Shown one piece after another: positions 1 through 44,969 of a stretch of DNA of 44,969 nucleotides (its first letter is position 1; every line of letters begins with the position of its first letter). Under the pieces are notes generated by a model. The model was not told the DNA's origin, did not search any database, and was given only the letters and a program-made list of their open reading frames with translations. The stretch covers positions 1-44,969 of IMG/VR virus record IMGVR_UViG_3300012926_000007; one strand, written 5' to 3'. Made by a program: the position numbers and the translations under genes. The stretch comes from a virus.

Positions 1-873
1 CTGGTTCAAGCGATCATCGAAGGGAAGAAGGCCGGCAAGTGGCGCAAGACGTGGGTCCAGAAGTTTCTGAGCGATGCAGACAGCCAGTGCCGTGTCCATC
101 CAAGCACCAGTACCCTGAGGGCCAGAACTGCGCGGTTCTCCATTACCGGTATTCCTGCCCAGACGCTTCCTTCTGGGGACCCGATGGTCCGGAACTGCTT
201 TGTCGCCGATGCGGGTCACCGTATCGTGGGAGTGGACTACAGCAACCAGGAGCTTAGGTTCATCGCGGCCAAGGCACCCGACGCCACCATGATCAGAGCG
301 TTCCGCGAGGGCAGAGACCTCCACCTGATGACTGCGGAAGCCGCTTGGCCCGGACGTGGTGCGGAGATGCGGAAGTTCGGCAAGGGTGGAAACTTCGCTA
401 CGCTCTACGGTGGCGGTAATCGGGCTCTCATGGATCAGTTCGGCATGACACTGGAGCAGGCCAAAACCGTCCGTGACGCCATCAAGCAGACGTATCCAGG
501 CATCAAGTTCAAGTCCCTCAGCCTCATGGCTGAGGCGAGCAAGCACGGCTACATCACCACCTGGACCGGCAGGAAACTGCCGGTCGACGCCAACCAGCTC
601 TACGCGGCCCTCAACTACTATGTTCAGAGCGGCTGCCGTGACATCACGGCACAGGGCATGGTCCGCCTGTACGACGCCGGCTTCATCGAGTACATGAGGT
701 TGGCCATCCATGATGAGATCGTCTTCAGCATTCCTGATGATCCCTTCGGCGGAGCCGACATGATCAGAACCATTGAACGGCTGATGAGCACCAAGGTCGG
801 GCCGGTAGACATGCCGGCCGAAGCCAAGATCGGTGGTCGATCTTGGGGAAGTCTCTACGAGAAGGAACAATAG
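1..873 (+). CDS. polA: DNA polymerase I (family A), C-terminal polymerase domain, partial
   Basis: The reading frame is open from base 1 and ends with TAG at 871-873, so the 5' part of the gene is missing here. It carries the three polymerase motifs. Motif A reads DYSNQELR and keeps the catalytic Asp and steric-gate Glu. The O-helix (motif B) reads KGGNFATLYG, with Phe at the position that governs sugar selection. Motif C reads IHDEIVFS and holds the second catalytic acid. The exonuclease half of such an enzyme starts at 44108 and runs off the right end. Joined, the two give about 577 residues, slightly short of the roughly 600 usual in actinophages. I infer that this is one gene opened at the contig junction. 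It would be the replicative polymerase. Confidence 0.95.
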   Translation: MVQAIIEGKKAGKWRKTWVQKFLSDADSQCRVHPSTSTLRARTARFSITGIPAQTLPSGDPMVRNCFVADAGHRIVGVDYSNQELRFIAAKAPDATMIRAFREGRDLHLMTAEAAWPGRGAEMRKFGKGGNFATLYGGGNRALMDQFGMTLEQAKTVRDAIKQTYPGIKFKSLSLMAEASKHGYITTWTGRKLPVDANQLYAALNYYVQSGCRDITAQGMVRLYDAGFIEYMRLAIHDEIVFSIPDDPFGGADMIRTIERLMSTKVGPVDMPAEAKIGGRSWGSLYEKEQ

Positions 874-1295
874 TGGCTGAAGAGTTCAAGGTCGGACAGA
901 AGGTCAAGTACAAGACGTACCCTTCCGGCCCGCAAGGTCGTATCGTCCACATTGAGGACAATGTGGCCCTGGTCAAGTTCGGCTTCCAGGACAACCGCAC
1001 CATCAAGCTGAGTGAGCTGGTCTCTGCGGAGCCGGCTCCCGTGGAGCCGTTCAAGGCCGGCTGGTTCAGGCTCGCACGCGGACGTGCGGACAACTTCATC
1101 TACTACGTGCAGTCGATCGGCGCGAACGGCAACAGCCTCGTCTACACGATGGCCTACAACCCCAAGACCGGCGAGCTCGACGCAGACTTCAACCACGTGA
1201 GCGTGCTCATCCCGAAGGTGCTGCTTCAGTCGCCCCGCGATCTCATCCGGCAGAAGATGGTAGACGAGGTTGCGCCGACCAACAGGTTCCTGTAG
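873..1295 (+). CDS. Hypothetical protein, KOW/SH3-like N-terminus
   Basis: GTG at 873 overlaps the polymerase stop by one base (TAGTG), with a purine-rich GAAGGAAC just upstream, so translational coupling is likely. The 140-residue product begins VAEEFKVGQKVKYKTYPSG. The 'VGQKVKYK...G.V..I....A.VKF' pattern resembles small beta-barrel KOW/SH3-like folds. The rest has no motif I recognise. No catalytic residues, signal peptide or membrane segment are visible. Its coupling to the polymerase suggests a DNA-metabolism role, but that is only inference from context. Confidence 0.8.
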   Translation: MAEEFKVGQKVKYKTYPSGPQGRIVHIEDNVALVKFGFQDNRTIKLSELVSAEPAPVEPFKAGWFRLARGRADNFIYYVQSIGANGNSLVYTMAYNPKTGELDADFNHVSVLIPKVLLQSPRDLIRQKMVDEVAPTNRFL

Positions 1296-1304
1296 GCTCC
1301 AGCC

Positions 1305-1508
1305 ATGGAGTTGGGCAAGTGGACAAAGTCGAAGAAGTCGAGCGCCAACGGCACCTGCGTGGAAATCCTCAGAGGCTTTGACCATGTGGCAGTGCGCGAC
1401 AGCAAGGATCCTACCGGGTTGTTCCTGACCTTCACTCATCCTGAGTGGCTTGCCTTCACGGAAGGCGTGAAGGCGGGAGAGTTTGACAACGAAGACACGG
1501 TAGGCTAG
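1305..1508 (+). CDS. DUF397-family protein
   Basis: The 67-residue product has the full DUF397 signature: W-x-KSxxS near the N-terminus, then CVEI, then VAVRDSKDP, then LTFTHPEWLAFTEGVKAGEFD. The length is normal for the family. DUF397 proteins are abundant in Streptomyces and related actinomycetes, where they usually sit beside XRE-type helix-turn-helix regulators and have been linked to developmental regulation. No HTH partner is visible next to this copy. Its last codons overlap the -10 element of a promoter that fires into the tRNA region. A phage copy might interfere with a host HTH/DUF397 pair; that is inference. Confidence 0.88.
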   Translation: MELGKWTKSKKSSANGTCVEILRGFDHVAVRDSKDPTGLFLTFTHPEWLAFTEGVKAGEFDNEDTVG

Positions 1509-1511
1509 TAT
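1483..1511 (+). promoter_or_regulatory. Sigma70-type promoter P1 for tRNA/RNA region
   Basis: TTGACA (1483-1488), a 17-bp spacer and TAGTAT (1506-1511). The -10 overlaps the DUF397 stop codon. It points into the tRNA and structured-RNA region. Confidence 0.65.
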
Positions 1512-1550
1512 CGGAACCAGAACGAACGTCAAGCAGTCCGGCCGGCAGAC

Positions 1551-1579
1551 TTGACACCCTCTCCGAAAGATGCTAAGGT
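1551..1579 (+). promoter_or_regulatory. Sigma70-type promoter P2 for tRNA/RNA region
   Basis: TTGACA (1551-1556), a 17-bp spacer and TAAGGT (1574-1579), 68 bp downstream of P1. It ends 60 bases before tRNA-Met. The pair forms a tandem promoter. Confidence 0.7.
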
Positions 1580-1638
1580 GAGGTTAGAACGAAACGAAGG
1601 CAAGCTGTGAACCGCATCCTCATGGCAAGTCTTCGCAA

Positions 1639-1710
1639 TGCCGGGTGGTGGAGAAGTTCCCACGTGGGCCTCATAAGCCCGAGACTCCAGTGCGATTCTG
1701 GACCTGGCCA
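1639..1710 (+). tRNA. tRNA-Met (CAT)
   Basis: A full cloverleaf can be drawn. The acceptor TGCCGGG pairs with CCTGGCC (position 1 mismatched, one G-T). The D-stem is GTGG/CCAC. The anticodon stem TGGGC/GCCCG carries loop CTCATAA (anticodon CAT). The T-stem is TCCAG/CTGGA with loop TGCGATT, and the discriminator is A. The first-pair mismatch is reminiscent of initiator tRNA, but the anticodon stem does not show the exact GGG/CCC initiator pattern. CAT could also be a tRNA-Ile2 read after lysidine modification. CCA is not encoded. Confidence 0.75.
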
Positions 1711-1788
1711 CTAGGACACGCCGGCTCGCTACCGGCTTCTCTGAAGGTAGATTGATCGTCTACTGGGGACAAAGTGTAAGGTTGCACG

Positions 1789-2383
1789 GAGCCATTTAAT
1801 GGCTCAGGATCCAGAGCCAAACTGGATGTCTCACGATGACCGCAGTCATCAACGAAAGGTTCTCTCCTTTCTAGTTCTCGCAATTGCGAGAACGTCACGT
1901 GAGCTGGAAACAGCTCACAGCAGCACAACTAAATACTTCGAACAGGTCGCAATTGAACCGGCTGGCTTGTTCGGAGGCTCTCAGGGATTTATCTGTCACG
2001 GGGGGACCGTGACTCCGGGTGGGACCGGACTGAGAGCGCATGCTTCGAGTAGCCCAATTGGTAGAGGCGACGTTCCCAAAGGACGTATGTTGTTGGTTCG
2101 AATCCAACCTCTTAGCCTAGCTCCGCCGCTGGATGTCTGAGGACACACCGTGCCCCCCTCGGCTCGGACAGAAGGCGGCGGAGCGCTAGACAGTGGTTGC
2201 TACTCAGACTAGCGGTACTGGCTGGTAGTACGGATGAGTGCTCGGGACGCGGTAAGGTATACACCCGGGAGCACACAACACTCCGGAGTCAGCCTAACCA
2301 CATAGATGTAGCTGGTGCGTATGATCACGGATACTTCAAATGGTTGAAATCTATTACTCCGTGGTCGCCTTGAACTCAGCTAC
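1789..2383 (+). ncRNA. Candidate large structured RNA interleaved with a tRNA-like element
   Basis: Nearly every stretch here is a perfect inverted repeat. Hairpins: 1800-1819, 1835-1850 (CGCA loop), 1855-1870, 1874-1893 (20-nt palindrome), 1899-1918 (8 bp, GAAA tetraloop) and 1939-1973. An 8-bp stem, 1977-1984 with 2030-2037, encloses two hairpins (1995-2013 and 2014-2029) as a three-way junction. After the tRNA-like element come a 10-bp stem (2120-2129/2175-2184), then 2184-2214, 2215-2231, 2238-2274, and a nested domain closed by GTAGCTG/CAGCTAC (2308-2314/2377-2383). No credible protein is encoded. Large ornate RNAs beside phage tRNAs (GOLLD, ROOL) are known, but I cannot assign this to either. 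The + strand is inferred from the promoters and tRNAs. Confidence 0.6.
2043..2116 (+). tRNA. tRNA-like element, isotype unresolved
   Basis: The T-arm is excellent (GTTGG, loop TTCGAAT, CCAAC). An anticodon-type stem ACGTT/GACGT encloses loop CCCAAAG. A D-arm (GCCC/AGGC) follows a canonical TA at 2050-2051. The acceptor CTTCGAG/CTCTTAG has two mismatches. Read strictly the anticodon would be CAA (Leu), but position 33 is then C instead of T and there is no long variable arm, so identity and function are doubtful. It lies inside the structured RNA, between its three-way junction and its 10-bp stem, so it may be a tRNA-like domain rather than a free tRNA. Confidence 0.5.
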
Positions 2384-2571
2384 GCTCTTTGACAACAGAA
2401 AAGCTTAAACACCAGGTGCGACAGCCACGGATACTTCCATTACACAAATTGAAAAACCGGTTCGAATCCGGGAGCCCATCGGGGCGACGATGTGACGGCA
2501 ACATCAATTTCCGTAGCTAATTGATCTCTGGTGTATGTTTTGACGTCTGGTGCGCAGACAAAGGATACTTC
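2312..2571 (+). repeat. Three-copy motif C-x-GGTGCG-N8/9-GGATACTTC
   Basis: GGTGCG followed 8 or 9 bases later by GGATACTTC occurs at 2312-2337, about 2413-2437 and 2547-2571. The spacing is nearly fixed. The bases between differ, as do the local pairings: CACGGA/TCCGTG in copy 1, and GTCTG/CAGAC around GTGCG in copy 3. A fourth ATACTTC lies at 1933-1939. The pattern of conserved words with diverged linkers suggests a repeated RNA module or protein-binding motif. Confidence 0.6.
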
Positions 2572-2765
2572 CTCCGTTAAAGGGCAGGTCGCTGGTTCAA
2601 ATCCAGCCCATGCCGGCCGTGAGGCCGGCGAGGTAGCTCAGTCAGGTAGAGCAGCTTGTTTCCTTCGCCGACTTGATCTCAGACGTTATAAGTTCCCTGC
2701 CGTGCTTCGTACAGCAGGGCCGGCCCACCTTAGCTGACTTTCCCTTGGTTGAGGTGGGCCACAAT
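2384..2765 (+). other. Structured spacer with tRNA-like fragments
   Basis: No coding signal. Two T-arm-like elements occur, around 2457-2471 (CCGG, TTCGAAT, CCGG) and 2590-2606 (GCTGG, TTCAAAT, CCAGC), but I could not build full cloverleaves on them. A D-arm-like string begins at 2632 (TAGCTCAGTCAGGTAGAGC) with no matching anticodon or T-arm. Hairpins: ATCAATT/AATTGAT (2502-2508/2518-2524), a GCCGGCC/GGCCGGC stem with GTGA loop just before the D-arm, and GGCCCACCT/AGGTGGGCC (2722-2730/2752-2760) right before tRNA-Ile. These may be decayed or interrupted tRNAs, or further domains of the structured RNA. Confidence 0.4.
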
Positions 2766-2841
2766 GCCCCTTAGCTTATATCTGGTTTAAAGCGCCGGCC
2801 TGATAAACCGGAAAACTAGTGTTCAAATCACTGGAGGGGCC
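2766..2841 (+). tRNA. tRNA-Ile (GAT)
   Basis: The acceptor GCCCCTT pairs with GAGGGGC (7 bp, one G-T). The anticodon loop CTGATAA, classical for isoleucine, lies on stem CCGGC/ACCGG with a C-A mismatch next to the loop. The T-arm is TAGTG, loop TTCAAAT, CACTG, and the D-arm is GCTT/AAGC. The discriminator is C instead of the usual A, and CCA is not encoded. The closing mismatch and one-base connector before the D-stem suggest some decay. Confidence 0.75.
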
Positions 2842-2939
2842 CGGGGAAAGGGATGAGAGGACACCCAAGACTAGTGACAGGTGACGCCCAGCAGGCCGTA
2901 CGCTAGCGGATTTGCTGGTTCCCGCTCTTTCTTTCAAAA

Positions 2940-2963
2940 GCTACAGGGTGGCCACCCTGTAGC
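2940..2963. repeat. 24-bp perfect palindrome before tRNA-Arg
   Basis: GCTACAGGGTGG is followed at once by its exact reverse complement, ending four bases before the tRNA-Arg acceptor. It is preceded by a pyrimidine-rich stretch. It could fold as an RNA processing hairpin or bind a dimeric protein. The rest of 2842-2966 shows no gene. Confidence 0.7.
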
Positions 2964-2966
2964 CAA

Positions 2967-3041
2967 TGCCCTGTAACTCAGCCTGGATAGAGTAACGGCA
3001 TACGAAGCCGGAAGTCGGGGGTTCAAATCCTTCCAGGGCAG
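2967..3041 (+). tRNA. tRNA-Arg (ACG)
   Basis: A complete cloverleaf: acceptor TGCCCTG/CAGGGCA (7 perfect pairs), TA at positions 8-9, D-stem ACTC/GAGT, anticodon stem ACGGC/GCCGG (4 of 5 pairs) with loop ATACGAA, T-arm GGGGG with loop TTCAAAT and CCTTC (two G-T pairs), discriminator G. ACG would be deaminated to ICG by TadA. CCA is not encoded. It is the cleanest tRNA of the cluster. Confidence 0.88.
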
Positions 3042-3083
3042 CGAGAGTTTACGCCCCAGCCACTCTTTCAAAACTTCAGGGGC

Positions 3084-3097
3084 AGTCTGGCCAGACT
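3084..3097. repeat. 14-bp perfect palindrome upstream of small ORFs
   Basis: AGTCTGG followed by CCAGACT, 17 bases upstream of the ATG at 3114. It could be an operator or an RNA hairpin. No convincing -35 accompanies the TATACG just downstream. Confidence 0.5.
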
Positions 3098-3113
3098 ATA
3101 CGCAGGAGAGAGC

Positions 3114-3194
3114 ATGATTGCACGGAAGATTGCGGGACTGCTTCTAGCAGTCGAGATGTACTTAAGGAAGCTGGAACAACGTGACCGATCATGA
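3114..3194 (+). CDS. Small hypothetical protein (26 aa)
   Basis: ATG at 3114 follows a good ribosome binding site (AGGAGAG, about 5 bases). The product starts MIARKIAGLLLAVEMYL and ends in a charged tail, an amphipathic or weakly hydrophobic helix. Short proteins starting MIARKIA occur in other actinophages as I recall, with no known role. It overlaps the next ORF by 14 bases, as expected for coupled small phage genes. Confidence 0.55.
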   Translation: MIARKIAGLLLAVEMYLRKLEQRDRS

Positions 3195-3363
3195 ACTGGT
3201 GCCGGCAGAAGTGGTTAGTGATCTGAACGATTTGTCAGATGTCTCTTTGGCGGACGTAGCCGAAGCCCTGACAGACTGCACCACACCAGATACTGTACGT
3301 CGTGTAGAGTCAACTGATGGCTCTAGGCTTCTGGTGGCTGCTGCGTTCAACTCGGCGATCTGA
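3181..3363 (+). CDS. Small acidic hypothetical protein (60 aa)
   Basis: GTG start at 3181 inside the preceding ORF, with GGAAG roughly 8-10 bases upstream. The 60-residue product is acidic and helical (VSDLNDLSDVSLADVAEAL), with no motif I recognise and no cysteines. It is the last gene before the convergent hairpin at 3752. Confidence 0.55.
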   Translation: MTDHELVPAEVVSDLNDLSDVSLADVAEALTDCTTPDTVRRVESTDGSRLLVAAAFNSAI

Positions 3364-3751
3364 GCAAGCCATAAGGCTTGCGGCCGTCACCCTGAAACGG
3401 GTGACGGTAAAAATGTGCTGGACGTGAACAACCGAAAGGACTCCCACCCCGGAGCGCGTCCAGAACAACGTGTTGGCAGTCCTACCGAGATCGGGATTGC
3501 TGACACAAATAGTCCTCCCCCATTGCCCACTAACAGGGGATATACTCGGTGGGGGAGGACGTCCAAGATGGTTCTGGAGTGATCGCCAGAGAGCGTGTGG
3601 AGATATTCATAGGGCTGCCAGATACAGCGCCCGCTCTGTCCGCGAAGGATCCTAGCTGTAAAGTGACAGAGTAAATCTCGCGACACGTAACTTGTCCAGT
3701 ACTGAGCCCGAGTAAATGTGGCGCGGTAGATCGATCTGGACATGCAGAATG
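3364..3751 (+). other. Gene-free hairpin-rich segment
   Basis: Perfect hairpins follow the ORF stop: 3364-3381 (7 bp, ATAA loop); 3384-3407 (9 bp, TGAAAC loop); CTGGACG/CGTCCAG (about 3419-3465); and an 11-bp stem 3512-3522/3550-3560 closing a 27-nt loop. Weaker stems lie near 3574-3590 and 3612-3632. There is no T-run after the first two, so they are not simple terminators. A minus-strand reading frame of 118 codons exists but has no ribosome site or recognisable product. This may be a second structured RNA or the 3' end of the tRNA transcript. Confidence 0.45.
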
Positions 3752-3775
3752 GCCCCCTCCCGAAAGGGAGGGGGC
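3752..3775. terminator. Terminator-type hairpin between convergent transcripts
   Basis: A 10-bp stem GCCCCCTCCC/GGGAGGGGGC with a GAAA tetraloop, followed on the plus strand by the T-rich TGTTTGTGTTT. It lies between the + strand tRNA/small-gene transcript and the end of the - strand late operon, and could stop both, though the minus side lacks a T-run. Confidence 0.75.
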
Positions 3776-3785
3776 TGTTTGTGTT

Positions 3786-3944
3786 TCAGACGAACTTGGC
3801 GCAGAAGGACACAACTGCCAGGTAGAAGATGGAACAGACGTCCCACGGCCTCGGCAGAAGCATGAAGACCACAGTGGCCAGCGTGATGTTCCCGAGCCAG
3901 GCATAGGCCAGGAACTTGGTTCGTGACGCGGGAAACGCGGCCAT
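3786..3944 (-). CDS. Small membrane protein (52 aa), two TM segments
   Basis: ATG at 3944, 14 bases after the stop of the gene upstream. The product has two hydrophobic stretches, FLAYAWLGNITLATVVFML and a second containing IFYLAVVSFC, separated by LPRPWD, giving a two-span hairpin topology. It is the last gene of the late operon, close to the lysis genes, so it could be a second holin or antiholin; that is inference. The ribosome site is weak. Confidence 0.55.
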   Translation of the reverse strand: MAAFPASRTKFLAYAWLGNITLATVVFMLLPRPWDVCSIFYLAVVSFCAKFV

Positions 3945-3958
3945 GACGGCTGTGGTGC

Positions 3959-4297
3959 CTACAGAAGACCGGCGGTGCTGTTCCCGCCAAACCAGTTGGT
4001 GCCGTCGCAGTAGACATCGAACTTGCCGACCTTGGACGCCGTGATAGCGATACCGGTACCGCCAGCGGTGTTGTTGAGTGTGCCACCGGCAGTCTTCAGA
4101 GTCATCTGGCCGGCATTGCTCACAGTCTGCACGAACACGTACTGACGACCCTTGAGGGTTGCGGAGGCTGCCGGAAGCGTGATCACATAAGCGTTGGTGG
4201 GGTCGTAGAAGAGAACGTAGTCATTTGCAGTGACCGTGTAAGCCGCGACGAGCGTCGCCGCAGTGGTGGTGAAGTTGACATCATCGAAGCCGGACAT
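3959..4297 (-). CDS. Fibre-tip-like structural protein, paralogue of the next gene upstream
   Basis: The 112-residue beta-rich product contains TNAYVITLPAASATLKGR, then Thr/Gly/Asn-rich strands, ending CDGTNWFGGNS. The 'VTLPAA...KGR.Y.F......TL' pattern is common at the C-terminus of phage fibre and receptor-binding proteins. It aligns by eye with the 4309-4635 product (AYTxxxYD, then YAVTLPAL, then N-rich loops ending in a W motif), suggesting tandem duplication. It lies downstream of the lysis cassette at the end of the late operon. Confidence 0.7.
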   Translation of the reverse strand: MSGFDDVNFTTTAATLVAAYTVTANDYVLFYDPTNAYVITLPAASATLKGRQYVFVQTVSNAGQMTLKTAGGTLNNTAGGTGIAITASKVGKFDVYCDGTNWFGGNSTAGLL

Positions 4298-4308
4298 GGT
4301 GCTCCTGT

Positions 4309-4635
4309 TTAGACGGACCCGACAACGAGCCAGGTGCTTGAGATAGACATGAGGGTGACCGAGTGGCCGTTAGTGCCACCCGATGCCAGGGAGAAGTTGG
4401 CCGCGATGTTGTTGATCGTGTCCGAGCCGGCACGGGTAACCGTGATGGCGTTCGCGCCGCCATCTTTGGCGACGAGAACGAGGTGCCCGTTGGGCACGTT
4501 GGCCAGGGCCGGCAGTGTGACTGCGTAAGCAGCACCAGCAGTTGCGATGACTGCCGTGTCGTAGTTGGCCATAGTGTAGGCAGCGGTAACCGCCTTCGAG
4601 GCCTGCGGATTGTCAAGATCAGAGATACCTGCCAC
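4309..4635 (-). CDS. Fibre-tip-like structural protein
   Basis: I chose the GTG at 4635 because AAGGAA lies 6-8 bases upstream and it follows the holin stop directly. The frame stays open further upstream, but that part overlaps the holin gene. The 108-residue product contains AAYAVTLPALANVPNGHLV and TVTRAGSDTINN, beta-strand repeats typical of phage tail-fibre tips and decoration domains. It is similar in plan to the following gene (3959-4297). Confidence 0.7.
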   Translation of the reverse strand: MAGISDLDNPQASKAVTAAYTMANYDTAVIATAGAAYAVTLPALANVPNGHLVLVAKDGGANAITVTRAGSDTINNIAANFSLASGGTNGHSVTLMSISSTWLVVGSV

Positions 4636-4637
4636 GG

Positions 4638-4805
4638 CTATTCCTTCGTGAGAAACTTGTGGGCGACCGCAGTGAGCCCAGCGCTCACTGCCGAGAAGAG
4701 TGCAGCCGTGTCGAATGATGCTGACTGCGATAGGGCGGAACACATGGCCGCGACGAACACGATGAGAATTGTCTCGATGTCATGGCGGGTGGGCTTGAGG
4801 TTCAC
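4638..4805 (-). CDS. Putative holin (55 aa)
   Basis: GTG at 4805 overlaps the TGA of the lysin gene (GTGA), so the two are coupled. After a short charged N-terminus come two hydrophobic segments, IETILIVFVAAMCSALS and LFSAVSAGLTAVAHKF, and a basic end (KFLTKE). Size, topology and place right after a GH25 lysin fit a small two-span holin that releases or triggers the endolysin at the cytoplasmic membrane. Identification is by context and topology, not a diagnostic motif. Confidence 0.7.
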   Translation of the reverse strand: MNLKPTRHDIETILIVFVAAMCSALSQSASFDTAALFSAVSAGLTAVAHKFLTKE

Positions 4806-5629
4806 AGCTTCGCCTTGAGCTCAGCCAGGACGGCATTGGCAACAGCCTGAGCATCGACACCACCGGTCTGAGCCTTCGCCAGCTCCACTTCCGCCACGAG
4901 ATGTGCGATACGGGCAGCCATCCAACCGAGGACCGTGCCCAGTGGGGCGGAACCGCCGAAGCCCTGAGCCGCGAGCTCAGGGAATTCCTTGAGCACATTC
5001 GGTGAGAAGGTGATCGGTGTTGACAGGTCCATGGAAGGCTCTCCGTATATCAATGACTTTAGTTCGTCAGCTGTGCCCTGGAAGGCGTTGAAGTCGCAGC
5101 CGGTTCCGCCGTAGCTCTGGGCGTTCGTGTACTGCCAGACGCGGGGTGTTGCCCCGCCATAGCCATCCCAGCCGGCCCCGCTGTCGCTGTAGGTCGTATA
5201 GAGGCTCGACACCACAACGGCACCAGAGGCTTCCAGAAGGCCTAGATCTCCCCCGACCTGTTCCCAGTACCACTTGGGGATGTAAACGCCCCAGCATCGC
5301 CCTCCGAGCGCCTTGAGGCGCTCGATGAAGGTCAGACAGTCTGCCACGGAAGGCTTCGATTTGCCCTCAGTCTCCACGTCCAACATGCAGGGGACATCAC
5401 CGGCGAACACGTGGTAGGCATCAGCCTGTGCTGCCGGATCGGATCCCTGTATCAGGAAGTGGTAGCCGCTGAAGATACTGCCCTGACGGGCAGCCTCGTC
5501 CTTGAACCGGAAGAATGACTGATCGCGGTAGTAGATTCCCTCGGTCGCCTTGGCGATAACCGCTACCGTGTTGGGCTGTAGCCCAACCGAGGAGTTCCAG
5601 TTGGACAGATCAGGAAAGAATACCGTCAC
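4802..5629 (-). CDS. Endolysin, GH25 (Chalaropsis-type) muramidase
   Basis: The 275-residue product starts at GTG 5629. It has the GH25 plan: FPDLSNWN at residues 5-12, KATEG near 28, YHFL near 57, then MLDVETEG with catalytic Asp84 and Glu86, and a later DFNAF. The enzyme cuts the MurNAc-GlcNAc bond of peptidoglycan. After about residue 195 a linker leads to an alanine-rich helical tail (VDAQAVANAVLAELKAKL) that may mediate oligomerisation or wall binding. There is no signal peptide, so export should depend on the neighbouring holin. A separate peptidoglycan-binding protein is encoded just upstream. Confidence 0.92.
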   Translation of the reverse strand: MTVFFPDLSNWNSSVGLQPNTVAVIAKATEGIYYRDQSFFRFKDEAARQGSIFSGYHFLIQGSDPAAQADAYHVFAGDVPCMLDVETEGKSKPSVADCLTFIERLKALGGRCWGVYIPKWYWEQVGGDLGLLEASGAVVVSSLYTTYSDSGAGWDGYGGATPRVWQYTNAQSYGGTGCDFNAFQGTADELKSLIYGEPSMDLSTPITFSPNVLKEFPELAAQGFGGSAPLGTVLGWMAARIAHLVAEVELAKAQTGGVDAQAVANAVLAELKAKL

Positions 5630-5632
5630 CGA

Positions 5633-5977
5633 TCACTCATCCCCAACAGGTCCAAAGCCTGGCCGTAGCTGAGCGAAACTGCGGGGCGCTCCCGGACTAT
5701 CCCATCGGACCCAATCTGTTCCCGATCCCGAATAACGTCTGCCATCTTTCGATTCGTCTCGGAGCCAATGAAGTTCGCCGAGTGCTCCCGCTGTGATTGC
5801 GTCAACCACGCCCGAGGGCCTGATGTCAAAGAGCTGTTGGAATCCTCTGACTGCGCGTACGGTGGGTTCATCGATGACTCCTGTGCGAGGTAGGCGGAGC
5901 AAGAGCTGCACTGTATCCACTGCCGGTCCCGTGGCCATGGGCCACAGGTCTTCCTTCCACCAGGCCGGCGTCTCCAT
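5633..5977 (-). CDS. Peptidoglycan-binding domain protein
   Basis: ATG at 5977 has GGAGGG about 8 bases upstream. Residues about 15-55 match PG_binding_1: VDTVQLLLRLPRTGVIDEPT, then VRAVRGFQQLFDIRPSGVVDAITAGALGEL, the usual three-helix pattern around a G-hydrophobic-D/V turn. The rest is polar and unstructured by eye. The product ends just before the lysin start. A free wall-binding module next to a lysin catalytic gene suggests a split (two-polypeptide) lysin. The start overlaps the 3' part of the preceding gene by about 110 bases. Confidence 0.75.
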   Translation of the reverse strand: METPAWWKEDLWPMATGPAVDTVQLLLRLPRTGVIDEPTVRAVRGFQQLFDIRPSGVVDAITAGALGELHWLRDESKDGRRYSGSGTDWVRWDSPGAPRSFAQLRPGFGPVGDE

Positions 5978-6179
5978 TGAGTTTTCCCTCCAAGCAGCTG
6001 ATACGCTTGCCCTGCTCTTCGTTCTGACGCTCAAGGAGGAGAACCTTCTTCTCTAAGGCTGTGATGAAAGCTGCCTGATCGGCGATGGTCTGCTTCTTCA
6101 GATTGTTTCTGCCGACAGTGATGGCCGCAGCCAGTGCACACGCGTAAGCCGCGATGTCGATGAGATCCTTGGTGTGCAC
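5868..6179 (-). CDS. Membrane-anchored coiled-coil protein, possible lysis accessory
   Basis: GTG at 6179 follows a G-rich site. The product begins with hydrophobic helix LIDIAAYACALAAAITVG, then the strong coiled coil AFITALEKKVLLLERQNEEQGKRISCLE. A one-span protein with a heptad-repeat tail just before the lysin genes could be a spanin-like or holin-like accessory; this is inference. The last 35 or so codons overlap the peptidoglycan-binding gene in another frame and look low in complexity. Confidence 0.55.
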   Translation of the reverse strand: MHTKDLIDIAAYACALAAAITVGRNNLKKQTIADQAAFITALEKKVLLLERQNEEQGKRISCLEGKLNGDAGLVEGRPVAHGHGTGSGYSAALAPPTSHRSHR

Positions 6180-6190
6180 GGGCCCCCTAT

Positions 6191-8245
6191 TTAAGCAACG
6201 ACACGGCACACGAGAATGATGTAACCGCCATGAGCATCGGAGTCTGCGCCGCCACCGGTTCCAGTCTTGGCGAGTTCCGGTGACTGCTGTTCAAACTTGT
6301 AGTCGTCCACAATGACCAGGTTGGCGTCACCATAGTTGAGATCCTGGAAGAGCACGAGGTTGCCGGAAGACGTCAAGGCCTCCAGCTGTTTCAGCCGGGC
6401 GAAAGCATAGCCATCGGTGCCGGAAGGGTTACCGTAGCGGTCTACCTCACGATCGTGGCAGATCAGCGGAATCTGTATGAGGATCTGGCGTGAAACGCCA
6501 GGAAGCCCACGAAGCTGATAGCCGTTCCAAACGGGGCTGGCGTTGGTGCTGACCGTTCCCCGATGCAGGATGAACTTGAATTGCATCCACTCCTGAGCAT
6601 TGCCGACATCGCTGATGAAGAATGGCGTGGTGCTTGAGCTGATGGAAGATCCCGATTGCCCTGAGGCAATCGACGTCAGGTTCATGCTCGGATTTTGTCC
6701 GAACACATCCATAGATCCGTCAGTGATTGTCTGAAAGCGCATGTAGATGTACTTGAAGTGCTTAGGCTCAAGGGTGTTGTAGCGGATCTTCGGCGTGTAA
6801 AGGAAGCCGGTCGTCTGCTTGTTGGCAAGATCAGTCATCCACACTGTGGTGGCCGTGGCGAAAGCCATGGAGCCGGCCAGGGAACCGGAGGTTCCCACAT
6901 TCGCGATGGAGTTGATCGAGCCGTCTAGACCAGTCGTCATGAGATCGTTGGCATAGGGCTGGCTGTTGGTGGAGGTCAGCTGACTCAGATCGACGCGAAC
7001 CAGCATGTCCACCGAAGTGATGTCTGCCGGCTGAGTCCAGCCCTGCTGCGGGATGAGCTTGTTGCCCTGATTGCCGATGAACAGGAACCGGTCATAGCCG
7101 TTGATGGCCTGAACTCCCACAGCAGTGGGATCCTGAACGATGAGCGGACCATAGACCAGATCGCCGTTGATGTTGACCTGCGCGACCCTGAAACCCTTGT
7201 TGGTGCCGATCCCCACGAATGCGCCGATGTAGGCGTACATGCTCAATATCTTCTCACCGGTCGGCATCGTCGCCGTGACGATGCCTGAAGTCAGCGTCGG
7301 CATTGCGCCGCCGCTGTCCAGTGTGAACCTGTGTATCTGACTGATCGCCCCGCCGGCACTTCCGGAAGTCACGATGGCTGTCGGAATCTCGCTGATGTCC
7401 GTGAAGGTGTAAGAGGCGTTCTGGTGTGTGAACTTGGCTGTCGGAAGAACCGGCGGAGCACCGCCTACCAACTCGTAGACACTGTTGTTGAGTGTTGCCA
7501 CAAGGCGACCCTTGACCCATGAGACCACAGCGCTCTGAGTAGCCGGAGTGTTGTTCCAGAGGACTGTTGCAGCGACACCGGGAGTGCTGATGACGCCACG
7601 ATAAATCCCAGTCTTGTCCACGAAGTAGTAGTTGGTGCCGTCGTCCGTGAAGGTGTTGGCCATGCCGGTCATACCAGCCGGCATCGTGTAGGTGTTGGTG
7701 AGCGTGCCCGAAGAGTTGTAGGACTTCAGCGTCCGAGCACCTGTGTCCAGAACGAGAATGCTATCAACACCGGCGATCTGCACACCGCGAACCTTGGTCG
7801 GACCGGTGAGGCCAGTGGCGATGCTCTTGGATGCCTGCAACAGCGAGACCTGACCGGGAGTCCCCAGCGTGTCCAGACCTTCAGAGTAGTAATAGCGCTG
7901 GCTCAGTGTGCTGTCTGTGGTCGTGTCGAGGAACTGAACGCCGGCACCCTGACCGAATGCGCTCTGAGAGCGCAACCACCAGCCGTAGATGGACTGCTCT
8001 CCCGGCACCTGCTGGTTGTCGAACTGATCCTTGCGGATCTGTGCAAACGAACGCTCGTAGATTCTGCGGAAGTAGGTTCCTCGCCCGCTCTCGCCGGCCA
8101 GGAAAGGAATGCCACCGATAGCATAGTCGTAGCTGATATCTACGCGTGTGTAGGTGCTGGAAAACGGCCCAGGTATTGGGGACAGGCCAGCTGGCGACGG
8201 CTGGTTGATTCCATTGGCGTTCTGCTGGAACAGCGTCAGAGACAC
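6191..8245 (-). CDS. Probable tail nozzle / tubular protein
   Basis: The 684-residue product is almost entirely beta and carries propeller-like blades: GVQIAGVDSILVLDTGARTL, YYFVDKTGIYRGVIST and KGRLVATLNNSVYELVGG. It lies directly downstream of the adaptor-like gene (9361) and a fibre gene. Large beta-propeller proteins in this position form the tail nozzle of short-tailed phages (T7 gp12, P22 gp10). I see no tape-measure gene anywhere, which supports a short tail. The nozzle assignment rests on fold pattern and context, not a signature motif. A host-binding tail protein is the alternative. Confidence 0.6.
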   Translation of the reverse strand: MSLTLFQQNANGINQPSPAGLSPIPGPFSSTYTRVDISYDYAIGGIPFLAGESGRGTYFRRIYERSFAQIRKDQFDNQQVPGEQSIYGWWLRSQSAFGQGAGVQFLDTTTDSTLSQRYYYSEGLDTLGTPGQVSLLQASKSIATGLTGPTKVRGVQIAGVDSILVLDTGARTLKSYNSSGTLTNTYTMPAGMTGMANTFTDDGTNYYFVDKTGIYRGVISTPGVAATVLWNNTPATQSAVVSWVKGRLVATLNNSVYELVGGAPPVLPTAKFTHQNASYTFTDISEIPTAIVTSGSAGGAISQIHRFTLDSGGAMPTLTSGIVTATMPTGEKILSMYAYIGAFVGIGTNKGFRVAQVNINGDLVYGPLIVQDPTAVGVQAINGYDRFLFIGNQGNKLIPQQGWTQPADITSVDMLVRVDLSQLTSTNSQPYANDLMTTGLDGSINSIANVGTSGSLAGSMAFATATTVWMTDLANKQTTGFLYTPKIRYNTLEPKHFKYIYMRFQTITDGSMDVFGQNPSMNLTSIASGQSGSSISSSTTPFFISDVGNAQEWMQFKFILHRGTVSTNASPVWNGYQLRGLPGVSRQILIQIPLICHDREVDRYGNPSGTDGYAFARLKQLEALTSSGNLVLFQDLNYGDANLVIVDDYKFEQQSPELAKTGTGGGADSDAHGGYIILVCRVVA

Positions 8246-8257
8246 AAGAACTCCAAA

Positions 8258-9352
8258 TTAGCCAAGACCGGCCCAGGTTATGGCAGCGCCGAGGTTGTTT
8301 GTGCCCAGCGTGACGCTGGAAGGAAGCGACGTATTACCGCCGGCCGCACTGGTGCTGTTTCGGAAAGGCGCGACAGTGTTGATGCTTATCAGCTGCCCAG
8401 AAACACCCGAGGTGAGCCCAGCAAACTGTGGCGGGGTCGTGCCGTTCGAAACCCAAGCAACGTAGTAGTCTCCCGGCTCCAAGGTCGGGTTGGCCACCAA
8501 AGCCATGCTCTTGGCTCCGATAGAGTTCCAGGTGCCAGACTGGTCGTTGGTGACTGCCACACGGGTACCGGCCGAGTTGTAGATGCCCGCAAAACACTGA
8601 CCTGCGGTCAGTGTAGCCCCAGCAACGCCCACGAACATGAAAATCTTGGACGGCACGGTGAGAACCGGCAAGGTAATCTTGGAATATCCGATGAAGCCCG
8701 CGGCCAGTGTAATAGAGTTTGCCGCAGAAACCGTATCGTACGTCCAACCGAACAGGCTGTTGGTGAAAGCTGACGTCGCAGGCGGAGTGACCTGAAAAGA
8801 AGTTCCGGCAGCGTCACGGAGTTGCAGAACACCGGCATTGGACGACATAGCCAGATCTGTGCCTGTGGGGCTGCCAGGCGCTGTAGAACCGATAACAGGG
8901 CGATCGATCTTAGGTGTGGTGTAGGTTGCACCACCAGGGACAGTGCCCGTAATGGTCGGAGCGGTCAGGGTCTTGTTGGTCAACGTCTGAGTCTGGATGT
9001 CACCGACAACAGCGGCTCCGCCGGTGAGGCCATGAACGTTGGTGCTTGCGTCAATGTGGCTTCGAGCTTCGCGGAAGTCCCTGCCGATGTCGGCATGCGT
9101 TACGGTGGCTCCGATACCGTGGGCAAAACCCACGGTGCCATCAATATTGCGTGTGACAGTCCAGTTCACACCGGCTACGGCAGTGACGTCCACAGGCTCC
9201 TGAAGAGACGTGCCAATTTCGAACACGGCCGTGAATGGCACTGCCGGCCAGCCTGATGCGCTCTGCACCTGAATAGCCGTGGCGGAGGCATTGATGCCGG
9301 AGACAAGCGTAGTCTGTGGAACATTTGTCGCGTAGTTTTGCCCAGTTGGCAT
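8258..9352 (-). CDS. Tail fibre / tail spike-like protein
   Basis: The 364-residue protein has a fibre-type N-terminus (TTLVSGINASATAIQVQSAS, WTVTRNIDGTVGFAHGIG, VTHADIGRDFREA), as in many actinophage minor tail proteins. A collagen-like threonine region with QTLTNKTLTAPTITGTV, a common fibre-shaft repeat, follows. The C-terminal 170 residues look like a jelly-roll or carbohydrate-binding module (GDYYVAWVSNGTTPPQF). It probably attaches through the N-terminus and binds the host with the C-terminus. It sits between the adaptor-like and nozzle-like genes. Confidence 0.75.
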   Translation of the reverse strand: MPTGQNYATNVPQTTLVSGINASATAIQVQSASGWPAVPFTAVFEIGTSLQEPVDVTAVAGVNWTVTRNIDGTVGFAHGIGATVTHADIGRDFREARSHIDASTNVHGLTGGAAVVGDIQTQTLTNKTLTAPTITGTVPGGATYTTPKIDRPVIGSTAPGSPTGTDLAMSSNAGVLQLRDAAGTSFQVTPPATSAFTNSLFGWTYDTVSAANSITLAAGFIGYSKITLPVLTVPSKIFMFVGVAGATLTAGQCFAGIYNSAGTRVAVTNDQSGTWNSIGAKSMALVANPTLEPGDYYVAWVSNGTTPPQFAGLTSGVSGQLISINTVAPFRNSTSAAGGNTSLPSSVTLGTNNLGAAITWAGLG

Positions 9353-9360
9353 GTCACACC

Positions 9361-10257
9361 CTAGAAATCATAGTGCGAAGGACGCGGGTAGCGATCCCTC
9401 AGCTTGCGTGCTTCCTGCTCAAGGCGGTCCTTGTAGAGCGTGCCGAAGTAGCTGGAGATCCTTGAGGCACTGCCAGGCTGAACATACTGCGCGCGCTCGG
9501 AGGCTTCGACGGAACTGATGGCGAGGCGTGACGCCTCGAACTGCACTACCAGCTTCATACAGGCCGAATAGACGATGACATCCTGAGAGGTTGCCGGAAG
9601 TCCGGTGACGCCAGCAAAATCATCAGTGTCGTTGACGAGTTCTGTTGGTTCCTTCTGGTAGGTCACGAAGATCTGCCGGCCAGGAACGATATCGTCGGAG
9701 AGGAACAGCGACTTTCCAGTGGGGAAGTCTGTAGGACTTCCCTGTCCAACGAAGCGCCAGCTACGGCAGAAAGGCCAGACGTGCGAAGGTCCGATCAGCT
9801 GGTTCTGGACACTAATGACTTCTTCGGCATCCGTAGGCAGCGGGTATTCGTAAACCACCGAGATCTTCGGGAAGGAAGTGGTGTTGACTGCCCACAGATC
9901 CGGATAGACAGAGCGTATGGCGTCGTTAATGGCCTGCTTGATCCAGACGTTCGGCCAGGTGACGTTGTTCTCGATGCGCGTATTGGCACCCCAGGCAACG
10001 GGAGTGGTGTTCTGCCAACCTCGGGCGAAAGGATCTACCGTAATGGTGTTGAGCGTCTGATTGACGCTCTTGATGAGAATGAGCTCGCTGTTCCCGATCT
10101 CGGCAACACCGCGCGAAATCTGCGTGGCGTCATTCACAGTCAGCGTGGTGTCCGTGGTGAGGATGGGTGCGGTCAGGTAAGCCCACTGCTGCTGATTCTG
10201 CGAGAAGCCCTGAACAAGCTGCTTGACGCGGTTGACGAGGTCTTGGAGCTGCGGCAT
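9361..10257 (-). CDS. Probable head-tail adaptor / tail tubular protein
   Basis: The 298-residue product begins with a helix (QDLVNRVKQLVQGFSQNQQQW), passes through a small beta domain (TTDTTLTVNDATQIS), then WIKQAINDAIRSVYPDLW, a pattern typical of adaptor proteins that bind below the portal. It ends in a helical basic segment (YKDRLEQEARKLRDRYP). It sits near the structural genes and before the probable nozzle, as in T7- and P22-like phages. The role is inferred from architecture and context. Confidence 0.6.
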   Translation of the reverse strand: MPQLQDLVNRVKQLVQGFSQNQQQWAYLTAPILTTDTTLTVNDATQISRGVAEIGNSELILIKSVNQTLNTITVDPFARGWQNTTPVAWGANTRIENNVTWPNVWIKQAINDAIRSVYPDLWAVNTTSFPKISVVYEYPLPTDAEEVISVQNQLIGPSHVWPFCRSWRFVGQGSPTDFPTGKSLFLSDDIVPGRQIFVTYQKEPTELVNDTDDFAGVTGLPATSQDVIVYSACMKLVVQFEASRLAISSVEASERAQYVQPGSASRISSYFGTLYKDRLEQEARKLRDRYPRPSHYDF

Positions 10258-10260
10258 CTA

Positions 10261-10626
10261 TTAGCCTCCGGTGAAGACAGCCACCGCTGAAGTGGCTCCA
10301 TTGAAATGCAGGGTCAGCGTGGTCGTTCCGGTGCCCTTCGGATTCAGATGGACTTCGTGGTCCGTGGTGGAAGTAGAGTTAGATCCGAGGAGAGCAAGGA
10401 GTCCGATAGCTGGCGTAGCCAGTGCCAACTGAGCCACAATGGTCCCGTCCGCCAGAGAGTTGTCATTCGAAATGGAGACGTAAGGCTTGGCAGTCTTACT
10501 GGAATCACCGATGAGACCTGTGAGCGCAGCCGAAAGTGACACCATTCCGTTGACAATACCGGCCGCGTAAGGAACTGTGATTGTGCCGTTGTCCGAATCC
10601 GTAGATCCGCCAATAGGGTTGGCCAT
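10261..10626 (-). CDS. Small structural protein, decoration- or fibre-like
   Basis: The 121-residue product is Ser/Thr/Gly/Ala-rich with no cysteines and a beta-strand C-terminus (TTTLTLHFNGATSAVAVF). Its composition matches the neighbouring virion genes. It is packed tightly between two structural genes. I cannot assign a precise role; a capsid decoration or stabilising protein is the most likely. Confidence 0.6.
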   Translation of the reverse strand: MANPIGGSTDSDNGTITVPYAAGIVNGMVSLSAALTGLIGDSSKTAKPYVSISNDNSLADGTIVAQLALATPAIGLLALLGSNSTSTTDHEVHLNPKGTGTTTLTLHFNGATSAVAVFTGG

Positions 10627-11457
10627 TTAGAATCCGCTCACCTTCACGTTGACGTTTCCGCCCACAAAGTTTGTAGTAACGTCCGCGCGCCAGTACCGAA
10701 TTGCGGCAAGGTTGTTGCCAGCGGCGGCCGGACTTACCAGGGCAGATCCTGGAGCAGTGGCAGAGAGAACACCCGACGTAACGGTCAGAGCGGCCGGTCC
10801 TGCATAGATGGAGGCTGTGGTGAGTGCCACAAAAGTGATGTTGTCGACTGAACCGAAGAACGTGACTGCGCCGGCGCTCACGCCGGCACCCGCGACCACC
10901 TGAAAGATGGCCGACTGGCAGGCTGCACCGAAATCAGCAACAGTCCCGGTAACCGTGGTCGTAGCGTTGGTAAGGCTCTGGATCGGGTTGACTGAGCCTT
11001 CGGCGACTCGCCAGCCGGGAGTCAGGGCTGTGTTGGAGGTTCCCTGGTTGACGGTCGTGGCGGGCGCTGTTCCACCACCCGTAGAAACAATCGGATACTG
11101 GCTCGCCGTGGCGTAGACGTTGACAGTCGGTGCGGTACCGCCGGAGACAGCAGTACAGCGAGCACGGAGGTTGGTGAAAGGAACCAGACCGGTAGAGAAC
11201 TGCGTTTCACCGGCGACCAGTGTGGTTGTTGCCAGGGTTGTCCAGGTGGCACCGTCATAGGTGCCTTCCAGAAGGATGGTGAAAGAGGCCGGCGCCCCAG
11301 TGACCACGGTCGTGACCATGGCATAAGTCATTCCGACGCCACAGTCCCAGACAGTCTGGGGAGAGTTGGCCGGATTGAGGACGCCCACAACGAGGGACAC
11401 CACGCCGGTGGTGAAAGTCTGATTTTCCGTAATGGAGGCTGAGCTGTTGCTAGCCAC
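10627..11457 (-). CDS. Virion surface protein with two beta-sandwich repeats
   Basis: The 276-residue protein has two Ig-like or discoidin-like halves (about residues 15-120 and 160-276). Each includes a W/F-containing strand and a 'S.D..TF' type turn (FTILLEGTYDGATWTTL against VTFFGSVDNITFVAL). Ala/Thr/Val-rich and cysteine-poor, it fits a head decoration or fibre protein. A host-glycan binding role is possible. Confidence 0.6.
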   Translation of the reverse strand: MASNSSASITENQTFTTGVVSLVVGVLNPANSPQTVWDCGVGMTYAMVTTVVTGAPASFTILLEGTYDGATWTTLATTTLVAGETQFSTGLVPFTNLRARCTAVSGGTAPTVNVYATASQYPIVSTGGGTAPATTVNQGTSNTALTPGWRVAEGSVNPIQSLTNATTTVTGTVADFGAACQSAIFQVVAGAGVSAGAVTFFGSVDNITFVALTTASIYAGPAALTVTSGVLSATAPGSALVSPAAAGNNLAAIRYWRADVTTNFVGGNVNVKVSGF

Positions 11458-11830
11458 GGGCTGTCTCCCTGATCACTTGCATATCATTGGTTTTGTCGAT
11501 CTCGGCGGTTACCGCCTTGACCATGTCGTGGGAGACAGCATCGAATCCGCCCTTGCCGTCCGGAGCGACATCGAAGTCAGTGCCGTAGCGCATGCCGTGC
11601 TTCTCGGATTGGTCCATGGCGAACTGGATCTTGTTCATACCGGTGCCGTCCGGCTGGATGCCCGCATCGCGGGCAGTCTTGTAGAGGTCCAGTTCCCGAT
11701 CCCACAACTTCTGTCGGGAGGCATCCGCGCCGTAAGCAGACCGGCAATACCCAACCATTTGGCGTTTCCCCCTCAGACAGGCACCGTAGGAAGCGCAGTT
11801 CTTTGTAGGACATCCGCTAGAACACGCCAT
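11450..11830 (-). CDS. Structural-operon protein with N-terminal cysteine motif
   Basis: The 126-residue product starts MACSSGCPTKNCASYGACLRG, then YCRSAYGADASRQKLWDRELDLY, and later GIQPDGTGMNKI. Proteins with 'CPT...SYG.CLR' and 'QKKWDRELD.Y..AR..GIQP' are, as I recall, frequent in Streptomyces phages within the virion gene block. Their function is unknown. The five clustered cysteines suggest metal or disulfide stabilisation. It overlaps the genes on both sides. Confidence 0.65.
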   Translation of the reverse strand: MACSSGCPTKNCASYGACLRGKRQMVGYCRSAYGADASRQKLWDRELDLYKTARDAGIQPDGTGMNKIQFAMDQSEKHGMRYGTDFDVAPDGKGGFDAVSHDMVKAVTAEIDKTNDMQVIRETARG

Positions 11831-12210
11831 TAGTCGAAAGCGCCAGAGGTCACGTGCGGGGCATAGCCGTTGGGCGAGTTCTCAGAGAACTCGCAGCCGA
11901 CCGAGTAGATGGTGTTGCTCAGCACCTTGCGCTCGTCCAGGTTCATCAGGTGGAGATCGCCACCGGTGTAGCCGTCGTGGTTGCTCATGTAGGCCGGCTC
12001 GCGGCGGTCCTTGACGTAATCCTTGCCGGGGTCAGCACCGCGGGTGCTGCCCATCTCCCGTGACTTCTGGCCAGGGTTGTAGGCAAAGTGGATTTCGGTC
12101 CAAGGACCGTCCATGGGAGTGAGCAGAGTATTCACACCGTTTTCAGAAGTGTGTCCGGGGTGCTCATCCGGATTCATGCCGAACCTGACGGTCCCAGCCT
12201 TACCGCTCAT
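11830..12210 (-). CDS. Structural-operon hypothetical protein
   Basis: 126 residues, polar and rich in His, Asp and Gly (FGMNPDEHPGHTSENGV, YMSNHDGYTGGDLHLMNLDERKVL). No known domain recognised. Its first ATG directly follows the stop of the basic protein gene upstream. The His/Asp content could bind metal. It is likely a minor virion component by position. Confidence 0.6.
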   Translation of the reverse strand: MSGKAGTVRFGMNPDEHPGHTSENGVNTLLTPMDGPWTEIHFAYNPGQKSREMGSTRGADPGKDYVKDRREPAYMSNHDGYTGGDLHLMNLDERKVLSNTIYSVGCEFSENSPNGYAPHVTSGAFD

Positions 12211-12212
12211 CT

Positions 12213-12458
12213 TTAGTAGACTCCTTGACCCATGGGGCCTGGCCCCTGATATGGAATAGATCCACTGCCGTTCTTCGGACCGAGTGGACCGGGCCGGTTC
12301 TGATCGCCGGTGCTCTTGGGCTTAGCGCCCTGTGTGGGCGGCCTGGTGGACTTGGCAGGCTGCTTCGCAGCCTTCGGCTTCGGAACGCCCTTCTTCACGA
12401 CCGCCAGACGCTTGACCGCCTTGACCGGGCTCTTGTTGGTCTTCTTACCCTGTGCCAT
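12213..12458 (-). CDS. Small basic Lys/Pro-rich protein (81 aa)
   Basis: The N-terminal 45 residues are very Lys-rich (MAQGKKTNKSPVKAVKRLAV, then KPKAAKQPAKSTRPP). The C-terminal part is Gly/Pro-rich and probably disordered. The composition resembles histone-like tails, so a packaged DNA-binding protein or disordered capsid peptide is plausible. No catalytic motif. Confidence 0.6.
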   Translation of the reverse strand: MAQGKKTNKSPVKAVKRLAVVKKGVPKPKAAKQPAKSTRPPTQGAKPKSTGDQNRPGPLGPKNGSGSIPYQGPGPMGQGVY

Positions 12459-12466
12459 AGCAGCTC

Positions 12467-13399
12467 CTAAAACAAAGCCTGGAAATCGCCACCGACGCCG
12501 GCATTGAGAATGTTGGTGCGGTCCGTCAGGCTGATCGCCTGGTTGTTGGTGAAGACCTGCGTGGCTGCCGCCACGTCATCCGTCGATAGATAGCGCCTGG
12601 CCACGAACACACCGCTGTTGTTGAGGACCGTGAAAAACCTGTTGATCCTGTAACGAGCCATCAGACGATTGTCGGACATGGGCCCCTCTTCGATGTACGG
12701 AGGGTTGTAGACGAGCAGGCCTGAATCCGACACGGAAGCCGCTTGCACCATCAGCGAGGTACGTCCGGAAGACAGTGTGAACGTCGGCGCGTATCGCGCC
12801 GGATTGGAAGCCCTTGAGAACACCGCTATCGTCATCCCTGCGGGGCTCGCAAGAGTCGTCTGGGCAACCAGGCTGGCGAAGCCGTCAGAGTCCGTTACAG
12901 AGGCTGTGGAGCCGTTTGCGAAGACACCGTGAAAAGACATGCTGCCGGCCATCTTCAGTGGGGAAGCCTTAATGGTGTTGGCGCTGTCCTGTGCCAGGGC
13001 GTAGATGTTGTGTTCCAGCTGAGCCGAGAGGCTCGCGCCGTCCAAGACGACTGCCACCGCGACAGCGTTGGCGCTGGGAAGATCCTTGTCGCCGATGCCC
13101 AAGGTCGGAGCAGGAATGAATGTGAAGGCGACTGAGCCTCCGCTGTCGGAGGCGTTCCAGGTGTGATACCACGTGCTCATGGTGGCCGAATCGGGACTCC
13201 TGGCGGATTCCATCTTGAACCAGGGATTGGGCGTCTGCCCGAATTCGGTGGTGTAGTTGGGCTGGCGAGTGATGATCTCGTTGTCTACACCGATGAAGAC
13301 CAGCACCAAGTCCCCCACTGCCGGGGTTCCGCCAAGCGAGACTGTCATAGAGGTGGCTGCGGACGCCGTGGATACGGCGGAGAACTTGATACTGGTCAT
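12467..13399 (-). CDS. Virion structural protein downstream of the capsid gene
   Basis: The 310-residue protein has beta-rich, Ser/Thr/Ala-rich sequence for the first 200 residues (MTVSLGGTPAVGDLVLVFIGVDN, WYHTWNASDSGGSVAFTF), then a more helical C-terminus (RYRINRFFTVLNNSGVFVARRYLSTDD). It lies 10 bases after the major capsid gene. The pattern recalls head fibres or decoration proteins. I cannot name it with certainty. Confidence 0.6.
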   Translation of the reverse strand: MTSIKFSAVSTASAATSMTVSLGGTPAVGDLVLVFIGVDNEIITRQPNYTTEFGQTPNPWFKMESARSPDSATMSTWYHTWNASDSGGSVAFTFIPAPTLGIGDKDLPSANAVAVAVVLDGASLSAQLEHNIYALAQDSANTIKASPLKMAGSMSFHGVFANGSTASVTDSDGFASLVAQTTLASPAGMTIAVFSRASNPARYAPTFTLSSGRTSLMVQAASVSDSGLLVYNPPYIEEGPMSDNRLMARYRINRFFTVLNNSGVFVARRYLSTDDVAAATQVFTNNQAISLTDRTNILNAGVGGDFQALF

Positions 13400-13409
13400 T
13401 CAATCATTC

Positions 13410-14360
13410 TTACGTATTGTGGATCGAGCTCGTCGTGCGAACCTGGTACAGAGCTGCCTGACGGTAGATGCTCCAGCCGGCCACGCCGTACCAGCCGATC
13501 GGACGTGCGCGCATCAGCTTGTCGACGACAGGACCGACCACCACGTGGAACTCTTCCGCCACAGCCTCGGCAAGTGCCTGCTGACCAGCGAAGAGCGTGT
13601 AGAACACGCGGGTAGAGGCCGAACCGGTGGTGTCATTGAAGGCACGCGGAGTCTCGACGAAGAACGCACCCTCGTACTCACCGATCTCGCCGGCCCAGAT
13701 GGAACCGGGAGCGCTGTAGACGTGCGGAGCACGCCAGCCGGCAATGGAGCCGGACTCCGAGCGCAGGTCGTAAGAGACCTCAGGGTGAATAGCAGCCCAG
13801 TAGAGCGAGCCCTTCCGTGGAAGAGCCTTGTTGGTGCGGAGCTTGGTCACGGCCGCGCGAACATCGCGCGACTGCATGATGTCGGTACCGGTGATAGCCG
13901 AGTTGGCACCGGAGTTGATTGTCATAGCGCCACCCGCTTCACGGATGACGTTGGTCCCGCCGACCAGCACATTCAGCACGACCGCGTCAATGGAATCAAC
14001 CATGTTGAACGCGACGATGTTGGCAATAGCCGGGTCGATGTCGGAGAAGCTGAACAGGTTCAGCAGACGGGTGCGAAGGACCGCGTTGCCATATTCCGCG
14101 AGAGTGACCGAAACGGTGGAAGGGTTACCGATCGCGACAGCGTCAGGGTCAACAGTCTCAGTCAGCGTGCTAGTCGCCGTGGAGAGATCGTTGTAGAGGC
14201 TGAAGACAATCGAGGAACCCGGCTTGTCCTGCTGTGCAGCACGCTTGTCTGCCACCTCGCGGTGAAGGGGCTGTGCGCGGAGCTGGAACTCCACCAGTCG
14301 GTCATACGCGGTCTGGACAAGCGCAGCCACAGCCCCGGTAGAGGTGTAGGCATTCGCCAT
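13410..14360 (-). CDS. Major capsid protein, N4-gp56 family type
   Basis: The 316-residue protein has the length and word pattern of N4-gp56-type coat proteins: AYTSTGAVAALVQTAYDRLVEF at the N-terminus, WAAIHPEVSYDLR near 200, WRAPHVYSAPGSIWAGEIGEYEG near 220, then VETPRAF and TLFAGQQALAEA. It directly follows the scaffold-like gene. The family is built on the HK97 fold. No maturation protease gene is evident. The family assignment is from memory of these motifs. Confidence 0.9.
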   Translation of the reverse strand: MANAYTSTGAVAALVQTAYDRLVEFQLRAQPLHREVADKRAAQQDKPGSSIVFSLYNDLSTATSTLTETVDPDAVAIGNPSTVSVTLAEYGNAVLRTRLLNLFSFSDIDPAIANIVAFNMVDSIDAVVLNVLVGGTNVIREAGGAMTINSGANSAITGTDIMQSRDVRAAVTKLRTNKALPRKGSLYWAAIHPEVSYDLRSESGSIAGWRAPHVYSAPGSIWAGEIGEYEGAFFVETPRAFNDTTGSASTRVFYTLFAGQQALAEAVAEEFHVVVGPVVDKLMRARPIGWYGVAGWSIYRQAALYQVRTTSSIHNT

Positions 14361-14372
14361 GTTGTGTATACC

Positions 14373-14858
14373 TTACTGGTTAATGACTCCCTCGAACTCC
14401 TTGAGCGTGGCCAAAAGTTCATTCTGGGCTTTCTCAGGGTTCTGAGGGTCATATTGGATCTTGTCAAGTCTGGACTTCAGGTCCATTTGGACGGCCGACT
14501 CGTAAGCGCCGATGTCCCGCTGGATCTGATAGCCACGCTTTTCTGCATCAGTCAGGGTGTCCGAGTTAGAACCTTCTGGTGTGACAACCTGCCGGCTGCC
14601 AAAAAGGTCCTTGTTCTCTGTTACCCACTGATCCACCGCAGCGTCATCGGTAGTTGCATCCTTCGGATAGAACTTGGCAATCCTAGGATCGAGACCACGA
14701 TCGGCAAGAGCTTCGTACACGTTGGCAGACTTCTCACGCTCCATCGTCTTAGCCAGAGCCGCTTCCATTTCTGCAAGCTTCACACCCTGAGCCTTAAACG
14801 CCTTGCGCATAGCCTTGATGCCAGCGGAGTCGTTCTCGTTCTCTTCCCAATCGGACAT
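14373..14858 (-). CDS. Probable capsid scaffolding protein
   Basis: The 161-residue product is highly charged and helical: KAMRKAFKAQGVKLAEMEAALAK is a coiled-coil-like start, YEALADRGLDPRIAKFYP sits in the middle, and a helical tail ends LLATLKEFEGVINQ. Small acidic/helical proteins immediately before the capsid gene are scaffolds in most tailed phages. It lacks cysteines and aromatic clusters. The role is inferred from position and composition. Confidence 0.8.
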   Translation of the reverse strand: MSDWEENENDSAGIKAMRKAFKAQGVKLAEMEAALAKTMEREKSANVYEALADRGLDPRIAKFYPKDATTDDAAVDQWVTENKDLFGSRQVVTPEGSNSDTLTDAEKRGYQIQRDIGAYESAVQMDLKSRLDKIQYDPQNPEKAQNELLATLKEFEGVINQ

Positions 14859-14963
14859 TCCATACTCCCTTGTAAAGGCCGCATCAGACCGGGGAATCTG
14901 ATGGATACCGTAAAATCTCAGACTGTTCTACGTACACTGGATGCTGAGTTAATCCGTGCAGAG

Positions 14964-15035
14964 TCCGGATAGAAGGAATCGAACCCTCGTAATCCTGCTC
15001 CCAAAGCAGGCGGCCTGCCACTGGCCAATACCCGA
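14964..15035 (-). tRNA. tRNA-Pro (TGG)
   Basis: Read on the minus strand: acceptor TCGGGTA/TATCCGG (7 pairs, two G-T), D-stem GGCC/GGCC, anticodon stem CCTGC/GCAGG with loop TTTGGGA (anticodon TGG), variable ATTAC, T-arm GAGGG with loop TTCGATT and CCTTC, discriminator A. CCA is not encoded. It lies inside the late operon between a virion protein and the scaffold gene, transcribed with them, and far from the other tRNAs. Confidence 0.9.
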
Positions 15036-15147
15036 AATAGCACAAGCTTTACGCTCCGCTTCGGCCACCCTGCGGTGATCGTAGTTCTTGTGCCTTTTGC
15101 TGTTACTGAATGTGGGGTGGTCCTACCGCATCGGAGTTGCAGCAATA
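15036..15147 (-). other. Structured leader of tRNA-Pro, possible class II tRNA relic
   Basis: No gene. GCACAAG (from 15041) can pair with CTTGTGC (near 15085), enclosing CACC/GGTG and other short stems. On the minus strand the segment contains GGTGGCCGAAGCGG, close to the D-arm sequence of tRNA-Ser/Leu, but I cannot find matching anticodon and T-arms. It may be the remains of a second tRNA or a processing structure for tRNA-Pro. Confidence 0.35.
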
Positions 15148-16161
15148 TTAGAAGGACGGCCCACCGGCCGTCTGCTGCTGGAAGGAAGCCTTGCCCACGC
15201 CGGCAGTGCCAGAGAAGGCAGCCTGTTCCTGACCGCTGAGGCGCTCTCGCGCCAACTGAGCCTGGCCGCTCTGACCGAGGAACTCCGATTCCAGGGTCTG
15301 CTGATTGACGGGAGCCTGCTGCTTGTAGATCTGCGACAGACCCTGTGCGGTCGGAAGGATGTCGGCAATCCTCTGGTAGGCGCTCTGCGCCTGGCTGTAG
15401 GAGACACCCTGCTGTGCGTAGCGCTCCGCGCTCGAAGGCGCGATATCCAGATTGTTCTGCAATGCAGCCGCACCAATCTGTGCCTGATTCAGCTTCAGCT
15501 GGAGCTGCGGTGTCGGGTTCTTGTCGTTAAGGAAGTAGCCGGCCAGGTCTCCCGTGTGGATGCCCAAGGTGCCCAGATACTGCGTGAGCGCAGGCGGTGC
15601 CTGCGTAGTGGCCTGTACAGCCATGTTGACGCGTTCCTGGAGCTCATTGGGAGAGACATCACTACCGATCCAATCGGCGAACTGCGAAGGCGTGTTGAAG
15701 GACGGATCGATGCCGGAGGCTCGCAGCAACTGCTTGTAGGAGGCTTCCGTGGAAAGGTATTCGGCCGGCGTGAGAACCTGAAGACCCTGTGAAGTCCTGG
15801 TGGCGTTGCCTGCGAAACGAGCCTTGTATTCTGGGGTCTGCTGGAGCAACACCGTGATGGTGTCGGAGCCGAAACCGTTCTGGAGATACGTGAGGATCGT
15901 CGGTGCCAGCGTGCCGAGGCCATAGGAGTCGAAGAGAGTCTTGAGCGCCGCATAGGCGTCGCGTTCCTGCCCAGGCATTCCGGTGAGCTCGTCCAGAAGC
16001 GTGTTGCCTGAGCCCTGCGATGTGCTTGTGGGAGTCCCTGGACGGGCTGAGTAGCTGCGCCTGTTGGCGTCGTACTGGAGAACATCGGCACTACCCCCGT
16101 TGAGGGCACCAACAGAATCGGCCGGATACGGTATGAAACTTCCGACTGGCATCTCTGTCAT
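15148..16161 (-). CDS. Virion-associated protein, helical, Gln-rich
   Basis: The 337-residue protein is alpha-helical and Gln/Ala/Leu-rich, with an N-terminal low-complexity region (SARPGTPTSTSQGSGNTLLDE) and a Gln-rich tail (SGQEQAAFSGTAGVGKASFQ). It lies directly downstream of the lytic transglycosylase gene and shares with its neighbours short helical repeats of the 'TPEYKARFAGN' kind. By context it is part of an ejection or internal-core set. No enzyme motif found. Confidence 0.6.
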   Translation of the reverse strand: MTEMPVGSFIPYPADSVGALNGGSADVLQYDANRRSYSARPGTPTSTSQGSGNTLLDELTGMPGQERDAYAALKTLFDSYGLGTLAPTILTYLQNGFGSDTITVLLQQTPEYKARFAGNATRTSQGLQVLTPAEYLSTEASYKQLLRASGIDPSFNTPSQFADWIGSDVSPNELQERVNMAVQATTQAPPALTQYLGTLGIHTGDLAGYFLNDKNPTPQLQLKLNQAQIGAAALQNNLDIAPSSAERYAQQGVSYSQAQSAYQRIADILPTAQGLSQIYKQQAPVNQQTLESEFLGQSGQAQLARERLSGQEQAAFSGTAGVGKASFQQQTAGGPSF

Positions 16162-16170
16162 GTAAACACC

Positions 16171-17484
16171 TTAATAAGCGAAGCCCATATCGACGAGGAC
16201 ACGGTGGGCGTTCGACATGATGGAGTCCTGAGCATTGTCAGTGGATAGCCAGCGCGGATCAGAGCGAACCTGCTTCTCGAAGTCGCCCAACGGCATAGCC
16301 GTTGGCACACCCTGCTGTGTATACTGCAAAGCCGACTTGATCATGGGCGTGTCGATGTTGACGGAGCCAACACCTGTTTCCAGAAGTTGCTGTGCACGAC
16401 CGATGTACGGCGAGGCGATATCCGAGAGGTTCATGCCAGAATTGATCTGGCTGGAATAGGCCGGATACATCGAAGCCGACTGCGTACGCAGTTGCGCATT
16501 GACACCCTGAACGGTCTGCTGACCGCTGACAATCTGCCGGATCTGCGTGTCAAGCTGGTCTTCCGGAAGCTGCACACCGAGATCCCTCATGGCCTGCCGG
16601 AGCTGATCCTCATAGTTGCCCGCATCGCCACCGAAGTGTATTCCTGAGACAGGCTGCACGTATTGGGCGAACTTCTGCCGGAGCACATTCTGATTGGTGT
16701 CGTAACCGCCCATGAGGGCGTCTACCGCGAGAGCCTGAATCTGCTGTGGTGTAGCGCCGGCACCGAGTGACGCAGCCATCTGGCGGAGATTGGCCTCAAG
16801 GTTGGTCACCTGCTGGTTGTAGCTGGCGGGGTCTGCCTTCATCTGAGCGAACACCTGACGAGCACTGTCCGAATGCGTCGCCCACCAGTTGCTGTTTTGC
16901 AAGGCAGCGATGAACTTGTCTGTGGACCATGTCCCAGTGACAGCCTGGTTGTAGATATTCTGCAACTCCGGAACAGCCGTCACCAAAGCAGCTACCAGAG
17001 GATACTGACTGCGGAGCTGAGAGAGATCCAGAATGGGGCTGGCAGAGCTTGGGATGTATCCGCCCATGGTGCTGTTGGCCAGGGAGACACCACTGTTGTC
17101 AGAGTTCGCGTACTTGATGCCGGGAAGGTTGACAGCCTTCAGAATAGTCTGGGCGTAGCCCATGCCGGCCTGTATGTTGCCCGGACCCGCGTTGTACGCG
17201 GCCAGAGCCAGCTGAATATCCCCGCCCTCGGTCTTCAGCAGGAACTTCATATAGTTGATGTAGGCGTCAACCGCTTCGGTGGGGTTGGTGGGCGAACCCT
17301 TGCCGTACTGCTTCCACGTGCCTGGCATGAACTGGAAGAGACCCTGCTCGCCCATCTTGCCGACCGCAGAACCGTTCCAGCCGGATTCCTGATTGATCTG
17401 AGCAGCGACGATCGCATAAGGTATTCCGAGGGCCGTTGAAGCCTTCATGACCAGCTGTTCATAGCCGGGAGGAACGTACGTCAC
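16171..17484 (-). CDS. Virion lytic transglycosylase (SLT domain) with shared C-terminal module
   Basis: Residues 1-115 form an SLT/lysozyme-like domain: NQESGWN with catalytic Glu33, GLFQFMPGTW, and LALAAYNAGPGNIQAGMGY. It would open peptidoglycan during DNA entry. Residues about 165-437 are a helical module that matches the neighbouring NlpC/P60 protein: TGTWSTDKFIAALQ followed by WW and SDSAR, and PLGDFEKQVRSDPRWLSTDN near the end. The gene is coupled to its upstream neighbour, sharing base 17484. Since the lysis cassette is elsewhere, I infer a particle-borne enzyme. Confidence 0.88.
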   Translation of the reverse strand: MTYVPPGYEQLVMKASTALGIPYAIVAAQINQESGWNGSAVGKMGEQGLFQFMPGTWKQYGKGSPTNPTEAVDAYINYMKFLLKTEGGDIQLALAAYNAGPGNIQAGMGYAQTILKAVNLPGIKYANSDNSGVSLANSTMGGYIPSSASPILDLSQLRSQYPLVAALVTAVPELQNIYNQAVTGTWSTDKFIAALQNSNWWATHSDSARQVFAQMKADPASYNQQVTNLEANLRQMAASLGAGATPQQIQALAVDALMGGYDTNQNVLRQKFAQYVQPVSGIHFGGDAGNYEDQLRQAMRDLGVQLPEDQLDTQIRQIVSGQQTVQGVNAQLRTQSASMYPAYSSQINSGMNLSDIASPYIGRAQQLLETGVGSVNIDTPMIKSALQYTQQGVPTAMPLGDFEKQVRSDPRWLSTDNAQDSIMSNAHRVLVDMGFAY

Positions 17485-19055
17485 TATGCACCCGCCTGGA
17501 ACGAGGTGTTGGGGGCCAGGTCGGTTGTGCTACCCGGAAGAGGTCCAGGATTCTGATACTGGTGGCCTTGGAGCGTGGCGAAGTCAGTTCTGCCCTGGAG
17601 ACTTCCGAACGAAGCTCTGGAGTTGTCCGTGATCGAAGTGGACGTAGCTGGAGCGCTGCCGACATCCTTGGCAATAAGCCCCATATTTCCCAGGACTTGC
17701 TTTGCAGTAGCAGCGACTGATTCGCGGGCGTTGTTCGTACTCAACCACTTAGGGTCACTCCGGAGTTGCTTCTCGAAGTCGTACAAGGGAACCTGCGCCG
17801 GCTCTCCCGGCTTGTCAGGGCTAGTCGTGTTCGTCTTGGTCAGTGCGGAACGAAGGGTGTTGTCGAAGAGATCAATGCTGTTGGGGTCTTTCTCCCAGAT
17901 CTTCGACTGCGCAGCGAGGTAGGGTGCGGCAATCTGACCGACTGTGACACCCTGCTTGATCTGATCGGCGTAAGCCGGGAATGCCTGCTCTGCCAGAGTC
18001 TGGATGTTGGCGCGATGGTTCGCCAGGGAGTCAGTTCCGCTGATGATGCCGGTCACAGCACGATCCACGTAGTCCTCGGTCAGCGGAACACCTTGATCGC
18101 GAGCGTACTCGCGAATGCCCAACTCGGCCTGTCCGGCATAGCCGAGGAAGTGTCCCTGCTGATTGAGCTCCAGATACTTGCCCAGATAGGCGTCAATGGA
18201 AGCCGCATTCATGTTCATCATCAGCGACATCGAGGCAAGGGTATTCATGGCACCTGTGGACAGGTGCACACCGAGCTTGGTGGCCTGTTCCGTCAGTTCC
18301 GGGATCTTGTTGGCGATGTCCTGCTGATACTGCGCCGGATTAGTCTGCTTCTCCACCAGGAGCTTGCGGGCAGTGTCGGAGTTGTTCTGCCACCATCCGG
18401 TGGCCTGCAAGGCTGCCTGGAACTGATCAGTCGACCACGTGCCCGCAACGGCCTGAGAATAGAGGTTGGCCAGTTCCGGATCTGATTCGAGGAAGGAGGC
18501 TGCCAGACCGTAGTTCTCATTGAGGCTCGCCGAGTTGGGCGACTGCAAACCAAGCTGCCCGAACAGATCGAAGGTGGGCCTGGCACTTGGGACAAGCGCC
18601 GAATAGTCGGCTCCAGTGATGTTGCTGAACATGGCGCTGGAAGCGTCTGTGAGACCCTGATCGAAGGTGGTCGTGTTGAGCACGCCCGCCGGCCTGCCGA
18701 CGCCGGTGATTCGGGCTTCCGTGGTGACCGGGACGATACGAACAGCTGTGCCGGTGTGGTCAGCCACCAGAACCATGCCGTTGCCGGCATACATCGCCAC
18801 ATGATCAGACTGGCCATTGCTGTTGGAGTCGAAGAAGACCAGATCGCCAATCTGTGCCTGATCGGTCGGGATATTCCGGAGGGCAGAAAGCTGGTCGTTA
18901 CTTCCGCGAGGAATGTTCAGGCCGAAGTGCTGATAGCCATACCACATCAGACCGGAACAGTCAAATCCGCCCTGACCCTGCCCGCCCCAGACATAGGGGG
19001 TTCCTACGAACTGAAGGAGATAGTTGAGGACGTCAACACCACTGACACCGGCCAC
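17484..19055 (-). CDS. Virion NlpC/P60 peptidase with shared C-terminal module
   Basis: Residues 1-120 are an NlpC/P60 domain: GTPYVWGGQGQGGFDCSGL with catalytic Cys33, then QIGDLVFFDSNS and DHVAMYAGNG with His85. These enzymes cut stem peptides. The following 400 residues are helical and parallel the C-terminus of the transglycosylase next door: AGTWSTDQFQAALQ then WW and SDTAR, and PLYDFEKQLRSDPKWLSTNN near 450. Two enzymes that cut different wall bonds thus share a common body, probably for mounting in the same particle structure. Confidence 0.88.
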   Translation of the reverse strand: MAGVSGVDVLNYLLQFVGTPYVWGGQGQGGFDCSGLMWYGYQHFGLNIPRGSNDQLSALRNIPTDQAQIGDLVFFDSNSNGQSDHVAMYAGNGMVLVADHTGTAVRIVPVTTEARITGVGRPAGVLNTTTFDQGLTDASSAMFSNITGADYSALVPSARPTFDLFGQLGLQSPNSASLNENYGLAASFLESDPELANLYSQAVAGTWSTDQFQAALQATGWWQNNSDTARKLLVEKQTNPAQYQQDIANKIPELTEQATKLGVHLSTGAMNTLASMSLMMNMNAASIDAYLGKYLELNQQGHFLGYAGQAELGIREYARDQGVPLTEDYVDRAVTGIISGTDSLANHRANIQTLAEQAFPAYADQIKQGVTVGQIAAPYLAAQSKIWEKDPNSIDLFDNTLRSALTKTNTTSPDKPGEPAQVPLYDFEKQLRSDPKWLSTNNARESVAATAKQVLGNMGLIAKDVGSAPATSTSITDNSRASFGSLQGRTDFATLQGHQYQNPGPLPGSTTDLAPNTSFQAGA

Positions 19056-19064
19056 GGGAACTCC

Positions 19065-20108
19065 TTACGGGACAGTCGAGGTAGGACCAGAAGCCTGCAT
19101 ACCTGCGGCCGGCCCAGAAAGGGCCTTGACGAACGCGTTGAAATATGTGGTGGCTGCCTGGTAGGCGCCCTCTTGTGGATTGCTCAGAGCAGCCTGGCCG
19201 GCCAGAAACTGCAACCCGCGGGTGCCGATACAGCGCTGTGAAACTGTGGTGGTCTGTGTCGTCGGATCGACTCCGTCAGGACCGGGCAACTGCCCGGCAG
19301 CATCTGTTGCCGCCTGACCGGTGAGCTTGTCTGAAGGATCCTGCGTCTTCGTCTCAAACTTGCCGGTGTTCTCAGCATCCTGATACTGGTAGATGGTGCT
19401 CAGGAAAGCGTTGTATTCCTTCTGCGTGGGGTTGCGCCCCATAAGCCTGAACCAGGCATCCGCCTGAGCACCCATGATCGTAGCCGGATCAAGGTAAGAC
19501 TTGTAGATCGTCTGGCTGGAAGTGGTCGAAGCGTCGGCCGCATTGTTGATGTTGCCGGTGCCCACCACTCCCGTGGTGTCCGGAGTCAGCTGTGCCGATA
19601 CCGAGTTCCAACCAACCTTGGCTGCCTTCGCCAGAAGATCTTCCGGTGAGATGGCTCCAGCTGTTCCGCCGCTCTGACTTTCCAGAGTGGCTTCCTGAAC
19701 CAACAGCGACCAGGCGTTGATGACTTCAGCGGCGGAAGGATTCTTCTTGGAGGTGATGAGGCCGGCAGCGTACATCTGCTGGACAATCTGGGCACGCTGA
19801 GTAGCGTTGCCGTACCAATAAGAGATCTCGTTGAGCTTCTGCGTCAACGTCTGGTTGGAAGCACCAGGATAGAACGGACCGGTGGCCTGTGAGCCCTTCA
19901 GCGGACTCGGGCGGTAGGTGATGCCCTGGTTGGCTGTGAGCTGACGGACGATGCTGATCGGATACTGCCGGCCGTTGACGATGACCTGAATGACGTTCGG
20001 GTCGGCGTTCTGTGGGGCAGTGGGGGAGCCGGTGCCTATGTTGTACGGATTGGCCGGATCCGCCGGTGTGGCACCGGTTCCCGTGCCGGTATCAGTGGAA
20101 GTGCTCAT
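19065..20108 (-). CDS. Virion-associated hypothetical protein
   Basis: The 347-residue product has a disordered Thr/Gly/Pro N-terminus (STSTDTGTGTGATPADPANP) and a central helical part with repeats such as YWYGNATQRAQIVQQMYAAG and AWFRLMGRNPTQKEYNAF. The latter resemble the small helical repeats in the muralytic neighbours. Its order between the 1523-aa protein and the NlpC/P60 protein suggests membership of the ejected or internal core complex. No catalytic motif seen. Confidence 0.65.
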   Translation of the reverse strand: MSTSTDTGTGTGATPADPANPYNIGTGSPTAPQNADPNVIQVIVNGRQYPISIVRQLTANQGITYRPSPLKGSQATGPFYPGASNQTLTQKLNEISYWYGNATQRAQIVQQMYAAGLITSKKNPSAAEVINAWSLLVQEATLESQSGGTAGAISPEDLLAKAAKVGWNSVSAQLTPDTTGVVGTGNINNAADASTTSSQTIYKSYLDPATIMGAQADAWFRLMGRNPTQKEYNAFLSTIYQYQDAENTGKFETKTQDPSDKLTGQAATDAAGQLPGPDGVDPTTQTTTVSQRCIGTRGLQFLAGQAALSNPQEGAYQAATTYFNAFVKALSGPAAGMQASGPTSTVP

Positions 20109-23100
20109 CTAGACGGGCTCCTTCCAATCATCACGACTGAGATAGCGGTCGTACAGCTGTGCAAAACGTGTATCCTTCGCCATCATGTCAGCCACTTCCA
20201 GATCGTACCTGCGAGCAACATCGAAGTTGGCTGCGGCTGCCAGGGTCTTGTTCGGGCGCTTCTGCAACTCAAAGTACGTGGCGTCTCTCAGCTGCGAATA
20301 GCGCTGCAACATCCTGATGTCCCCACGAGCACCATTGGACAACAGTGAAGGATCCTGAGCGATCGACAGGACTGCACTGATGCGGTTCTGATACTTGTTC
20401 GGGTTGAACGAGGCGAAGTTCTCGTAGAAGGCTGGATTATAGATGGGGTCGTTCTTGTCGCCGAAGCGCGAGACGTAACCGCTCAGCTGAGCCTTCAGCT
20501 GCTTTGCACCAGGATCATTGAGAGACTTCAAACCCTGCGCAGTCAACTGCGCCTGGATACCCGCACGAGCCTTACCGTAGGCAGCCCAACCGAGATTCTG
20601 CATCGCCTGCTTCGCGGCGTCCTGTGGAGTCAACTGCGACCGGAGACCATGGGCAACCTGCCACTGATACGCCATGTCATCGAAGTTGCCGTTGCCCTCG
20701 GGACCAACAATGACGCCACCGAGCTCCGGATACTGCCGGAGCAGATCCGAGTACTTCCCTATCGCCTTCGTCGCCCCAACCGTTGCCGGAATGCCGGAAG
20801 GATCTGAGGTCAACGACTGCGTGAACACCATGGCCGAAGGGCCGTACTTGTCGTAGAAGTTCTGCAAGGCGTTCTTGGGGTCCTGCGACTGCATGGCACG
20901 GTACTCATCCACAAAGTGCTGTTGCGCCGGTGCCGGCTTGAACCCGAGGGGCAACAGGCGGTTGGCGAACAGGTCGAGCGCGGACAGGTACATCGCCTGG
21001 CTTTCAGCGTCCTTCCAGGACGGAGGATTGACTCTCTGCCCGTTCAGGTGATCCCAGTACTGTTCCTGCCAGATCGACCACTGGAGCTTCGCGAAGTTGG
21101 CGTTGTCCTGAGGGTGGCCGGCGATGAGCGAACTCAGGAATGATGCGTCACGAACACCGCTGGGAACAACAGCCGCAAGTGAGTTCTTGTCAATGATTCC
21201 GTTCAGAACAGACTTGACAACAGGGTTGTCAACCAGACCAGGATCCCACTTGACCCACTGGTTGACAGGGGCCGCAATGAGCGGGCCGAAGCCGGGCGAA
21301 CCTATTGAATCGATATAGGTCGGGCTGACGATCTTCTTGCCGTCGATCGGAATCGTGGTGAGGCCGCCAAGCAGACCCTGCATCGCCTTGGGCGCGTGGA
21401 AGACGAACGTCAGCTGATCAAGAGGAGTGTTGTCATCAGCCTGTTGGCCGGTGCTCTTGTCTACTGCGAAGGGTGAGTTCCACAGGCCACGCTTGGCCTC
21501 GTACGTGCGGGCGAGAAGACCGGGGTTCTCCGCGAACAGCCGGCTCCAAGTCGACATGGCGTTGAACCAGGCGTTGAAGAAGGGGCTGACGAAGCGGAGC
21601 GTGTGACCGAGGTCGTTGAAGCGGGACACGTCGTAGACGAGATTCTGCATGTCTTTGCGAGCACCAAGACGAGCCCCGTGCATGAGTTCGTTCGCGATGT
21701 CGGCATTGATCACGGAAGAGCCGGACTGGCTGATCCAAGACTTCACATCGTTAGTGAGGCGCGCCTTGTAGAGGCTGTTGAAGACAGGATGGCGGACCAT
21801 GATGTCGTCCGGAAGAGTACCGGTCCACTTCATCATCACGTCCATCGTCCGCTTGAGCATGCCCACGGTGGGGTCGCCACCGTGAACCATCAGATTGATG
21901 TCAGCGTGGATGGGCGGGCGAGTGCCCGCGTTGGGCATTTCCTGCTCGATGATGTCCTTGCCGAACTTGCCGGAAAGCGCGGAATCTCTCATGGCGTCGG
22001 TCGGAAGGTGTGTCTTGACCATCTCGGCAACAGTCGTCACGAAGTCGTCAGGGTCGCCGATGTGCAGATCGCGCATGTGCTGGCGGCCGGCTGCCGTATC
22101 CGACAGCCACGAGGAAACCTCGTCCAGAGGCTTGCCGGCCACGATCTGCTTGGCCAGGGGATCGGGCATCATCTGGTTGCGGATGTAGTGCACGTAGGCG
22201 CGCGTATGGCGCGCCAGGTCGTCCGTAGCCTTGATCTCGCCGAAAGACCTCAGCTGGTGAGCTGTAGCAATGGAATGGATCCGGTGAGCGCTATCGTCTG
22301 CCAGTGAATCCCAGGTATGCTGACTTGAAGTGAGCTGTCGCCAGTAATCACCGTTCGGACCGCCAAAGGCCTCTTCCCAGTCTGTGTTGGTGCCGGGAAT
22401 CTTGAAGGATCCAGAACCAATACGGTGCTTGGGTTGGGTAATGTCGTCCAGCTTGAGACGGCGCAGTTCATTCCAGCGGTCCTTAGCCTCGGCCAGACGG
22501 GAATAGGGAACAAGGAGATCTGCCGGAATCTGATCGAGGTTTCGGCTCTGTGTGGCAATCTGTGCGGCAATACCGTCGTATTCGGCCTTGGCGTCAGCTA
22601 TGTTCTGCTCGTGCTGTCCCTCAATGTTGCCGATGAACTTGTTTCGGGTAAACTGAGTGACACGGTTACGCATCCAGTTAGAAGCACCTTCACGCGCGTT
22701 CGCAACGGTAGCCAGACCACCAAGTTTCGCCACTCCCCGGAGCCAATCGTCACCGATGTGGTTGTATGCGCGGTGCCCGGTGAGAAGGGACATGGGACGC
22801 CACAATCCGTACACGCGATCGAGGAGGTGGTTGAGGATGTCATAGGCGTCGTGTGAGCCATTCGCGATAGTGCCAAGAACACCCGAACGATCCATCGTCC
22901 GCAGAGCATTCTCAAGGGTCTTGAGGTTGGCCAGGGGAACAGCGCCAGCCTCCAGCTGGGTGATCAGGCGTGGATGCATGAGGACTTCGGAGTCCGCCGA
23001 AGGCAGGACGCCGGTGGAAGTGCCGTCTCCCAGATCAATCGAGCCGTAGTCCCTGGAACGTGCTGCCTGAGACAGGCTGCGCCCACGCGTCTGCGTGGTC

Positions 23101-24680
23101 GTCAAAATCTTCTTCATCACTTCCGGAGTGATGTTGTAGCGCTCGCCAACCGCCTTGTAGACGCCGTCTTCCACAGTATCCCAAGTGCGCTGGCGATTGG
23201 CCGGCGAAGCCGTGGCGTACTGCTGGAGAAAAGCGTCCTTCTGATCCGGCGTCAGCGTCTTCGACTTGTTCAGCCAAGAGCGTGCCTGTTGCACGGCCTG
23301 GTCGTCGCGGTGGTTGATGAGACCTTCCGGCATGTCGTTCATGCCCTGATACACACGCACCGGGAAGTTGTAGAACGCCTTGCGCAGGAAGGACACCTGG
23401 TCAATGGGGCGGGTGTTGGCGTACTTCAGCGTGCCACGGAGCTCAGCCAGCTTTTCAGCAACGGCCGTGGACGTGGTCCGCGAAGACATGCCGCCCTTGA
23501 TCTTCAGCAGCTGCGCAACCTGATCAGCCTGCTCGTTCAGAGCAGCCTGTGCAGCCGAAACCTTGGCCTTGGAGACATCCTGAAGCCAGTTGATGTTGTT
23601 GGCCCAAGTATCGGCCGACAGGGCGAACTTCTCCATGGTCTCAGCCGGAATGAAGAGGTTGGCCGCCTGACTGGCAGCGTCCTTGGAGACCTGTGAAAGC
23701 TTGTCCAGAGCGTGTGCTGTGGTTTCGCCAAGTTCCGCGAGTTGCCCCCTGGCTGAAGGTGAACCGGCTGCGATCTCTCGGACCAGGGCGATTTCTTCGG
23801 GCGTCTTCGCGCCAGCGATAAGGGCAGCGGTCTGGTAGCGATAAGGATTGAGGCGTGCTGCGGTTCCCTTGACCATCGGATGCTCAGCAATGACCGAAGC
23901 CGGCTTACCAAGAGCCCAGTCGTTGAATGCCACAGAGCGGGGTGCGTTGAGTCGGGCCGTGACCTGAGCCGGCGCATCAGAGTTTCGAATAGGCGCATCC
24001 TTGAAGATGCGTCCGGCCTTGGTGACCTTGCCCAACTTGCCCAGAGGATCGAGAACGGTCGATGCGATCGCATCGACACCGCCGGAGGCAATACGGTTGC
24101 CCCAGGAGTTCTTGAACAGCGCAGTCGTGGCAGTCTGATTGAACGGATCTACCATACGATCCGGCTGACCGGCCGGATGCCAACCATCGGCATGGTCGAC
24201 CAGGGAGAAAGCGTTGTTCATTCCCAGAACCAGACCCTGACCGGGGCTGATGTGGTTGGCCGCGTTCCAGGAGTTGGCCCAGTCGGAGGAGTTGAACCCC
24301 ATGAGCGAGCCGAACGTCTCGTTGCCGTTGACAGCGTTCTGTGACTGCTTGGCCGCATAGACTTCCACAGCCGAGATGGGCCGCGAAATGAACTTCGAGT
24401 AGATGTCCCGATCGGCCTTCATCACGGGGGAGATGGTGTGTGTCTCGACGTCGTGCCAGACCTGGCCGATATCCTGGAAAGGATTCGTCAACGACCACCC
24501 GTGACCAGACTTCTTCTCTACCGGAGCCGGTGCGGTTGACGCCTGCTGCTGACCATAGGAGTAAAGGGCTGCGCCGGCCTGAGCCTGTGTGGCGGAGTTG
24601 TCCAGCGAGAACGTGCCGGTAGGATCGGTTGTGACAGTCCCGAAAGGGTTATTGGGGTCGGCCTGCTGTGGAACTGCCAC
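20109..24680 (-). CDS. Giant internal virion-type protein (1523 aa)
   Basis: By far the longest gene (4.57 kb). The product is mostly alpha-helical and polar, without long hydrophobic spans or the heptad monotony of a tape measure. A basic helical patch (NWMRNRVTQFTRNKF) and an aromatic-rich stretch (RFVSPFFNAWFNAMSTWSRLF, within about residues 1040-1070) might contact membrane. It is followed by the two muralytic virion proteins. In short-tailed phages (T7 gp16, N4-like, P22 gp16/gp20) very large internal proteins are ejected to form the DNA conduit. That role is inferred from size, context and composition. No polymerase or toxin motif was recognised. Confidence 0.65.
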   Translation of the reverse strand: MAVPQQADPNNPFGTVTTDPTGTFSLDNSATQAQAGAALYSYGQQQASTAPAPVEKKSGHGWSLTNPFQDIGQVWHDVETHTISPVMKADRDIYSKFISRPISAVEVYAAKQSQNAVNGNETFGSLMGFNSSDWANSWNAANHISPGQGLVLGMNNAFSLVDHADGWHPAGQPDRMVDPFNQTATTALFKNSWGNRIASGGVDAIASTVLDPLGKLGKVTKAGRIFKDAPIRNSDAPAQVTARLNAPRSVAFNDWALGKPASVIAEHPMVKGTAARLNPYRYQTAALIAGAKTPEEIALVREIAAGSPSARGQLAELGETTAHALDKLSQVSKDAASQAANLFIPAETMEKFALSADTWANNINWLQDVSKAKVSAAQAALNEQADQVAQLLKIKGGMSSRTTSTAVAEKLAELRGTLKYANTRPIDQVSFLRKAFYNFPVRVYQGMNDMPEGLINHRDDQAVQQARSWLNKSKTLTPDQKDAFLQQYATASPANRQRTWDTVEDGVYKAVGERYNITPEVMKKILTTTQTRGRSLSQAARSRDYGSIDLGDGTSTGVLPSADSEVLMHPRLITQLEAGAVPLANLKTLENALRTMDRSGVLGTIANGSHDAYDILNHLLDRVYGLWRPMSLLTGHRAYNHIGDDWLRGVAKLGGLATVANAREGASNWMRNRVTQFTRNKFIGNIEGQHEQNIADAKAEYDGIAAQIATQSRNLDQIPADLLVPYSRLAEAKDRWNELRRLKLDDITQPKHRIGSGSFKIPGTNTDWEEAFGGPNGDYWRQLTSSQHTWDSLADDSAHRIHSIATAHQLRSFGEIKATDDLARHTRAYVHYIRNQMMPDPLAKQIVAGKPLDEVSSWLSDTAAGRQHMRDLHIGDPDDFVTTVAEMVKTHLPTDAMRDSALSGKFGKDIIEQEMPNAGTRPPIHADINLMVHGGDPTVGMLKRTMDVMMKWTGTLPDDIMVRHPVFNSLYKARLTNDVKSWISQSGSSVINADIANELMHGARLGARKDMQNLVYDVSRFNDLGHTLRFVSPFFNAWFNAMSTWSRLFAENPGLLARTYEAKRGLWNSPFAVDKSTGQQADDNTPLDQLTFVFHAPKAMQGLLGGLTTIPIDGKKIVSPTYIDSIGSPGFGPLIAAPVNQWVKWDPGLVDNPVVKSVLNGIIDKNSLAAVVPSGVRDASFLSSLIAGHPQDNANFAKLQWSIWQEQYWDHLNGQRVNPPSWKDAESQAMYLSALDLFANRLLPLGFKPAPAQQHFVDEYRAMQSQDPKNALQNFYDKYGPSAMVFTQSLTSDPSGIPATVGATKAIGKYSDLLRQYPELGGVIVGPEGNGNFDDMAYQWQVAHGLRSQLTPQDAAKQAMQNLGWAAYGKARAGIQAQLTAQGLKSLNDPGAKQLKAQLSGYVSRFGDKNDPIYNPAFYENFASFNPNKYQNRISAVLSIAQDPSLLSNGARGDIRMLQRYSQLRDATYFELQKRPNKTLAAAANFDVARRYDLEVADMMAKDTRFAQLYDRYLSRDDWKEPV

Positions 24681-24855
24681 GGTCGTCTACCTCGGTGTCA
24701 TAGTGCGGGATGGTGCTCAGCAGATCTACCGGAACGTTGCGCGCCGCATCCCTGGCCAGGCCGATACCTAGCATGATACGAGACACCTGCGGATTATCCT
24801 GAAGATTGTCCAGAGCATTTCCGAACACGTCGATCGGAGCAGACCAGATACCCAT
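24649..24855 (-). CDS. Small hypothetical protein (68 aa)
   Basis: MGIWSAPIDVFGNALDNLQD starts a 68-residue helical product with no cysteines. Its 3' end overlaps the start of the 1523-aa gene by 32 bases, suggesting coupling. The amphipathic segment VSRIMLGIGLARDAARNV could associate with membrane. Function unknown. Confidence 0.55.
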   Translation of the reverse strand: MGIWSAPIDVFGNALDNLQDNPQVSRIMLGIGLARDAARNVPVDLLSTIPHYDTEVDDRGSSTAGRPQ

Positions 24856-24857
24856 GA

Positions 24858-25319
24858 TTACGTCGATGCCCTCAGAAGATTAACCAGAAGCCTCGCTGAT
24901 GGCGAGGCATTTGGCAGGTTGGCCAGGAACTCATACACCGGCATGTTGTTGGCCATCTGATTCATGTCCTGCTGTTCCACCTGTTGTGGATTGATTCCGA
25001 GAGCCTGCGTGCCGGGACCAGGACCCATGGAAGCGCCGGCAGTCACAGGTTCGGCAGGCCTGTTGGATGGCGCACCGAATCCGACCACATTGGCAGCGGC
25101 TGGATTTGGGGGAAGCGATGACATGTCCACTCCGCCCTGCGGCGGAGTATTTCCGGATGCCGCGAGTGGCGCGCCCTGTTGGAGGGAGGTGAACTGCGAA
25201 TTCTCGCCATACTTAGCATCCGGTAGTGTTCGCAGAGCCTGAGCCGCACCGCCATCGGTGCGGCGTGACAGAGGGCCAGGACCGCTAACCTGCGCGGGTG
25301 TTGCCGGTGGTGGCATCAA
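24858..25319 (-). CDS. Pro/Gly/Asn-rich hypothetical protein
   Basis: The 153-residue protein is disordered in its first 120 residues (PPPATPAQVSGPGPLSRRTD), with a short helical C-terminus (MPVYEFLANLPNASPSARLLVNLL). The composition is shared with the neighbouring 25582-25944 product. It overlaps the upstream gene by 35 bases. Possibly a flexible virion assembly or linker protein; not identified. Confidence 0.55.
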   Translation of the reverse strand: MMPPPATPAQVSGPGPLSRRTDGGAAQALRTLPDAKYGENSQFTSLQQGAPLAASGNTPPQGGVDMSSLPPNPAAANVVGFGAPSNRPAEPVTAGASMGPGPGTQALGINPQQVEQQDMNQMANNMPVYEFLANLPNASPSARLLVNLLRAST

Positions 25320-25578
25320 GACTCCCGGAAGTGATGGCTTCGATCGCGGCTGAGGCTTCCTGCTGGAACTTCAACTGCTCATTCTCGTAGGCGTAGCGCT
25401 GAAGGGCCGCATCGGTGGAAACACCGAAGAGCTTGTGGAAAGCCATGAAGATGTCCGAGAAGAGTTCGCAGAGAGCGCCCACGAACAGCCAGCGATTACT
25501 TCTCTTGTACTTCACGAACGAGACGGGATCATTGTCACAACCGCAGTCATCCTCATCCATCTCGTCATTCATGGTCAT
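25285..25578 (-). CDS. Hypothetical protein with acidic Cys N-terminus and hydrophobic helix
   Basis: The 97-residue product starts MNDEMDEDDCGCDNDPVSF, an acidic stretch with CxC. It continues with hydrophobic LFVGALCELFSDIFMAFHKLFG and a helix LQRYAYENEQLKFQQEASAAIEA. It may be membrane-associated. It lies between two disordered proteins of the late operon. No family recognised. Confidence 0.55.
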   Translation of the reverse strand: MTMNDEMDEDDCGCDNDPVSFVKYKRSNRWLFVGALCELFSDIFMAFHKLFGVSTDAALQRYAYENEQLKFQQEASAAIEAITSGSLDATTGNTRAG

Positions 25579-25581
25579 CCC

Positions 25582-25944
25582 TTAGTAAGCGGCCGAAGAA
25601 CGCTCGGTGCCAGGATTGCCGGGACCCTTGCCCTGACCGGGGTTATAAGTTCCGCCAACTGGTTGGGTACGAAAACCCCTGATGCCCTCACCGGGCCAGG
25701 AATCGGCAACGTCACCCTGATTCATGCTCATCCCGTCGAGACCATCGGAGTCGACCAGGCCCGTCCACATGGATTCGATCGCACCGGTGTTGGCCGGCAC
25801 GGAACCAGACTCGAACGTGGTGGGGGTAGTACGGTTGTGGCCGACACCTTCCGGACCCGCATCACCCTGACGGATGGGAGTCGGAGGCACAGCCTGAGAG
25901 AAGTCTGGACGATCCCACTGCTGACCGCCTGGAGTAGCCATCAT
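25582..25944 (-). CDS. Gly/Pro-rich hypothetical protein
   Basis: The 120-residue product is rich in Gly, Pro, Ser and Thr and probably disordered (YNPGQGKGPGNPGTERSSAA at the end). Two ATG codons in a row (25944 and 25941) are possible starts. It overlaps the stop of the endonuclease gene. No cysteines, no known motif. Confidence 0.55.
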   Translation of the reverse strand: MMATPGGQQWDRPDFSQAVPPTPIRQGDAGPEGVGHNRTTPTTFESGSVPANTGAIESMWTGLVDSDGLDGMSMNQGDVADSWPGEGIRGFRTQPVGGTYNPGQGKGPGNPGTERSSAAY

Positions 25945-26312
25945 TTGTACCTTTCAAGGTATTCGACGGCTGCAAGGAGCGCATCGACGTTGTCGTTAAA
26001 ATTTCCAATAGCTACATTGCACGGGAAACACAGAACCCCTCGGACGCAAATGCCGCAGGAATATCTTCCTGGACAACAGGCGTGGTTGTGATCAACACAC
26101 CAGCCCCGACCTCGATGCTCCCGCGAGCCACAGATGGCACAACCGCCTTGCTTTGCAAGAGCAGCCTCTAGCCATGCTAGCGTAACGTTGTACTTGGTTT
26201 GTAAATCGATGTTTCTGCGGTACGCAGGGTAGTTGGGGTGTCGTTTCCGCCGTTCCTCGGCAGCCTGGTTAGACAGCCTACGCTTTTCAGGATCTCGACG
26301 AACAGCGACCAT
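25941..26312 (-). CDS. Recombination endonuclease VII-like HNH nuclease
   Basis: I chose the ATG at 26312, which overlaps the TAA of the gene before. The protein (123 aa) has an endonuclease VII pattern: YNVTLAWLEAALAKQGGCAICG, WCVDHNHACCPG, then VRGVLCFPCNVAIGNFNDN. CxxC pairs around residues 70-110 bind zinc and DHNH is the His-Me active site. The family resolves branched DNA before packaging (T4 gp49). Similar free-standing HNH nucleases can be homing-like, but the tight overlaps on both sides suggest an integral operon member. Confidence 0.88.
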   Translation of the reverse strand: MVAVRRDPEKRRLSNQAAEERRKRHPNYPAYRRNIDLQTKYNVTLAWLEAALAKQGGCAICGSREHRGRGWCVDHNHACCPGRYSCGICVRGVLCFPCNVAIGNFNDNVDALLAAVEYLERYK

Positions 26313-26506
26313 TAACCAACCTTCCTGGCGCAACACGCCAGCACTAGATTCTTCTTCTTGTCTTCCACAGCCATCTTGGTGCGAGCGCCACACCATTCAC
26401 ATCCGGCAGGATTCTGCGCCTTGCGCAGAGCCATGACGAACTTCTCACTGTGGATATCGAAACCCTGTTCCTTGAGGGCCTCAGTAAAAGCCTTGATATC
26501 AACCAC
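26312..26506 (-). CDS. Small zinc-ribbon protein (64 aa)
   Basis: GTG at 26506 overlaps the portal stop. MVDIKAFTEALKEQGFDIHS is a helical start, followed by CEWCGARTKMAVEDKKKNLVLACC, whose CxxC and CC pairs probably hold a zinc. A DNA- or protein-binding role near endonuclease VII is plausible but unproven. Confidence 0.6.
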   Translation of the reverse strand: MVDIKAFTEALKEQGFDIHSEKFVMALRKAQNPAGCEWCGARTKMAVEDKKKNLVLACCARKVG

Positions 26507-28301
26507 TTGGTATTTGCCTCTTCACGGTAGCGCCTAGATTGGGTTGACCGCCACCAGACAGTCCGGCCAGGATCTTCATGACGTCCGGCTGTCCGCCGGC
26601 CATCGGGCCAGACATAGGGGCAGAAGGCCCCTGAGGGGCTCCAGGAGCGCCTTGCGGCCCTCCAGCGGGTCCCGGCATGCCAGAGGGCATTTGAGGCTCT
26701 TCAGGAGCCTGTGGTGGCGTTTTCGGAACGAAGGCCGCAAGGATGGCGTCATGCAGTGCCATGCCCGATTCACGCTTCTTCATGACCGTGGCCAACTTCG
26801 TAAGCGTATCGCTCGGATCCTGACCCTGTGCGGCAAGAGCCGGGACCGCCATAGCAGTCTGAGCCAGCATCTGCTTGAGCGCATCGGTCATCTCTTCCGT
26901 GTCAATCTGCTCCATCACCTGATCCACATTGAGATCAAAAGGCAGTTGGCGCAGCGCGTAATCGCGCGAGATGAGTTTGTCCCCACGTGCTTGCAGAAGG
27001 AACACGAGCGCGCGGTTCGGATCCATGCCAGCAGCCATGCCGTAAGCAACGTCCACCTGGTAGACGCCGGCGATGTCCTTGCTCGGAACGTAGGTCTCTT
27101 CGTACTGCTGGCCACTCACCATGATGCGGATGTTGCGCCGGCGGTTGGGCCAGAACTTCTCATCCATCTCGAAGGCAGCGCTGACAGCGCGTCTGAGCAT
27201 ATCGCCCAAGATCAGCTGGTAGGTGCGAACCTTCGAATCGATGGTGCCCATGAGCTCTTCCATGCCGCGACCGGTGACGATCGAGCCGGGAGACTTTCCG
27301 GTGGCGCCCTCGGGGAAACGCGCTCCCACAGTGATGTCGTTGTTGAGAATCTCACCGATCTGCCAGGCGGCTGGCGGCATGTCCGCGATGGGGTAGTGTA
27401 TCTTCTCGCCCATGTTGGTGCGGATGACGCGGTCGGGGCCGAAAGGAATGTTGACGACGTCCGGCGGAACGACCAGAGGAGAGTTCATCGACTTCTTGGC
27501 AGCCCTCATGCCCATCTGAGCAAAGAGCGCGCGAGCCACTTGGATCCAGACGACGTCATCGTAAGCGCCACGAGATTCACTGTCGAACTTGGGGGCTTCC
27601 GCGATATAGATGGGGCAGCGCCCGAACTTGTTCGGGACCCTGTTCAGAACGAGGTTGTCTCGACTTGGCACGAAGGTAACGATCTCGTCATCGTCGTAGT
27701 AGACAACCATCTCGATCTGAGCGTTCGACTCGACTCGCATCCCTGCTCTGAGCGCGCTGGCCACATGAGGGAACTTCGCTGAGAGGGACTCGATATCGGA
27801 ATCATAGACCTTGGCGAAACAGCGAGTGCGACCGTAGATGTCGTTGTCGAAGTAGCTGCCAAGGGGGTTTTCGAAGCGCAGGCGGGGACCGGGCTCACAG
27901 TAGGAATCGCCGAAATGAGGTTCGAGGATGACCGGAAGGAACGAGTAGGTGTTCATCCAGTCGGCCGCCTCCACCATGGAGATCTTCAGCCGGCTGTTCT
28001 CGATGTAGTTGTGAGCGATGAGCGTACGCCGTTGGGCGTACTTCTTCTGGCGGTCCGAGACCATGACGCCGGCAGTACAAGAGATGGTCGGCATGACGCC
28101 GATCTGCTCAGCGGTATAGGATGCTGCCACGTTGATGACGTTCGACACGATCGGCTTGGGGAAGTCGTCCGCCAGAAGGCCCGGTGCCACACGATCCATC
28201 TCGCTCGCGCGAATGGCGCGAACTTCTCCCATGCGAAGGTCACGTGGGTAGGATCGAATGCGCATGCCCTGGACCTTGCGGGCGATATCAGAAACGTCCA
28301 C
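26499..28301 (-). CDS. Portal protein
   Basis: The start is taken as GTG 28301, with GGTGGGA 6-8 bases upstream. Earlier in-frame GTGs (up to 28316) lie inside the terminase stop region. The roughly 600-residue product has the helical portal pattern: IRASEMDRVAPGLL early, WMNTYSFLPVILEPHFGD near 120, and ARFPEGATGKSPGSIVTGRG followed by MEELMGTIDSKVRTYQLILGDM near 340, a stretch typical of actinophage portals. The C-terminal 80 residues are Pro/Gly-rich (MPSGMPGPAGGPQGAPGAPQ). It forms the dodecameric DNA channel at the capsid vertex and directly follows the terminase. Confidence 0.9.
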   Translation of the reverse strand: MDVSDIARKVQGMRIRSYPRDLRMGEVRAIRASEMDRVAPGLLADDFPKPIVSNVINVAASYTAEQIGVMPTISCTAGVMVSDRQKKYAQRRTLIAHNYIENSRLKISMVEAADWMNTYSFLPVILEPHFGDSYCEPGPRLRFENPLGSYFDNDIYGRTRCFAKVYDSDIESLSAKFPHVASALRAGMRVESNAQIEMVVYYDDDEIVTFVPSRDNLVLNRVPNKFGRCPIYIAEAPKFDSESRGAYDDVVWIQVARALFAQMGMRAAKKSMNSPLVVPPDVVNIPFGPDRVIRTNMGEKIHYPIADMPPAAWQIGEILNNDITVGARFPEGATGKSPGSIVTGRGMEELMGTIDSKVRTYQLILGDMLRRAVSAAFEMDEKFWPNRRRNIRIMVSGQQYEETYVPSKDIAGVYQVDVAYGMAAGMDPNRALVFLLQARGDKLISRDYALRQLPFDLNVDQVMEQIDTEEMTDALKQMLAQTAMAVPALAAQGQDPSDTLTKLATVMKKRESGMALHDAILAAFVPKTPPQAPEEPQMPSGMPGPAGGPQGAPGAPQGPSAPMSGPMAGGQPDVMKILAGLSGGGQPNLGATVKRQIPSG

Positions 28302-28303
28302 AG

Positions 28304-30232
28304 CTATTCCCACCACCTTGCCGGATTAGAGATGACCGGCCCGTCCGGCTCCGGTGGCTCGTCGAAACGCCCGTGTGACATGGTGTACCAGTCGATGTTT
28401 AAAGTTACCTGTTCCTCGCGTTCGCGAGGGCTCAACCAACCGTTGTCCCAATGGGATGCTCCGTCCTGCTGGTCCAGTAACTCCCGACAGCGGATCTCGG
28501 TAAACCAGAGCGCCATCACGCAGTCTTGGACAGGAGCGCGGGTCATGTTGGGAGTAGGGAACCAGGCAACCAGCTGTTCCACAAGGGCTTGGACTCCAGG
28601 ATGTCCACGGCGGGACGGAAGTTCCAAAGCATTGTAGCCCTGCTCCCAGCCCTTGAAGAGGTTGGCCATCGTCGCCACACCCCACTGGTTGTCCCACTTG
28701 TTCTTGCCAGTCGTATGGGCAGACATCCGGACCGAGCGAGAAGACATCCACGTCCGCAGATCCTCATCCTGTAGAATGCTCGCCTGATAGGCGTTGGACT
28801 CGATGCGCCATTCCGAAATCTTGTAGCGCTTGGTCCACTCCTTCATCACCGCTGCGGTCTGCGCAGGAAGTGCCCCGTGCTGGTTCCAGACGTCTAGAAG
28901 ATAACGACGGCCGTTAGAGAGGTCTGCGCCAACGCAGACCATCGCTGTGTAGTTAGTGGCCGCAGGGTCAAGACCGGCAACAACGTAGAGTCCAGCCATA
29001 CCCTCTGAGCGATGACCAGGGACACCAGGGATGATCGGGCCCGGAAAACGACGTCCGTTGGAGCAGCCATCAATCTCCATCTGCGTGAACGTGGTGCTCT
29101 GCGAGATCTGCGCCTGCATGTAAACACGTGACCACATTTCGGCCGACATGTTGTTGCGCTTCTCGGCGAGAGCCTCGCCGGTCCACATCGGGTAGTAGCC
29201 GTTGACGTCGGGCTGATGGACCTCAAGACCGGCCGGCGGAACATTCGTCTTCGGCCACAGCGTCTTCCAGGTCTTGGGGTCGTCGGTCATCTCCAGCACG
29301 GCCGGCTGTGACAGATACGTCCAGGGCGACTCACCGGAGACATACCACTCAGGCTTGCGAATCTCCGAGTAGAGGTCTTGCGCCGCGAGGCGCGTGCCCA
29401 CGATGATCAGCTTGCCCGTGCCCGGCTCCAGACGGGTGTTGATGATCGCCTGAATCCACTCGATCTGCTTTTGATACTCATGGGCGTTGTCAAGGTCGGC
29501 GCAGTCGTCGAGGATGATGAGGTCGGCACGAGCGCCGTAGATCTTCTTGCGAATGCCCAGAGCCTGCACCGTGGGGTGGCCGGAAGTGTTGCGCGGACGG
29601 ATGGCGGGGTTCACCAGGATCGTGTCAGCGGTCCACTTGGCGTCCTTGGAGTTGTAGCCCTCAGCCGGCGAGAAGTGGTCCTTGAGCTCGCGGTACACCA
29701 TGACGTCTTTGTCGAGGCGGTTCTTGATGCCGTCGAGGTTCTTCTTGGCGCGGTCGGCCGAAGCCGACACCAGCAACACACGGATGTTCGGATCGCGCAC
29801 GATCCGCCAGGCCACATAGTTCTGACAGAACATCTCCGACTTGGCGTGGTGCGGAGGGGTGTTGATCAGAAGGAGGTTCTTGTGGCCGGCGATGTACGTC
29901 TGCGACGGGTGGACCGACCGGGGCTCACGGCCCTCCAGAAGATCGAGCCACTGAAGATGATGATCGAACAGACGGTTGCCAAGATAGGCCTGAGAGAAGT
30001 CCTCAAAATCAGGAACCATCGCCGGCGCAGTCATCGACTGCTTGGTGCGGATGCGGGAGACCTCGTCACGGAACCACTGACGTTCGGCCAGATCCTGCAC
30101 GCGGTAGAGCCAGTACTCGTACGTCTTGACGGAGACGCCCACATAATCACAAGAACGCTGAATAGACCAGCCGGCGCGGAGCCTGTCCAAAACGAGCTTC
30201 TTGGCTTCGTCCGTCGTGAATTCCTTGGGCAA
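28304..30232 (-). CDS. terL: Terminase large subunit with N-terminal HTH
   Basis: ATPase motor and nuclease. Walker A-like TPPHHAKS lies about 105 residues in; Walker B is ADLIILDDCAD; a coupling motif follows (LIIVGTRLAAQDLY). The nuclease half contains AGLDPAATNYTAMVCVGAD and EWRIESNAYQ. Residues about 8-45 (LRAGWSIQRSCDYVGVSVKT) look like a helix-turn-helix, as in small terminase subunits, and no separate small subunit gene was recognised. I prefer the TTG at 30232 because GGACGG precedes it; a longer form could start at TTG 30289. It is the first gene of the late operon. Confidence 0.92.
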   Translation of the reverse strand: MPKEFTTDEAKKLVLDRLRAGWSIQRSCDYVGVSVKTYEYWLYRVQDLAERQWFRDEVSRIRTKQSMTAPAMVPDFEDFSQAYLGNRLFDHHLQWLDLLEGREPRSVHPSQTYIAGHKNLLLINTPPHHAKSEMFCQNYVAWRIVRDPNIRVLLVSASADRAKKNLDGIKNRLDKDVMVYRELKDHFSPAEGYNSKDAKWTADTILVNPAIRPRNTSGHPTVQALGIRKKIYGARADLIILDDCADLDNAHEYQKQIEWIQAIINTRLEPGTGKLIIVGTRLAAQDLYSEIRKPEWYVSGESPWTYLSQPAVLEMTDDPKTWKTLWPKTNVPPAGLEVHQPDVNGYYPMWTGEALAEKRNNMSAEMWSRVYMQAQISQSTTFTQMEIDGCSNGRRFPGPIIPGVPGHRSEGMAGLYVVAGLDPAATNYTAMVCVGADLSNGRRYLLDVWNQHGALPAQTAAVMKEWTKRYKISEWRIESNAYQASILQDEDLRTWMSSRSVRMSAHTTGKNKWDNQWGVATMANLFKGWEQGYNALELPSRRGHPGVQALVEQLVAWFPTPNMTRAPVQDCVMALWFTEIRCRELLDQQDGASHWDNGWLSPREREEQVTLNIDWYTMSHGRFDEPPEPDGPVISNPARWWE

Positions 30233-30639
30233 TGTGCACCGTCCAGCAGATAGGGGAAACGCGGGGGGAACTTCTGGTCGGCACCACAAGGGTGCCTGCC
30301 TACTGCCGCAGTGAATCCCTCTACCACCGCGCCACGGTTCGCCGTGGCGCTTCTTACTTCCGTACCTACGGGGCTAGCTCGCCTCAAGCGAGCTTCCTAC
30401 TACTATCGGCAAGGCGTCCCGCCTTGCCTCTAACCGGTAGAGCCGGCCCTCAAGGCCGGCGATCTGACCAGCCAGTGGCGAGCCCTTAGAGGCTCGCCTG
30501 CTAACCGGAGAGACATGAGCGCCGGCCGCTCGACATTCGCTTACGCTCATGTCTCGCTTAGGCGAAGCCTCCCAATATATATAGCCCAACCGTTTTGGGG
30601 TCCCTGGACGCAGGGACCTCCAGTCTTTACCAAATCGTT
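30233..30639. repeat. String of perfect hairpins upstream of the terminase gene
   Basis: Hairpins in a row: 30329-30350 (9 bp, TTCG loop), 30376-30394 (7 bp, CTCAA loop), 30408-30428 (9 bp, TCC loop), 30442-30460 (7 bp, CTCAA loop), 30477-30498 (8 bp), 30510-30520/30545-30555 (11 bp closing a 24-nt insert) and 30599-30618 (8 bp). No gene. The stems are unrelated in sequence, which argues against a dispersed repeat and for conserved structure. If transcribed with the late operon it would be its 5' leader. Confidence 0.6.
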
Positions 30640-30667
30640 ATAATAGAACCAGCCTAAGCTGGTTCAA
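30640..30667 (-). promoter_or_regulatory. Possible late-operon promoter
   Basis: Minus strand: TTGAAC (30667-30662), a 16-bp spacer and TATTAT (30645-30640). It overlaps the GAACCAGC-CTAA-GCTGGTTC hairpin (30646-30665). It reads toward terminase about 400 bases away. The match is moderate. Confidence 0.4.
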
Positions 30668-31606
30668 ACCTGGACACTATGGCTCCGGGAGTCCATCTAG
30701 AAGTTCCCCGCGCATCGGCCAGATCTGGCCCCCGTTTTCTAGCCGTGCGCCGGAGACGGCGCACCTTCCGGACTTCAGCAGAGCTGAATTCCTAGGAAAA
30801 TTTTCTTGGTGTGTAGCACCACACCACACGCGCCGGCTTTAACATCCCCCGGTTGACGATCATGAGCCAAGCAAGATCATCCACATTCTGAGACAAACGA
30901 TCATGCAAAAGCGCAGGTCAAGCCATATCAGCTAGTTGATAGACTGATCGTTCTACTGTTGGGCAGCCATGATCATCGATCATGGGCCGGCTCATGATCA
31001 TCAGGCCCTGACCAGGGCCAACGCCTCCGCATAATGCACGTTATGCGGATTACCAAGATCAACGATCTTGGTGTGCTGCCCTTTCCGCGCGTATGCGCGC
31101 GTTGCCGGCTGATCTTGGCCCTTAAAGACGCTCGATCACGCGTTTGGATCAACTTGCAGGAACAAGAGATCATGTGTGACCAGCTAAGTTACTGATCAGT
31201 AATATGATGGTGTGTCAGATGAAAATGATTATCATTAGCATTAGATGACGTCCAGATGATCACATCTATGCGCGCACGCATGACGTGCGCCTGAGCACAA
31301 CCCTTGGCGCGCCCGTTGGGGCGCGTGAGAAGCCTCAGGATCCATGTGTTGATACTAAAGTGCCTGCAAATTGGCTATAGACAGCATCATCGGTCCTGAG
31401 TAGTGTTCTGGTTGTAGGGAAGAGGGAAACCCGCCAGGGGATACAGCATCTAGGTGCTGGTGCAGCAGCTCTGGACAGGTCCTGTGGATACCGGAACTCC
31501 AAGGCAACCGGGAACGCTCTTAAGGTCTATGAGAGTGGCAGGCACACTGTGTGTGTTGCTCTGAGCGTTCGGCCGGCCAGGCCGAACGTTGATCCGAGGA
31601 GTGAGC
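30668..31606. repeat. Palindrome- and GATC-rich gene-free region, candidate origin
   Basis: No gene in over 900 bases. Perfect dyads at 30745-30764, 30967-30985 (CCATGATC-atc-GATCATGG), 31004-31019, 31027-31048 (CCGCATAA stem), 31053-31071 (CCAAGATC-aac-GATCTTGG), 31086-31101 (CGCGCG-TATG), 31189-31202, 31224-31236, 31272-31290 and 31308-31325. More than a dozen GATC sites fall between 30858 and 31262. Two dyads share the plan GATC-3-GATC. Such fields mark replication origins, partition or repressor arrays, or structured RNA. It separates the late (-) and early (+) transcription units. Confidence 0.6.
31566..31588 (+). promoter_or_regulatory. Leader hairpin of first early + gene
   Basis: A 9-bp stem CGTTCGGCC/GGCCGAACG with GGCCA loop, 18 bases before the start codon at 31607 and close to its GAGGAG ribosome site. 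Comparable hairpins lie before the next three genes (31975-31993, 32347-32365 and 32376-32396, 32788-32805). They may stabilise mRNA or control translation. Confidence 0.5.
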
Positions 31607-31960
31607 ATGAGTGAGAACAACATCACCGCGTGGACCGGAGAGATCGCGCCCTACACGCTCCAGGGACCGACCGGACTGACCTTTGGTTCGTTCAGCACCT
31701 GGGAAGAGGCACAAGCCTTCGCACTGGCCAACATCGACGAGATGGGTGAGAACGAGCATTTCATCATGCGCGACAGCGAGATCCTGGAGATTGTCCAGGA
31801 GGACTACCGTCCCCTCGAACTGGTGATCAAGACCGGACGCTGCGCCTGGTGCAACACCTGTGAGACTGAGTACGTGGCCAGCATGGACGGACCGATCTGC
31901 CAGGAGTGCTCTGGTGAGTACGGCTACGGTGAGAACGTCTGGCTGTATCTACGTGGCTGA
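31607..31960 (+). CDS. Hypothetical protein with C-terminal zinc ribbon (117 aa)
   Basis: ATG at 31607 follows GAGGAG. The N-terminal half is an alpha/beta domain (GLTFGSFSTWEEAQAFALAN) and the C-terminal half is CAWCNTCETEYVASMDGPICQEC, a four-cysteine zinc ribbon. It is the first gene of the early plus-strand operon. Nothing in it indicates catalysis. It could bind nucleic acid or a host protein. Confidence 0.7.
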   Translation: MSENNITAWTGEIAPYTLQGPTGLTFGSFSTWEEAQAFALANIDEMGENEHFIMRDSEILEIVQEDYRPLELVIKTGRCAWCNTCETEYVASMDGPICQECSGEYGYGENVWLYLRG

Positions 31961-32025
31961 GTGTGACCAGTGATTGTCAGGCTCTGCCTGACAGTTGCTG
32001 GAGTCATTCAGACTAAGGAGAGAAC

Positions 32026-32337
32026 ATGTTCGATCGGAACAAGACGTACAGGCTGTTGGTGTGTGTGGACTGTATGATGCATCACGCCAACGGCGAGTGT
32101 GGGTCCTGCCACTCAGAGAGTGGCCACGACAGAGAACCCCTCAGCGCAATCGATCCGGACGACACGGTCACGGCCGGCATGTTCCGGGAAGACCACGCGG
32201 ACGGCTGTGAGGGTGAGAACTGCGACTGTGAGGACTACGGTTTCAGCTGGTTGGCCTGTGATGGATGCGGAAGTAGCCTCGACGGAGATCGCTACTGGAT
32301 GGTTGGCTGGATCGGTGACAACGTCAAGACTTCCTGA
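32026..32337 (+). CDS. Cysteine-rich hypothetical protein (103 aa)
   Basis: AAGGAGAG precedes the ATG. The product has about eleven cysteines: CVDC, CGSC, the acidic run CEGENCDCED and CDGCG. This suggests two zinc-binding modules around an acidic middle. No family recognised. It is second in the early operon, after the 31975-31993 hairpin. Confidence 0.65.
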   Translation: MFDRNKTYRLLVCVDCMMHHANGECGSCHSESGHDREPLSAIDPDDTVTAGMFREDHADGCEGENCDCEDYGFSWLACDGCGSSLDGDRYWMVGWIGDNVKTS

Positions 32338-32410
32338 TGAGTGTGCGTGCCGTCTCGCACGGCACGTGCGCTGAGTGCTGGTGACCCACACCAGCATTGA
32401 GGGGAGCGAC

Positions 32411-32773
32411 ATGCAGCACTGGCACGTGAACCACAACATGCCCGGTTACCTGCCCGAGGCGGACGGCATGACCGTGGAAACCTGGGATGAGGCGCAGAGC
32501 GCCTTCCGTGAGGAAATCGGCCGGCAACAGGAGTACTTCAGCGAGAACTGTTCTGTCTCTCACGAGACTGCTGAGGAGTCTAACGACTGCCTGAACGGCG
32601 GCGAGAACCGGTGCGGATGGCAGGATCTGTATGTGGAAGCGGAAATGGACAGGCAGACAAACGCCACGCCTCACAACTTCCACGTCACCTACTGCACTCC
32701 GGAAGGCGCGGACGTGGTGTTCATGACTTCCTGCGTCGAGACTGACTGTGTGCTGACATGGGACGAAGACTGA
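32411..32773 (+). CDS. Hypothetical acidic protein (120 aa)
   Basis: ATG 32411 is chosen because GAGGGGAG lies just upstream; the upstream in-frame start falls within a hairpin. MQHWHVNHNMPGYLPEADGM opens the product, then helical WDEAQSAFREEIGRQQEYF, and several scattered cysteines and a strand-rich end. Not recognised. Two hairpins sit in front of it. Confidence 0.65.
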   Translation: MQHWHVNHNMPGYLPEADGMTVETWDEAQSAFREEIGRQQEYFSENCSVSHETAEESNDCLNGGENRCGWQDLYVEAEMDRQTNATPHNFHVTYCTPEGADVVFMTSCVETDCVLTWDED

Positions 32774-32837
32774 TCGGTTTGTCTGGTGCACGGCTTCCCC
32801 CGTGCGCTGGGCTGGCCAATCAGATAGGAGAACAGCA

Positions 32838-33017
32838 GTGGAACCGACCGTACAGAGCAAGGCACGAACGCAGAAATCGATCAACTACCACAACAACGAT
32901 TACGGCTACTGGTGTCGTTGGTCGCTGTGCATCATGCACAAGGGTTACGTCGATGAGCGCTGCCCGAACGGCTGTGTGTCTTCCTGCGTGGAAGTAAAAG
33001 AGGTGATGGCAGCTTGA
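32838..33017 (+). CDS. Small Cys-rich hypothetical protein (59 aa)
   Basis: GTG at 32838 with ATAGGAGA upstream. The product is basic at the N-terminus and contains YWCRWSLCIMHKGYVDERCPNG followed by CVSSC, five cysteines that may bind zinc. No known family. Confidence 0.55.
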   Translation: MEPTVQSKARTQKSINYHNNDYGYWCRWSLCIMHKGYVDERCPNGCVSSCVEVKEVMAA

Positions 33018-33093
33018 TCAACAGCTCGTGTGCTCAGTAGGCCACAAGGTCTATTGGGTGCGCTCTCTGCTGATCAAACAAAGGAGAGAATAC

Positions 33094-33138
33094 ATGAAAC
33101 TGGCTATGTCGGAGTGGCTCCGGGAGGACAAGAAGTGA
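33094..33138 (+). CDS. Possible 14-codon leader ORF
   Basis: ATG at 33094 behind a strong AAAGGAGAG. It encodes MKLAMSEWLREDKK and its TGA overlaps the GTG of the next gene. The strong ribosome site for so short a frame, with stop-start overlap, suggests coupling control rather than a functional peptide. Confidence 0.4.
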   Translation: MKLAMSEWLREDKK

Positions 33139-33362
33139 AGAGGATGTTCCGTGTCAACATCAAGACTGCGGCTGGCTCCATGCCTGTCTCGGTGGAGGCT
33201 GAGGATCAGCTGATGGCGTGTTTCCTGGCGTCGTCGGAGGCTCAGCACAATCTGGCGATCGACCGGTGCAAGGGAAGGGTCACAGACGAACAGTACTCGC
33301 GCCGTGTGGCAGATCTCCTCATGCGTGTGACGGGCGTGACCGTGGTCGAGGAGCGCGTCTGA
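33135..33362 (+). CDS. Hypothetical protein (75 aa)
   Basis: GTG 33135 overlaps the short ORF's stop, with GGGAGG about 9 bases upstream. The product MKRMFRVNIKTAAGSMPVSV is a beta start followed by helical AEDQLMACFLASSEAQHNLA and an RRVADLLMRVTG helix. Small alpha/beta fold, no motif. The next gene overlaps its stop. Confidence 0.65.
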   Translation: MKRMFRVNIKTAAGSMPVSVEAEDQLMACFLASSEAQHNLAIDRCKGRVTDEQYSRRVADLLMRVTGVTVVEERV

Positions 33363-33829
33363 TGGAGCTTCCGTGGACACACGGTTCAGCGATCCTGCTG
33401 GGCCCTCAGACGCTCTGGTGTCAGTCCTGCTGCTCCGTGCAGTATCAGGGTGCCCAGACGCGCTACGGCTTGATGTGTGTCGGCTGTCAGGACAGGCTGT
33501 GCAAGGAAGTCACGGTTCATATCAGTTGGGACCACAACACGGCGTCGGCTGGATTCACGTGGGCCGGCTACGGTGGTGGAACGATCGTCACCAACGCTGA
33601 TCAGAAGTGGGAGAGCGACGGCTCTACTGACGCGTTCATGGATCCGTTTGAGGCGATCACCGCGTGGTCGAAGCGTGTGGGCTATCGTGGACCCAATCCG
33701 TTCAGCCGGTTCGACTACGCCTACCGCGTCCTGCCAGAGCTCGTGTACTGTGATCCGGAAGGGGCAACCTGCATTCTGCTCAAGGACCACGAAGGCGCAT
33801 GTGCACCACCGGAAGTGACCACAGACTAG
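33362..33829 (+). CDS. Hypothetical protein with zinc ribbon (155 aa)
   Basis: ATG at 33362 overlaps the previous stop (TGATG). The N-terminal region has WCQSCCSVQYQGAQTRYGLM followed by CVGCQDRLC, a probable zinc ribbon. The rest has an aromatic-rich middle (FTWAGYGGGTIVTNADQKW) and a final pair of cysteines. Unrecognised. It ends at the start of the hairpin array. Confidence 0.65.
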   Translation: MELPWTHGSAILLGPQTLWCQSCCSVQYQGAQTRYGLMCVGCQDRLCKEVTVHISWDHNTASAGFTWAGYGGGTIVTNADQKWESDGSTDAFMDPFEAITAWSKRVGYRGPNPFSRFDYAYRVLPELVYCDPEGATCILLKDHEGACAPPEVTTD

Positions 33830-33983
33830 CTCTCGCATATGCGAGAGCGAGCCAGAACATGGCGTTGCGCCATGTTTCAGCTGACTGTTTTCTATCTTGG
33901 TGCGTCGGAGCGCGACGCACTGAGGTGGTGGGCAATCAGCATTCGCGTAACGAATGCGTGACGTGATCGCGTTGAGCGATCAC
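33829..33983 (+). repeat. Array of five perfect hairpins between early genes
   Basis: 33829-33848 (20-bp palindrome, its first base shared with the preceding gene's stop codon), 33856-33876 (9 bp, TTG loop), 33900-33920 (8 bp, GAGCG loop), 33939-33957 (7 bp, CGTAA loop) and 33963-33983 (8 bp, GTTGA loop). Stems differ in sequence but all pair perfectly. The array ends 32 bases before the 47-aa gene. No coding potential in between. Confidence 0.7.
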
Positions 33984-34015
33984 TCATCAGCCCAATCTGA
34001 GCAAAGGAGTAAACG

Positions 34016-34159
34016 ATGGCGATCAACATCCTCGGTCAGGTCCGGGTGTTCTTCGGTTACACGTCCGCCGCGAGCTTCGCGAAGGACTGGAAGGAACTCA
34101 GCAAGGCCGACCAGGAGCAGATCAAGGCCGGCATCGAGAATAGCAGTCTGACCTACTGA
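34016..34159 (+). CDS. Small conserved-type actinophage protein (47 aa)
   Basis: ATG follows AAAGGAG. The sequence INILGQVRVFFGYTSAASFA, then KDWKELSKADQEQIKAGIEN ending SSLTY, has the look of a short protein I recall as common in Streptomyces and related phages, of unknown role. Helical and charged, no membrane segment. It has its own terminator at 34169, so it seems to form an expression unit with the hairpin array before it. Confidence 0.72.
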   Translation: MAINILGQVRVFFGYTSAASFAKDWKELSKADQEQIKAGIENSSLTY

Positions 34160-34168
34160 GGTCATCGA

Positions 34169-34195
34169 GCCGGGGCCGTTTGGCCCCGGCTTTTT
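34169..34195 (+). terminator. Rho-independent terminator
   Basis: A 9-bp stem GCCGGGGCC/GGCCCCGGC with GTTT loop followed by five T. It lies ten bases after the stop of the 47-aa gene. Confidence 0.92.
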
Positions 34196-34213
34196 ACGGA
34201 CGGAAGGAATCTC

Positions 34214-34513
34214 ATGGCGGCAACGAAGCTGGCACGCTCACACGTGGAGAAGGCGCTGATGCGCCTGTTCAAGACTGCCGAGAAAGCCGGCCTGAAGAAT
34301 CACACACAGGTCTGGGCACTCCATCCCGGCTCCCCCACCTACGGCACTCCCTGGCGTCTGTACGAGCTCGATGACAAGGGCGGTTTGCGGGCACTGGACT
34401 TTCTCGTGGACGGCTACATCGGCAACACTGCGCGTGAGGCGCACGACACACTCAACACAATCAACAGGGCATGGCAGTACTTCGTGGCACAGATGGAGGA
34501 GGAAAAGGAATGA
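34214..34513 (+). CDS. Hypothetical protein (99 aa)
   Basis: GGAAGGAAT precedes the ATG. The helical N-terminus (KLARSHVEKALMRLFKTAEK) is followed by WALHPGSPTYGTPWRLYELD and a long C-terminal helix. No cysteines. Unknown function. The next gene starts within its stop. Confidence 0.7.
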   Translation: MAATKLARSHVEKALMRLFKTAEKAGLKNHTQVWALHPGSPTYGTPWRLYELDDKGGLRALDFLVDGYIGNTAREAHDTLNTINRAWQYFVAQMEEEKE

Positions 34514-34746
34514 TGGATTTCGACCCGAACAGGGCACTGGAGAGCCTCCGGGAGCTTGAGACGCGCATGCGCCAAGGGCGCAACTTCCACGATGTGGACC
34601 AGTTTCGCAAGCTGATGGTGTCGCTGGACGAGTGGCTGACTGCCGGCGGTTACCCGCCGGCCGCCTGGGATCCCTTCTCGAAGCAGCCGGACACGGTCCG
34701 CCAGCACATCCAGCCTGTTCCACTCGACAAGGAGGAAGAATCATGA
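34510..34746 (+). CDS. Hypothetical protein (78 aa)
   Basis: Two tandem ATGs (34510, 34513) overlap the previous stop, behind GAAAAGGA. The product is charged and helical (RALESLRELETRMRQGRNFH) with a short Pro-rich patch. Unknown. It overlaps the next gene (ATGA type). Confidence 0.65.
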   Translation: MMDFDPNRALESLRELETRMRQGRNFHDVDQFRKLMVSLDEWLTAGGYPPAAWDPFSKQPDTVRQHIQPVPLDKEEES

Positions 34747-34889
34747 TTATGGCAGGGATGGGGTGGTTCATGACGCTCGGTGGCCACCAGCACAGCATCT
34801 TCATCGGAGTCCCGCTCGGAATGTTCTATCTGTGTGTGGTGATCTACCTGGGAGACAAGTTCATCCAGCGGATCAGCCGTGGCTACTGA
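34743..34889 (+). CDS. Small membrane protein (48 aa)
   Basis: ATG overlaps the previous stop; AAGGAGG precedes. One long hydrophobic stretch, IFIGVPLGMFYLCVVIYLG, with polar ends. Likely a single-span inner membrane protein of unknown role. It is the first of a run of four membrane mini-proteins. Confidence 0.65.
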   Translation: MIMAGMGWFMTLGGHQHSIFIGVPLGMFYLCVVIYLGDKFIQRISRGY

Positions 34890-35049
34890 ACACCTCATCA
34901 CAGCGGGCGTAGGCCGCGTCATGGGCCCCGGTATCTGGTATCGTTCTCGCTGCACGTGCGGGAAGTACCTGTCGAAGTTGTACGGTTCGGAGGCCGGCGC
35001 AATGCGCGCCGGCAATGCTCACGCCAAGGCGAAGGAAGGAACTACATGA
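34879..35049 (+). CDS. Small hypothetical protein (56 aa)
   Basis: GTG at 34879 within the end of the previous gene. The product includes WYRSRCTCGKYLSKLYGSEA and AMRAGNAHAKAKEG, a CxC element in a basic, compact domain that looks nucleic-acid binding. It overlaps the next gene at ATGA. Confidence 0.6.
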   Translation: MATEHLITAGVGRVMGPGIWYRSRCTCGKYLSKLYGSEAGAMRAGNAHAKAKEGTT

Positions 35050-35150
35050 CCTGGGGTATCGTGCTGTCGGGCGCTATCGGAGGTGTCGGCAGTGCGTTGC
35101 TCGCGGTAGGACTTCTGCTCTACCTGGACCGGAGAGACAAGCGGAAGTGA
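35046..35150 (+). CDS. Small membrane protein (34 aa)
   Basis: AAGGAAGGAA precedes the ATG, which overlaps the previous stop. The product is one hydrophobic helix (WGIVLSGAIGGVGSALLAVG) and a basic end DRRDKRK, consistent with a single TM segment and cytoplasmic tail. Confidence 0.6.
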   Translation: MTWGIVLSGAIGGVGSALLAVGLLLYLDRRDKRK

Positions 35151-35152
35151 CG

Positions 35153-35296
35153 ATGGAAGTAAAACTGTTGATCCTGGCAGTCCTGTTCACCATCGTTGCT
35201 TTCGTGCTCGCGTTCCTGTTCATCATGTTATCAGATCTTCCGACCGAGGAGGAATCATCAGACGCGTCAAGCAGTTCGCGACAGCGCTCGCGCTGA
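35153..35296 (+). CDS. Small membrane protein (47 aa)
   Basis: ATG three bases after the previous stop. A strong hydrophobic span (LLILAVLFTIVAFVLAFLFI) is followed by an acidic, Ser-rich tail. Single-span topology. Overlaps a further possible membrane ORF in another frame. Confidence 0.6.
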   Translation: MEVKLLILAVLFTIVAFVLAFLFIMLSDLPTEEESSDASSSSRQRSR

Positions 35297-35424
35297 TCGC
35301 CGGTAGCATCGGCTGGGCCGGCCTGGTCAGTTGCGTCGCGCCAGAACCGATCAGAATATGGTTGTGGGTCTGCCTGGGAGTGATCATCAATTTCGGTGTG
35401 CTCTACATCATCAGACACCTGTAG
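35257..35424 (+). CDS. Possible two-span membrane protein with noncanonical start
   Basis: The frame encodes KQFATALALIAGSIGWAGLV and then IWLWVCLGVIINFGVLYIIR, two clear membrane segments, ending at TAG 35422-35424. There is no ATG, GTG or TTG in this frame before the first span. A perfect GAGGAGG at 35246-35252 is followed by ATC at 35254 and 35257. It may start at an ATC codon, be reached by a -1 shift from the preceding gene, or reflect a sequence error. Confidence 0.4.
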   Translation: MRRVKQFATALALIAGSIGWAGLVSCVAPEPIRIWLWVCLGVIINFGVLYIIRHL

Positions 35425-35432
35425 CAGCATTC

Positions 35433-35456
35433 GGCCCCTGGCAGATGCCAGGGGCC
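35433..35456. terminator. Bidirectional terminator-type hairpin
   Basis: An 11-bp inverted repeat GGCCCCTGGCA/TGCCAGGGGCC with only two bases between, followed by TATTCGTCGTTT. It lies between the end of the + early genes and the end of the - early operon (methyltransferase). Confidence 0.75.
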
Positions 35457-35466
35457 TATTCGTCGT

Positions 35467-35754
35467 TTAGAGCTGCGCCAGGAGCTGACTTCCGATGTAC
35501 TCGGTATAAGCCGGCGGTATGGCCTCATTGAGCGCGAGAATGTCTGTCATCCAACCGATGCCCATCGCCTTCTGCGCCTCCGCTACGGTGGCTTTGCCAC
35601 CGCCCTTGCCATACACTGCCACGTAGGGGCCATCGCTGTACTTACCGTGACGCCAACCCCTGACGGGGCCTCGGTGCTTGATGTGTGTCGGCTGTAGCGC
35701 TCGCCAACCGCCGAGGTGGAAGTTCCTGTGCCTGATCACGTCGAGGCCGAACAT
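35467..35754 (-). pseudogene. Cytosine-5 DNA methyltransferase, C-terminal part (out of frame)
   Basis: This frame continues the methyltransferase after the (CT)6 tract at 35763-35774. It reads MFGLDVIRHRNFHLGGWRAL, matching the target-recognition/motif VIII region, and later GWMTDILALNEAIPPAYTEY, the usual motif X end of small phage Dcm-type enzymes. It has no start signal of its own. Removing one CT unit (or adding two) fuses it in frame to the N-terminal part, giving a protein of about 215 residues. Confidence 0.85.
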
Positions 35755-36134
35755 CTCCCCGCAGAGAGAGAGAGATCTATTCGCATCCGCTTGGATGCCT
35801 TGCCGGGCGGTTGCTCCACAACGAAAGGCTTCCCTGAAGCTCGTAGAGCCTCCAACGTCGGCTCCAGCAGGTCCGGATACTCAAAGCGGCCGGCGTTCGT
35901 TCCTGCGGTCAGTGAGCAGTCGTGCTGGCATGGCGGACTTGCGTGGATGGCGTCGTATTCATGCCCGTGCTCTTTGAGGTATTCGATGGCGTCTGCCTGG
36001 AAGAATTCGAAGGGGTAGTGCGGTTGAGGATCAATGTCCACACCGGTCACTATGAAGCCGGCCCTACGATAGCCTTCGGACGCACCGCCCTGACAGCAGA
36101 ACAGATCGAGCAGCTTCGGCGGTGTCACATTCAC
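35736..36134 (-). CDS. Cytosine-5 DNA methyltransferase, N-terminal part (frameshifted)
   Basis: Motif I is LLDLFCCQGGASEGYRRAGF (SAM binding) and motif IV is ASPPCQ with catalytic Cys69. Motif VI is VVEQPPG (ENV-like Glu). After MRIDLSL the frame enters (CT)6 and departs into 9 unrelated residues. The intact gene would continue into 35467-35754. The enzyme methylates C5 of cytosine and could protect phage DNA from restriction. No partner restriction gene is visible. As sequenced the protein is truncated. Confidence 0.85.
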   Translation of the reverse strand: MNVTPPKLLDLFCCQGGASEGYRRAGFIVTGVDIDPQPHYPFEFFQADAIEYLKEHGHEYDAIHASPPCQHDCSLTAGTNAGRFEYPDLLEPTLEALRASGKPFVVEQPPGKASKRMRIDLSLSAGRCSAST

Positions 36135-36183
36135 AGCAACAGTCTCTCGGTAGTCCGCATTCGGGGCAGTTGTTAGAGCTCAT
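36064..36183 (-). CDS. Possible 39-aa zinc peptide overlapping the methyltransferase
   Basis: ATG at 36183 with GGAAGG about 10 bases upstream. The product begins MSSNNCPECGLPRDCCCEC, a zinc-ribbon half like those in other short phage proteins. About 70 bases overlap the methyltransferase in another frame, which makes it doubtful. Confidence 0.3.
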   Translation of the reverse strand: MSSNNCPECGLPRDCCCECDTAEAARSVLLSGRCVRRLS

Positions 36184-36211
36184 CGCTTACAACCTTCCAG
36201 GCTGTAGTCAG

Positions 36212-36415
36212 TCATACGTCCGGAACCCCGTTGACAATGAGCAGCCTTTCCGGATACCACACCGCGTTGCGACCACCAGACAGATGCGGCTTGCCGTTGT
36301 TGGCAATCTTGGTCACAGTCACGATCCGCACTCCGGCAGTGCTTGTGCTGTAGGCGTCTCCACGAGCGACCTTGTCGCCCACCTTGAATTCACGTCCGAG
36401 CAGATCAGTGCTCAT
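36212..36415 (-). CDS. Small KOW/SH3-like hypothetical protein (67 aa)
   Basis: ATG 36415 follows GGAGAAGGTGGAAG. The product contains FKVGDKVARGDAYSTSTAGV and RIVTVTKIANNGKPHLSGG, an SH3/KOW-like small beta-barrel pattern comparable to the 873-1295 product. Unknown role. It overlaps the neighbouring small zinc protein. Confidence 0.6.
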   Translation of the reverse strand: MSTDLLGREFKVGDKVARGDAYSTSTAGVRIVTVTKIANNGKPHLSGGRNAVWYPERLLIVNGVPDV

Positions 36416-36584
36416 CTTCCACCTTCTCCTTGTTGATCGCAGTCCCCGGCTCTCGATGCTGACAGTCGCAGTGTGTTCCGCCCTTACAGTAAGAGCCTTC
36501 GGCTCGGCTTTCAGCATTTGACCACGTGTGTACCTTGCCGGTAGATCCAGTATCAGCAGCCAGCGAACACCACTTACAGATCAT
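36405..36584 (-). CDS. Small zinc protein (59 aa)
   Basis: Starts MICKWCSLAADTGS and later has YCKGGTHCDCQHRE. Two CxxC-type pairs suggest a zinc-bound fold seen in many short actinophage proteins. It overlaps genes on both sides by a few bases, an operon of small coupled genes. Confidence 0.65.
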   Translation of the reverse strand: MICKWCSLAADTGSTGKVHTWSNAESRAEGSYCKGGTHCDCQHREPGTAINKEKVEDEH

Positions 36585-36750
36585 CTTCTACCAACCCCAA
36601 CTCTTCCAGAAGAGCGTCCACACGATCCAGCGCGGCTCGAATATCAGCAGCATTCCGGTAGAAATCATCGTTGCTGATCTCTTCAATCAAATCGTCGTAG
36701 GCGTCGACCAGCTTGAGCACGAGTGCCCGGTCGCACAGAATCTCAGTCAT
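36574..36750 (-). CDS. Small acidic helical protein (58 aa)
   Basis: Starts MTEILCDRALVLKLVDAYDD. The remainder is amphipathic helix (AALDRVDALLEELGLVEDDL). No catalytic motif. It sits directly after the sigma-like gene (GGTGAAGG ribosome site inside that gene's end), so it might be a binding partner or anti-factor; that is speculation. Confidence 0.6.
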   Translation of the reverse strand: MTEILCDRALVLKLVDAYDDLIEEISNDDFYRNAADIRAALDRVDALLEELGLVEDDL

Positions 36751-37412
36751 CCTTCACCCTCCCACGCGCTGCGTGTTTCTGCCAGAGCCTGCGCATTGCT
36801 GCGCCGGTATCGCCGAGGTGCGGGGTTCTCCCCGCCCAAAGTGTCCTGCATGCGCCGAAGTATTCGATTGACCCGCTGGCGAGCTGCATCAGCAGATAGC
36901 CCCAAATGGCCGGCGACATTGGCGTAACCCTCCGACTCCTCAGGATCCCCGTGGAACGCCCACCAGATGATCTGATACTCAGCCTCGGTCAGCGTGGCCA
37001 AAGCCACGTTCACATCCATCCACAGGCTACGGTCACTGAAGTCCTCATAGGGGTCCTGATCCTCGTACGAGTCGAGCACAGCCGGCAGGATCTTGCGCAT
37101 CACCATGATACCGTAGAAGAAAAGGTCGCCGTACTTGTAGCCGATCTTGGCAGCCTTCTCGCGGTGACCGTAGAGCGCGCACGACTTCAGCACCAACCGG
37201 TAGAGCCTGTTCCTGCCCTCTTGACCCTGACCCTGCCACTCTGCTAGCTTCTTCGTCGTGTAGACCGCCAGCCAGCCTTCCTGTATGGTGTCTTCCAAGC
37301 TGATGTAACCGCTGAAGCGGCCTCTAGCCCTACGAGCAGCAGACTGGACAATCTTCGCAATATCATCATCGCCCCAGAGGTCTGGGGCGTCGTCAGCAGA
37401 TGGAGCTTCCAT
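36747..37412 (-). CDS. Sigma-70-family-like transcription factor
   Basis: ATG at 37412 gives 221 residues; the frame stays open further upstream, inside the preceding gene. Region-2-like SLEDTIQEGWLAVYTTKKLAEW lies near residue 38. Region-4-like LTEAEYQIIWWAFHGDPEES, then YANVAGHLGLSADAARQRVN ending ILRRM, gives a helix-turn-helix near 141-190. The layout is that of a short sigma factor without region 1 or 3. It could direct host RNA polymerase to phage promoters, for example the late ones. The alternative is a sigma-like DNA-binding regulator. Confidence 0.72.
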   Translation of the reverse strand: MEAPSADDAPDLWGDDDIAKIVQSAARRARGRFSGYISLEDTIQEGWLAVYTTKKLAEWQGQGQEGRNRLYRLVLKSCALYGHREKAAKIGYKYGDLFFYGIMVMRKILPAVLDSYEDQDPYEDFSDRSLWMDVNVALATLTEAEYQIIWWAFHGDPEESEGYANVAGHLGLSADAARQRVNRILRRMQDTLGGENPAPRRYRRSNAQALAETRSAWEGEG

Positions 37413-38118
37413 CGATGCGCTTTGTATCACGGAACCACCCCCCGCATGCCTGACACTGGTACTGCTGGTAGATCGACAGGCCACGAGTCTTGTAACCGCG
37501 CTTGTGCAGACGTTCCGAGCCGCAGCGAGGACAGCCGGTCATGCCGTTGTACAGACGGACGTTGGGGTGTGTAGTGATCCAAGGCAAGAGCTTGTCGTAG
37601 AGTTGTTCAGTGATGCGTACGTCGGTCTTGTTGTAGGTCTCCATGAGATCCCAAGCGCTGGCGTCATTCGCCATGCAGTCAACCCACAACTGATGACCAG
37701 TGTGCTTGTGCTTGTTCACGCCGAGAAGTCTGCCGGCGACATAGTCCAGCTTGTTCGAAGGGAACCGGAACACCTTGCGCGCGGTCTTCAGCAGGTCGAT
37801 GGATGCCACTGGAGGAGGCACGGCAAAGCCGTGCTCGATGAACTCGCGGTTGAGGTGGGGGATATCGAACTTGTCACCGTTCCACGTCACGATGGCGTCA
37901 GCTTCGCTGACCCACGCATGGAGCTTGTCAACGCCGGTGAGGTCGTACGAAGGGCCCTTGACGAACATGATCTCATCACCACCGTGCCACTTGGCCGCAG
38001 CGCAGAGCAATTCGGAAGACTCAATGAGTTGATTCAGGCCGATGTTCTGTTGTCCCCAGAGCTGCCAGACGTGTGCCAGGTTGGGTGTCGTCTCCAGGTC
38101 GAGCGTCAGTACTTTCAT
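37393..38118 (-). CDS. RNase H-like 3'-5' exonuclease with C-terminal zinc ribbon
   Basis: DEDD-type exonuclease: LTLDLETTP holds Asp7 and Glu9, WNGDKFDIPHLN the second Asp, and YNKTDVRITEQLYDKLLPW the last. Residues about 195-235 form a zinc ribbon (CPRCGSERLHKRGY, then CQACGGWFRDT). Homologues act in phage DNA replication or repair. The polymerase here has its own exonuclease domain, so this enzyme probably has a separate role. Ribosome site GAGGAA before ATG 38118. Confidence 0.82.
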   Translation of the reverse strand: MKVLTLDLETTPNLAHVWQLWGQQNIGLNQLIESSELLCAAAKWHGGDEIMFVKGPSYDLTGVDKLHAWVSEADAIVTWNGDKFDIPHLNREFIEHGFAVPPPVASIDLLKTARKVFRFPSNKLDYVAGRLLGVNKHKHTGHQLWVDCMANDASAWDLMETYNKTDVRITEQLYDKLLPWITTHPNVRLYNGMTGCPRCGSERLHKRGYKTRGLSIYQQYQCQACGGWFRDTKRIDGSSIC

Positions 38119-38125
38119 ATGTTCC

Positions 38126-38233
38126 TCATCGAAGCCGGCTCACCATCACCACGATGACAGTCACCGAAGCCACGGACACGTAGACCGCAGCCAGAATTCC
38201 AAGCTCACGCATCGTGTTCCAGCGGATAGCCAT
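38126..38233 (-). CDS. Small single-span membrane protein (35 aa)
   Basis: ATG at 38233 overlaps the upstream stop. The product contains LGILAAVYVSVASVTVIVVM flanked by basic residues, one TM helix. Function unknown. Directly followed by the exonuclease. Confidence 0.55.
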   Translation of the reverse strand: MAIRWNTMRELGILAAVYVSVASVTVIVVMVSRLR

Positions 38234-38616
38234 CAGTCGTCGTCCTTCGCGTTGAGTGGTTTGACGAACGGAAGTTCGTCGCTGTCGTTTCCAGTATACC
38301 AGCTTCCGCCGTTCAGGCGAGAGGAATTTGCCTTAGCAGCCAGGAGCGCCTTAGAGGCGCTCTCAGAGAGCTCGGTAGGTTCCTGTACCTCGGAGGGCTG
38401 CGAGGGGCTTAGCGTGGCTCTCAGGGGCCTTCCTGGGGCATCTGGTGCTAGCTGGTCTGCGATGTCGCGGAACATTTCGGCCAGTTCGCTGTTGGTGATG
38501 CGGTACTTGACCTTCCAGGAGACTTCCTTGCCCCCGTGCTCCACCTTCAAGGTCAAAGACCACCGCCCGTCCGCCGGATCGGCAGCCACGAAAGAGAACT
38601 TCGGCCGGCTAGTCAC
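38233..38616 (-). CDS. Hypothetical protein (127 aa)
   Basis: GTG 38616 overlaps the stop of the upstream small gene. N-terminal beta-rich half (FSFVAADPADGRWSLTLKVE, VSWKVKYRITNSELAEMFRD), then a Ser/Ala/Pro-rich linker and an acidic tail. Not recognised; sits among replication genes. Confidence 0.65.
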   Translation of the reverse strand: MTSRPKFSFVAADPADGRWSLTLKVEHGGKEVSWKVKYRITNSELAEMFRDIADQLAPDAPGRPLRATLSPSQPSEVQEPTELSESASKALLAAKANSSRLNGGSWYTGNDSDELPFVKPLNAKDDD

Positions 38617-38752
38617 AGTCTTCCTCCGTCGAGCACACGCAACCGGGCATCAGGCACTCCTCATCGGAAGCCAGCTCGAAGAGAGCCGGCTGTGTATAGC
38701 CCATCGGGAGCATGAAGTTGAGGTCTTCCACGAGCTCTTCAGGTACAGCCAT
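38609..38752 (-). CDS. Small acidic hypothetical protein (47 aa)
   Basis: ATG at 38752, shortly after the stop of the 80-aa gene at 38758. The product is acidic and ends CLMPGCVCSTEEDCD, four cysteines in a short C-terminal patch. Unknown. Confidence 0.5.
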   Translation of the reverse strand: MAVPEELVEDLNFMLPMGYTQPALFELASDEECLMPGCVCSTEEDCD

Positions 38753-38757
38753 TGTAG

Positions 38758-39000
38758 TCATTCAGCACCACCCAATCTGACGATGTCCCAGCAGACGCTA
38801 GCCAGGAATCTGTTCTCATCACTTCCGTACGAGCTGTTCACCCATGAAGTGAATTCTTCCTTGTTGTTGCCGAAGAAAGCCACGGCGCGATGCGCCACAA
38901 GCTCCCACCACTCCTGGCTCAGACGGTCCGTCTGAGGGATGTCCATGATATGGTCTGTGAAAGCCAGGAAGTCACCGTAGGATCCGATCAAAATAGTCAC
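38758..39000 (-). CDS. Hypothetical protein (80 aa)
   Basis: Helical product with WWELVAHRAVAFFGNNKEEF in the centre. It overlaps the end of the TOPRIM primase gene by 29 bases. No known family. Confidence 0.6.
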   Translation of the reverse strand: MTILIGSYGDFLAFTDHIMDIPQTDRLSQEWWELVAHRAVAFFGNNKEEFTSWVNSSYGSDENRFLASVCWDIVRLGGAE

Positions 39001-39604
39001 GCCCTTCCTTGACGAACATCGAGTTGACGTCTTCCCTGTCCTCCATCATGATCGCTTGTCCCGAAGAGACCTCAGCCAGGACAGATGCTCTGAACCCTCT
39101 TCCGGCCTCATCACCGTCGCAGAAGACGAAGACCTGGCTGAAATCCTCGAAGAGTCTGTTCCAGTGTCGCTTCCAGGACTGTGCTCCAGGGATTCCAACG
39201 GCCGGATAGCCAAGTTGATGGAGAGTGAGAGCATCCAGCTCGCCTTCGGTGACGCAAATTGCGGTTCCAGCTGACACAAGGCATCCAACACCGTACAGCC
39301 GAGGAGCGACGCCAGTTCCTCCAACGTATTTGGGACAGGATGTCTCACGATGATCGTGTTCCCGGAGGCATCGGAAACGAAGCTGCACAACCCCGGATTT
39401 TGTGAGGTAGGGGATGCACAGACGCTTACCTGCTGCGTAGGGATCGCCTTCAAGGGGTTCATCGACCACTCCCAGTCTCGCGGTTTCTATGGAGGCCTCG
39501 GAAAACCCTCGGCCCGCCAGATACTCTGCTGCCTGGTGCACGTTGGCCTGATAGCGGGCCGTCTGGCTCTCCAGCAAGTTCCTTTGCTCTGGCGTAAGCC
39601 GCAT
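38972..39604 (-). CDS. DNA primase, TOPRIM domain part
   Basis: ATG at 39604 is inside the zinc-finger gene, with GGGAGGG about 12 bases upstream. The protein has a linker domain (HQAAEYLAGRGFSEASIETA), then the TOPRIM core: CVTEGELDAL with the catalytic Glu and VFVFCDGDEAGRGFR with the Asp pair. With the zinc-finger polypeptide it would make a DnaG-type primase. A split primase of two overlapping genes is known in other actinophages. The overlap is in the +1 frame. Confidence 0.85.
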   Translation of the reverse strand: MRLTPEQRNLLESQTARYQANVHQAAEYLAGRGFSEASIETARLGVVDEPLEGDPYAAGKRLCIPYLTKSGVVQLRFRCLREHDHRETSCPKYVGGTGVAPRLYGVGCLVSAGTAICVTEGELDALTLHQLGYPAVGIPGAQSWKRHWNRLFEDFSQVFVFCDGDEAGRGFRASVLAEVSSGQAIMMEDREDVNSMFVKEGRDYFDRILR

Positions 39605-39821
39605 CCCAGTTCAGCCCTCCCTGTCGGTGAAGTAGTCCCACGGCATCGCCCCTCACGGGGCAAGCCATGCATTTGAAGTAGTATTCGTTCCACCAACCCG
39701 AAGGCCGGCTCTCACCGTGGAAGACGCACAGGATACTGCCTGGACCGCTGCTGGTGTCAAGACCGAGGTCGTCAAGGATTGCTGCGATCTTGAAGCGCTT
39801 CTCAGGTTGTGCTTGGAGCAC
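39459..39821 (-). CDS. DNA primase, CHC2 zinc-finger part
   Basis: Zinc-binding motif CVFHGESRPSG (Cys32, His35) and FKCMACPVRGDAVGLLHRQG (Cys51, Cys54), followed by LNWDAAYARAKELAG, the usual start of the primase core. After that the frame continues about 40 residues in another frame than the TOPRIM part. It recognises template sites during primer synthesis. It overlaps the TOPRIM gene by 146 bases. Confidence 0.85.
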   Translation of the reverse strand: MLQAQPEKRFKIAAILDDLGLDTSSGPGSILCVFHGESRPSGWWNEYYFKCMACPVRGDAVGLLHRQGGLNWDAAYARAKELAGEPDGPLSGQRAPGSRVSGGPRVFRGLHRNRETGSGR

Positions 39822-40113
39822 GGCGCAGATCTACCAGGCTGACAGTGGCCGGCGGGAAGTTCTTGGCTGTGTCCTGGAGCCAGGCGAAGTCACCCTCGAT
39901 GTGGTAGATGTTGTAGACCGTGTGCCTACCGCAGGTCAGATAGACGATGTCGCCAGCCTTGAACGCCTCGTGCCGAGGCACGAGAGCAACCTCTATCTTC
40001 CAGTCCTTGCGGTCGAAGGTGGCTCCCTCGCTGTTGTGGAACTCCTGCACGTAGAAGTGGCCGGCAACGGTACCGAAGTCGAAAGGCTCATCGAACACGA
40101 TCTTCTCAGGCAT
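39802..40113 (-). CDS. Hypothetical beta-rich protein (103 aa)
   Basis: Starts MPEKIVFDEPFDFGTVAGHF. Strands such as VYLTCGRHTVYNIYHIEGDF and WKIEVALVPR point to a small beta domain, perhaps a nucleic-acid binding barrel. Overlaps its neighbours in the replication operon. Not identified. Confidence 0.6.
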   Translation of the reverse strand: MPEKIVFDEPFDFGTVAGHFYVQEFHNSEGATFDRKDWKIEVALVPRHEAFKAGDIVYLTCGRHTVYNIYHIEGDFAWLQDTAKNFPPATVSLVDLRRAPSTT

Positions 40114-40459
40114 TGATCCAGTCCTCCAGTGTGGTGATCACGAATGCTTGTCCGATTGACTTACCTGGCCTCTTCACTACCAGGGCCGAACACGGGTTGA
40201 CCGCAAGACCTCGGGCTTTTCCATAGTGTTCGGCTTCGCGGCTGGCTTCATCGAGCCAGCTTCCAAGGTTGAGAGACGAGTTTCGATCCCTTCGAGCCTT
40301 GAGTTCAAGGATATACTCTCTACCGGCAACCTCTGTGACAACATCTCCCTCGTCCAACGATCCACGAGCAGCAAGACGCTCTGAGTGAACACCTCGTTCT
40401 CGTAGGAATGCCAGCACTCCCGTTTCGAACAGGCTTCCGACTCGCTTTGCGTCACTCAC
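40106..40459 (-). CDS. PD-(D/E)xK nuclease, Holliday junction resolvase-like
   Basis: GTG 40459 overlaps the upstream stop. The 117-residue product fits archaeal-type/phage resolvases: VGSLFETGVLAFLRERG with Glu12, ARGSLDEGDVV with Asp39, then YILELKAR with Glu52-x-Lys54. Later W and conserved Lys follow. Such enzymes cut four-way junctions or process recombination intermediates. It stands in the replication operon next to the helicase, and may overlap in role with endonuclease VII of the late operon. Confidence 0.78.
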   Translation of the reverse strand: MSDAKRVGSLFETGVLAFLRERGVHSERLAARGSLDEGDVVTEVAGREYILELKARRDRNSSLNLGSWLDEASREAEHYGKARGLAVNPCSALVVKRPGKSIGQAFVITTLEDWINA

Positions 40460-40665
40460 TCCACCGGCTCCCAGTTGACAGGAGTTCGCTCAATGCGCTT
40501 CTCCACGACGTCCCGGTGCCAGCGACCCATTCGGGTCAACATGCCGGCTGCATCCTGCTTTCGCTCGTAGGGGCCGTAGACGCTGCGAACATCACCGTAC
40601 TCTCGATGCTGCACGAAAACCCCCCGCCAGAGATATTCCGTGTCCTCGCCCATGTTCCTAGCCAT
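40456..40665 (-). CDS. Hypothetical protein (69 aa)
   Basis: ATG 40665 is chosen because GGAGGAGA lies just upstream, inside the end of the helicase gene. The product is compact, with Trp/Tyr-rich EYLWRGVFVQHREYGDVRSV followed by YGPYERKQDAAG. Unknown function. Confidence 0.6.
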   Translation of the reverse strand: MARNMGEDTEYLWRGVFVQHREYGDVRSVYGPYERKQDAAGMLTRMGRWHRDVVEKRIERTPVNWEPVE

Positions 40666-41443
40666 CTGTCTCCTCCAGTGTTGCAATGCTCGGGTCTATC
40701 AGGAATGTTATGTACTGCCGGCCGGTGGAATCTGCGAAACCATCGCGGTTCTTCACGGGAGCCACATAGAGAACGCCCGCCTGATACGCCAGTGTCAGAA
40801 CCATCACCGGGATTTTGCTGATCTTGTTGATGAGGGCGCTGAGCGGCTGGCACGGATTGCCCGGAACATTCTCCGAGGTGTGAGCTGCCACAAGGAAGCA
40901 AGCTCCAGACTGGCGCGCAAAACGATCAAGAAAACGCACAATGTTCTCGTCTGTGACGTACGTGCTGCTGCCTGCTTCTGCATAGTCCACCTTCATGAGT
41001 ACGTCAACCACGACCACGTGGGGCATATCGCCCCACAGTTCCTCGAACGCCTCTATCTCCTCTTCGATCTCCTCCAGCGTAGGCGAGGCACTGAAGTTCC
41101 AGCGGACCCACTCCATATCGCTGAGCACACGCTCAGCCCAGTCCGGATCAAGCTTGGCCTGCTCTCGCATCATCGAGGAGTCTATACGGGTCCGCCTGGC
41201 CAGCATGCGGCTGATCACAGTGAGCTCGTTGCTGTCGTTGCTGATGTAGAGCGTCGGGAGCTTCAGTTCGTCCACGAGGTTGAGCAGGAACATCGTCTTC
41301 ATCGAGCCGGGGGTGCCGGCGACCAGTGTGACACTGCCACGGTAGAACTGGATGCCACGGTTCTTCAGCGACCAGTACACCGAGGGCAGTGCCTCGCCCG
41401 AGCTGACCCCCCTGCGCAGGACGCGCGCCAGCTTGAAACTCAT
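40658..41443 (-). CDS. DnaB/RecA-like ATPase, probable replicative helicase
   Basis: The 261-residue RecA-fold protein has Walker A GTPGSMKT (residues 43-50) and Walker B HVVVVDVL near 140. The sensor-type strand ACFLVAAHTSE and PVMVLTLAYQAGVLYV follow. It corresponds to the C-terminal motor of DnaB without the usual N-terminal collar domain. It would unwind DNA ahead of the polymerase and work with the split primase. The alternative is a RadA/KaiC-type ATPase. Confidence 0.82.
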   Translation of the reverse strand: MSFKLARVLRRGVSSGEALPSVYWSLKNRGIQFYRGSVTLVAGTPGSMKTMFLLNLVDELKLPTLYISNDSNELTVISRMLARRTRIDSSMMREQAKLDPDWAERVLSDMEWVRWNFSASPTLEEIEEEIEAFEELWGDMPHVVVVDVLMKVDYAEAGSSTYVTDENIVRFLDRFARQSGACFLVAAHTSENVPGNPCQPLSALINKISKIPVMVLTLAYQAGVLYVAPVKNRDGFADSTGRQYITFLIDPSIATLEETDG

Positions 41444-41450
41444 TCAGAGA

Positions 41451-41933
41451 TCACTGCTGCTTCCATGATCCGTCCTTGTTGTGCCAGATGGTGATGGCGC
41501 GGCATCCGCGCTCCGGGCAGGCCAGACGTCCGCTGATCTGCTTGCCGTTGGAAGAGAAGGGCTCGTTGTAAACGAGGCCGGTCCCGTGCTGCGGACAAGA
41601 GGCCGTAGGAGCTCCGTGTGGAGCCTGCGGAGCAGGCTTGCTGTTCCCACCCCAGGACGGCCGTGCGGGGCCCGCAGAGAAGCTGTTGGAGCCTGCCTTG
41701 GGGCCAATGGTGGACTGGAACCAGGCGGACGTCTTGGCAACCTGCCCGCACAGCCCGTAGGAGTCGATCTCTTCCAAGAGCGTCTCAACTTCCGTCACCG
41801 AATCCGCGTGAAGCACGATCCAGGGAGCATCGAAGCCGGCTCCACCCTTCATGGTGACAGTGACTCGGTCGCGGTCAGACTTCACCGGCACATCCTTCGT
41901 GGTGTTCTCTTCATTCCAGACGTCATCGAGCAT
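41451..41933 (-). CDS. Hypothetical protein, possible ssDNA-binding, Zn C-terminus
   Basis: A beta-rich first half (SDRDRVTVTMKGGAGFDAPW, IVLHADSVTEVETLLEEID), a disordered Pro/Ala/Ser linker, and a C-terminal CPQHGTGLVYNE followed by CPERGC zinc element. In actinophages such proteins lie next to the helicase and are sometimes called ssDNA-binding; I have no direct motif for that. Role inferred from context. Confidence 0.6.
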   Translation of the reverse strand: MLDDVWNEENTTKDVPVKSDRDRVTVTMKGGAGFDAPWIVLHADSVTEVETLLEEIDSYGLCGQVAKTSAWFQSTIGPKAGSNSFSAGPARPSWGGNSKPAPQAPHGAPTASCPQHGTGLVYNEPFSSNGKQISGRLACPERGCRAITIWHNKDGSWKQQ

Positions 41934-41941
41934 GTGTTCTC

Positions 41942-42394
41942 CTACGGAGTAGTGACTTGGTTGGGGTTGGCATTGGCGATCAACGGGATGCCGTTGGCAC
42001 CGGTCGGGATGTAGACCACCGTGTTGTTCTTACCGGAAGCAGCCATCTGCTTGAGGGCGTCCACCATCTCGAACTGCACGTACAGCGGTGTCAGCGTCTG
42101 ACTGATCTTGTCCTGAGCTTCACGGATGCCGACAGCATCCGCCAGGCGAATCTGAGCCTGCTGTTCGTGAATCTTCACCTGCTGTTGGTTGGCGCTGATC
42201 AGGAGTTCGTTGACTTGTGTCTGGTTGGCCGCGTGGATCCTTGCGACGTGTGCTTCGTTGTTGGCACTCTGTACCGCACTCCAGCGGTGGTAGGCACCGA
42301 AGCCGGCCATGAGACTCATGATGAGCACGACCAGGCCAACAACGACGCTGAAGGCATAGGCGACAATTCGACCGAACGGGATGGACTCGTCCAT
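41942..42394 (-). CDS. Membrane-anchored coiled-coil protein
   Basis: An N-terminal TM span (IVAYAFSVVVGLVVLIMSLMAGF) is followed by a long Gln/Ala coiled coil (ISANQQQVKIHEQQAQIRLA), then DAVGIREAQDKISQTLTPLY. The end TTVVYIP-like strand (NNTVVYIPTGANGIPLI) resembles the C-terminal part of band-7/SPFH proteins. It probably forms an oligomer on the membrane. Similar proteins are frequent in Streptomyces phages; their function is unknown to me. Confidence 0.65.
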   Translation of the reverse strand: MDESIPFGRIVAYAFSVVVGLVVLIMSLMAGFGAYHRWSAVQSANNEAHVARIHAANQTQVNELLISANQQQVKIHEQQAQIRLADAVGIREAQDKISQTLTPLYVQFEMVDALKQMAASGKNNTVVYIPTGANGIPLIANANPNQVTTP

Positions 42395-42396
42395 GA

Positions 42397-43212
42397 TCAG
42401 ACTCCTTCGTAGTTGGGGTTGAGCACGTCGTACAGACGTGTCACGGGCGTGTCGCCCGATTGTAGGTAGCAGGCCTCACTGACACCGCAGCCGGTACAGA
42501 AGGAGCCTCGGTTGGGCAGGAACACGCCGGCCTTCACAGCCTTCATCCACTGCTGCCCGATCTCATCGACCGTGTGCAAGGTCCAGTGGTCCACTTCCAT
42601 CTCGTACGCCTCCCAGTCCTTGAACATGAAGGTGGCTGCCTTGACGACCTTGGCCTTGGGGTTGTGGTGCTTGTACAGGGCCGTGTAGATTCCTAGCTGC
42701 TGATCGCTGTCCGGCCTCTTCGAGCCCGTCTTGAGGTCCCAGATCAGGTACTCCCCGAAGGCCGTGTTGAAGACCACATCGGCGTAGGCCTTGACTACCA
42801 GACCTGAGGGCAGTACGGTGGTGAGGTCCAGTTCGCGACCTACGAGAGTGCCCGGAAATGCCGTCTGCGCCCACATCTCCACATAGTCCTGTCCCTTCAC
42901 CGACCAGTGTTCGTAACGCTGGTTCTTCGCACCCCAACCAGGGGTGCGCCATGAGTCTTGATCAGGCCAAGCCAGCTTCTCCCGGTCGATCTCCTCATGG
43001 AAGGCTCGAAGGAACAGCTGGGAGGGTGTCTCGGTAGCGAAGTCGCCATTGTCCCACCACTCGGTTGCCTTGTGCACAGCCTTGCCGGCGATCAGGAACC
43101 AGGCCGGTGCCTGTGGGAACTTCCGGATCCTCTCCAGCTCGAAGGCCTTACCACACCTCATGAAGCTGTTGATGGCGCTGTGTGACGCGTGCTTGGGAAC
43201 GAACTCGATCAT
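42397..43212 (-). CDS. Cas4/RecB-like exonuclease with Fe-S cysteines
   Basis: ATG 43212 overlaps the stop of the WhiB-like gene (ATGA). The 271-residue product starts MIEFVPKHASHSAINSFMRC with the first cluster Cys20. Motif GKAVHKATEWW, then KAYADVVF (Asp), EYLIWDLKTGSKRP (DLK), DSDQQLGIYTAL (Gln), and near the end CTGCGVSEAC. Four cysteines and the PD-(D/E)xK core match Cas4/AddB-type nucleases. Phage Cas4-like enzymes may act in recombination. There is no CRISPR array here. Confidence 0.85.
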   Translation of the reverse strand: MIEFVPKHASHSAINSFMRCGKAFELERIRKFPQAPAWFLIAGKAVHKATEWWDNGDFATETPSQLFLRAFHEEIDREKLAWPDQDSWRTPGWGAKNQRYEHWSVKGQDYVEMWAQTAFPGTLVGRELDLTTVLPSGLVVKAYADVVFNTAFGEYLIWDLKTGSKRPDSDQQLGIYTALYKHHNPKAKVVKAATFMFKDWEAYEMEVDHWTLHTVDEIGQQWMKAVKAGVFLPNRGSFCTGCGVSEACYLQSGDTPVTRLYDVLNPNYEGV

Positions 43213-43868
43213 TTGGCATTCTTCTTTCGGAGCGCGTAGAGACGGGAACGTTCGTTTGCACAGCGCCGGCACCAACCACGCTTGTCCAGATCGTCTTCGG
43301 TCAAGAGGTCGTGAACATCTTTGGAGCAACGGCACGGAATGACTGGCTTGGTGCTCGGACGACCTATCTTGCCTGTGCCACCTTCCACCACATCGAAGTC
43401 GCCGGCCGTCTTCAGGTACTCCCCACCCCACACACCACCGGAGCTGGAGTCCGCTGCGTACAGTTTACAGGTACCGGTCACCGTACACACAGAGCAATAC
43501 GCACGCCATGGCGCATCCGGCTGAGCAGCGATGTTACGGTTCTGCGGGAAGAAGATCTCCGTGTCGGCACCGACGCAGGCACCATCTTTCATCCACCCGG
43601 AACCGGTGCGGTCGTTCCACTTGCCGGCCTGCTTGTTGTTGTTGAGCCAGCATCCGTGGCAGCGGAAGCCGTCGTTGGCCACATGCATCTGGACACGCAG
43701 AAACACCTCACCACAGCGACCACAGGCCTTTTTGGCCTGATCACGCACCCCTGTGCGAAGGAAGACGATCGCGGCATGATCGAGGCCGGCCCAGAACCAT
43801 TCCTTATACCGACCTTGAGAGAGAAGCTCCAGTTCAGAAGCCCTGTAGCTGGCGAATTGCTTGTCCAT
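43209..43868 (-). CDS. WhiB-family regulator with additional zinc-finger motifs
   Basis: The core at residues 96-150 has the WhiB plan: CVGADTEIFFP with Cys98, CSVC (Cys125, Cys128), Cys134 in TGTCKLYAA, then GGVWGGEYL. These four cysteines hold a 4Fe-4S cluster in the family. Uniquely, CGRC...CHGC (49-73) precedes and CRC...CRRC (179-203) follows, probably zinc sites, making 219 residues instead of the usual 80-130. It is the first gene of the early minus operon, with its promoter -10 only 7 bases before the ATG, so the mRNA is near-leaderless. Confidence 0.88.
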   Translation of the reverse strand: MDKQFASYRASELELLSQGRYKEWFWAGLDHAAIVFLRTGVRDQAKKACGRCGEVFLRVQMHVANDGFRCHGCWLNNNKQAGKWNDRTGSGWMKDGACVGADTEIFFPQNRNIAAQPDAPWRAYCSVCTVTGTCKLYAADSSSGGVWGGEYLKTAGDFDVVEGGTGKIGRPSTKPVIPCRCSKDVHDLLTEDDLDKRGWCRRCANERSRLYALRKKNAK

Positions 43869-43874
43869 ACACCA

Positions 43875-43903
43875 ACTCTAGTCTGCACTGATCACGGTGT
43901 CAA
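43875..43903 (-). promoter_or_regulatory. Early minus-strand promoter, near-leaderless
   Basis: Minus strand: TTGACA (43903-43898), 17-bp spacer, TAGAGT (43880-43875). The ATG of the WhiB-like gene is at 43868, at about the expected transcript start. Confidence 0.8.
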
Positions 43904-43934
43904 GATGCTGCTTTGTCGACAAGGAGACAGGACA

Positions 43935-43952
43935 GTGTGACGAACGTCACAC
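43935..43952. promoter_or_regulatory. Operator-like dyad between divergent promoters
   Basis: GTGTGACG-AA-CGTCACAC, an 8-bp perfect inverted repeat, 9 bases upstream of the plus-strand -35 and about 31 bases upstream of the minus-strand -35. It is a good site for a dimeric regulator controlling either promoter. Confidence 0.6.
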
Positions 43953-43961
43953 CGATTTCAC

Positions 43962-43990
43962 TTGACACGTCTCGGGCAACCGAGTACAAT
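43962..43990 (+). promoter_or_regulatory. Strong promoter for DNA polymerase transcript
   Basis: TTGACA (43962-43967), 17-bp spacer, TACAAT (43985-43990). Expected transcript start near 43997, just at the GTG of a short leader ORF. Drives the polymerase, 118 bases downstream. Confidence 0.88.
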
Positions 43991-43997
43991 GACTTCC

Positions 43998-44054
43998 GTG
44001 GTTGTGAATGTACAGCTGCGTCTTAAACGCAGCTTAGCTTGGGGCGCGCCTTAG
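43998..44054 (+). CDS. Possible leaderless leader peptide (18 aa)
   Basis: GTG at 43998 lies at the predicted transcript start. The frame encodes VVVNVQLRLKRSLAWGAP and includes a rare TTA codon. The stop is at the 3' end of the first strand of a long-range pairing (44044-44053). No other evidence for expression. Confidence 0.35.
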   Translation: MVVNVQLRLKRSLAWGAP

Positions 44055-44095
44055 CTCTACGCTAAAACCTCTCTTGGACGCGCCTTAAGGCGCGC
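44014..44095 (+). promoter_or_regulatory. Polymerase leader with alternative hairpins
   Basis: An 8-bp hairpin AGCTGCGT/ACGCAGCT with CTTAA loop (44014-44034). A 16-nt palindrome at 44079-44094. The segment GCGCGCCTTA (44044-44053) can instead pair perfectly with TAAGGCGCGC (44086-44095), excluding the palindrome hairpin. The polymerase ATG at 44108 has no Shine-Dalgarno. Confidence 0.55.
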
Positions 44096-44107
44096 TACCT
44101 TCCTCTC

Positions 44108-44969
44108 ATGAGGCACATCGGTAGCATTCACGTGGTCGAGCACATGGACGACTTGCTCACTCTTGGTGAGTGGTTGCGACGGAAGCAAACCGTGTCCCTC
44201 GACACGGAGACCACAGGTCTCGACATCTACTCGGAGAGCTTCGCTCTCCGCCTGATCCAATTCGGTACGCCCGAAGAGGCCTACGTCGTGCAGGTCGGGA
44301 AGTTCCAGCCGGCCGGCCTCGTCAACTTCATCAACACCTTCATCATGAAGGCGCGCAAGCGCCTCATCATGCACCACGCAAGCTACGACATTCAGGTTCT
44401 TGCCAAGCTCTTGGGGCTCGATGCAGAACAGCTGTGGACGTTGACAAGGTGCACCAAGATCGCCTCACACCTGCTTGATCCTCGTGGACGTGAAGACGGG
44501 GGCATCGGTCACAGCCTGGACGCACTCACAGCACACTACCTGCCTGGTGACAAGAAGTTGACAGTGTCCTTGCGCGAGGAGTTCTTGAAGCTCAGGACTG
44601 CCGGCGTCATCCCCAAGTCAACACCGATGTCACAGCTGTTCGCGACCATGCCGATCGACAACGAGACGTACCTCTGGTATGCTGGCAATGATGCGATCGT
44701 CACAGCGAAGCTGTGGCAGGCAATCGGTCGTCAAGCTATGGTCGAGTATCCGGACCTGCTGGTGTTTGAGCACAAGGTGGCCAAGATCGCTGCCTTCATG
44801 GACGCCAGAGGCTTCCTGTTGGATGCTGAGTACAGCACCAAGTTGGCGTTCGAGCTGTTGGAGCGGGAGCAGGACTACACGAAGATAGCACAGGAATACG
44901 GTCTGCGCAACTTCAACAGTTCCCCACAGGTGGCCGAAGCCCTCGCAGCGCGAGGGATCCTAACCGATC
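44108..44969 (+). CDS. polA: DNA polymerase I, N-terminal 3'-5' exonuclease part, partial
   Basis: 287 codons, running off the right end. Exo I motif VSLDTETTGLDIYS contains Asp and Glu; Exo II MHHASYDIQVLAKLLG contains the second Asp; Exo III YAGNDAIVTAKLW contains the last. A polymerase thumb-like start follows (YPDLLVFEHKVAKIAAFMDA), ending near VAEALAARGILTD. That word normally lies about 20-30 residues before the LVQAI...KWRKT stretch seen at window base 1. The end phase is one base past a codon while the start is in phase, so a direct join would frameshift; a small piece is missing. Confidence 0.93.
   Translation, partial: MRHIGSIHVVEHMDDLLTLGEWLRRKQTVSLDTETTGLDIYSESFALRLIQFGTPEEAYVVQVGKFQPAGLVNFINTFIMKARKRLIMHHASYDIQVLAKLLGLDAEQLWTLTRCTKIASHLLDPRGREDGGIGHSLDALTAHYLPGDKKLTVSLREEFLKLRTAGVIPKSTPMSQLFATMPIDNETYLWYAGNDAIVTAKLWQAIGRQAMVEYPDLLVFEHKVAKIAAFMDARGFLLDAEYSTKLAFELLEREQDYTKIAQEYGLRNFNSSPQVAEALAARGILTD

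What the first reader, a model, noticed from the sequence alone, without database searches (positions are those of the whole stretch)
1789..2383. A roughly 600-nt multi-helix RNA built around a tRNA-like element
At least ten perfect stems, several with GAAA or CGCA tetraloops, plus a three-way junction (8-bp stem 1977-1984/2030-2037 enclosing two hairpins) and a 10-bp stem 2120-2129/2175-2184, fill a stretch without proteins downstream of two strong promoters. A tRNA-like element sits in the middle. Phage tRNA clusters are known homes of very large ornate RNAs (GOLLD, ROOL), so this may be a new or divergent member, or an unrelated RNA carried in virions or acting on tRNA.
Basis: partly seen in the sequence, partly recalled or inferred. 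Interest (0 to 1): 0.85.

Follow-up and report, generated by a model that had tools for sequence, protein, structure and literature searches.

The report
Phage tRNA-and-Y-RNA operon, not one RNA
The stretch read as one giant structured RNA is part of a virus's small-RNA operon, in which worn-down tRNA-like elements and spacer hairpins sit next to three Y RNAs, RNAs that normally partner the Ro60 protein but here appear in a virus that does not encode Ro60.

Summary
The helices are real and beyond chance: seven perfect hairpins against 0.9 +/- 0.9 in shuffles. They are not one 600-nt RNA. The interval cuts through two independent elements with homologs elsewhere. Its 5' end lies inside a tRNA-like element (1710-1836; covariance model from relatives, E=2.5e-11, compensatory changes). 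Its 3' end lies inside a Y RNA (2306-2386). A model built from actinobacterial and phage Y RNAs, window excluded, finds this one (E=2e-8) and two more downstream. In 93 loci elsewhere such modules sit a median 32 bp from a Ro60 (TROVE) gene, always on its strand. The window is a near-complete phage genome without TROVE, so its Y RNAs are orphans. The three-way junction keeps the acceptor stem of a tRNA at that place in relatives; the 'tRNA-Leu' lacks U33. Relatives fill this locus with up to 22 tRNAs. GOLLD and ROOL give no hit at E<=5. Best reading: an operon of tRNAs, degenerate tRNA-like elements, spacer hairpins, and Y RNAs that would engage the host's Ro60/PNPase. Binding and function are inferred. 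The four-hairpin chain 1835-1918 has no homolog and remains unexplained.

The parts
1483..1511 (+). sigma-70-type promoter of the operon (TTGACA-17-TAGTAT); a second perfect -35 (TTGACA) at 1551
   Evidence: consensus scan; second site read directly
1639..1711 (+). tRNA-Met (CAU), first tRNA of the operon; first base pair mismatched and three G-C pairs in the anticodon stem, as in initiator tRNAs
   Evidence: ARAGORN; cmscan 42.5 bits; found at the same place in most relatives
1710..1836 (+). derived copy of a clade-specific tRNA-like element: two leader hairpins, a 5-bp acceptor GGGAC/GTCTC closing three hairpins; the T-arm of the relatives' version is lost and replaced
   Evidence: covariance model R2 from six relatives, E=2.5e-11; 104/104 pair cells intact, 10 of 18 pairs with double changes (acceptor halves joined by hand)
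1835..1918 (+). chain of four perfect hairpins (CGCA, TTCTCT, AATT and GAAA loops); no homolog found
   Evidence: z=-6.5 for 1836-1920; searches find no relative
1935..1976 (+). single imperfect hairpin between the chain and the three-way junction
   Evidence: z=-3.4 for 1918-1976
   Evidence: z=-4.1
2043..2117 (+). tRNA-like element called tRNA-Leu(CAA); two acceptor mismatches, C at position 33 and no long variable arm, so probably not a working tRNA-Leu
   Evidence: loop read directly
2118..2190 (+). long imperfect hairpin containing the 10-bp stem 2120-2129/2175-2184
   Evidence: z=-3.4
2192..2301 (+). weakly structured stretch between the hairpin and the first Y RNA
   Evidence: z=-1.5
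2306..2386 (+). Y RNA 1 (short type, no tRNA-like domain)
   Evidence: model R1, window excluded from training: 46.9 bits, E=2e-8; z=-3.6
2406..2537 (+). Y RNA 2, with a permuted T-arm/acceptor-like insert
   Evidence: R1: 25.4 bits, E=5.6e-5 over 2414-2529 in a local unfiltered search; not reported in the whole-window search; closing stem ACACCAG/CTGGTGT
2541..2689 (+). Y RNA 3, with a permuted tRNA domain (T-arm, fused acceptor, D-arm) as in YrlA
   Evidence: R1: 48.8 bits, E=7.2e-9; Rfam YrlA 32.6 bits, E=1.4e-4, below the curated cut-off 69
2695..2760 (+). two spacer hairpins
   Evidence: z=-6.1
2766..2841 (+). tRNA with GAU anticodon
   Evidence: cmscan 38.6 bits
2967..3042 (+). tRNA-Arg (ACG)
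3363..3580 (+). second hairpin chain inside the same operon
   Evidence: z about -5 to -6
3752..3775 (+). terminator hairpin with T-rich tail, end of the operon
   Evidence: 22 identical bases at the corresponding place in L004

Best explanation
The interval is part of a roughly 2.2-kb polycistronic small-RNA operon (promoter about 1483, terminator about 3775) of a near-complete actinobacteriophage-like genome, not one RNA. It carries a few real tRNAs, tRNA-like elements that have lost the tRNA loops but keep the stems, spacer hairpins, and a tandem array of three Y RNAs. Likely working: one precursor is transcribed and cut at the tRNA and tRNA-like stems; the spacer hairpins protect or direct the cuts; the released Y RNAs bind the host's Ro60 protein (Rsr) by their conserved bulged stem, and the tRNA-like domain of Y RNA 3 (perhaps also 2) contacts PNPase, so the phage supplies Y RNAs to a host machine. 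Shown: the elements, their conserved structures, absence of a TROVE gene. Inferred: processing, Ro60 and PNPase binding, benefit to the phage.
For: R1, trained without the window or L004, finds all three Y RNAs and three more in L004, the only other relative with them. In the 93 loci where such a module and a TROVE ORF both lie in the fetched stretch, they are on the same strand in all 93, at a median distance of 32 bp, and 13 of 16 tested actinobacterial genomes that gave pattern hits encode TROVE. R1 covariation is strong. The window and L004 records have no TROVE; the window's polA is split over its two ends with about 22 residues missing, so the genome is near complete. Model R2 places 1710-1836 in a tRNA-like family of this clade. 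The same locus in relatives holds up to 22 tRNAs with hairpin spacers, many of z -3 to -6. Bacterial Y RNAs tether Rsr to PNPase and carry a tRNA-like domain (PMC8394870, PMC4726728).
Against: No transcript data. Y RNA 2 is weak (25 bits). No Y module reaches Rfam's YrlA cut-off; but neither did TROVE-adjacent modules in the loci scanned, so this is a limit of that model. The host is unknown and may lack Rsr. The hairpin chain 1835-1918 has no homolog, so its assignment as spacer is by analogy. About 27 of 227 expected pairs in the folded 1700-2400 stretch span more than 160 nt, so long-range contacts are not excluded.
Confidence: 0.78

Rival explanations
1. A single large ornate RNA of about 600 nt, a new kind or a very divergent GOLLD/ROOL, that happens to end in a Y-RNA-like hairpin.
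For: Whole-stretch z=-4.8, tRNA-cluster location, no close homolog for 1836-1976 to show separate units. GOLLD and ROOL are encoded near tRNA islands and GOLLD linkers can hold tRNAs (PMC12286853).
Against: No GOLLD or ROOL hit at E<=5. The edges cut through elements with separate homologs. In L170, L180 and L421 the tRNA-like element is followed by an ordinary tRNA and other spacers. Most of the predicted pairing is local.
Confidence: 0.08
2. Neutral decay: a former tRNA array turning into pseudogenes, the hairpins being leftovers without function (this could be true of parts of the operon alongside working Y RNAs).
For: Several relatives carry 12-22 tRNAs here, the window three or four recognisable ones. 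The three-way junction keeps only an acceptor stem in common with L180/L421; the 'tRNA-Leu' has a C at position 33.
Against: Stems persist through compensatory changes, including C-G for G-C in the window's own acceptor. The hairpin chain has z=-6.5, where decay should give ordinary sequence. The Y RNAs are intact.
Confidence: 0.25
3. tRNA-shaped decoys: cloverleaf-like elements and Y RNAs occupy host tRNA-cutting or RNA-decay enzymes during infection, while the real tRNAs replace cut host tRNAs.
For: Two elements keep cloverleaf-like shape without tRNA loops; other RNAs of the operon carry T-arm or D-arm mimics. A tRNA-like Y RNA domain has been proposed as a competitive inhibitor of an anticodon nuclease (PMC7790460).
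Against: No target enzyme is known; the loops that most such enzymes recognise are lost in the two cloverleaf-like elements.
Confidence: 0.12

Closest known systems
Bacterial Y RNAs (DrY RNA, YrlA; Rfam RF02553) with Ro60/Rsr
   Same: Basal stem with conserved bulged motif (GGUGCG / CUUGAUCUC), tandem copies; one copy with a permuted tRNA-like domain; same module as the Y RNAs next to TROVE genes in actinobacteria and phages
   Different: No TROVE gene in this phage genome; embedded in a tRNA cluster; below Rfam's YrlA cut-off
GOLLD and ROOL RNAs
   Same: Phage tRNA cluster, many helices, tRNA-like parts within
   Different: No covariance-model hit at E<=5; composite of separate short elements, mostly local helices
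Phage tRNA arrays
   Same: Polycistronic tRNAs downstream of polA, tRNA-Met early in the array, hairpin spacers
   Different: Few intact tRNAs; much of the array replaced by tRNA-like elements, hairpins and Y RNAs
Y RNAs of mycobacteriophages and other phages (Chen et al. 2014, cited in PMC12282133)
   Same: Phage-encoded Y RNAs
   Different: Those are encoded near Ro60, as I recall the abstract (the paper is not held); here there is no Ro60 gene

Membership tests
Bacterial Y RNA | Conserved bulged basal stem formed by the 5' and 3' ends (Ro60/Rsr site) | tested here: met
   R1 model hits E=2e-8, 7.2e-9 and 5.6e-5; stem covariation in the family
Bacterial Y RNA | tRNA-like domain (D, T and acceptor arms) in at least one copy | tested here: met
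   Y RNA 3: YrlA match over model positions 24-84, 32.6 bits, E=1.4e-4, although below the family cut-off 69
Bacterial Y RNA | Encoded with a Ro60/TROVE gene | tested here: not met
   No TROVE in the window record, which is near complete; the same module elsewhere lies beside TROVE (93 loci). This is an association and not a structural criterion, so the modules are filed as orphan Y RNAs
Bacterial Y RNA | Binding to Rsr and PNPase | not testable with these tools
   needs biochemistry
GOLLD (Rfam) | Match to the family covariance model | tested here: not met
   no hit at E<=5 on 1300-4000, none at gathering score in the whole window
ROOL (Rfam) | Match to the family covariance model | tested here: not met
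tRNA (elements 1710-1836 and 1977-2037) | D-loop, anticodon-loop and T-loop consensus | tested here: not met
   no ARAGORN or Rfam tRNA hit; cloverleaf-like shape only
tRNA-Leu (2043-2117) | U33 and long variable arm | tested here: not met
   loop CCCAAAG, short variable region, read; generic tRNA score 36.4 bits

The most novel reading that the evidence does not exclude
A phage lineage has turned its tRNA array into a set of tRNA-shaped and Ro60-binding RNAs: orphan Y RNAs that take over the host's Ro60/PNPase machine, plus cloverleaf-shaped decoys and hairpins that block tRNA-cutting or RNA-decay enzymes.
Probability: 0.12. Interest if true: 0.8.

Novelty: new variant of a known kind. Interest (0 to 1): 0.5.

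Why it matters
Y RNAs are usually found beside their Ro60 gene. A near-complete phage genome with three Y RNAs and no Ro60, inside a tRNA array, suggests that phages use the host's Ro60/PNPase machine, which gives a direct test of what bacterial Y RNAs do. It also defines a clade-specific tRNA-like element absent from Rfam, and warns that hairpin-rich tRNA clusters can be mistaken for giant RNAs.

Tried and rejected
GOLLD, ROOL and other Rfam families: only tRNA above cut-offs; the relatives' tRNA-like element scores weakly as tRNA-Sec (20.9 bits against 47). DNA similarity of the cluster in 50,697 phage records: only a tRNA-Arg match in Listeria phages. Homologs of the hairpin chain in relatives found through polA and the lysozyme-like gene: none. 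TROVE or divergent TROVE in the window: none by profile or by tblastn of actinobacterial TROVE proteins (best E 0.048). Pfam and PHROGs on a selection of ORFs: terminase, portal-like, NlpC/P60, DnaB-like, Toprim, PD-(D/E)XK nuclease, RNase H-like and sigma region 4 matches, no Ro60 or RNA ligase among the ORFs scanned. Orphan status elsewhere: of 23 Y-module records without TROVE in the fetched stretch, 12 have it elsewhere in the record and 11 do not, but many of those may be fragments.

Full report
Observation. The stems described are present at the stated coordinates. Seven perfect hairpins of at least 6 bp lie in 1789-2383, against 0.92 +/- 0.86 in dinucleotide shuffles. The stretch 1740-2400 folds with z=-4.8, most strongly in the chain 1836-1920 (z=-6.5) and in the three-way junction (z=-4.1). 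Other spacers of the same operon are as rich in hairpins (2695-2765 z=-6.1; 3355-3580 z about -5).

Setting. The window is a virus record of 44,969 bases. Its polA is split between the two ends, with about 22 residues missing, so the genome is near complete. Relatives by polA (62-79% identity) carry, at the same place, tRNA-Met followed in several of them by up to 21 further tRNAs and hairpin spacers. The window, L004, L170 and L180 keep few. A promoter at 1483 and a terminator hairpin at 3752-3775 bracket the cluster.

Element 1710-1836. The sequence after tRNA-Met is homologous to an element of relatives L165, L168-L170, L180, L193 and L421: two leader hairpins, an acceptor-like stem, an invariant GTGACAAGTTCGGAACTAGG and a tRNA T-arm. 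A model from six relatives finds the window copy at E=2.5e-11. In the trimmed alignment every pair is kept (104/104 cells), and 10 of 18 pairs have double changes; the acceptor halves were joined by hand there, which leans towards the structure. The window copy has lost the invariant motif and the T-arm. The motif occurs in nine viral contigs, all of this clade. Rfam has no such family.

Middle. The hairpins 1835-1918 have no relative in any search. The three-way junction 1977-2037 has the acceptor CTCTCAG/CTGAGAG of the tRNA that follows the tRNA-like element in L180 and L421, but without tRNA loops. The 'tRNA-Leu' 2043-2117 has two acceptor mismatches, a C at position 33 and no long variable arm (read).

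Y RNAs. At 2306 begins the first of three modules with a covarying basal stem around GGUGCG...CUUGAUCUC. A model from 25 modules, none from the window or L004, finds two at E=2e-8 and 7e-9 and, in a local unfiltered search, the third at 5.6e-5. It finds three in L004 and none in the other relatives searched. In actinobacterial chromosomes and many viral contigs the same modules lie in short arrays, and wherever a TROVE ORF is in the fetched stretch (93 loci) it is on the same strand, at a median distance of 32 bp. That identifies the modules as Y RNAs. The third module holds a permuted tRNA domain as in YrlA. The window record lacks TROVE, so these are orphan Y RNAs. Phage Y RNAs as such are known (Chen et al. 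2014, cited in PMC12282133); the paper itself was not held.

Mechanism. From the literature, Y RNA tethers Rsr to PNPase through the basal stem and the tRNA-like domain (PMC8394870; PMC4726728). The simplest use by a phage without Rsr is to engage the host's Rsr. This is inference; the host is unknown.

Verdict. A composite small-RNA operon, not a single RNA. The Y RNA part is a new variant of a known kind (orphan, in a tRNA array); the tRNA-like element is an undescribed clade-specific family as far as Rfam shows; the four-hairpin chain remains unexplained.

Noticed in passing
window 30329-31110: A second chain of ten or more perfect hairpins with short linkers in the noncoding stretch beside the 5' end of the terminase gene; the record of relative L004 has a similarly dense stretch at its positions 2201-3600.
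   Followed up: partly
L004 about 10032-10135; L165 about 4482-4573; L170 2640-2840; also L178 and L180 after the tRNA array: Small Cys/His-rich peptides (CxCxxC...HC...CH) encoded inside or just after the tRNA arrays of relatives.
   Followed up: no
L170 2132-2196, L178 11502-11587, L193 about 9925-10009: Another conserved spacer RNA, CACYCTGTTGAAAAG...CAAAAATAAGGAACAG, between tRNAs of relatives; absent from the window.
   Followed up: partly
L180 9460-9620, L178 9533-9720, L172 about 9309, L421 (- strand, about 8260): Conserved element ACCTGCTAGAGCGAC...GGTAGGCTCTG near the start of the cluster in relatives.
   Followed up: partly
L165, L168 and L169, tRNA-like element: L169 joins the 5' half of L168's element to the 3' half of L165's, a sign of recombination inside the cluster.
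   Followed up: no
viral records G019 (L317), G025 (L354), G027 (L376), G028 (L378), G034 (L401), G038 (L129): Other viral records of 35-64 kb with Y modules and no TROVE hit; orphan phage Y RNAs may be more common, though these may be fragments.
   Followed up: partly
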